Shown here piece by piece: positions 1 through 33,177 of a stretch of DNA of 33,177 bases (its first letter is position 1; each line of letters starts with the position of its first letter). Source of the DNA: a virus. The stretch is taken from IMG/VR virus record IMGVR_UViG_3300042290_000832, positions 1 through 33,177 of that record. One strand, 5' to 3'. The position numbers were made by a program, and so were the translations under genes. The notes beneath the pieces were generated by a model that did not search any database, was not told where the DNA came from, and worked only from the letters and a program-made list of their open reading frames with translations.

Positions 1-2
1 TT

Positions 3-506
3 ACTCAACACGATTACCTAAAACAAAAGAAAGAACTCGATAATATGAATATCGAGACCATGTTCTTTCAGCATAAAACTATTAAGATGGCGATTGAAAG
101 AATTATGGAAGAAATAAATCAGGGTGCTGCACATCCGCGTTTATTTGAAGTAATGTCACAATTGCAGGATCGTCTTACCACAGTTACTAAAACACAAGCA
201 AACTATATGTTGTTCTTAGAGGATACGTACAAGAAAATGCGTAGTGAAGTTGATTCAAAGGGGGACCAAGCTGGACTCCCTGCCTCTTCTGTAAATGCTA
301 TTCAAGCTGGAGACTATTATATCACGGCTGGTACTAAAAATATCATGAAAGAAATTGAGAGCGACGGTTTGAATAATGATTTTGATAATAGGCTGACTAA
401 TCCAAATGAAAAAAATTCATTGATGACGGAAAGGGGCTTAGAGCATTTAATTGAAAAAGAAAATGACGATGAAGATTTAAGCTCAACTATTTTTGAAATC
501 ATTTAA
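3..506 (+). CDS. Protein upstream of terminase, 5' end cut by window edge; possible small terminase subunit
   Basis: The reading frame is open from base 3, with 14 codons before the first ATG at 45, so the true start most likely lies off the left edge and the ATG at 45 is internal. The visible 167 residues are charged and mostly predicted helical (heptad-like around residues 30-75 from Met45), with an acidic C-terminus. The stop is 3 bases before the large terminase. In T4 the small terminase subunit gp16, a helical ring-forming DNA-binding protein, lies directly before gp17, and position and composition fit that role. No diagnostic motif is visible, so the function is inferred from context only. 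Confidence 0.65.
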   Translation, partial: TQHDYLKQKKELDNMNIETMFFQHKTIKMAIERIMEEINQGAAHPRLFEVMSQLQDRLTTVTKTQANYMLFLEDTYKKMRSEVDSKGDQAGLPASSVNAIQAGDYYITAGTKNIMKEIESDGLNNDFDNRLTNPNEKNSLMTERGLEHLIEKENDDEDLSSTIFEII

Positions 507-508
507 TT

Positions 509-2467
509 ATGAAAGATTTTTTATCAAAAGGAGGAAGGACTAGCGTACAGGTATCTAGAATGGATGATACTGAAAATAGTGCAGTCTGGACTACAAAAAA
601 AGTAGATCAACTTCTACTAGACTTTGAAAATGGTTTAATTGATATTAAGACCATTAAGAATTCTCCATTTAAGGATAATGACCCTGCCTGGAAAAAGCAA
701 AATTTGGTTTTTGAATATACTCCAGAAGAACTTGAAGAAATTAAGCGCTGTAAATCTGATGTAGGTTACTTTGCAAATAAGTATGCTCAGGTTTTAACTG
801 AATATGGAGTAGAACAAATTGTTTTACGTGATTACCAAGAGGAAATTATTAAGGCATTTGGTGCAAACCGCTTTAATATCTTAATGGCAAGCCGTCAAAT
901 TGGTAAGACTGTAATGTCTGGCGTATTTGTTGCATGGTATCTTATTTTCCATACAGATAAAAATGTTTTAGCGGTAGCCAACATTGCAAGTACAACCAAA
1001 GAGGTTGTTGATAAAATTAAATCTATTTTTGAAAATTTGCCGTTTTTCCTAAAACCTGGCTGTATTTCAAATAACGTTATGTCGATGAAGTTCGATAATG
1101 GCTGTAGATTAATTGGACGTACTACAACCAAAAATACAGGTATTGGTTTTACTATTCACTTACTATACATTGATGAGTTTGCTCACATCTCACCAGCATA
1201 CTTAGATTTCTTTTATCGAGCAATTTACCCTACTATTTCTGCATCAACTACCTCCAAGATTATTATTACATCAACTCCAAATGGTATGAATAGATTCTAT
1301 GAAATCTATATGGATGCAGTAAATGGACTAAATACTTATACTCCGCTAAGAGTAGACTGGTGGCAAGTTCCAGGTAGAGATGATAAATGGAAAGCTGAAA
1401 CTATTGCAAACATGGGATCAGAAGAAGACTTTAACCAGGAATATGGTCTACAGTTCTTTTCGTCCGATCGATTATTGCTTTCTTCTAAAGATCTTAAAAA
1501 GATTTTTGGAATTATGACTAAATATGAAGAGCCTCTTAATATTAATTGGGATCCGGAAGTTCTTGCCTTAATGGAAGGGAACTTTACAGTACATCCAAAT
1601 CTAAAGGATTGGGACGAGCAGGATTTTAGAAATTCGCCAGATCGATATGTATTTTCAGTCGATACAGCAGACGGAACAGGAAAAGACTTTTCAGTTATTA
1701 ATGTATTTAAAGTTGCACCGCTTCCAGTTAAAATGTTGGAACCAATTAAAAATCTAGTAAAAAGCGAAATGGATTGCCTATCCCTTGTGCAAGTTGCAAC
1801 TTGGAGAAGTAATAAGCAAACAATTAATGAATATGCTCAAGTTTTAGAATATTTGGTTTATAGACTCTTTAATTTTGAAAATCTTAAAGTCTTAATTGAA
1901 TTAAACCATAAAGGGGATTTTATCTTGGACAAAATTGCAAATAACGAACAGTATTGGCCTGGACAACTAATTCATTCCAAACACACAGAAGCAACTAAAT
2001 TACTTAAGCCTGGTCTTAAACTAAGCGTTACCAATAAAATTAAATTTTGTGAAAGATTTAAATACCACGTTAATGTTAATAAAATTCTTCCAAACGAAAG
2101 TAAAACTGTAATGGAATTAGGATCATTTGGTAGATCAACTAATGGTACATATAGAAGTCAAAGTGGAAACGATGACTTAGCAATGACTTGTGTTAACACT
2201 GCCGCATTCTTTGATTCTCCTAGTTTTCTTGAATTAGGAACAGAAGTTTGGGACAGTACAAGCGAGGAATACAAAAAAGAAATAACTGAAAAAATCTTAA
2301 ATTCTAGTCAGGGTGATGGCTCAACCAAGATTAGCTCAGATTTAGTAGGTTATCTAAATGATACTCCACAACTAAAAAAACCTGGACAGCGTCAAGTTTT
2401 TGATGAAACTTATCTAGATTCGTATAAAAAGACACTGGCTGGATTTTATGGAGATCAAAAAAACTAA
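509..2467 (+). CDS. terL: Terminase large subunit (T4 gp17-like ATPase/nuclease)
   Basis: This is the DNA-packaging motor: an N-terminal ATPase pumps DNA into the prohead and a C-terminal RNase H-fold nuclease cuts the concatemer. At 652 aa it is slightly longer than T4 gp17 (610 aa). The Walker A motif ASRQIGKT is at residues 127-134, in the SRQ-x-GKT form typical of T4-type terminases. Walker B LLYIDE ends at Asp222-Glu223. The nuclease domain shows VDTADGTGKD starting with catalytic Asp385 preceded by Val, and a second acidic pair Asp555-Asp556 in GNDDLA. It follows the preceding gene after 2 bases with no Shine-Dalgarno sequence and is probably cotranscribed with it. Confidence 0.96.
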   Translation: MKDFLSKGGRTSVQVSRMDDTENSAVWTTKKVDQLLLDFENGLIDIKTIKNSPFKDNDPAWKKQNLVFEYTPEELEEIKRCKSDVGYFANKYAQVLTEYGVEQIVLRDYQEEIIKAFGANRFNILMASRQIGKTVMSGVFVAWYLIFHTDKNVLAVANIASTTKEVVDKIKSIFENLPFFLKPGCISNNVMSMKFDNGCRLIGRTTTKNTGIGFTIHLLYIDEFAHISPAYLDFFYRAIYPTISASTTSKIIITSTPNGMNRFYEIYMDAVNGLNTYTPLRVDWWQVPGRDDKWKAETIANMGSEEDFNQEYGLQFFSSDRLLLSSKDLKKIFGIMTKYEEPLNINWDPEVLALMEGNFTVHPNLKDWDEQDFRNSPDRYVFSVDTADGTGKDFSVINVFKVAPLPVKMLEPIKNLVKSEMDCLSLVQVATWRSNKQTINEYAQVLEYLVYRLFNFENLKVLIELNHKGDFILDKIANNEQYWPGQLIHSKHTEATKLLKPGLKLSVTNKIKFCERFKYHVNVNKILPNESKTVMELGSFGRSTNGTYRSQSGNDDLAMTCVNTAAFFDSPSFLELGTEVWDSTSEEYKKEITEKILNSSQGDGSTKISSDLVGYLNDTPQLKKPGQRQVFDETYLDSYKKTLAGFYGDQKN

Positions 2468-2473
2468 ATACGA

Positions 2474-2737
2474 ATGATTAATTTTGACTTGACTAGAGAC
2501 AGAGACGTCATTTTTAGAAGAACTATTGCTGCAATACAGCATGCGCTTAAAAATGATGTAGAAATTGCGGAGCTTCCTAGTGTTAAGGTTGCAGAATCTG
2601 AAATTGATGCATTCGTTTTAAGGGACGGATGGGAAGATGCTATCGAAAAGGCTAAAAGGCATTTTGAGAAAATTGAGGATTATGAAATGTGCCAAACCTG
2701 TGTTTCGCTAATTGAAGAAATTAAAAAATCAAACTAA
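2474..2737 (+). CDS. Small hypothetical protein with charged helical C-terminus
   Basis: An 87-residue protein of unknown function between terminase and the PhoH-like gene, 6 bases after the terminase stop and 3 bases before the next ATG. The C-terminal third is a predicted helix with the pattern HFEKIEDYEMC. A related pattern, YFEGQEEFEKC, ends the 72-aa protein at 25242-25460, so the two may share a small helical module. There is no membrane segment and no cysteine cluster beyond two Cys in CQTC. The sequence CTAAATACG just before its ATG is a weak variant of the late-promoter motif described elsewhere, but lies very close to the start. Confidence 0.8.
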   Translation: MINFDLTRDRDVIFRRTIAAIQHALKNDVEIAELPSVKVAESEIDAFVLRDGWEDAIEKAKRHFEKIEDYEMCQTCVSLIEEIKKSN

Positions 2738-2740
2738 CTA

Positions 2741-3442
2741 ATGCAAAAATCCACTAAAAGAAGAGGTAACTCTACACAATCTATCCCAGAATTATTAAAG
2801 CAAGTTTCGCTTAAACCTTCACAAAAGGAGTATTGTGATAAAATCATGAACAATGATATTACTCTATGTCATGGACCGGCTGGAACCAGTAAAACCTTTG
2901 TTGCATGTTATGCATCAATGAAACTACATACAGAAGATAAGATTCAACGTATAATTTTATCAAAGCCAATTCAAGAGTCTGGAGAAAAATTAGGATTTTT
3001 GCCTGGCGATATTAAAGAGAAAATCGACCCATTTATGGAAAGTTACCGAACTAATCTTGAAAAAATTATTGGTTGGGATAACTTAATTAAATTGGAAGGG
3101 GACGGTCTTATTGAATTTAGACCGCTTGCATATATGAGAGGCGCAACTTTTGATAATTGCTTAATGGTATTAGATGAAGCACAAAATGCAGATTTTAGAC
3201 AACTAATGCTATTCATTACACGAATGGGAAAAAATTCAAAGGTCTTAATTTGTGGTGATGTTAGTCAATATGACATATCAAGAGACAAAGTGGCACTTCC
3301 AAAATTTATTGAAATGATGCAGGGTATCAAAGGAATGGGAATTCATACCTTTGGAGATGCAGATATCGTTCGTAATAAAATTCTAATAGAAATTACGGAA
3401 AGATATGACGAATGGAAGGCAAATAACAAAGTTAATTGGTAA
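2741..3442 (+). CDS. phoH: PhoH-like P-loop ATPase
   Basis: A 233-aa protein of the PhoH family, P-loop NTPases related to superfamily 1 helicases and very common in T4-like and marine phages. Walker A GPAGTSKT is at residues 45-52 and Walker B LMVLDEAQN places Asp145-Glu146. The motif ICGDVSQYD lies further downstream, as in PhoH proteins, where it resembles helicase motif III. The length is close to the isolated PhoH domain, with a basic N-terminus and no RNA-binding extension. The biological role in phages is not settled; phosphate metabolism and RNA handling have both been suggested for the family. It is packed 3 bases after the preceding small gene. Confidence 0.93.
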   Translation: MQKSTKRRGNSTQSIPELLKQVSLKPSQKEYCDKIMNNDITLCHGPAGTSKTFVACYASMKLHTEDKIQRIILSKPIQESGEKLGFLPGDIKEKIDPFMESYRTNLEKIIGWDNLIKLEGDGLIEFRPLAYMRGATFDNCLMVLDEAQNADFRQLMLFITRMGKNSKVLICGDVSQYDISRDKVALPKFIEMMQGIKGMGIHTFGDADIVRNKILIEITERYDEWKANNKVNW

Positions 3443-3452
3443 ATTAGTTAAG

Positions 3453-3458
3453 TACAAT
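3453..3458 (+). promoter_or_regulatory. Weak TATAAT-class promoter candidate before the sigma factor gene
   Basis: TACAAT preceded by G and followed by A, one mismatch from the G-TATAAT-A element seen at eight other places in the window. The ATG of the sigma gene starts 24 bases downstream. It lies in the 40-base gap between phoH and the sigma gene. Confidence 0.35.
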
Positions 3459-3482
3459 AACTCTATCTAGAAAATAATTTTT

Positions 3483-4127
3483 ATGACAGGAAACAAAAAG
3501 GTCACAGGTTACGAAGATCTAAACCGCCGCCTCAATGATGAAATGCAGCAGCTTGCCGAAGCAATTGTTGCTAAAACTTTCACCGAAAGAGACCGAAATC
3601 GATTAGTTCGAATAATGGAACCTAAACTTAAATACTTTATTTGGAAGTTCTTTAACGATAAGGACGAAACCGAAGAAGTATTACACAATACGTTCTTTAA
3701 GATATTCAAATCGCTTGATAGCTATAATCCAAAATATAGATTTACAACTTGGATCTATACTATTGCCAGAAATGAATCTCTATTGCATTTGCATAAACTT
3801 AAACAGCAAATGACAACTGATATTGATAAAATTGGAAATTCTCTATTTTTAGTCGATGACAGTCGAGATAATTTAGAAAAGGAGAATTCTTTGGAGAATC
3901 TTTACACTGCAACTATGCTTGCAATTGAAGAGATGCCAGAATCGTTAGAAAAATCCATCCTAATTGACAAGGAGCTAAATAAGATGAAGGGTGCTGATAT
4001 TGCAGACAAATACGATATGAATCTCAATACAGTTAAAACTAAAATCAGAAAAGCACGTAAAATATTAAAAGACTCAGTTTTGGAAAGTAATCCTGAACTG
4101 GTAGAAAAAATAAAGGATCTTTTCTAA
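3483..4127 (+). CDS. RNA polymerase sigma factor, sigma-70 family (ECF-like, sigma2 + sigma4)
   Basis: A 214-aa sigma factor that would bind host RNA polymerase and redirect it to phage promoters. Sigma region 2 lies at about residues 41-105, with the acidic stretch DETEEVLHNTFFKIF (core binding) and RFTTWIYTIARN (region 2.3/2.4, -10 recognition and melting). Sigma region 4 is at about residues 145-197, with a helix-turn-helix ADIADKYDMNLNTVKTKIRKA. Region 1.1 and a full region 3 are absent, as in ECF-type factors. T4 uses the small sigma gp55 for late genes at TATAAATA; a closely similar motif precedes late-type genes in this window, so this protein is a good candidate for the late sigma. 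It is closer in layout to cellular ECF factors than to gp55. Stop and next ATG overlap (TAATG). Confidence 0.9.
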   Translation: MTGNKKVTGYEDLNRRLNDEMQQLAEAIVAKTFTERDRNRLVRIMEPKLKYFIWKFFNDKDETEEVLHNTFFKIFKSLDSYNPKYRFTTWIYTIARNESLLHLHKLKQQMTTDIDKIGNSLFLVDDSRDNLEKENSLENLYTATMLAIEEMPESLEKSILIDKELNKMKGADIADKYDMNLNTVKTKIRKARKILKDSVLESNPELVEKIKDLF

Positions 4128-4624
4128 TGAAATACATAAATCCAATAGTTTTTATAACTAAGTTAATCTCCTTGATTAAGGAATTAAACATATTTAGACG
4201 TTATTTGGGAATCATATCCGAATTGGAAAAAAACGGAGACCTTACCAAATTAAATCTAAGACGAACTAGACTTGGTCGATTATACTATGTTAAAAATCTC
4301 CAACCAGAAGTTCTTTTAAATACTGATGATTTATCTGGATTTGAAATAATGCAAGTTAAAGAATCACTAGCTGACTATAACGATCCTATTACTAGACTTG
4401 GTATTATCGATTTTGTTAAAACCGGCTTCCGTAGAATTAAAACGCCAGACGTATATGCATATTTAGTTTGGATGGAATTTGATTTTAAACAAATTTCTCT
4501 AGAAAGAATTTTATACATTATAATTTATCCAGTTATTGTATTTTTCTTAATTTCACTAATTTTTATACCTGCACTTGGACAAGTAGAGTGGTCACAAATT
4601 TGGCAAACTTTAAATTCCAAATAA
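4127..4624 (+). CDS. Hypothetical membrane-anchored protein
   Basis: A 165-aa protein whose start codon overlaps the sigma factor stop, so the two are translationally coupled. There is a moderately hydrophobic amphipathic N-terminus (residues 1-30) and one clear membrane helix near the C-terminus (about residues 130-151, rich in I, V, F, L). Between them is a basic and then mixed-charge cytoplasmic-looking region. I do not recognise a family. Coupling to the sigma factor raises the possibility that it holds or regulates it (for example as an anti-sigma-like membrane protein), but nothing in the sequence proves this. Confidence 0.8.
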   Translation: MKYINPIVFITKLISLIKELNIFRRYLGIISELEKNGDLTKLNLRRTRLGRLYYVKNLQPEVLLNTDDLSGFEIMQVKESLADYNDPITRLGIIDFVKTGFRRIKTPDVYAYLVWMEFDFKQISLERILYIIIYPVIVFFLISLIFIPALGQVEWSQIWQTLNSK

Positions 4625-4629
4625 ATAAT
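4621..4629 (+). promoter_or_regulatory. Late-type promoter motif ATAAATAAT
   Basis: The core TAAATAA is at 4622-4628, 22 bases before the ATG at 4651. It overlaps the stop codon of the preceding gene and matches the recurring (A/G)ATAAATAAY element placed before structural genes in this window; it resembles T4 late promoter TATAAATA. Confidence 0.55.
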
Positions 4630-4650
4630 AGTATCAAATAATCTTAAATT

Positions 4651-4926
4651 ATGAATAAAGTAGAACAATTTTTACAGAAAAACGGATTAAAGGTAGTAAT
4701 ATTTTTATTAATTTTAACCTATATGAAATCTTGCGGAGTAGACCGTGAAGTTACTAAAATTAAAAAGCAATTAACTACTCTAGACTCGCTAGCAACAAAA
4801 AAGGACCTTGAAATTGAGGGTCTTAAAGCAGAAAAACGCATGATTCAGGCGACTGACCGAAAAATGCTAGACGTTCAACGTCAATCTGAGATTGATGCTG
4901 AATTGAAAAAACTTGGAGCACAATAA
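4651..4926 (+). CDS. Small single-pass membrane protein with coiled coil
   Basis: A 91-aa protein with one hydrophobic helix (residues 13-26, ending at MKSC) followed by a charged heptad-patterned region (about 30-90) that should form a coiled coil. The topology is like an inner-membrane spanin or tether. A Cys directly after the helix (Cys28) is not in a clear lipobox. The stop overlaps the next ATG by one base (TAATG), so it is coupled to the following polytopic membrane protein. Function unknown. Confidence 0.8.
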   Translation: MNKVEQFLQKNGLKVVIFLLILTYMKSCGVDREVTKIKKQLTTLDSLATKKDLEIEGLKAEKRMIQATDRKMLDVQRQSEIDAELKKLGAQ

Positions 4927-5636
4927 TGAAAAATAAAGCAACCCATTACTTTATAATTGGTTCTTTTGTTACTTTATACCTCTTAGTATCAATTATTTCT
5001 ACGATTCACGTAATCGACTTTTTTAAATTATCAAATCCTACTTGGCTAGCAGTTTCTCTTGCAATTGGCTTTGAAGTTGGTGCAGCTGCATCCCTAGCAT
5101 CTCTTATTATTTTAGAAAAAATGAATAAAGGTATTGTTTGGGGTCTCTTTATTCTTTTAACTGCAATGCAAGCAATGGGAAATACGTATTATGCGTTTTC
5201 TCATCTTGAAAATTTTACAGGCTGGATTGAATTGTTTGGACTTCAAGAAGAAGATCTAATCTATCAAAAAAGGATTCTTGCAATTATATCAGGCGCAGTT
5301 TTGCCAATTGTTGCATTAGGATTTATTAAGTCTCTTGTTGATTATATTAAACCTACCCCAGAAGCCGTTCAAACTGAACCCATTGTAGAAGATTCTATTA
5401 TAGAAGAACCGAGTATGGAACCAGTTGGACAGCCTGTCCAAGAAAGTGTCCAAGTCGAGACTCCTAATAAAGCGCCAAAAGTTAAAAAAAAGACTCCAGT
5501 GAGCCAGGAAAAATCTACTGGACCAATTGAAGTTGATTTAACTAAGCCAAAGCATATCGATTTACTTGAAGTTCCAGATAGAGATACCAGAAGACTTTCA
5601 GCAGATGAAAGAATCTCTAGAGGAATTGTTTCCTAA
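4926..5636 (+). CDS. Polytopic membrane protein with acidic/proline-rich cytoplasmic tail
   Basis: A 236-aa protein with about four membrane helices in residues 8-140, including a Gly/Ala-rich second helix and a third rich in F, I and L. A soluble tail of about 95 residues follows: first Pro/Glu/Val-rich (residues 145-180), then basic (KAPKVKKKTP), then ending in a charged segment. I do not recognise the family. It forms a unit with the two preceding membrane-associated genes, directly downstream of the sigma factor and upstream of structural genes. It could take part in host takeover or membrane remodelling, but this is speculation. Confidence 0.8.
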   Translation: MKNKATHYFIIGSFVTLYLLVSIISTIHVIDFFKLSNPTWLAVSLAIGFEVGAAASLASLIILEKMNKGIVWGLFILLTAMQAMGNTYYAFSHLENFTGWIELFGLQEEDLIYQKRILAIISGAVLPIVALGFIKSLVDYIKPTPEAVQTEPIVEDSIIEEPSMEPVGQPVQESVQVETPNKAPKVKKKTPVSQEKSTGPIEVDLTKPKHIDLLEVPDRDTRRLSADERISRGIVS

Positions 5637-5643
5637 ATCGAAG

Positions 5644-5652
5644 GTAAATAAT
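5644..5652 (+). promoter_or_regulatory. Late-type promoter motif GTAAATAAT
   Basis: TAAATAA at 5645-5651, 18 bases upstream of the ATG at 5670, in a short intergenic gap before a structural-type gene. Same element as at 4621, 8049, 11594, 15351, 19579, 21112 and 30374. Confidence 0.55.
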
Positions 5653-5669
5653 AAAAAGAACTTCGGCTA

Positions 5670-6458
5670 ATGTCTTACATTAAATTTAAAGGTGATCCAA
5701 GCTATAAAAGAGTCAATTCGGCTATGGCTAAATTATGCGATCCAGTCCCTGTTAAAAAGTCACTTAGGCTTATTGACAACTGTTTTTCAATAGTAGACAA
5801 AAATGTTAGCCAAGCTGATCTTTGTGACTTTGGTAAATTGGCATATCCTGCGGATTCTTATGTTAAACAGGAATTAGAAATATGTCAAGGCGAAACTGCC
5901 ACGGTATTTACTAACAGTTTAGTTGGTGGAACTACTGCGGTTTCTTCAACGACTCTTAATAGCACTGCTGTAGTTACGGCTTCAGCTAATTCAGCAATTA
6001 GAGTCGGTAGTACAGTTTCTGGAAGTGGAATTGCTGATGGAACTACTGTTACTGCAGTTAGCGGAACGGCTGTAACTTTATCTAAGCCTGCTACTGCAAC
6101 TAGCGGAAGCGTTAGTTTAACATTTGTTGAAGTTTTAAATCCAAACAAAGCTTATGTAAAGGGAGTTATTATCTATGTAAATTACCCTACGCTAGATGAA
6201 GACGGTGCAGAAATTAATCCTTCTGAATATCTACTAACTGGATCTATTTCTATGATTCTTACAAATGGTGGAAGCAGCCCATCTAACTTTACAATAGGAC
6301 AAGCTTATATGCACTTTGCACCAGAGGCAACTACTGATCCAACTAAGATTATAAACACCTTAACTTTATTAAACCCAAGTTCAAAATTCAGCGTTAAAGT
6401 TAGTGTCTTATTAATTAAGACAAAAACTGATGTTGATCCAAATAATTGTGATTGCTAA
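5670..6458 (+). CDS. Putative virion structural protein with inserted Ser/Thr/Val beta domain
   Basis: A 262-aa protein preceded by a late-type promoter motif. Residues about 85-152 form a low-complexity Ser/Thr/Ala/Val/Gly segment of the type VGSTVSGSGIADGTTVTAV, with alternating polar/hydrophobic beta pattern. This short module is common in phage tail, fibre and capsid-decoration proteins. It interrupts a less repetitive, cysteine-containing protein (Cys23, 38, 52, 72, 260, 262), whose two halves look as if they belong together (residues 1-84 and 153-262). The C-terminus ends in a CDC motif. I cannot assign it to a specific T4 structural protein. Confidence 0.8.
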   Translation: MSYIKFKGDPSYKRVNSAMAKLCDPVPVKKSLRLIDNCFSIVDKNVSQADLCDFGKLAYPADSYVKQELEICQGETATVFTNSLVGGTTAVSSTTLNSTAVVTASANSAIRVGSTVSGSGIADGTTVTAVSGTAVTLSKPATATSGSVSLTFVEVLNPNKAYVKGVIIYVNYPTLDEDGAEINPSEYLLTGSISMILTNGGSSPSNFTIGQAYMHFAPEATTDPTKIINTLTLLNPSSKFSVKVSVLLIKTKTDVDPNNCDC

Positions 6459-6910
6459 TGAGACCAGTAATGTCATATGGACAAAAGAATAACTTTATAA
6501 GTAGTATTCCATTTCAAGGAAGAGGAGATTTTGGTTTTGTTGCATCCCAATCAAACTTTACTCCAGGTATTACAATTAAACTTTTGCCGCTAGCAGATCT
6601 TTCTCTTCCGCAAGAGGTTGAAACATCAGAATTTGATCAATTAATAAATGACTTAAACGATCAATTTAGACCTGGTAAAAGACTTAGCGGCGTTGAAGTA
6701 AATACTCAACACCAAAAGGGAGGATCTCATAAAGTATTTGGAAGATTTATTGGATTTCAATTAGATAGAAAGAACCAAGTAATTAGAGCTTTTATTAGAG
6801 ACTCTGCGTCTAATAAAAAAGTTGAAGTTTATCCTGCTTCGCTAATGACTGTTAACGAAGCCAGCTCTCACCATACAAAAACTTTTATGCAATTTTTAAT
6901 ACAAGACTAG
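6458..6910 (+). CDS. Hypothetical phage assembly or structural protein
   Basis: A 150-aa protein. The start is taken as the ATG at 6458, which overlaps the preceding stop (TAATG); an in-frame TTG two codons upstream and an ATG at 6470 are alternatives. There are no membrane segments. The C-terminal half (GRFIGFQLDRKNQVIRAFIRD to YPASLMTV) looks like a small beta-barrel, with residues VFGRFIGF and DRKN positioned like an SH3-type fold; this is pattern reading, not a match. Its position between a putative structural protein and a gp26-like assembly protein suggests a tail or baseplate role. Confidence 0.75.
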   Translation: MRPVMSYGQKNNFISSIPFQGRGDFGFVASQSNFTPGITIKLLPLADLSLPQEVETSEFDQLINDLNDQFRPGKRLSGVEVNTQHQKGGSHKVFGRFIGFQLDRKNQVIRAFIRDSASNKKVEVYPASLMTVNEASSHHTKTFMQFLIQD

Positions 6911-6931
6911 AAAAGGTCAAGTATTAATACA

Positions 6932-7852
6932 ATGCAAGAGATAGACATTCAACAAGAAAATTCTGCACCTAGTCCAAAGGCCAAAAAAGCGGCTTCGGTT
7001 AAACCAGAGGTCTCTGTACCAAATCAATTAGGACTAAAGAGTATTCCATTATCATTTCTACCAAGTCAGGGAAAATATTATCTTCCTGGATTTGAACTTT
7101 CAATTAGGTCTGCCACTGTTGCAGAAATTCGTCATTGGTCAACCATTGATGAAAATGACTTATTGTCAGTAGACGACCAATTAAACTATATTTTAGAACG
7201 TTGTGCAACTGTAACAATTGATGGAGTTCCAGCGAGTTGGAAAGAAATCTTGGAAATTGATAGATTCTATATTATATTTAGAATACAAGAGTTAACTTTC
7301 CCAAATGGAGAAAACTATATTCCTCATAAGTTTGAATGTGCATGCGATGAAAACGAGCCATACAGTGAAAAAAAACCTATTTCAAGTTCAATGCTGAGTG
7401 CATTTGATTTTCCAGAAGAGCTTGAAGTTTTTTATTCTGAAGAGCTTAAAGCATATCGAGTAGAATCAGAAAAACTTAATACTTCATTTAATCTATTTTT
7501 ACCTACTCTAGGTACAATGCAAAAACTTAGAGATATTGTCTTAGATATTAATCGAGCCGGTAAAAAAATAGATAAGGCTTTCTTAAAAGTAGTTCCATAC
7601 TTGATTGGAGATTGGGACAGTCTTACCCCACAGACGTTTTCTGCACTAAATGAAGAGTCTTTGACTTGGCATATTAACAAATTTACATTTATTACTAAAT
7701 TTGCAGATGCTATCCAAAAATCTAAAAAACAGATTTTAAAGGATGACTGCCCTAAATGTGGAGCCAAAATAGAATCAAGAATTTTTTTGGACTCCAGCTT
7801 CACTGTCAAAGATCTTTTCCTTATTTCAGCTGGATTTAGTGAACTTGTTTGA
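6932..7852 (+). CDS. Baseplate hub / tail assembly protein, T4 gp26-like (tentative)
   Basis: A 306-aa protein. After a polar leader of about 35 residues comes IPLSFLPSQGKYY, then an acidic helical region and a CAC motif. Near the C-terminus is CPKCGAKI (about residues 273-280), giving a possible Cys4 zinc site with the CAC pair. The arrangement (LP-S-x-G-K-x-Y opening, helical middle, cysteine knuckle, very short overlapping partner downstream) recalls the gp26/gp51-type baseplate hub assembly proteins of T4-like phages and tail-assembly chaperones generally. The assignment rests on pattern memory and gene position, so it is moderate at best. The next gene begins inside its last codons. Confidence 0.6.
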   Translation: MQEIDIQQENSAPSPKAKKAASVKPEVSVPNQLGLKSIPLSFLPSQGKYYLPGFELSIRSATVAEIRHWSTIDENDLLSVDDQLNYILERCATVTIDGVPASWKEILEIDRFYIIFRIQELTFPNGENYIPHKFECACDENEPYSEKKPISSSMLSAFDFPEELEVFYSEELKAYRVESEKLNTSFNLFLPTLGTMQKLRDIVLDINRAGKKIDKAFLKVVPYLIGDWDSLTPQTFSALNEESLTWHINKFTFITKFADAIQKSKKQILKDDCPKCGAKIESRIFLDSSFTVKDLFLISAGFSELV

Positions 7853-8027
7853 GACTAACAAGTTCTTGGCGGTGAAGCTGAATCAACCATTGGACCAATT
7901 GTATTCGCTTCCGTTTTATGAATATTCAATCTACTTAACTATTATTAATAAACAAATAGAAGAATCTAACGCTAGAATTCTAGCTGAACAGGATGAATTA
8001 TTGAATCTACCGGGAAGACTTGCATAA
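7839..8027 (+). CDS. Small overlapping protein downstream of gp26-like gene
   Basis: A 62-aa protein starting with GTG at 7839, overlapping the end of the gp26-like gene by 14 bases in the +1 frame. It is helical and amphipathic (LDQLYSLPFYEYSIYLTIINKQIEE), as in small tail-assembly chaperone partners. It may be made by translational coupling or as a fused frameshift product; no classical slippery heptamer is evident at the overlap. In T4 the comparable small assembly factor is gp51. It is followed by a late-type promoter motif and the next gene. Confidence 0.65.
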   Translation: MNLFETNKFLAVKLNQPLDQLYSLPFYEYSIYLTIINKQIEESNARILAEQDELLNLPGRLA

Positions 8028-8048
8028 TTTGGTTTTACTGGATATTTC

Positions 8049-8057
8049 GATAAATAA
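8049..8057 (+). promoter_or_regulatory. Late-type promoter motif GATAAATAA
   Basis: TAAATAA at 8051-8057, 14 bases before the ATG at 8072; identical in core to the sites at 11594, 15351 and 30374. Confidence 0.6.
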
Positions 8058-8071
8058 CAAAAAGCAGTTTA

Positions 8072-9205
8072 ATGAGCGGTCTATATTTAGAACTAGGAGC
8101 ACTTAATCCAACCCTGAAAACCACTGGGCAAAGCGTTCCAAATTTAATGGATTTAATGCAGCCCGAAGGGTTTGTACCAGATTTAAATTTGGCAGAGTCT
8201 GTTTCTACAGCAAGTTCTCCATTGAGTCCTGCTACTGAAAAAACTTTACCTGCCGGTCAATCTGCTATAGTTAATTCCGATGAAATTTTATCAGGTCTTT
8301 CTGATACCCTATCAACTCTTTCTGAAAGACTACCTAAACCTAACTCAACTGTAAATAATTCAACGCTAAATACAGTAAATAATTCACTGTCAATTACAAG
8401 TGATCTTGTAAAGATTGAACCAAAGAAAGTTGAATTATCAATAAAGGATGTTGCCGCTCTAGAAGATCTTATCAAAAATATTTCTAGCGCAAAGGAGGAA
8501 TCTACTAAAACTACCCCAGACGTTGTTTCAACTAAGGCTCTAACTACTGTTCCAGAAGAGACAGTTTCAAATAAACCCAAAGTAAGCTTAGATTTATTTA
8601 GAACTGCATTAAGTCAACAAGAAAATCAGCTCGAAGCTGACGTTAATTCTATTATAGCATCAGGTGGAGATTTATCGACTATATTTAAAACCGATGTAGT
8701 TAGCGCAACCGGCTCTGCTGCTGGAGGAGAATTGTCAAATACATTTAGTAAAGGTATTACGTCAGCAGTTGAAGAATTTGAAAGAACTGCCGAAATTGAA
8801 AAAACTAAACGAGAAGCACAAACAACAGCGACTCTTAGCTCAAACGACCCAGCCGCAATTTTATCCTTAATTAGTAATCCGTTAGCTCCTGCTAAAGAAG
8901 TCGAGCCGCCGACATTTAATAAAGCAATTGCACAGGGTCTCACAGATGTAGCCGAGTCTAATTCAAAGATCGTATCTCAAACCAATATTGTTAATCAAGC
9001 AGCCTCTACTTCTCCAGTTCAACCTCAGCCTAAACCAATAGAAGAGGTTACACCAAATCAGCCACAACCAAACCAAGCTGCAACTGCCGATGAAATGCAA
9101 CCTAATACAGTTTCCGTAAATTCTGGAGATCCAGCCTTAGCCGGATATATGTTACAGATGCTAAATATTCTAAAGTCAGGTCAATTAAAAGTTAAAATCT
9201 CATAA
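8072..9205 (+). CDS. Hypothetical Ser/Thr/Asn-rich virion-type protein
   Basis: A 377-aa acidic protein of low complexity, rich in S, T, N, V, P and L, with no membrane segments and no cysteine. Short helices (LSDTLSTLSERLP and ALEDLIKNISSAKEE) are separated by disordered linkers, including a Pro/Gln-rich stretch near residues 315-345. The last 40 residues (GYMLQMLNILKSGQLKVKIS) look folded. It has a late-type promoter motif and lies in the structural block, just upstream of a small coiled-coil protein 2 bases away. I do not recognise a family; a baseplate or internal virion component is possible. Confidence 0.75.
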   Translation: MSGLYLELGALNPTLKTTGQSVPNLMDLMQPEGFVPDLNLAESVSTASSPLSPATEKTLPAGQSAIVNSDEILSGLSDTLSTLSERLPKPNSTVNNSTLNTVNNSLSITSDLVKIEPKKVELSIKDVAALEDLIKNISSAKEESTKTTPDVVSTKALTTVPEETVSNKPKVSLDLFRTALSQQENQLEADVNSIIASGGDLSTIFKTDVVSATGSAAGGELSNTFSKGITSAVEEFERTAEIEKTKREAQTTATLSSNDPAAILSLISNPLAPAKEVEPPTFNKAIAQGLTDVAESNSKIVSQTNIVNQAASTSPVQPQPKPIEEVTPNQPQPNQAATADEMQPNTVSVNSGDPALAGYMLQMLNILKSGQLKVKIS

Positions 9206-9207
9206 TA

Positions 9208-9432
9208 ATGGAAGTACCTATTAATATTAAAACCGAAGCCAAACTTATAGTTTCAGAATATTCTCAAATATTTGAAGAGCTTGAAAAACTTGAAATGCTA
9301 GCTTCTAGTCTAGAATTACAAAAAGACCTTTTGCTAAGCAGATTGGAAACACTAAGAGAGCGTGAGCATGTGTTAATAGATAATATAGGAGAGGTCGATG
9401 CAAAAATTACATTAGAATCTCTTCTATCGTAA
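9208..9432 (+). CDS. Small coiled-coil protein
   Basis: A 74-aa, leucine- and glutamate-rich protein that is almost entirely heptad-patterned (about residues 8-70), so it should be a coiled coil. It begins 2 bases after the preceding virion-type gene and is cotranscribed with it. It resembles small assembly or scaffold partners in phage structural operons, but no family is recognised. Confidence 0.75.
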   Translation: MEVPINIKTEAKLIVSEYSQIFEELEKLEMLASSLELQKDLLLSRLETLREREHVLIDNIGEVDAKITLESLLS

Positions 9433-9457
9433 TTATAAAAATTAAATTGAATCACGG

Positions 9458-11554
9458 ATGCAGTCTAGATTTATAAAATTAACCGATTATTGTTTACTGG
9501 AATATCAGTATGAATCATTATCGCCGGCAAGTCCGATTTTAATTAATTCTCCGTTCTATGCATTAACATTAGGCGAGGGAGAGATTTACCTATACAACCC
9601 AGATTCAGCACTATATGAAACTGGAAACATTAAAGATTTGACTGCAGTTCCTCTGTCAACTAATAGCGGGCGATTTGTTTATTTAGACTCAGAAGATTCT
9701 CCAAACTATACAGAATATGCAATTAGTAAAGTTCCTGGAGCGTCTGAAACATTAATTCCAGCTGGATCAATTATTGCAGATCGAGTAAGATTCCATTTTG
9801 CATCTGGTTTTCAATTTGATGACTTTTCTAGCCTTGTACTATCAATTAGACAAGATATGAATAACGGTAATGCTTTAATATTAGCAAGCATACTAATTAA
9901 TTCAACTACACTTGGTGATGTTTTATTATTTGCAACCAGACCAATGATTATTGGTAATGCAATGTACGACCGATATATTGATATAATTGTACCATCTATT
10001 AAAAATATGGATGAGCAGTTCTATACTTCACCAAACCCAGCGATTACTTTTGAATATAAAGCAACAACGGTTACGGTAAATGGCACGGCAACTGGAGTAG
10101 GCTTAGTTAAAAACAATCCAATTACAGTTAATCTATTTGAATGTAAAGAGGGTCCAGCCTTTAATACAGCAGACGAGGTTTATTCAACATATGATGTAAA
10201 TCAAGCATATGTCGCTCAAGTAAGTCAAGCAAATGAATTTGATTTAATTGGTGCTAAAATTAGAGAAGCATTAGATGGAGATTATATTGAATTTAATGCA
10301 ACCTGGAATGAAGGTTTCCCAGAAGAATTTATTGGTATACTTGAAAAACGTACTGGACAATCTTGGATAATCTTTCACCAGCTTACAATATTTGAACAAA
10401 TTGGCTCATCATTTATTAAAAGTGGTGACGCAACATTCTTTCAAGAAAGTAATTTTGATGAACCTCTAATTTATAGACCAATTTTAAAAAATGCAAATGA
10501 GGCAGTTAGCATGGCAATTGACTATTCAGTTAGATTAGTTAATAGAACAACAAACGAACAAATTATTAGAACTGGATCTCTAGTAGTAGTTAATCCAAAT
10601 AAGTATGGAAAATCTTTAAGTAAACTTGAATTGGCAGATAAACCAAATTCTAATAGAATTAATAACTTAATTATTACTAAAGTTACAGATTCACTTAAAG
10701 TATACAATGAAACTGAAGCAAACCGCTCAGCTACTTCGACTAATCAGGCGGCTTTAGCAGTTCAATCAGTTGAAACAGTGCCTCAAATTGAAATCCGAAC
10801 TGTTACCGAATACGTTCCAGTATTATTTTCAAATAATAGCATTTTATTAGCGGAAAGCAGTAAAATGACTGGAAGTGGTCAAAACACTGAAGTTGCATAT
10901 GGTCAAGGTTTACTTTCTATTATAGTAAGTCCATTTGATAATGTTTTTAAATTTAAAGTAAAACAAGAAAAATTAAATACTTCAGGTAATCCTGTAATTA
11001 GAACAGTTGATCTTACACAATTTTCATCATTTGAATTAGTTTTTGGAACAGATAATTCAAGAGTTACTGTTAAAAATACTACTAAACAGTCTGAAGTTAA
11101 TTCTGATCTTGGAGAAATTCTATTTAAGTTTGATGTAGCAACAACGTCTAAGATTCTTATGTTAGAAGATACAAAATTCTATATTGTATCGGTAGGAAGT
11201 GACGGCACCCGAACTGCCCTATACACAGGAAAATGGTATAAGCCAGACGGAGCAACTGAGGCAACTACTCAAAACACAGCAGAGGAAACTAGAATTAAAG
11301 CTGAAGAAACTTTAAGAAAGAGACTCGACGAGCTTTCTACTTTAGTTGATCAGCTTAGGGATGAAAATGCAAACCTTAGAAAAAATAGTATTAAGTACCA
11401 AACTTCTCAGGCATCAAACTCAACGTCAGATACTGCGCCAGATTCTAACCCAATCAGACAAGTTAAACCACTCTCGACTGGATATGGAAGGTCCTTAGGT
11501 AGACCTGGATCAGGCGGGAGATTTACCGGAGATGATATAACGACTCAATTCTAA
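9458..11554 (+). CDS. Large putative tail/baseplate structural protein
   Basis: A 698-aa protein in the structural block. It is beta-rich through residues 1-590, with many Asn/Thr/Ile/Val and no cysteine cluster apart from isolated residues. A coiled coil follows at about residues 608-645 (KAEETLRKRLDELSTLVDQL), then a disordered Gly/Ser/Arg tail ending in GRPGSGGRFTGDD. The beta body followed by a trimer-type coiled coil and flexible tail fits a baseplate, tail-fibre connector or neck protein. I do not recognise the specific family. It lies 25 bases after the small coiled-coil gene without an obvious late-type promoter of its own. Confidence 0.75.
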   Translation: MQSRFIKLTDYCLLEYQYESLSPASPILINSPFYALTLGEGEIYLYNPDSALYETGNIKDLTAVPLSTNSGRFVYLDSEDSPNYTEYAISKVPGASETLIPAGSIIADRVRFHFASGFQFDDFSSLVLSIRQDMNNGNALILASILINSTTLGDVLLFATRPMIIGNAMYDRYIDIIVPSIKNMDEQFYTSPNPAITFEYKATTVTVNGTATGVGLVKNNPITVNLFECKEGPAFNTADEVYSTYDVNQAYVAQVSQANEFDLIGAKIREALDGDYIEFNATWNEGFPEEFIGILEKRTGQSWIIFHQLTIFEQIGSSFIKSGDATFFQESNFDEPLIYRPILKNANEAVSMAIDYSVRLVNRTTNEQIIRTGSLVVVNPNKYGKSLSKLELADKPNSNRINNLIITKVTDSLKVYNETEANRSATSTNQAALAVQSVETVPQIEIRTVTEYVPVLFSNNSILLAESSKMTGSGQNTEVAYGQGLLSIIVSPFDNVFKFKVKQEKLNTSGNPVIRTVDLTQFSSFELVFGTDNSRVTVKNTTKQSEVNSDLGEILFKFDVATTSKILMLEDTKFYIVSVGSDGTRTALYTGKWYKPDGATEATTQNTAEETRIKAEETLRKRLDELSTLVDQLRDENANLRKNSIKYQTSQASNSTSDTAPDSNPIRQVKPLSTGYGRSLGRPGSGGRFTGDDITTQF

Positions 11555-11593
11555 TCAATTACAATAATCCAGTGAATCGCTATATAAGGCACA

Positions 11594-11603
11594 GATAAAT
11601 AAT
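11594..11603 (+). promoter_or_regulatory. Late-type promoter motif GATAAATAAT
   Basis: TAAATAA at 11596-11602, 20 bases before the ATG at 11623, in a 68-base gap. The clearest copy of the late-type element, before a probably abundant structural gene that ends in a strong terminator. Confidence 0.65.
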
Positions 11604-11622
11604 AAAAAATAGATCGTCTATA

Positions 11623-13287
11623 ATGAACGACTTAACAAAAAACTTAATCAAAGAATTAAAAGCAGCACAAGCTGTATCTGAAAGCAGAATGCTACAGATG
11701 TTCGTCGCTGGCGTTGAGGCCAACGTTAATGCTTCTGGCAACATCGAGCAAGCTCTAGCCGATCTAGCTGAAGTTAGTGAAAAACTACAAAATACTGAAC
11801 TTGATGCAATCGTTAAGAAATTTAACGAAATGTCAAATACTCCAGCTAAAAAATTAAAAATGATCGAAAACGGCGCAGCAGTTCTTCCAAAGATTGCTCA
11901 AATTAAAGAATCTGCAGCATATGCAGACCCTATTTTTAGAACAGTTGTTTTAGGTCTTGAAAAAGCAGTAACTGTAAATTCTGAGCCAATCGTGGTAGAA
12001 TCAGTTATTACTAAACTTGCACCATTTTCGTTTGACTCTACTGTTAAGTCAGTGGTTGCTGAATTAACTAAATATGTATCAGAAAATCGTGCAACTATTG
12101 CAATCTTCAATACAATAGCAGATTTAAAGAAAGCACCAAACGCATATTATGCAAAAGTTTGCGAAAAACTAGAAGGAGCAATTCTTGAAGGTAGAACTTC
12201 AGTTGATGCTTTAACTATGATTTTAGCAGAAGCTACTGCTCAACCAGTTATTAAGAATCTTCTTAATAGACTTTCACAATTTGAATCTTCTCAAAACGGA
12301 GGATTTAATTTAGGTTCAGGTAATAGCTCAACTAAAATTAATCCAGTAGTTGGAGTTTATACTAGAACTGCAAACGGAGTTAGAGTTTTAATCGAGAATC
12401 ATATTATTGATATGAATGGTGAAGAAGAAGCCGAAATGGTTCCTTTCTCATCTCTTCCACAAGAAGACGAGTTTACTCAAACTGCAAAAGCTTACACTGA
12501 TTTAGGTTTTAAACCTACTGAACATGGTGTAGAAGCTAAAGGTAAAGCAAATACTATTGCATTTAAAGTTTCTCCAGAAGGCGAAGTTTCATTTGAAATC
12601 AATGGTAAAGTTGCAGAAGACTTAAATAGCTCTGAAATTTACAAAACTTTAGTTGTTGAAACTATTGCATTTAAGCAAAATGTTGCAAAAATTTTAGAAA
12701 ATGCAAATATGATTGCTCAGTTTGAATTCGTTCAACGATTTGTTACTGAAGGTGCTCAAAGTTATGCTATTAATACTGAAAAATCTGGTATTTTTGTTTT
12801 AGACAGACAAGGTCTTAAGAAATATGATACGTTAGGATTCCATAAATATGTTGCTGAAACATTTAAGTATGATGTAAGCGATATGTTTGCAATTCAACTT
12901 TCAGAAAGACAAGAATTTATTAAAAGCGTTAACGAAAGAAAATCTGCAATCCAAGCTGATATTGCAAAATTAGAAGAATCTATCTCTCAACTAAATTCAG
13001 TAATTGCAGAAGCAGATGAAGAAACTCAAGATCAATTGGAAACTCTTAAGCATACAATTAATTCAAGTATTGTAGGTCTTAAGGATGAATATCTTTCGTT
13101 AGATGATAGTTTAGAAACTGATCCTATGTTAGGTTCAAACGGTTCTAAATATGGAATCGGCGATAAAGTAATGCATAATGGTGAACCGGTTGAAATTAGC
13201 GGAGTTACTGCAGATGGTTTATATCAATTAAGCAATGGCGAAACCGTTAAAGAGGACGAGATTATGCCAGAAGTTGAAACTATGTAA
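11623..13287 (+). CDS. Putative abundant virion protein with C-terminal SH3-like domain
   Basis: A 554-aa acidic protein, alanine- and lysine-rich and helical at the N-terminus (residues 1-230), with a mixed middle, a coiled coil at about 435-490 (ADIAKLEESISQLNSVIAEA) and a small C-terminal domain. The last domain, YGIGDKVMHNGEPVEISGV, has the look of an SH3/KOW-like barrel. The gene is monocistronic: it has its own late-type promoter motif and a strong terminator directly after. The N-terminus NLIKELKAA contains an IxE site like those cut by T4 gp21 protease. A high-copy internal or structural virion protein is likely; the family is not recognised. Confidence 0.8.
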   Translation: MNDLTKNLIKELKAAQAVSESRMLQMFVAGVEANVNASGNIEQALADLAEVSEKLQNTELDAIVKKFNEMSNTPAKKLKMIENGAAVLPKIAQIKESAAYADPIFRTVVLGLEKAVTVNSEPIVVESVITKLAPFSFDSTVKSVVAELTKYVSENRATIAIFNTIADLKKAPNAYYAKVCEKLEGAILEGRTSVDALTMILAEATAQPVIKNLLNRLSQFESSQNGGFNLGSGNSSTKINPVVGVYTRTANGVRVLIENHIIDMNGEEEAEMVPFSSLPQEDEFTQTAKAYTDLGFKPTEHGVEAKGKANTIAFKVSPEGEVSFEINGKVAEDLNSSEIYKTLVVETIAFKQNVAKILENANMIAQFEFVQRFVTEGAQSYAINTEKSGIFVLDRQGLKKYDTLGFHKYVAETFKYDVSDMFAIQLSERQEFIKSVNERKSAIQADIAKLEESISQLNSVIAEADEETQDQLETLKHTINSSIVGLKDEYLSLDDSLETDPMLGSNGSKYGIGDKVMHNGEPVEISGVTADGLYQLSNGETVKEDEIMPEVETM

Positions 13288-13311
13288 TTTTTTAATATTT
13301 TAAATATTTTT

Positions 13312-13338
13312 AGAGCCCGAGGTAACTCGGGCTTTTTT
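13312..13338 (+). terminator. Rho-independent terminator with GTAA tetraloop
   Basis: Perfect 8-bp stem AGCCCGAG/CTCGGGCT (13314-13321 and 13326-13333) closed by a GTAA (GNRA) loop and followed by a T6 run. It insulates the structural gene from the methyltransferase gene. Confidence 0.92.
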
Positions 13339-13343
13339 ATTAG

Positions 13344-13349
13344 TATAAT
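13344..13349 (+). promoter_or_regulatory. TATAAT-class promoter (TTAG-TATAATA)
   Basis: TATAAT preceded by TTAG and followed by A, 6 bases after the terminator T run and 26 bases before the ATG of the FkbM methyltransferase. No conserved -35-like element is seen upstream. Confidence 0.6.
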
Positions 13350-13375
13350 AATCTAAACATACTTAAAGTAGTAAC

Positions 13376-14194
13376 ATGGCAAAACAGAAAACAGCAGACG
13401 TATTGATTAGTCTAGAAGAAGCTAGAGAACGCGGACTCCTAATCCATACCAAAAAAGACACACCGTATTTTAATTACAGTTTATTTGTACGTTCAGAAGA
13501 TGAAGTTAAATACAATATTAATCAAAACATTAGTAAAACTGCTACAGGCGGGGAATACTTTAGTCCATTATTTAGAACCGATTGGAATACTAATGGTCAT
13601 CAATTTCAACTAGAAAACTTAGACCAAGAGGACGTGTGGTTAGATGCAGGTGGACATATTGGAGTTTTTGCAACTCGTCTCTTAACCCAATTTCCACGAA
13701 TTAAGAAAGTTTTGTCGTATGAACCTTTTCGTAATAATATTGAGTTTGCTGAACTTAATCTTGGAGAAAATGGCGTAGCTGACCGTTGTGAAATGATTGA
13801 GGCTGCACTTGTACCAAACGATGATACAAAAAATGTAGACTTCTTTTTAGCTTGGGATTCAGGTAAACACTCACTACTTCCAGTTAGAGGTCGTACTCAA
13901 GTAACAGTTCCTGCTAAAAACTTTAGCGAAGCCCTTAAAGAAGCAACCTGCTTAAAAATGGATGTAGAGGGCGCTGAATACGATTTGATTAAATCTGTAG
14001 AAGATTGGTCAAATATCAGAATTGCTATTATCGAATATCATTTCCACTATCGTAATCTTTCTAAAGGGCGCGTTGAAAAATTCAATGAAATCTTAGATAT
14101 TTTTAGAGCAAATTTTGATGACATTTATGTTTGCCCTAATGTTGAAAATACTAAAACTTGGATTACTCACTTTGCAGCAGTAAAGAGAGGTTAA
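13376..14194 (+). CDS. FkbM-family S-adenosylmethionine-dependent methyltransferase
   Basis: A 272-aa methyltransferase of the FkbM type, enzymes that usually O-methylate sugars or related secondary metabolites. The SAM-binding motif I is WLDAGGHIG (residues 88-96), the acidic residue after strand 2 is in SYEPF (Glu116), and the family signature KMDVEGAEYDL lies at about 194-204. The next gene encodes a glycosyltransferase, so the two probably act on the same glycan: on phage particles, phage DNA, or host surface. The gene has its own promoter and terminator and sits between structural genes, a typical moron position. The substrate cannot be read from sequence. Confidence 0.9.
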   Translation: MAKQKTADVLISLEEARERGLLIHTKKDTPYFNYSLFVRSEDEVKYNINQNISKTATGGEYFSPLFRTDWNTNGHQFQLENLDQEDVWLDAGGHIGVFATRLLTQFPRIKKVLSYEPFRNNIEFAELNLGENGVADRCEMIEAALVPNDDTKNVDFFLAWDSGKHSLLPVRGRTQVTVPAKNFSEALKEATCLKMDVEGAEYDLIKSVEDWSNIRIAIIEYHFHYRNLSKGRVEKFNEILDIFRANFDDIYVCPNVENTKTWITHFAAVKRG

Positions 14195-14215
14195 TTTAAG
14201 TTGATCTAGACCTAC

Positions 14216-14240
14216 AGGCCGAGGAAACTCGGCCTTTTTT
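14216..14240 (+). terminator. Rho-independent terminator with GAAA tetraloop
   Basis: Stem AGGCCGAG/CTCGGCCT (14216-14223 and 14228-14235) with a GAAA (GNRA) loop and a T-run ending at 14240, directly after the methyltransferase gene. Confidence 0.92.
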
Positions 14241-14263
14241 GTAATCTTATGATGAAACTATTG

Positions 14264-14269
14264 TATAAT
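14264..14269 (+). promoter_or_regulatory. TATAAT-class promoter, leaderless geometry
   Basis: G-TATAAT-A with exactly six bases (14270-14275) between the hexamer and the ATG at 14276. If the hexamer is a -12 to -7 element, the A of ATG is +1 and the mRNA is leaderless. This argues against the upstream ATGs at 14249 and 14252 as starts. Confidence 0.6.
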
Positions 14270-14275
14270 AAAAAT

Positions 14276-15355
14276 ATGAATACCCCAGCTGCAGTATATG
14301 CATATTTTGGATATCTAGGTGATTTTTCAACAGATATTCCAGGTCACACATTTTATCAACTTGGTCTAATTGATCAATTATGTCTTTCTCATCATGTAGA
14401 TAAAGTCGATTTTTATTCCTACTTATCACATGATTCGATTGGAGCAGATCAAAAATCTCCAGTTTGGCCAAAGAGCCCAGTTACGCCAGTTTTTGAAAAA
14501 TTTACCAAAGAAAGAATTCGTTCCTACAATTTAAGTTTTCCGAAAATTATGGAAAATATTGAAAAGGGTCGATATGAAAAAATATTTCTAAAAGCTAGAT
14601 TTAGAAATCTTTCAACTTTAACTAAACAATTAACTGATGCTAAGCAGTTTGAACTAATTATTACAGCAGCAATTCAAAGTGGCCAGGCAAATAAGGTTGT
14701 AATACTAGATACAGATCTTTCACTAGAACCAGAGTTTGTGGAATTTTGCAAATCTCAAGGAATCTCATTTGAAATTCCATCAATAGACTATCCAAACATA
14801 TCAAAGGCCTTTATTAAAGACTGCGAAAAAGTTTGGTTAGAAGAAACAGATCGTTTTGATAGAAACAATAAGATTTTTTATTATGGAAATATTTCATTTG
14901 GAAATTATAAAGCAGGTCACGCAAAAAATCCAATTGTAGTTGATGCAATTAAAAATTCTGCAGAGTTTAAATCATTTACTGGAAAAAAATATGAGGTATC
15001 AGTAGCTGGAAAGCTTGACCCAGCTTTAGCAGAAGAGTTTACAGAAAGACATATTAAATTAATTAAACGATACGATCGTTCTGATATTTGGAATGAATAT
15101 GCAAGTTCAACCATTAGTTTAAATATTTCAAAGGATCTTTATGTAGAACGCGGATTTTATCCAGCCAGGGTATACGAAAGCCTTATATTTGGCGCGATTC
15201 CAGTCTCATATAAAGATTATCGTATTCATGAAGCTCTTGGATTTACAGATTTGGTTAAATTAGAAGAAATTCTGGCATTTTTTAAAGATTCTAGCCCTTC
15301 TGACCGAGCTTCCATCTATTCTAAGTGTATTTCAAATCTGTTTCCATTTAGATAA
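14276..15355 (+). CDS. GT-B fold glycosyltransferase
   Basis: A 359-aa protein if started at the ATG at 14276, chosen because the TATAAT element lies over the upstream in-frame ATGs (14249, 14252). The C-terminal half has a nucleotide-sugar-binding GT-B pattern: IFYYGNISFGNY opens the domain, SVAGK follows, and RGFYPARVYESLIFGAIPV carries the Arg and Glu that usually contact the donor in family 1-like enzymes. The length and the order of segments are similar to T4 DNA beta-glucosyltransferase (351 aa), although identity by eye is low. It pairs with the FkbM methyltransferase upstream. Possible targets are modified phage DNA bases or glycans on virion or host proteins; no hydroxymethylase is in view to decide. 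Confidence 0.75.
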   Translation: MNTPAAVYAYFGYLGDFSTDIPGHTFYQLGLIDQLCLSHHVDKVDFYSYLSHDSIGADQKSPVWPKSPVTPVFEKFTKERIRSYNLSFPKIMENIEKGRYEKIFLKARFRNLSTLTKQLTDAKQFELIITAAIQSGQANKVVILDTDLSLEPEFVEFCKSQGISFEIPSIDYPNISKAFIKDCEKVWLEETDRFDRNNKIFYYGNISFGNYKAGHAKNPIVVDAIKNSAEFKSFTGKKYEVSVAGKLDPALAEEFTERHIKLIKRYDRSDIWNEYASSTISLNISKDLYVERGFYPARVYESLIFGAIPVSYKDYRIHEALGFTDLVKLEEILAFFKDSSPSDRASIYSKCISNLFPFR

Positions 15356-15359
15356 ATAA
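15351..15359 (+). promoter_or_regulatory. Late-type promoter motif GATAAATAA
   Basis: TAAATAA at 15353-15359, 22 bases before the ATG at 15382. It overlaps the glycosyltransferase stop codon and would restart late transcription after the moron-like cassette. Confidence 0.6.
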
Positions 15360-15381
15360 AGAAAAATGGCCTTACTATTAA

Positions 15382-17910
15382 ATGGCATCAAAATATATTC
15401 AATCTAGGGAATCTGTATTATCACTAAACCCTGGGGACGCGGAGAGATTATCATCATTTATTAATGAGTTTGGAGAGTCTCTTATTAACATTATTGAAAA
15501 CTGTGCAATCCGAATCCAGGACGTACAAACTGCAACCGATACTGCAGATTTTAGAAAGTATCAGCTTTCATTAGAAAGCGTTGGATTTAACCAGTCTGAA
15601 ATTACCCAAATCGAGCATACTCTATTTGCTAAGGGTCTTATTGGAGAAAATCTTTTCGTTGAATCAAATTATCAAATAACTAGAATTGTCGATGAATATA
15701 CTTCAATTAATGAAGGAGTAGTTGATTTTTTAGCTGGTTTATGGAATGCGTTAACTGAAGACAGTTCGCCAATTGGCATTCTTCAATTCTTATTAGATTT
15801 AATTGGATTTATTCCAGCATCATACGTTGGATTTCCAATTGATGTTGTTGCAGATGGATTAAATGCGATAATTTACATGTTTAGAGGACGTTGGCTAGAT
15901 GCAGGGATTAGTGCAATTGCAGCGTTTTTACCTGGAATTGGTGATGCAGCAAAAGCGGTAAAATACGGTAAAAACGCAGCCAAATTAGAAAAAGCATTTG
16001 AATCTATTATTAAAACCGGTAAAGCTGAAGAAAAACTTATTGCTGAACTTGCTGCAGATTCTGGTGCAAGGGTTGTATTAGATGGAATGTCATCAGTTGG
16101 TACAATTATGCTTAAGGTTTTTCATGGTATTGCTTTAGGAATTGGTCATATATTAAGTATACCTCCCATTAGTTGGCTTACATTTGGTGGAAGTACCGCA
16201 TTAGGAAAAAAACTTATTTCTTGGGTCGATGAAGTAATCACACCAGTTGCTAGAAATCTAGAAAAATTTGGTGGCGAGACCGTACTTAAAGGCGGCGAGG
16301 ATATTGCATCTCTAATAAAGACTGGAGATATTTCGAAAATTACAGATAATATTGATGAGTTAATTGCAGCTGGAAAATTTGGAGATATTGCTCAGCATGT
16401 TCCTTTCAGAAAAATGCTTGCAAGTTCTGAACTTGCATTTACTAAGGAAATGGCTTCCAATCCAGACCTATTTAGAAAGGCAGTTGATGCAAACTTTGAT
16501 AAATTTAAAAATGAACTTATCGATTTTAGATCAAAGTTGAAAAAGCCCCTTGAAAAAGCTGAGCTTGATATGCTAGACAATGAAATGAGAGCTGTTTATT
16601 ATGAAATGGAATCAAATAAATTGTTTGTAAAAGGTCTTCTTAAATTAGATGAGGCTGGCGGAGAGGTTCTTGCAAAATATTGGTCAGCGGCAGCAGTTGG
16701 TGGAAAGGGTACAAGTCTATCAGCAGATATTTTTAAAACTTTAAAGGACGATCCCGAAAATATTAAGAAATTTTTTGGTTGGTTAGTAAGCCACCCAGAA
16801 ACAGTCAAGGCATTAAATGATGCTGGCCCAGGCGTAACTCAACTATTTAGAGTATTTGCAAAAAACCCTGAAATTGCAATTAAATTGTCAGAGGCCGGAA
16901 CCCAAGCTGCTGCAAAATTTGCAAAACTTCAAGATGAATTGGGAGATCTCGGTATAGCTTTAGTAAGAAGAAGATTTAATAGAAACCGCCTTATTACTGC
17001 AAAATATTTAATCGGTGCAGCATTGCGTTGCCCAGTTAGTTTTATGGCAAAGGGCGCAAACGTTCTTACTGGTAATCTTGGTAAAATGTTTGGACCAGAA
17101 AAGACTGCTGATAAGAAAGGATTTGGAGAATTTAATGAAGGATTAAAGTATATTAAATACAAATACGAATTTTTAGCAGAGGCTGCTAAAACTGAAGAAG
17201 TCGAAGCTAGTTCAGTGACTAATGCTTGGGGAAGTAGCGAACAACACACAAACGTTGCTATCCAAACTGAAGAATTAAAAAAGGAAGTAGCAGTTGAAAC
17301 CAAAAAGATTGCAGATACACAGCTTACTGCAATTATTGGTCCTAAGAGCTTTAATGATATTTGTTTAAGTGTTCCAGCTCAAGTTATCGACACTGCAGCT
17401 GCGACCCAAACTTTGACTGATACCGGCGGACATGGTGATAATACTTCTAAAATTCAAGAGATAACTGGAGCTACTCCATTGAGCGCAACTGCTAATGATG
17501 ATGCAGTTAATCAAGTTCTAGATCAAACTGGTGTACCAAGAGTAAATAATTCAACGGAAGGAATTTTTGTAGAATTTAATGCTGGAACTGATCCTAATTT
17601 AATTGCAGAAGCTAGACTCGATGCCGATCTTGGAGTTAGAGGATTATGGTATCACTTAGCACAAATTCAAAATGGAGAAATATCATACGAAGGCTCTATT
17701 GTAAATAAAATTAATTCATTAATGGATTTATATGGAAGCTATTATAATAAGGTTTCAGCAAATGCCGATAGACTCTCAAAACCTTCTTTATATCCAAATC
17801 CAACTGAAATTGCTTGGATTAAATCTGAATTAGCTAAAGTAAAAGCAGACCCGTCTTATATGCCAAACTTTTTTGGCGCAGACGTAAATCCAAATGTATT
17901 ATTTAAATAA
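15382..17910 (+). CDS. Large virion-type protein with hydrophobic pre-toxin-like segment
   Basis: An 842-aa protein, first of three long genes in a late-type block. Residues 131-200 are a hydrophobic Gly/Ala-rich segment (FLLDLIGFIPASYVGFP, later AAFLPGIGDAAKAVK) that resembles the membrane-associated linker found just before toxin domains in polymorphic toxins. A second hydrophobic stretch lies at about 240-275. The remaining 550 residues are helical, with repeated Ala/Lys/Glu patterns, then a Thr/Ala-rich tail. It lacks an obvious catalytic motif. In large phages such proteins are often ejected with the DNA and may insert in the host membrane; I infer this role from composition and context only. 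Confidence 0.75.
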   Translation: MASKYIQSRESVLSLNPGDAERLSSFINEFGESLINIIENCAIRIQDVQTATDTADFRKYQLSLESVGFNQSEITQIEHTLFAKGLIGENLFVESNYQITRIVDEYTSINEGVVDFLAGLWNALTEDSSPIGILQFLLDLIGFIPASYVGFPIDVVADGLNAIIYMFRGRWLDAGISAIAAFLPGIGDAAKAVKYGKNAAKLEKAFESIIKTGKAEEKLIAELAADSGARVVLDGMSSVGTIMLKVFHGIALGIGHILSIPPISWLTFGGSTALGKKLISWVDEVITPVARNLEKFGGETVLKGGEDIASLIKTGDISKITDNIDELIAAGKFGDIAQHVPFRKMLASSELAFTKEMASNPDLFRKAVDANFDKFKNELIDFRSKLKKPLEKAELDMLDNEMRAVYYEMESNKLFVKGLLKLDEAGGEVLAKYWSAAAVGGKGTSLSADIFKTLKDDPENIKKFFGWLVSHPETVKALNDAGPGVTQLFRVFAKNPEIAIKLSEAGTQAAAKFAKLQDELGDLGIALVRRRFNRNRLITAKYLIGAALRCPVSFMAKGANVLTGNLGKMFGPEKTADKKGFGEFNEGLKYIKYKYEFLAEAAKTEEVEASSVTNAWGSSEQHTNVAIQTEELKKEVAVETKKIADTQLTAIIGPKSFNDICLSVPAQVIDTAAATQTLTDTGGHGDNTSKIQEITGATPLSATANDDAVNQVLDQTGVPRVNNSTEGIFVEFNAGTDPNLIAEARLDADLGVRGLWYHLAQIQNGEISYEGSIVNKINSLMDLYGSYYNKVSANADRLSKPSLYPNPTEIAWIKSELAKVKADPSYMPNFFGADVNPNVLFK

Positions 17911-17912
17911 TT

Positions 17913-19583
17913 ATGAAAAACTATACTAGTCTAAACCAATTAATACTTGAAGCAGAAGAAGATGTTAAATTTAAATTAGAAGGTCGTCCAGAAGATAACT
18001 TATTAAATGGACTTGTGCCTAAGCGATTTGCATATTCTTATACTTATCCTAAGAATTCTACTTCGATTATTACGCCTAAATCAATTTTAGATTACATTAT
18101 AAATTCAACCGAAGGCGATGCTAATCAAATCAAGACAACTATCAATAGTTTGTCTAGTCCATCTGCGGTTGGAATTTCCGCAGATCCTTCAAATAAGGCA
18201 GGTCTTCTTGGAGGAAAAAACCGTGTAGAGGGGCATGTTTACATATTTAAAAATGTAACAGATGATTCGGTAAAATCTGTAAATCCAGAGCAATTACTAG
18301 GAAAAACTGGCTCAAATAATATTACAGCTCTTCATGTTCTTTCTACTCCAAGAACAAGCGGAGAGTCAATTCAGCAAAATTTGGCAAAGATTATAAATTC
18401 TTCTGGCAAAGCTTCAACTAATTCTACAACTTCTTCAACTACAACTTCGGCTCAATCTACTTCCAAGCTTACAATGATGGAATTAAATACAATTATGCCA
18501 AAGGCCGGACCTGGTGGAAAACCCAATGGCGGTATGGTGTATTTTACAAAAGTCGTCAATGGTACATTTAGAAATCCAGCTTCACCAGATGTACTACTAA
18601 AAGATAATGAAATAATTAAGATAGGAGACGTGTCTCCAGTTATGCTTGTGCTTAGTAAATTTTTTAGTTCACAAAGTCCACTAAATTCATTAGTTAAAGG
18701 CCAAGTTGATTCGTATACCCCTGACATTAAGTCTGCATTTACTGAGATCTTAAATAAATCCGGAGATCCTGATTATAAAGTTGGTCCATCATACGATTTA
18801 GATAAACTAACAAAAACTCAATTGGTTTCAATTATGTCAGTTTGGTTAATTTATGCAGTAAATAACGGGCTAATTCCAAGATCAGAGGTTGAAACTGATA
18901 CATATCCAACACTAAAAACTTTTATTGATTCGGTAACAGCCGCTGCTTCTGCCGCACCGGCAGGCGGACAGCCTGCTTCGGGTCAACCTGCTGCTGGACA
19001 AGGTTCGGCTATGGATCAAGCTACACTGGCTGCAAAGAAGAAAAAGCAAACAGCACGATTAGCTGGACCAACTAGCATCGAAAATGAACAGGAACTTATT
19101 GAAATTTTAAAAGGTACTGGTTATACTGATGCGGATATATTTGTAAATAATAAATTACACCCAACCTTTTCATCAGGCTTAGTTACTGCGGCTGGAGATT
19201 CTTTTAAGAACGCCTCTGCATGGAAGGCAACTGATAGCACCGGAAATATTATTCTTGAATTTGATACATCTAACATTGGTGCATTTAATGCAGATGGAAC
19301 AGCTAAGATTTTTACGCCAAACTTTACTGGAATACATTCGGCCCTTGGAATTTTACGTTTAATTTTACTAGATAAACAAACTAAATCTCCTATTTCTGGC
19401 CAACCAACCTTAAATAGAGTCCCAACTGCCGCTGATTTACTAGCCATGTCTAAGAGAAAGACCGGTTCAATAACTGGACCAATTCAAGCTGACATAGATT
19501 TAGTTAAAAAGGGCTTTGGATGGGATAATGATTTAGCACAAGCTATTACATTTTACCGAACCGAATATTATAAAAAGGCATAA
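17913..19583 (+). CDS. Putative virion-internal protein with capsid-targeting-like leader
   Basis: A 556-aa protein starting 2 bases after the preceding stop. The N-terminus MKNYTSLNQLILEAEE resembles the T4 capsid-targeting leader (MK-x-Y...xxE) and contains an ILE site that fits the (L/I)xE rule of the T4 gp21 prohead protease. Modules follow, separated by disordered linkers: a Ser/Thr run at about residues 167-186 and an Ala/Gly/Gln/Pro linker at about 345-372 (GGQPASGQPAAGQ). No catalytic motif is recognised. The protein is probably packaged in or assembled into the capsid with its neighbours. Confidence 0.75.
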   Translation: MKNYTSLNQLILEAEEDVKFKLEGRPEDNLLNGLVPKRFAYSYTYPKNSTSIITPKSILDYIINSTEGDANQIKTTINSLSSPSAVGISADPSNKAGLLGGKNRVEGHVYIFKNVTDDSVKSVNPEQLLGKTGSNNITALHVLSTPRTSGESIQQNLAKIINSSGKASTNSTTSSTTTSAQSTSKLTMMELNTIMPKAGPGGKPNGGMVYFTKVVNGTFRNPASPDVLLKDNEIIKIGDVSPVMLVLSKFFSSQSPLNSLVKGQVDSYTPDIKSAFTEILNKSGDPDYKVGPSYDLDKLTKTQLVSIMSVWLIYAVNNGLIPRSEVETDTYPTLKTFIDSVTAAASAAPAGGQPASGQPAAGQGSAMDQATLAAKKKKQTARLAGPTSIENEQELIEILKGTGYTDADIFVNNKLHPTFSSGLVTAAGDSFKNASAWKATDSTGNIILEFDTSNIGAFNADGTAKIFTPNFTGIHSALGILRLILLDKQTKSPISGQPTLNRVPTAADLLAMSKRKTGSITGPIQADIDLVKKGFGWDNDLAQAITFYRTEYYKKA

Positions 19584-19588
19584 ATAAT
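19579..19588 (+). promoter_or_regulatory. Late-type promoter motif CATAAATAAT
   Basis: TAAATAA at 19581-19587 begins with the stop codon of the preceding gene and lies 15 bases before the ATG at 19603. Confidence 0.5.
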
Positions 19589-19602
19589 AAAATTTTATTA
19601 AA

Positions 19603-21120
19603 ATGAAGAAAATTAAGTCTATATCTATTTTATTAGAGCAAGGTCCACCTGATCTTAGCGCTCTTCAAAGTGGAACTATTACTAATCCAACTACACAACC
19701 AGCTGACGGTAAACGAAAGACCGGTGACAAAAAGAACGACGGATCCGGCACAACTCAACCTGACCAAGAGTCAAGCAGCCCTTCTCAAGAAGAGCTTAAG
19801 ACCAAACCCCCATATGTAGATTTATTAAAACTTCCGGGCTCCCAAATAAAAGAAAAAGTCGATTTTTCTGGAGAGACTTGGGAAAATTGCGTTAGTTGGG
19901 AATTAAAGGATAAACCTGCATTTAACCCAACTGCAAAGACCGCACAGGATGTAAATAGAGACTATTTCTTCAAAGGGGACCCCGCTAACCCTGACGTTAA
20001 GGTTTTTTGGAAAAAAACTGCAACTTCTGGATATGAACCACATTTATTATATAGCGGTAACTATCAAGTAGGTGGAGGCAAACTAACGCTTTCCGGTTCA
20101 TCTGGTCAAAAGGAGACAATTGATTTAGCTACAGGTAAAATTGATTCGACTAATGTTGCAGTTTTACCTTCATCTACAGATCCCAATGCTTATGCACAAG
20201 ATATTAATTTAGCAAAGGCAAATCTTTCAAGAAATACTACTGGATTTAACTCTTGGTATTTCAATATGAAAATGTTTAATTATAAAACAGAGAATCCTGG
20301 TTTTAGAGCTAAAATAATTGAAGGTATATCTAAACTTGGTAATCCTCAGGCTACAAAGTTTTCAAATCCAACTGGTAGCACTTGGGCAGGTCTTGATAAA
20401 ATCAATATGACAATTTCAATGGATTATGTTGATAAACAAGCTAAAGCTGGTTGGGGTTTTTGGCCAGTTGCTCAAAAATTTTTATCTCAGTTTGGTGGAG
20501 GCCAGCGATTAATAGTTTTTGGATCAATTGCTGACATTAGCCAGCCAGTTAATGTAAAATTAAAAACTGAAGGAAAGGAAAACTTTGCAAGCGGTACTGA
20601 ATATCTGGCTTATAAATTAGAAATTGCTGCTAGAGACACAGCTGGAGGCGGCGGTCACAGTAATAAAGCAGACGGCGACGGAATCAATAGCGTATTTAGT
20701 GACGATGAAGCGCTTGCATTCTGGTATTGCCTAGCTGCTCTATCTCAGGGAGTAGTGAACCAATTAAATGCTTTTGCTAAAGACGGAGGATATAATTACA
20801 AGCGTGGAGAAGGCGACACTTGGTCAGCCGTTGTACTTAATGAAGTTGCATCTGATATGAACACTGGAGAAAGTTATAAAAATATGTATGACAAATATAT
20901 TTCTGCCTTGGCTAAGAACAATGGAAAACAGTTTGACGAACAAACAATGGCAAGCCTTGCTGCGGCAGACGGTGTTAAAGATATTGATAATACTCTAGAC
21001 GCAAGGTTCTTTAAAACTGCAGAAGACTTATATCGAGTAGGCGAAACCCATTTAGTTGATGCAATGTCGTCAATGGCAAAGTACGTTAAGCCCGAGGAAA
21101 CTTCTCATTATGTTAAATAA
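19603..21120 (+). CDS. Putative virion-internal protein with leader and long disordered linker
   Basis: A 505-aa protein. The leader MKKIKSISILLEQG again fits a capsid-targeting peptide with an LLE site. Residues 20-65 are a hydrophilic linker rich in T, P, D, K and Q. The folded part that follows has many aromatic and Gly residues (WGFWPVAQKFLSQFGGG) and a Gly4-His-Ser loop near residue 350. I see no recognisable enzyme motif. Late-type promoter motifs stand before it and before the following bS21 gene. Confidence 0.75.
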   Translation: MKKIKSISILLEQGPPDLSALQSGTITNPTTQPADGKRKTGDKKNDGSGTTQPDQESSSPSQEELKTKPPYVDLLKLPGSQIKEKVDFSGETWENCVSWELKDKPAFNPTAKTAQDVNRDYFFKGDPANPDVKVFWKKTATSGYEPHLLYSGNYQVGGGKLTLSGSSGQKETIDLATGKIDSTNVAVLPSSTDPNAYAQDINLAKANLSRNTTGFNSWYFNMKMFNYKTENPGFRAKIIEGISKLGNPQATKFSNPTGSTWAGLDKINMTISMDYVDKQAKAGWGFWPVAQKFLSQFGGGQRLIVFGSIADISQPVNVKLKTEGKENFASGTEYLAYKLEIAARDTAGGGGHSNKADGDGINSVFSDDEALAFWYCLAALSQGVVNQLNAFAKDGGYNYKRGEGDTWSAVVLNEVASDMNTGESYKNMYDKYISALAKNNGKQFDEQTMASLAAADGVKDIDNTLDARFFKTAEDLYRVGETHLVDAMSSMAKYVKPEETSHYVK

Positions 21121-21121
21121 T
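21112..21121 (+). promoter_or_regulatory. Late-type promoter motif GTTAAATAAT before bS21
   Basis: TAAATAA at 21114-21120 includes the stop codon of the preceding gene; the GTG start of bS21 is 12 bases downstream. It would place the ribosomal protein in the late class. Confidence 0.45.
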
Positions 21122-21132
21122 TTAAACTATCT

Positions 21133-21327
21133 GTGTTAATAATTAATATTAAAAATACTGATTCGCTAGAAAGGGCGCTCAAAATATTAAAACGAAAGGT
21201 TGTTGATACTAAGCAGTTACAAAACCTACGCAATCGTAAGGAATTTGAAAAGCCTAGCGTAAAACGCCGCTCTGAAATTAATAAAGCAAAGTATATTCAA
21301 AAAAAGAAGGATGCACTTAATAAATGA
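21133..21327 (+). CDS. rpsU: Ribosomal protein bS21, phage-encoded
   Basis: A 64-aa homologue of small-subunit protein bS21, which sits on the 30S platform near the 16S rRNA 3' end and affects translation initiation. It has the full family layout: MLIINIK opening, the helix LERALKILKRKV, the RNRKEFEKPSVKRR core and a basic C-terminal helix. The GTG start is supported because Bacteroidota bS21 proteins usually begin MLII. Tyr54 is present; in Flavobacterium johnsoniae I recall the equivalent Tyr helping to hold the anti-Shine-Dalgarno tail in a pocket. The stop overlaps the Nudix start by 4 bases (ATGA). Phage bS21 genes are known from metagenomes but uncommon. Confidence 0.92.
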   Translation: MLIINIKNTDSLERALKILKRKVVDTKQLQNLRNRKEFEKPSVKRRSEINKAKYIQKKKDALNK

Positions 21328-21806
21328 TTTTTACATTCACAGATTATTTAGCGGAAAGCGAAAAGCAGCTTGAAATTAGAGCAGCCGGTCTCGCTATTAT
21401 CTGGGAAGGAAAGATTTTATTAATTCATCCATCAAATGCAAGTTGGAAAAATCAACCGTTTGGAATTCCTAAAGGAGGAATCGAACCAGGCGAAGATCTT
21501 TTAACTTGCGCAATTCGTGAAACTAGAGAAGAGACCGGGGTTACGGTAGATCCAGAACTAATTGATAAAAATGAGAAATATTTTGTATTTTACCGTCGCG
21601 GTATTCCTCACAGTCGCTGCGCTTACTTTGAAGTACACATTGAGAGCCTTGAACAAATTGGCCTCGATTCGCCTAAATTACCTAAAGAACAACTACAAGC
21701 CGAGGAGGTAGATTGGGCTGGATTTATTCCATTTCAAGAAGCAGTTGAAAAATTATCACGATCTCAACAGATAATTGCTCAACGTTTGATTGAAACTATC
21801 GAATAG
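21324..21806 (+). CDS. Nudix hydrolase with N-terminal capsid-targeting-like leader
   Basis: A 160-aa Nudix protein that would hydrolyse a nucleoside diphosphate-linked substrate. The complete Nudix box runs from Gly51 to Val73, with Glu57, Arg65-Glu66 and Glu69-Glu70 of the GX5EX7REUXEEXGU pattern. Residues 1-17 (MIFTFTDYLAESEKQLE) precede the domain as an extra leader; its LAE matches an (L/I)xE protease site and its pattern matches T4 capsid-targeting leaders. The start overlaps the bS21 stop (ATGA), so translation is coupled. The substrate is unknown: oxidised dNTP, capped RNA, ADP-ribose and dinucleoside polyphosphates are all possible for this broad family. Confidence 0.92.
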   Translation: MIFTFTDYLAESEKQLEIRAAGLAIIWEGKILLIHPSNASWKNQPFGIPKGGIEPGEDLLTCAIRETREETGVTVDPELIDKNEKYFVFYRRGIPHSRCAYFEVHIESLEQIGLDSPKLPKEQLQAEEVDWAGFIPFQEAVEKLSRSQQIIAQRLIETIE

Positions 21807-21813
21807 AGTTTGG

Positions 21814-21819
21814 TATAAT
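21814..21819 (+). promoter_or_regulatory. TATAAT-class promoter (TTGG-TATAATA)
   Basis: G-TATAAT-A in the 37-base gap after the Nudix gene, 24 bases before the ATG at 21844. It marks the change from late-type to early-type genes. Confidence 0.6.
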
Positions 21820-21843
21820 ATCTTAACAAAAACAAAGATATTT

Positions 21844-22359
21844 ATGTCAAACGAAACTGTAACTCAAGAAGAGCAAATTTTAGAATCAGTTGATCAGATT
21901 ATGGATCAACCTACTGAGGTAACTGAACCTCAACAAGAATTATCAGAAATCGAAAGTCTTAAAGCACAACGTCGTGGCCATTTTGATGTTCAATCAATGA
22001 CAATGGACGATCTTAAATGGTTAAGAAATTTCCTAAAAAATAGTGTTGAATTTACTGGACCAAACGAAGCTTTCGTTATTCTACAAAATCATAACATGCT
22101 ATTGGGAGAAATTGAAAACCATAAAGGAGAAGGTAAAAATTCTGAGGTTAGCCCAGTTAGATTACCTGCCGCTTGTATCGAATCGTGTCTTTACTTTTTA
22201 AATAGAGCAAAATTCACAGGTTTGCATAATGCACAAGCATTATTTAAAGTTTCTTTCCAATTAAACAGTGCCTATTCAAAAGTTCATGAGTTGGATAAAG
22301 CTATTAAAGCTCTTGAAACTCCAGTCGAGGCTCCTAAAACAGAGGAAACTCCCGCCTAA
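21844..22359 (+). CDS. Hypothetical acidic protein
   Basis: A 171-aa protein of unknown function, monocistronic between a TATAAT-class promoter and a terminator. The start is taken as the ATG at 21844, because the longer frame from a TTG at 21790 runs through the promoter element. The N-terminus (residues 1-40) and C-terminus (155-171) are acidic and disordered, rich in E, Q, T and P. The central part (45-150) is helical, with the sequence MTMDDLKWLRNFL and a conserved-looking ACIESCLYFLNRA. No family is recognised; a solo early-type transcription unit suggests a regulator or host-takeover factor. Confidence 0.8.
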   Translation: MSNETVTQEEQILESVDQIMDQPTEVTEPQQELSEIESLKAQRRGHFDVQSMTMDDLKWLRNFLKNSVEFTGPNEAFVILQNHNMLLGEIENHKGEGKNSEVSPVRLPAACIESCLYFLNRAKFTGLHNAQALFKVSFQLNSAYSKVHELDKAIKALETPVEAPKTEETPA

Positions 22360-22383
22360 TTTATTGGCGTCTTTTATATGCCG

Positions 22384-22411
22384 AAAGGAGACCAAATTGG
22401 TCTCCTTTTTT
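22384..22411 (+). terminator. Rho-independent terminator
   Basis: 10-bp stem AAAGGAGACC/GGTCTCCTTT (22384-22393 and 22399-22408) with an AAATT loop and a T-run to 22411. The following TATAAT promoter starts two bases after it. Confidence 0.9.
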
Positions 22412-22412
22412 G

Positions 22413-22418
22413 TATAAT
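22413..22418 (+). promoter_or_regulatory. TATAAT-class promoter, leaderless geometry
   Basis: TTTG-TATAATA with exactly six bases (22419-22424) before the ATG at 22425. It would give a leaderless ligase mRNA and rules against the TTG start at 22410. Confidence 0.6.
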
Positions 22419-22424
22419 AAGTAT

Positions 22425-23720
22425 ATGACAAATCTCAAGCAAATTCAGGAATTTATTGAATCGATGAATGTAACATCATCGACTAATGATAAAAAAGCAG
22501 TACTTAGTCAATTTGATAGTCCATTTCTTAGAAAGATCCTGGAATATACGTATTCTCCATTTAAACAGTATTATGTAACTCCGGCCAATTTAAAAAAGCA
22601 CGCAGAGCTATCCACTAATAAGTATAGTGATCTATTTACGTTACTAGACGACCTGAATGACAGGCGTATCACTGGCAACACTGCAATTGCATATATGAAT
22701 GGATTTATAGCTCAAAATTTGGAGTTCTCAGAAGTGATCTATAGTATCTTAGATCGCAACCTAAAAACTCGTGCTACAACTACTCTAATTAATTCAGTTC
22801 TTCCAGGAACTATTCCAACGTTTGACGTTGCGCTAGCTTTACCATATGACGATAAAACCAAAAAGAAAGTAAGGCTTGAAGATCATTGGTATATGAGCCG
22901 TAAACTCGATGGAGTCCGCTGCATTACGATAATTGATGAGACTGGTGAAATTAAATTCTTTTCTAGAGGCGGCAATGAGTTCCTAACTCTAGATACGCTG
23001 AAGGCTGACATTAAAAAACTAAACCTAATTGATACTGTTCTTGATGGTGAGGTTTGTATGATGAATGCTGAGGGTCAAGAAGATTTTCAAGGAATTATTA
23101 AAGAAATTGGTCGCAAAAACCATACAATTAAAAATCCTAAGTATTTGGTATTTGACTGCTTAACCTTGGAGGAATTTAATACTCAAACTTCTTCAACTGA
23201 TAGAACCTTTAAGGATCGAATTACAATTGCTGCTTTAATATTTAGTGGAATTGACTTAAAAAATACTACAATATTAAAACAAACCTTAATTGAATCTGAA
23301 GAGCAGTTACAAACTGAAATTACTAATTCGACTGCTCAGGGTTGGGAAGGTCTAATGCTAAGAAAAAACACACAATATATTGGAAAACGTAGCGATGAAA
23401 TCCTTAAAGTCAAGAAATTTTGGGATGCAGAATATATTGTAGAAGGTGTTGAAAACTCAACTCACCGAGTTATCGAAGATGGCCGAGAGGTTGAAGAAGA
23501 AATGCTTGGAAATATTTTCATTACACACAAAGGAAATCAAGTTAGGGTTGGTTCAGGTTTTTCAATTGAACAGCGACGTCAATTTTATAAAAACCCTGAT
23601 CAAATTTTAGGTAAAACAATCACTGTTCAATATTTTGAAGAAACAACTGACCAGCACGGTCAGCACTCTTTAAGATTTCCAGTTATTAAAGCAATTTACG
23701 AAAAAACAAGAACAATATAA
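22425..23720 (+). CDS. ATP-dependent DNA ligase
   Basis: A 431-aa ligase that seals nicks in DNA through an enzyme-AMP intermediate. Motif I is RKLDGVR with adenylated Lys160; motif III is FFSRGG; motif IV is LDGEV; motif V is EGLMLRK followed by ILKVKKFWD. A C-terminal OB domain follows, with VRVGSGFS. An N-terminal helical region of about 110 residues precedes the catalytic core. The size is between T7 (359 aa) and T4 (487 aa) ligases. It heads a probable operon with guanylate kinase and ssDNA-binding genes (overlap TAATG with the next). The ATG at 22425 is preferred to the TTG at 22410 because the latter overlaps the promoter. Confidence 0.95.
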   Translation: MTNLKQIQEFIESMNVTSSTNDKKAVLSQFDSPFLRKILEYTYSPFKQYYVTPANLKKHAELSTNKYSDLFTLLDDLNDRRITGNTAIAYMNGFIAQNLEFSEVIYSILDRNLKTRATTTLINSVLPGTIPTFDVALALPYDDKTKKKVRLEDHWYMSRKLDGVRCITIIDETGEIKFFSRGGNEFLTLDTLKADIKKLNLIDTVLDGEVCMMNAEGQEDFQGIIKEIGRKNHTIKNPKYLVFDCLTLEEFNTQTSSTDRTFKDRITIAALIFSGIDLKNTTILKQTLIESEEQLQTEITNSTAQGWEGLMLRKNTQYIGKRSDEILKVKKFWDAEYIVEGVENSTHRVIEDGREVEEEMLGNIFITHKGNQVRVGSGFSIEQRRQFYKNPDQILGKTITVQYFEETTDQHGQHSLRFPVIKAIYEKTRTI

Positions 23721-24196
23721 TGCCAAGAATTATTTTAGTAGGACCTGGTGCATCAGGTAAAGATTTCATGAGAAAACGCCTTGAAGAAAGAGGCATGACT
23801 TACGCAGTAAGTTATACAACACGTCCGCCAAGACCAGGCGAAAAGGACGGCAAGGATTATTTTTTTCTTAGTCAAGAACAGTGTCAATCAATGAAAGATG
23901 AAGATGAATTTTATGAAGTAATTGATTTTAATGGATGGTCATATGGCACTACTCTTAAACAGTTTTATAGAGATGATGTTTTTATTATGACCCCAAGCGG
24001 ACTGTCTCATCTTTCTGAAGAAGATCGTGCAAAATCATTTGTAATATTCTTTGATATTGAAGAAGAAATTAGAAAAACTCGACTTGAAGAAAGAGTTATG
24101 CCAGGCCACACAGTTGATGCAAGACTTCAAGCAGATAGAGAGTTATTTGCTGGATTTTCAGATTACGATTTAAAAATAACAAACCCAAACTTTTAA
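23720..24196 (+). CDS. gmk: Guanylate kinase-like nucleotide kinase
   Basis: A 158-aa protein with guanylate kinase features: P-loop GPGASGKD (residues 8-15) and the GMP-binding sequence SYTTRPPRPGEKDGKDYFF (31-49), followed by an EVIDFNGWSYGT segment matching the family's Glu and Tyr-Gly-Thr contacts. It would phosphorylate GMP or dGMP to supply DNA precursors, in parallel to T4 gp1. It is shorter than bacterial Gmk (about 200 aa). The usual Ser/Thr after the P-loop Lys is Asp15, an unusual change at the Mg-binding position. Coupled to the ligase gene through TAATG. Confidence 0.88.
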   Translation: MPRIILVGPGASGKDFMRKRLEERGMTYAVSYTTRPPRPGEKDGKDYFFLSQEQCQSMKDEDEFYEVIDFNGWSYGTTLKQFYRDDVFIMTPSGLSHLSEEDRAKSFVIFFDIEEEIRKTRLEERVMPGHTVDARLQADRELFAGFSDYDLKITNPNF

Positions 24197-24197
24197 T

Positions 24198-24608
24198 ATG
24201 TCAACCTTTAACGGAACCCTAATTAATGTAGATGATACTCAATTTGTATCAGCCAAATTCAAAAAAAGAGAATTTGTAGTCGGGACTAATGATAAGTACC
24301 CACAGTATGTAACATTTGTTGCAATCCAAGAAAAATGCGAAATGCTAGATTTTGCAAAACCTGGAGATCAAATTCAAGTTGGCTATAAATTAGCCGGTCG
24401 TAAATGGGAAAGTCCTAGCGGCCAAATCAAATATTTCAATACAATTGAAGCAACTCAAATTCATATTGCAAAATCTAATAATATTTTAGACGAGCAAGAT
24501 ATGACTGATGATGAAATTATGAATGACTTATTTGGAGATGCTCCGAGTACGCCTAAAAAGTCTACTCCTATTCAGGATGATGATTTGCCATGGGATATCT
24601 TAGATTAG
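24198..24608 (+). CDS. DUF3127 single-stranded DNA-binding-like protein
   Basis: A 136-aa protein. Residues 1-95 fit the DUF3127 OB-fold family common in Bacteroidota and their phages: FNGTLINV, KKREFVV, KYPQYVTF and GDQIQVGYKLAGRKW. The tail (about 100-136) is acidic and ends DDDLPWDILD, like the acidic tips of ssDNA-binding proteins that recruit partner enzymes. It probably coats ssDNA during replication, in place of T4 gp32. It lies 1 base after the guanylate kinase gene in the ligase operon. Confidence 0.85.
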   Translation: MSTFNGTLINVDDTQFVSAKFKKREFVVGTNDKYPQYVTFVAIQEKCEMLDFAKPGDQIQVGYKLAGRKWESPSGQIKYFNTIEATQIHIAKSNNILDEQDMTDDEIMNDLFGDAPSTPKKSTPIQDDDLPWDILD

Positions 24609-24614
24609 TATAAT
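24609..24614 (+). promoter_or_regulatory. TATAAT-class promoter (TTAG-TATAATA)
   Basis: G-TATAAT-A overlapping the end of the SSB-like gene, 17 bases before the exonuclease ATG at 24632. Confidence 0.55.
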
Positions 24615-24631
24615 ATAATAAAACGTAAGAA

Positions 24632-25255
24632 ATGAAGTACATATCAATTGATTTGGAAACTACTGGGTTAGACCCACAAAACTGTCAAATACTACAAATT
24701 GGTGCAGTAATTGAAGACACAAATGAAGTTAAGCCAATTTCAGAATTACCTAAATTTAATTGTGTAATTGAGCATCCACACTATTCAGGTTCAGCCTTTG
24801 CAATTAACATGAACATGAATCTTATTGAGATTATTGCTGGCATGGAAAAAATTCCAAGAGAAGAACGAGGTGAATATCGTAAAAAACACAATATCTTAAC
24901 TCCACAAATGGTAGCTACTGCATTTGCAAGTTGGGCCGCTTTTCATGGTTGTGAAGTCGATGGAGACAGGGTTATTATTAATGCGGCCGGAAAAAACTTT
25001 GCATCGTTTGATAAAGTTTGGCTAGAGACCCTAATTCCAACTTGGAACACTAAAGTTAAAATTAGAAACCGGATTATTGATCCAGCTGTACTTGTTACCG
25101 ATTGGAAAACTGATCAGTCTTTGCCAGGTTTAGGAAAGTGTAAAGAGAGAATTGGATTAGAAAATCATGTTACTCATGATGGATTAGACGATGCAATCGA
25201 TGTAATTGAAGTAATTCGTAAAGCTACAAATAATTATCAGAATGCGAGTTATTGA
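24632..25255 (+). CDS. DEDDh-family 3'-5' exonuclease (DnaQ-like)
   Basis: A 207-aa exonuclease that should remove nucleotides from 3' ends of DNA or RNA. Exo I is SIDLETTG with Asp7 and Glu9; Exo II is GKNFASFDKVWL with Asp127; Exo III is THDGLDDA with His182 and Asp187. It has the size of a stand-alone domain, without a polymerase, and may act in proofreading, repair or RNA turnover. The next small gene starts inside its last codons (overlap 14 bases). Confidence 0.92.
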   Translation: MKYISIDLETTGLDPQNCQILQIGAVIEDTNEVKPISELPKFNCVIEHPHYSGSAFAINMNMNLIEIIAGMEKIPREERGEYRKKHNILTPQMVATAFASWAAFHGCEVDGDRVIINAAGKNFASFDKVWLETLIPTWNTKVKIRNRIIDPAVLVTDWKTDQSLPGLGKCKERIGLENHVTHDGLDDAIDVIEVIRKATNNYQNASY

Positions 25256-25460
25256 TTATAAAGCTGCTCTAGAAAGCATGTACATTGATATGATGGAAGA
25301 AATGTATAAACACCTTGCATCCAACAATTTTACATGGCCAGATGATATTCCATTTGATGAAAAGGAAAAAGAAGACCTCTTAAAAGAAATGATAGTTTAT
25401 TTTGAAGGGCAAGAAGAATTTGAAAAGTGTGAAGAGCTCACAAAAATGAAAACTATTTAG
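25242..25460 (+). CDS. Small hypothetical helical protein
   Basis: A 72-aa acidic, helical protein overlapping the exonuclease end by 14 bases. The C-terminus YFEGQEEFEKCEELTKMK resembles the end of the 87-aa protein at 2474-2737 (HFEKIEDYEMC), suggesting a shared small helical module. Function unknown. The promoter for the UV endonuclease begins directly at its stop codon. Confidence 0.8.
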   Translation: MRVIDYKAALESMYIDMMEEMYKHLASNNFTWPDDIPFDEKEKEDLLKEMIVYFEGQEEFEKCEELTKMKTI

Positions 25461-25466
25461 TATATT
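25461..25466 (+). promoter_or_regulatory. TATATT variant of TATAAT-class promoter, leaderless geometry
   Basis: TTAG-TATATTA with exactly six bases (25467-25472) before the ATG at 25473, the same spacing as at 14264 and 22413. Confidence 0.55.
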
Positions 25467-25472
25467 AGATCT

Positions 25473-26432
25473 ATGATAAATGAAACAACTCGCCTTGGAT
25501 ATTGCTGTATTAACCTATCACTAGATAGAAAGGTTACTGCAAATCGTGGTATGATTAAGAAAACCTTTCAACAAAAGGGTATTCAATACTGTGGCGAGTT
25601 GGCCCATCAAAATATCAAGGATATTCTTACGATCTTAAAATGGAATGTTGCAAATGACATTTATGTTTATCGTATGTCTAGCGATGTTTTTCCATGGATG
25701 TCAGAATATGAAATTACTCAATTGCCAAATTTTCAGGAAATTCTACCCGACATGCAGGCAATTGGAGAATTTGTACTTGCAAATAATATTAGATTATCAA
25801 TGCACCCTGGTCAGTTTGATGTTTTACCTTCGCCAACTCCAAGCGTTGTTACAAAAACTATCAAAGATTTAAATCAGCATTCTGAAATTATGGATCTAAT
25901 GGGATTACCAAATGACCATAGATTTCCAGTTAATATTCACGTAGGCGGAACTTACGGTGATAAAGAAGCGGCTGCTGATAGATTTTGTCAAAATTTTAAA
26001 CTACTTAGCAAATCTGCCCAAAACCGACTGGTTGTAGAAAATGATGATAAGGCTACACAATATTCAGTTCAAGATCTCTATGATTTAATTACTGCAAGGA
26101 TTGGAACACCTATCACATTTGATTTTCACCACCACCGATTTAATACCAGTGGATTAACTGAAGAGGATGCTCTAACTCTTGCAGCTTCAACTTGGCCTTG
26201 CACTCCGCTAACACACTATTCAAGTTCAAAGAAAACATTTGAAGATTCTTCAGTTATTGCTAGATCTCATGCAGATTATATCTATGAACAAATCAATCCT
26301 TATGGATTAGTGTTAGACATTGAAGTTGAAGCAAAAGCCAAAGATCTTGCTGTTCTAAAATACAGAGAACAGTATAATACTCTATTAGAAAATTATATTC
26401 CATTTGAACATGAGCGACTGCAAGAATTGTAA
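25473..26432 (+). CDS. uvsE: UV-damage endonuclease (UvdE/UvsE family)
   Basis: A 319-aa TIM-barrel endonuclease that nicks 5' to UV photoproducts. Family motifs are clear: RLGYCCINLSL at the start, YRMSSDVFPW, the metal-binding SMHPGQFDVL, NIHVGGTYGDK, VVENDD, and TFDFHHH near the end. These provide the His, Glu and Asp ligands for the metal cluster. The length is normal for bacterial enzymes. In a lytic phage it would repair UV-damaged genomes after infection, which fits a sunlit aquatic habitat (inference). The zinc-binding gene that follows overlaps its 3' end. Confidence 0.95.
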   Translation: MINETTRLGYCCINLSLDRKVTANRGMIKKTFQQKGIQYCGELAHQNIKDILTILKWNVANDIYVYRMSSDVFPWMSEYEITQLPNFQEILPDMQAIGEFVLANNIRLSMHPGQFDVLPSPTPSVVTKTIKDLNQHSEIMDLMGLPNDHRFPVNIHVGGTYGDKEAAADRFCQNFKLLSKSAQNRLVVENDDKATQYSVQDLYDLITARIGTPITFDFHHHRFNTSGLTEEDALTLAASTWPCTPLTHYSSSKKTFEDSSVIARSHADYIYEQINPYGLVLDIEVEAKAKDLAVLKYREQYNTLLENYIPFEHERLQEL

Positions 26433-26637
26433 ATCAAAGGAAATTAGGACTCAGCTTAAAGGGATATTTGATGAGTTATTTGTCGGTGATGATATTCGAA
26501 CTAATCGCTTGAATATTTGTTATGATTGCGAAAAATTCCTAGCCGACTCCGGTCAATGCGGAGAATGTGGCTGTTTTATTTTTGCAAAGACCGCAACTAA
26601 GGATGAATCGTGCCCTTTACCCGAACCCAAGTGGTAG
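26410..26637 (+). CDS. Small cysteine-rich zinc-binding protein
   Basis: A 75-aa protein with two cysteine clusters: CKNC near the N-terminus, then CYDC, CGECGC and a final CPLPEPKW. This is the layout of a small, frequent but uncharacterised phage protein family with treble-clef or ribbon zinc sites. The start is taken as ATG 26410, inside the end of uvsE; the in-frame TTG two codons earlier is less likely. Function unknown. Confidence 0.8.
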   Translation: MSDCKNCKSKEIRTQLKGIFDELFVGDDIRTNRLNICYDCEKFLADSGQCGECGCFIFAKTATKDESCPLPEPKW

Positions 26638-26639
26638 TT

Positions 26640-26649
26640 AATAAATAAT
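26640..26649 (+). promoter_or_regulatory. Late-type promoter motif AATAAATAAT (isolated)
   Basis: TAAATAA at 26642-26648, in the gap after the zinc-binding gene and about 75 bases before the small membrane protein gene. The distance is longer than at other copies, so this one is less certain. Confidence 0.35.
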
Positions 26650-26722
26650 TAAGATTTAACGATCCTCAGTTTACTCAACTAATCAATTTTTTCAGCTGAG
26701 AAAATTCCTAACACCATGGATA

Positions 26723-26947
26723 GTGACAGTATTTGCCAAATTAAAACAAAAGAAGAGAAAGATCATGGGGACTTGGATCCTGATCCTGGCGACTTTCTTC
26801 AACCCTCTTGGTTTCGATGCCCTATTTGCTCTAATTATGAAATGGACCGGTTCTTATTGGATTACGGACGCTATTTTCTATTGCCTATCGGCATTCTTTT
26901 TTGGACTTTATTTTTTATTTTTTAGAGAAAAACATAAGACTTCTTAG
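26723..26947 (+). CDS. Small membrane protein with basic N-terminus
   Basis: A 74-aa protein with a basic opening (KLKQKKRK, residues 6-13) and two hydrophobic helices around GTWILILATFFNPLGFDALF and ITDAIFYCLSAFFFGLYFLF. The pattern FNPLGFD...WTGSYW is one I associate with small membrane proteins of Bacteroidota phages. The GTG at 26723 keeps the basic leader; an ATG at 26765 (residue 15) is the alternative. The overlapping frame at 26716-26925 is not preferred. Function unknown. Confidence 0.65.
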   Translation: MTVFAKLKQKKRKIMGTWILILATFFNPLGFDALFALIMKWTGSYWITDAIFYCLSAFFFGLYFLFFREKHKTS

Positions 26948-26953
26948 TATATT
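26948..26953 (+). promoter_or_regulatory. TATATT variant of TATAAT-class promoter
   Basis: TTAG-TATATTA overlapping the end of the small membrane protein gene, 20 bases before the ATG of the KTSC-domain gene. Confidence 0.5.
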
Positions 26954-26973
26954 ATCAGTATAAAACTAATAAT

Positions 26974-27189
26974 ATGAACGTCGAACTACAATCTGTAACA
27001 TCATCAACTATTGATGCATTTGGTTATGACCCTACCCTAAATGAACTATATGTTCAATTTAAAAGCGGCTCAATTTATACATACCAAGGAGTTTCCGAAT
27101 CAGTGTACGCTGGATTATGCGAAGCCGAATCCTTTGGTAAATTCCTAAATGCCAATATCAAAGGCACATACGATTACCTTAAATCATAA
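26974..27189 (+). CDS. KTSC domain protein
   Basis: A 71-aa protein that is a single KTSC domain: SSTIDAFGYDPTLNELYVQFKSG, YTYQGVSESVYAGL, SFGKFLNANIKG. KTSC domains occur alone or fused to lysyl-tRNA synthetase and other proteins; a nucleic-acid-related role has been suggested but not shown. Here, as usual, the signature Lys-Thr-Ser-Cys is only partly kept. Two more small genes follow within the same operon. Confidence 0.88.
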   Translation: MNVELQSVTSSTIDAFGYDPTLNELYVQFKSGSIYTYQGVSESVYAGLCEAESFGKFLNANIKGTYDYLKS

Positions 27190-27191
27190 GC

Positions 27192-27407
27192 ATGGGATTT
27201 AACAAATATTTTATTCCAGATCCAGCAGATTTTATTGAAAGACTTGAGAAGTTTACTGGTCCAAGAGAATTTGTAGCAATTAAGAAAATTGATGCAGTAA
27301 TGGGCGATAGCTTATCTGTTGATATGTTAGATAAAATGTATGAAATGGTTAGAGCCGGCCATACAAACGAAGAAGTTTTAATAGAACTTAAATCAATGTT
27401 AAAGTAG
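27192..27407 (+). CDS. Small hypothetical protein
   Basis: A 71-aa protein 2 bases after the KTSC gene. It is mixed helical, with a C-terminal helix-turn-helix-like arrangement (SVDMLDKMYEMVRAGHTNEEV), but no clear DNA-binding signature. No family is recognised. Confidence 0.75.
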   Translation: MGFNKYFIPDPADFIERLEKFTGPREFVAIKKIDAVMGDSLSVDMLDKMYEMVRAGHTNEEVLIELKSMLK

Positions 27408-27429
27408 AATAACCTATAAATTAAAAGCT

Positions 27430-27627
27430 ATGTATTATTTAGTAAGAATCAAATTTGAGACCGAAACCGAAAGTGGTAAACGTAAATTCATTAAAGAATT
27501 GTATGTTGTAAGTGCTAACTCTGTATCTGATGCAGAAGCTAAAATCCGAGCTAGATTTGGAGATGGAATTTCAGCAATGACTGTTGAGTCTGTTCAAGAA
27601 TCCAAAATCCTTGGAATTATCGAATAA
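27430..27627 (+). CDS. DUF4494-like small protein
   Basis: A 65-aa protein with the pattern YYLVRIKFETETESGKRK, KELYVVSANSVSDAEAKI and ESVQESKILGII. This beta-alpha-beta layout resembles DUF4494, a small family found in Bacteroidota and their phages; the assignment is from memory of the pattern. It ends the forward operon, followed by a bidirectional terminator. Confidence 0.7.
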   Translation: MYYLVRIKFETETESGKRKFIKELYVVSANSVSDAEAKIRARFGDGISAMTVESVQESKILGIIE

Positions 27628-27644
27628 TCTTGCATGCCATGTAA

Positions 27645-27680
27645 AAAAGAAAGGGACAACTGAAAAGCTGTCCCTTTTTT
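27645..27680. terminator. Bidirectional rho-independent terminator
   Basis: 9-bp stem AAAGGGACA/TGTCCCTTT (27650-27658 and 27669-27677) with T runs after it on the plus strand and an A-rich stretch before it that gives a T-run on the minus strand. It lies between convergent genes and should stop transcription from both sides. Confidence 0.9.
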
Positions 27681-27698
27681 AATTTAATAAGGTTTGTC

Positions 27699-28100
27699 TT
27701 ATTTCATGATATAAAGATATCCTAAACTACCAACCAAAATTCCACTAATAATTTTAGTAAAGGTTAATTTAGTTTTAAGCTTCTTATTTTGCTTTTGAAG
27801 ATCTTTAACCCATAAACCCTGAGTTTCAAATTTCAATTGCTCATTTTTAATACGATCTTCGTACATAACACCCTTTTGAACATGACCTGAAATGATACTA
27901 TCTTTTAGCACAATCTTTTGATTAAGTAAAACTAATTGTTCATTTGCAAGTTTAAGTTCAGCCTTTGCGCTATCACCACCAATTAAATCCTTAACAATCT
28001 GCTTTGCAACAGGTGCTGGAATTTTAACCGTGTCCTGTGGTGCAGTTTGAGCAAACGCAAAAACTGGAAATAGTGCAATTATAAAAAGTAATTTCTTCAT
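27699..28100 (-). CDS. Secreted/membrane coiled-coil protein with signal peptide (spanin-like)
   Basis: A 133-aa protein. The ATG at 28100 is chosen because it gives a clear Sec signal peptide (MKKLLFIIALFPVFAFAQ), whereas the longer frame from 28235 reads back through the preceding gene. A periplasmic coiled coil follows (LKLANEQLVLLNQKIVLKDS), then basic heptads and a final hydrophobic helix (ISGILVGSLGYLYI). It starts 1 base after the neighbouring membrane protein stop. The pair looks like a spanin-type lysis unit, but the expected lipobox of an outer-membrane spanin is absent. Confidence 0.75.
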   Translation of the reverse strand: MKKLLFIIALFPVFAFAQTAPQDTVKIPAPVAKQIVKDLIGGDSAKAELKLANEQLVLLNQKIVLKDSIISGHVQKGVMYEDRIKNEQLKFETQGLWVKDLQKQNKKLKTKLTFTKIISGILVGSLGYLYIMK

Positions 28101-28101
28101 A

Positions 28102-28509
28102 TTAATAATTGTATCTAGCTTTAAAGAAGGAATCAATTTGAGTTGGTGTATAACTAGAAGCTGCTGCGCTTTGTTCATGATAATATTCACGAATAATTGT
28201 AGTCCTTTCTTTAATGTGATCAACTTGGAAATCAATAGCCTTTACTTCAGTTTCATAAACTTGAATTGAACTATCAATCTTTAGTTGTTTTGCTTCTAAT
28301 TCTTTATTTGCAACAGTTAATGAATCAATTATTGCTTTATACTCTACTGGCATTTGTGGCTTTGGAGTAAAAACATAAATTAACCCATAAAGAACAATAA
28401 GACCGCCAATTACATATAAAATATAGCGCCATTTGCTCTTATTTGCTTTTGCAAATTCAACAATTTTAATACCCTCTTCTTTAAGCTTTGCTTTTTGTTG
28501 AGATTTCAT
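28102..28509 (-). CDS. Single-pass membrane protein with periplasmic coiled coil (i-spanin-like)
   Basis: A 135-aa protein with a basic cytoplasmic N-terminus (about 27 residues), one membrane helix (ILYVIGGLIVLYGLIYVF) and a long heptad region (about 60-115), ending in the motif TQIDSFFKARYNY. The topology matches inner-membrane spanins. The ending is one I associate with Bacteroidota phage proteins of unknown role. It is cotranscribed with the signal-peptide protein downstream and the acidic protein upstream. A lysis role is an inference from topology; no endolysin or holin is in the window. Confidence 0.72.
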   Translation of the reverse strand: MKSQQKAKLKEEGIKIVEFAKANKSKWRYILYVIGGLIVLYGLIYVFTPKPQMPVEYKAIIDSLTVANKELEAKQLKIDSSIQVYETEVKAIDFQVDHIKERTTIIREYYHEQSAAASSYTPTQIDSFFKARYNY

Positions 28510-28522
28510 AGGAAAAATTTAA

Positions 28523-28951
28523 TTATGCTTCTGGCGCTTCTTCTGCTGCCGGCTCATCTTCAGCTGGTGCTTCGTCTTCTGCTGGAGCTTCTTCTTTGTC
28601 TTCTTCACCTAATTGGAACATATCCTTGATTTTAGTAAGGAGTTCTTCTTTTTTAGCTTCTTTGTCTTCACCATCTTCCATTTCTTTCCACTCTTTGAAT
28701 TCTGAAGAATAGAATGAATCAAAGTCATCAGATGAAAGTTCATTGAACATTACATCAAGGTGTTCCTTTTTGAAAGCTTCTAAATCAGCAGCTTCGTCAG
28801 CAACTGGAGCGTCTTCTTCTGGTGCATCTTCAACTGGAGCGTCTGCTGCTGTTGCATCTTCTTCTTCAGTTAAACCAAATTTGTTTAAAAACTCTTCAGA
28901 GTTTACGTTTTCGTCAACCTTAGTAACGAAATCTTTGAAATTGTAAATCAT
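28523..28951 (-). CDS. Hyperacidic protein with capsid-targeting-like leader
   Basis: A 142-aa protein with strong negative charge: Glu, Asp and Ala make up most of residues 28-60 (with repeats such as APVEDAPEEDAP) and 115-142 (APAEDEAPAEDEPAAEE). The leader MIYNFKDFVTKVDENV resembles T4 capsid-targeting leaders, although the VDE site only approximates (L/I)xE. A late-type promoter motif lies 22 bases upstream on the minus strand. A packaged internal protein, DNA mimic or counter-ion-like scaffold part is possible; I do not recognise a family. Confidence 0.8.
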   Translation of the reverse strand: MIYNFKDFVTKVDENVNSEEFLNKFGLTEEEDATAADAPVEDAPEEDAPVADEAADLEAFKKEHLDVMFNELSSDDFDSFYSSEFKEWKEMEDGEDKEAKKEELLTKIKDMFQLGEEDKEEAPAEDEAPAEDEPAAEEAPEA

Positions 28952-28954
28952 TTT

Positions 28955-28968
28955 AAATAGATCTATTT
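28955..28968. repeat. 14-bp perfect palindrome AAATAGATCTATTT
   Basis: It lies immediately upstream of the acidic protein ATG (minus strand), in the 65-base divergent gap that also carries a late-type promoter on the minus strand and a TATAAT-class promoter on the plus strand. It could be an operator or an mRNA hairpin; chance is possible in AT-rich DNA. Confidence 0.45.
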
Positions 28969-28972
28969 TGTA

Positions 28973-28983
28973 GTTATTTATTT
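28973..28983 (-). promoter_or_regulatory. Late-type promoter motif AAATAAATAAC (minus strand)
   Basis: Read on the minus strand, TAAATAA occupies 28980 to 28974, 22 bases upstream of the ATG at 28951. It is the only minus-strand copy seen, and it is correctly oriented to the gene, which supports the motif being functional. Confidence 0.5.
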
Positions 28984-28995
28984 GCGCGAATTGGG

Positions 28996-29001
28996 TATAA
29001 T
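28996..29001 (+). promoter_or_regulatory. TATAAT-class promoter (TGGG-TATAATA)
   Basis: G-TATAAT-A 15 bases before the ATG of the DNA glycosylase gene, back to back with the minus-strand late-type motif. Confidence 0.55.
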
Positions 29002-29016
29002 ATCAAAAAATAGGAT

Positions 29017-29817
29017 ATGCCAGAAGGACCAGAGTGCAGACGCGTATATGAAGGTTTGCTAAATTACACAATTAATAAAAAACTAGCTAGGGTAGACATA
29101 CTTGGCGGTCGATTCTTAAAGACTCCCCCAGTTGGCCTGGGAGCCCTGGAGCTGCCCCTGGAGGTAGTTGGCGGTGGAGTTAAAGGCAAATTCATCTGGT
29201 TAGAATTGGAAGGCGCCATGTCTATCTGGATTACATTGGGAATGAGCGGATTTTGGTCAATCTATCAAAAACCCCATGCGCATATTAAACTTGTATTTGA
29301 TGATGGTCTTGAACTATTTTTTATTGATCAGCGCCGATTCGGTACTCTTAAATTTGCAAGTAAGGTTGAGTTAGACGCAAAATTAAAAACCCTAGGAGTC
29401 GATGCACTAAATGATACAACTGCATCTGTTTATAATACGCTTAGATCATTTGAGAGGGTTCCAAATAAAACTGTTGTAGAAGCACTAATGGATCAGAGAC
29501 TTTTTGCAGGAATTGGAAACTATATTAAATGTGAAATGCTATATCGTTCTAAGATTTCCCCACATAGATTGGTTAAGGATCTTACCGATAATGAGATTCA
29601 ATTACTATGGGACTATTCTAAATTAATTAGTAGGGTATCATACGCACAGGGCGGAGCAAGTATTAGAAATTATCAGCAAGTTACTGGAGAATCGGGAGAC
29701 TTTGTTTTTGAATTTGAGGTATATGGAAAAAAAGAAGATCCTCATGGAAATACAGTAATTAGAGAAAAAACTGCAGACGGCAGAACTACACATTGGGTTC
29801 CAAGTCTACAACAATAA
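29017..29817 (+). CDS. Fpg/Nei-family DNA glycosylase with cysteine-free finger
   Basis: A 266-aa base-excision enzyme that removes oxidised bases and cuts the abasic site. The catalytic N-terminus MPEGPE (Pro2, Glu3, Glu6), Lys58 in VKGKF, and LGMSG with Met75 are present. The helix-two-turn-helix LMDQRLFAGIGNYIKCE is followed by SKISPHR. The C-terminal finger is in place (VYGKKEDPHGN... to DGRTTHWVPSLQQ, about 235-266), with the conserved Arg256, but all four zinc Cys positions are lost: PHGNT replaces PCxxC and VPSLQ replaces CPxCQ. This is a zincless finger as in NEIL1-type enzymes. It starts an early-type promoter unit. Confidence 0.93.
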   Translation: MPEGPECRRVYEGLLNYTINKKLARVDILGGRFLKTPPVGLGALELPLEVVGGGVKGKFIWLELEGAMSIWITLGMSGFWSIYQKPHAHIKLVFDDGLELFFIDQRRFGTLKFASKVELDAKLKTLGVDALNDTTASVYNTLRSFERVPNKTVVEALMDQRLFAGIGNYIKCEMLYRSKISPHRLVKDLTDNEIQLLWDYSKLISRVSYAQGGASIRNYQQVTGESGDFVFEFEVYGKKEDPHGNTVIREKTADGRTTHWVPSLQQ

Positions 29818-29824
29818 ATATAAT

Positions 29825-30382
29825 ATGCAATACATTAAACCATACACACAATTTAACGAGAGCGCTCAACCGATGAGAATCTTTTGCGACATGGATGGAG
29901 TACTTTCAGATTGGGATTCCCAGTTTGAAAAGGAGGCTGGCATGACTATCGAAGAATTTCAAAGGGAATATTCAAAAAATGCAAGTTGGAAACTTGTTGG
30001 AAAAGCCGGAGAAGAGTTTTGGGCAGGCATGGAATGGATGACTGATGGTATTGACCTTTGGTCTTTTATTAGAAAGTTTAACCCAACTATCTTATCTTCA
30101 CCGTCGCTTGATCCAAAGTCAATTACCGGTAAAGCTAAATGGCTTAAGAAAAATTTAAATTGGGATTTTCCATATATTACAAAAAAGGAAGACTGGACAG
30201 GTAAAGAAAAGACTATTTTCTATGGTAACAAATTTGAATTTGCAACAGGGCCTCAGGATATTTTAATTGATGATACGCCAAAGAAACTTGATGCTTGGAT
30301 TGCAGCCGGTGGAACTGGCATTTTACATACTAGTGCCAAGGAAACTATTGCAGAGCTAAAGAAGCTAGGTTTCGATAAATAA
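29825..30382 (+). CDS. HAD-family 5'(3')-nucleotidase-like phosphatase with leader peptide
   Basis: A 185-aa HAD hydrolase. Motif I is FCDMDGVLSD with Asp22 and Asp24; motif II is ILSSPS (Ser91-Ser92); a Lys-rich KAKWLKKN follows; motif IV is ILIDDTPKKLD with Asp149-Asp150. This fits deoxyribonucleotidase-like HAD enzymes that act on small phosphorylated substrates. The usual start would be at Met17, just before the first strand; residues 1-16 (MQYIKPYTQFNESAQP) form an extra leader that resembles the capsid-targeting leaders of neighbouring genes. AATAAATA at 29813-29820, close to its ATG, is a weak late-type motif. Confidence 0.88.
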   Translation: MQYIKPYTQFNESAQPMRIFCDMDGVLSDWDSQFEKEAGMTIEEFQREYSKNASWKLVGKAGEEFWAGMEWMTDGIDLWSFIRKFNPTILSSPSLDPKSITGKAKWLKKNLNWDFPYITKKEDWTGKEKTIFYGNKFEFATGPQDILIDDTPKKLDAWIAAGGTGILHTSAKETIAELKKLGFDK

Positions 30383-30383
30383 C
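30374..30383 (+). promoter_or_regulatory. Late-type promoter motif GATAAATAAC
   Basis: TAAATAA at 30376-30382 includes the HAD gene stop codon region and lies 19 bases before the GTG at 30402. Same core as the sites at 8049 and 11594. Confidence 0.55.
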
Positions 30384-30401
30384 TAAAATTACTTAATTAC
30401 A

Positions 30402-31478
30402 GTGAGAATTATTGAATCTTTTCAAGGATTTTTAAAAATACAGGAAATGGGAGGTTGGGCAACCACAAAAACTCAGGGGACTAAAATTACGCCAGCTGTG
30501 CTGGAAGAATCTGTCTCAGTTTTAGAAATGATTTTTTCTAAATTTAATAAGTACGCAAAGTCACTAGAAATGGCTCCACTAAAAGTGCTCGGTCCAGGTG
30601 GATCTGGTGTTTATTTTAAACAAGACATGACAGAAAACCCAGATAAAGCATATGGTGATGTTGATATTTTAGTTGAATATCCTTTAACTGAACCTCAATC
30701 AAGGAGAGTTGAAATTGATACAATGAAAGAGTACAATCAACTTATGTTAAAGTGGATTCAAGAAAATCCCCAACCCGAAATTGATGCAGAAGAAAGCGAT
30801 GCAATTTCTGACGGTAGTCTTAAACTTGTAATTAATTTGAAAGACGGCCCAGTTCAGGTAGATATTATTCCAACTTTTACCTATTCTGCAGAATGGGCAA
30901 AATCTAGATATACTCCAATTAGAGGTGTAAAAGGATTTGTTGTAGGGTTCCTATATCAATCATTTGGTAATGCGCTCGATGTTTCAGTTACAGATCGTGG
31001 AGTTGTTGCTAAAATTAAGAATGGCGAATTAGTTGGACCTAATATGCGCAAAGACGTTGAAGAAAAAATTATTACTAGAGATTTTTCTAAATTTATTCTT
31101 CACCTTGCAGAATTTGTTGATGAGTTTGCAGGTACTAAACGCGAACTTGTAATTGATGATTATCTAAATGAACACCCTGGAATTGATGTAACTCAACTTT
31201 CACTTGAACAAATCTGTAATGGAATTTTAGGATTTGCCAGAACTCTTGAAAAAACTGGTACATACGATTTACCAAATTTTAAGTATAATAGTTCAAAGGA
31301 ATTTTTAGAAGAAGTTGTTAAGATCTATGCACAAAAACTGCATAAACACAGAACCTCATCCAAATACGATAAAGCCTTAACTGATTTAGCTAACCAACAG
31401 AAAGATAAAGTAATGCACGACGCTGAAACTGCATTCGAGTATGTTAGTAATAAACTATTAGATGGAACAAATATTTAG
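30402..31478 (+). CDS. Pol-beta superfamily nucleotidyltransferase with leader peptide
   Basis: A 358-aa protein starting at GTG. Residues 62-93 show the nucleotidyltransferase signature: GPGGSG (Gly67-Ser68) and YGDVDILVEY with Asp86 and Asp88, and the third acidic residue Asp154 lies in VQVDIIPTF. The C-terminal 200 residues are helical. The first 15 residues (MRIIESFQGFLKIQE) make an extra leader with an IQE site of the (L/I)xE type, like T4 capsid-targeting leaders. It is not clearly a tRNA CCA-adding, poly(A) or MNT-type enzyme; the substrate is unknown. The metallophosphoesterase gene overlaps its last 17 bases. Confidence 0.85.
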   Translation: MRIIESFQGFLKIQEMGGWATTKTQGTKITPAVLEESVSVLEMIFSKFNKYAKSLEMAPLKVLGPGGSGVYFKQDMTENPDKAYGDVDILVEYPLTEPQSRRVEIDTMKEYNQLMLKWIQENPQPEIDAEESDAISDGSLKLVINLKDGPVQVDIIPTFTYSAEWAKSRYTPIRGVKGFVVGFLYQSFGNALDVSVTDRGVVAKIKNGELVGPNMRKDVEEKIITRDFSKFILHLAEFVDEFAGTKRELVIDDYLNEHPGIDVTQLSLEQICNGILGFARTLEKTGTYDLPNFKYNSSKEFLEEVVKIYAQKLHKHRTSSKYDKALTDLANQQKDKVMHDAETAFEYVSNKLLDGTNI

Positions 31479-32091
31479 TACAGAAAACACATTTGACAGA
31501 GCCACAACTTGGTTCATTAGCGATTTACACATAGGACATGGAAATGTCTTACGATTTGAACAAGGCTTACACAACTTTTCTGATATAAAAGAACACGATC
31601 ATGCAATTGCCAAAAACTGGCATGAAGCGGTAGGACCGGATGATCACGTTTTTTTCTTAGGTGATCTTGCAATGGAGCGAACTAAATTCAAACACATTCG
31701 TGAAAACCTAGGAAAGTTTGGAAAACTTCCTGGAAAAGTTCACTGGATTATTGGAAACCACGATCTTCACATAGATCAAGCATGGCTCTATAATTTAAGC
31801 TCAGTAATGGATATTGTAGAATTTACAAACTACAAAGAAATTATGATTAAAGATGATAGCGAATGGGGTCTTAAAAGATTTGTCCTATTCCACTATCCTC
31901 TTTACGAATGGAATGGTAAATATCGTGGAGCCTATCACTTATATGGACACTCACACGCTCACGTTCACCCATTAGCGGGAACTATGTCAGCTTGTGCGTG
32001 TATAACAGGTTATAAACCCGTCAACGCCGATTGGATGATTGACAAGATAGAAGAATTAAAATGCAAACTAGAGACACAATCAAGCGAGTAA
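31462..32091 (+). CDS. Calcineurin-like metallophosphoesterase
   Basis: A 209-aa two-metal phosphoesterase. The family motifs are complete: SDLHIGH (Asp21, His23), LGDLA (Asp68), IIGNHDLH (Asn99-His100), a late LFHYPL histidine and YGHSHAH near the end. Such enzymes hydrolyse phosphodiesters or phosphomonoesters in nucleotides, nucleic acids or proteins. The size and motif order fit the small phage and bacterial YfcE-like group. The start overlaps the nucleotidyltransferase gene (17 bases) and its end overlaps the nuclease gene (31 bases), so all three are coupled. Confidence 0.92.
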   Translation: MEQIFSTENTFDRATTWFISDLHIGHGNVLRFEQGLHNFSDIKEHDHAIAKNWHEAVGPDDHVFFLGDLAMERTKFKHIRENLGKFGKLPGKVHWIIGNHDLHIDQAWLYNLSSVMDIVEFTNYKEIMIKDDSEWGLKRFVLFHYPLYEWNGKYRGAYHLYGHSHAHVHPLAGTMSACACITGYKPVNADWMIDKIEELKCKLETQSSE

Positions 32092-32816
32092 CGCTTAATA
32101 ACAAACGATATTACCAAGTAAATTCTGAAGAACATGGTCAATTAGGCCCATTTCCAAGTGTAACTACAGTTTTAGGATCCACCGCAGATACTACAGGTAT
32201 TGATAAATGGAAAGAACGAGTTGGTGAAGCTGAGGCTAATCGTATTAGTCAAAATGCTCTAGACCGAGGTAATATTATGCACAGGCTTTGTGAGATTTAT
32301 CTTAATCTTCCTGGATCAATGACTACTCAAAATAGATTGGAAGAAACCCTAGCGCTTACCCGATTAGACGAAGAAATTGATAAACAAGACAATCGTGCTA
32401 AAATTGTAGGCGGAATGATGTTCTATAATTATATTCGATCTGGTTCGTTTGACAGAATTAAAAGAACTGTAATGCAAGAAGAATTTTTGTGGACTCACAG
32501 AAATGGCGGTTATGCTGGAACAGTCGATAATGTTTCAGAATTAGTTGATGGTACCTATGCTGTAATTGATTTTAAAACTGCACGTAAACCTAAAAAGGAA
32601 GAGTGGATTGAAGATTATAAACACCAAGTTGCAGCATATGCAGTTGCCGTTTGGGATCGACATAAAATTAAGATTTCTCAAGCACAGATTTGGATCTCTA
32701 ACGAGCAAACAATGGACCCTCAATATTTCGAAATGAATACTGAGGATCTTAAATTGTATTATAATAAATTCTTAGAGAGACTTGAGAAATTCTACGAAAT
32801 GTTTCCTATTAATTAA
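32061..32816 (+). CDS. PD-(D/E)XK superfamily nuclease (MGME1/RecB-like)
   Basis: A 251-aa nuclease with the RecB/MGME1-type arrangement: the helix motif RGNIMHRLCE (His74, Glu78), TVDNVSELV with Asp156, the core VIDFKTA with Asp170 and Lys172, and the late Gln189 and Tyr in YKHQVAAYA. It should degrade DNA from ends, probably in replication or recombination or in breakdown of host DNA. The start codon lies 31 bases inside the preceding gene. Its stop codon shares bases with that of the convergent minus-strand gene. Confidence 0.92.
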   Translation: MQTRDTIKRVTLNNKRYYQVNSEEHGQLGPFPSVTTVLGSTADTTGIDKWKERVGEAEANRISQNALDRGNIMHRLCEIYLNLPGSMTTQNRLEETLALTRLDEEIDKQDNRAKIVGGMMFYNYIRSGSFDRIKRTVMQEEFLWTHRNGGYAGTVDNVSELVDGTYAVIDFKTARKPKKEEWIEDYKHQVAAYAVAVWDRHKIKISQAQIWISNEQTMDPQYFEMNTEDLKLYYNKFLERLEKFYEMFPIN

Positions 32817-33177
32817 TAAGCAACAATTTTTCTTAGAGCTGCAACCTTAATTGCAATTTTTCTTGCTCTACCGGTAGTGTTATCAAACACTCTTAGGTAA
32901 ATGTATTCTTCGTTTCTTGATTGATTGAATACAAAGTAATCAACTGGCGCAACTAAACCATAATAAGTATTATGCGATGCAATATAAAGCATTTCATTTG
33001 GAGTGGTTGCTCGTTTGCTATCAAATCTTTCTAAACGGAATCGAGTAAGTCCCAATCCATCGATTGGTTCATCAATCTTAAATCCATTTATTGAATTCCA
33101 ATAAGCATTTCTTGCTGGTAAAAATACTGGAGTTGATTTTCTTCTGTTAAATCGATCTAGTTGATCTGGTGAAAGTG
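32813..33177 (-). CDS. Hypothetical protein, 5' end beyond the right edge
   Basis: The minus-strand frame is open from its stop at 32813 to the right edge of the window, so at least 120 residues are visible and the start is outside. The visible part ends in RARKIAIKVAALRKIVAY, is basic and beta-rich, with segments such as KSTPVFLPARNAYWNSING and a repeated aromatic pattern (NTYYGLVAPVDYFVF). The TTG at 33055 is internal, not a start. No family is recognised. Its stop overlaps the convergent nuclease stop with no terminator between. Confidence 0.75.
   Translation of the reverse strand, partial: LSPDQLDRFNRRKSTPVFLPARNAYWNSINGFKIDEPIDGLGLTRFRLERFDSKRATTPNEMLYIASHNTYYGLVAPVDYFVFNQSRNEEYIYLRVFDNTTGRARKIAIKVAALRKIVAY

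Follow-up and report, generated by a model that had tools for sequence, protein, structure and literature searches.

A conserved FkbM methyltransferase-glycosyltransferase gene pair as a candidate for adding a methylated sugar to hydroxymethylcytosine in a lineage of uncultured phages

The closest described counterpart of the locus reported here is the hydroxymethylcytosine (hmC) pathway of phage T4 (gp42, gp56 and the glycosyltransferases alpha-GT and beta-GT), in which alpha-gt is transcribed from a middle promoter (PMC13216743). In RB69, which has arabinosyl-hmC, the modification was first inferred from the presence of hydroxymethylase and dCTPase homologues (PMC6024577). Deamination of hmC has been described to leave hmU opposite G (PMC3488261). 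Which bacterial defences act depends on the identity of the sugar (PMC11078745, PMC13216743); one of them, the host-side DNA glycosylase Brig1, excises alpha-glucosyl-hmC and stops the phage (PMC11078745).

The DNA analysed here, a stretch of 33,177 nucleotides (the window), is part of a phage genome and includes a gene for a T4-type large terminase. It comes from a large, uncultured phage, and its lineage consists of ~250–270 kb phages whose hosts are probably Bacteroidota. A scan of cellular genomes gave a single match, a contig of 254 kb that had been binned with a Bacteroidetes MAG. This contig bears the same gene block and is evidently of phage origin. Between g11623 and g15382 the window encodes an FkbM methyltransferase and a GT-B glycosyltransferase (GT), the two genes that an earlier note on this DNA had claimed (Table 1). 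As in T4, the lineage has a dCMP-hydroxymethylase homologue, a gp56-like dCTPase homologue in part of its members, and a GT-B enzyme with a non-late promoter. Unlike in T4, the GT lies in the structural region and is unrelated by sequence to AGT or BGT, and the lineage adds the FkbM methyltransferase and an MBD4-type glycosylase. The RB69-type phages likewise combine a very divergent glycosyltransferase with hydroxymethylase and dCTPase homologues in the genome (PMC6024577), but FkbM is not mentioned for RB69, and the RB69 sugar is known chemically. We consider it most likely that the pair decorates a chemically altered cytosine of the phage genome with a methylated sugar, and propose that it probably forms the post-replicative arm of a T4-type hmC pathway.

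Table 1. Features of the gene block, in window coordinates.
Feature	Position	Strand	Details
g9458	9458..11554	+	conserved syntenic neighbour; MaF61 homologue in baseplate gene group
Late-type promoter ATAAATAA of g11623	11595..11602	+	ATAAATA in 50/51 loci
g11623	11623..13287	+	conserved neighbour upstream of FkbM (synteny)
Intrinsic terminator of g11623	13312..13335	+	10-bp stem, GTAA loop, T tract
FkbM extended -10 promoter TAGTATAATA	13341..13350	+	AG + TATAAT conservation
FkbM-family SAM methyltransferase	13376..14194	+	272 aa; PF05050 E 3.9e-12
Intrinsic terminator between FkbM and GT	14216..14235	+	8-bp stem, GAAA loop, T tract
GT promoter TATAAT (TTGTATAATAAAAATATG)	14264..14269	+	12 nt to ATG
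GT-B glycosyltransferase	14276..15355	+	359 aa; structure model, fold search, alignment
Late-type promoter ATAAATAA of g15382	15352..15359	+	overlaps GT stop codon

Loci were collected with four seeds (FkbM, g11623, g9458 and GT), and gene order was determined by profile searches. Whichever seed was used, the order g9458-g11623-FkbM-GT recurred in almost every locus that was long enough to show it, down to ~35% identity; one contig (L090/L145) had GT and lacked FkbM. The dN/dS of FkbM was about 0.016–0.036, indicating very strong purifying selection. A recent sweep as the source of the high FkbM identity was rejected, as synonymous divergence was ordinary (dS 0.5–0.6). The pair is a long-conserved core module of the lineage rather than a passing accessory cassette.

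Two promoter classes are real. Of seven copies of the late-type element ATAAATAA on the + strand of the window, six stand no more than 60 nt ahead of a gene, at a distance of 22–30 nt, against 0.4 expected; of 23 TATAAT copies, 10 stand no more than 60 nt ahead of a gene, against 1.2 expected. TATAAT clusters before genes that are not structural, namely those for FkbM, GT, ligase, an exonuclease and Fpg. These counts bear out the earlier assignment of TATAAT-class promoters to the pair and ATAAATAA-class promoters to its neighbours. Across loci, ATAAATA precedes g11623 almost invariably (background 2.4%; Table 1), and a TATAAT stands ahead of FkbM at 33 of 54 loci (background 4.2%). The FkbM promoter has the consensus TAGTATAATW, a conserved, non-late type in which the AG before TATAAT is invariant in 23/23 aligned examples, none of which has a -35 element. 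In many of the remaining, more distant loci an element of the TAGTATAATW type precedes a small ORF immediately upstream of FkbM. In distant relatives a conserved ORF of ~90 aa (L162:6739-7023 and similar) abuts FkbM upstream and bears a TAGTATAAT promoter. The DNA ligase gene (22410-22425; TATAAT at 22413, ATG at 22425) and GT (14264-14276) have a common layout, TTGTATAATAAAnATATG, and the 12-nt spacing from TATAAT to ATG in both suggests leaderless mRNAs.

Terminator-like sites are enriched in the 7-kb region (8, against 3.8 ± 2.0 in shuffles). The stems of both terminators are preserved in the closest clade, where the second GNRA loop has changed (L009/L011, stem kept), and both terminators are missing from the next clade (L012-L017), so that the proposed insulation of the pair from upstream transcription holds for the window's clade and not beyond it. 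The own promoters and terminators in this clade are what speaks for the description of the pair as moron-like, that is, as a dispensable, recently acquired cassette. The comparison of relatives that was suggested as its check went against it: presence in some close relatives and absence in others was not observed at this site, where almost all relatives have the pair flanked by the same genes and one contig lacks FkbM. Synteny thus rejects the moron reading, which is also contradicted by the selection on FkbM and by distant clades in which the genes form one operon with the terminators missing; we regard it as scarcely credible. The earlier note had further held that fixed core genes with late expression in all relatives would tell against its proposal. 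Fixed they are, but late expression is not indicated, since the FkbM promoter is of the non-late type.

The FkbM protein scored above the Pfam cut-off for PF05050 (47.1 bits, cut-off 22.7), and both the SAM motif I (DAGGHIG) and the FkbM motif (KMDVEGAEYD) are conserved in the alignment. The usual substrates of this family are sugars, lipids or antibiotics, and we know of no member that works on a DNA-linked sugar. We predict that this one is an O-methyltransferase acting on the sugar transferred by GT; its placement as the second step follows from the FkbM-less locus that retains GT. In the literature searched, no paper paired FkbM with hmC, or dCMP hydroxymethylase with hypermodification.

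The GT start was set at ATG 14276, where homologues of the next clade begin with MKKILYAYFG. A start at the in-frame ATG at 14249 was rejected because distant homologues start at 14276, and it is also disfavoured because TATAAT would then fall within the gene. The GT scored below the curated cut-off of PF13524 (Glyco_trans_1_2; E 0.006, 16.9–17 bits, cut-off 25 bits), and no match was found in PHROGs or the annotated phage collection. Sequence searches of the PDB with the GT, FkbM, g11623 and g9458 profiles gave nothing useful. The AlphaFold model of GT (pLDDT 87.9, pTM 0.89) retrieved GT-B enzymes in a fold search, with the LPS enzyme WaaG the best match (8b62, E 3e-9) and O-GlcNAc transferase and OtsA among the others; the model confidently indicates a GT-B fold, with its two Rossmann domains, resembling UDP-sugar enzymes. 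In the alignment the KARFRN loop and the YK and R..E...G motifs are invariant, as is E301, the conserved Glu of the C-terminal domain in GT-B enzymes. The strictly conserved basic loop KARFRN-L adjoins the least confident stretch of the model and may contact the acceptor. Direct homology to T4 AGT or BGT was rejected, as hhalign detected no sequence relation (probability 1.8% and 0.9%); the AGT family PF11440 gave no match in 9 records, in a search run without a positive control. The E-x4-G-x-IPV spacing equals that around Glu311 of T4 AGT, and the viral structures similar to the model include annotated DNA alpha-GTs, among them that of cyanophage S-TIM5. We predict that GT is a DNA (hydroxymethylcytosine) glycosyltransferase.

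All eight GT-bearing contigs of at least 200 kb, some of which are near-identical strains (G005-G007), encode a second TS homologue in addition to the canonical TS. The second homologue matched CMP hydroxymethylase MilA (1.5e-23) and T4 dCMP hydroxymethylase (5e-19), both ahead of TS, and has the Asn-to-Asp change in 6/6 aligned sequences (RSNDxxWGTPTD, compared with RSNDVVFGFRND in T4 gp42 and RSVDxxLGLPFN in TS). Asn to Asp switches recognition from dUMP to dCMP; the change also fits a dCMP methylase. The largest contig near the window, G001, shares 97% identity with it in FkbM and carries a hydroxymethylase gene; the 33-kb window itself has none. Of the 12 metagenomic samples with window-clade GT contigs, 7 also contained hydroxymethylases with 91–100% identity, and in one metagenome the lengths of a GT contig (141.9 kb) and a hydroxymethylase contig (114.2 kb) add up to the usual genome size. 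A gp56-like dCTPase/dUTPase is present in five genomes (G005, G008-G011); PF08761 alone gave weak C-terminal matches only, and the assignment was settled by full-length alignment to T4 gp56 together with PHROGs. It was not found in G001-G004, some of which are fragments, and G001 has a trimeric dUTPase-like ORF at a comparable position. The canonical TS of the lineage (L184:8089-9342 and others) is longer than usual, at 380–430 aa with extra inserts.

Three outgroups that share only distant g9458 homologues with the lineage lack GT, the FkbM cassette and the hydroxymethylase: the cultured Flavobacterium phage MaF61, whose genome is complete, and the contigs G018 and G019 of ~190 kb each. Megaphage LR756500 has a hydroxymethylase without a GT of this type. 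Among the genomes sampled, therefore, GT occurs only together with the hydroxymethylase.

In 28 of the 56 non-redundant loci with both genes, FkbM and GT are separated by an ORF of ~140 aa, its frame often overlapping those of its neighbours. The product matched PF00730 (E 2e-8) and, in the PDB, MBD4 entries with E values from 4e-29, and its HhH-GPD fold with the catalytic Asp retained in PxDxxLxxY identifies it as an MBD4-type glycosylase. The gene is absent from the window clade and was not found elsewhere in the contigs searched. MBD4 is classically a T:G enzyme, and T or hmU opposite G is what enzymes of the MBD4/TDG type act on.

MBD4-like genes also accompany Asp-type TS homologues in two unrelated phage groups. 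In the Bosavirus/Bradleyvirinae phages DoCa6 (Xanthomonas), AXL_1 (Stenotrophomonas) and Donnerlittchen (Janthinobacterium) the MBD4-like gene lies two genes from the TS homologue, and a dCMP deaminase adjoins in the same run; neither GT nor FkbM is annotated there. These runs (L196:11917-14588, L205:11917-15052, L206:19917-22960) also contain a pyrophosphohydrolase/HAD hydrolase and, in AXL_1 and Donnerlittchen, an annotated DHFR, which would fit dCMP methylation rather than hydroxymethylation. The Bradleyvirinae run probably specifies an unreported cytosine-5 modification. Cyanophage S-TIM54 has an MBD4-like gene, an annotated DNA alpha-GT, and an Asp-type ThyA alongside ThyX. Its gene annotated ThyA (OP053362, L204:15398-16240) has the dCMP-type Asp (RSNDMATGVPLD) and, with ThyX also present, may be a hydroxymethylase. 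In S-TIM54 and S-TIM5, unlike here, the genes are scattered and no FkbM partner was seen, and the structural likeness to our GT concerns the S-TIM5 enzyme only.

The role in DNA modification is best supported by the company of the pair: the fixed module, the MBD4-type gene, the hydroxymethylase, the dCTPase and the promoter. In the pathway that we envisage, the dCMP hydroxymethylase encoded elsewhere in the genome would convert dCMP to hm-dCMP and, in part of the lineage, the gp56-like dCTPase would remove dCTP, so that hmC would enter the phage DNA. GT, expressed around replication from its non-late promoter, would move a hexose from a UDP-sugar onto the hydroxymethyl group, and FkbM would O-methylate the transferred sugar. 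In about half of the lineage the MBD4-type glycosylase would excise hmU paired with G after deamination of hmC. Like Brig1 it would be a DNA glycosylase tied to glycosylated hmC, but phage-encoded, of MBD4 type and with a predicted repair role. Phage DNA coated in this way would be shielded from restriction, from Cas nucleases and from DNA glycosylases that are sugar-specific; protection from bacterial defences is probably the purpose of the modification, and defences directed at particular sugars, for instance Brig1-like glycosylases or enzymes of the GmrSD type, may be blocked by the methyl group. The promoter type common to FkbM, GT and the ligase, exonuclease and Fpg genes supports the scheme, whereas the best PDB matches of GT (LPS and other GT-B enzymes) and the location of the cassette, in the structural region and not adjoining the hydroxymethylase, count against it. 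The full combination, hmC with an O-methylated sugar made by a new DNA-GT family and FkbM, with a dedicated MBD4-type enzyme clearing the deamination product, is advanced as a tentative proposal.

The main rival is a virion protein target, in which GT would glycosylate a protein of the baseplate, neck or head whose gene lies next to the pair, and FkbM would methylate the sugar. In its favour, the pair is located in the structural region and its linkage to g9458 and g11623 is invariable; the neighbours are called structural on the basis of position, the g9458 homologue of MaF61 being surrounded by baseplate genes. MaF61, however, has its g9458 homologue without GT, a DNA glycosylase gene intervenes between FkbM and GT, the promoter is distinct from the late-type promoters of the neighbours, and no acceptor protein was identified, all of which makes virion glycosylation unlikely. 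Modification of an LPS or capsule sugar during infection, excluding superinfecting phages, would suit the similarity of GT to WaaG and the general habit of FkbM enzymes of methylating surface glycans. Yet such genes normally vary between phages, while this pair is fixed, with FkbM under very strong purifying selection, an MBD4-like neighbour and co-occurrence with the hydroxymethylase; we consider this reading highly improbable. Of the three targets offered by the earlier note, modified phage DNA is thus favoured, and nothing points specifically to virion proteins or the host surface.

Even with DNA as the target, the second TS homologue might be a dCMP methylase or other pyrimidine enzyme, with GT and FkbM decorating a different hydroxylated base. 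TS mutants illustrate that Asn to Asp alone can yield a dCMP methylase, and both the T:G preference of classical MBD4 and the DHFR annotated in two Bradleyvirinae with the same glycosylase agree with this. The second TS homologue is nonetheless nearer to hydroxymethylases than to TS, GT requires a hydroxyl, and five genomes carry the gp56-like dCTPase, leaving a different base a rather improbable substrate. If the hmC scheme is correct, GT represents a new DNA-glycosyltransferase family, and methylated-sugar hmC, not described before to our knowledge, would be the first DNA base known to us that carries an O-methylated sugar. The link between MBD4-type glycosylases and 5-substituted cytosine, seen in three unrelated phage groups, offers a testable reason for such enzymes in these phages, namely hmU:G or T:G repair. 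Two genes that could readily be set aside as accessory cargo form a core module in a lineage of uncultured phages seen in many metagenomes.

Among the neighbours, g11623 is probably a late/structural gene; fold search returned mainly uncharacterised phage proteins, including those of Tenacibaculum phages PTm1 and pT24, and, with low overlap, the pT24 DNA ligase. No informative family match was found for g11623 or g15382, the latter also lacking a significant Pfam or PHROG match. Directly downstream of GT, g15382 (15382-17910, 842 aa) has hydrophobic stretches around residues 120–190 and ranges from 98% down to ~32% identity among relatives in which FkbM is 97–99% identical. The window further encodes the DNA-repair enzymes UvdE endonuclease (25473-26432) and Fpg glycosylase (29017-29817), and a sigma-70-family factor (PHROG 1740, 3483-4127) that could be a late sigma factor reading ATAAATAA.
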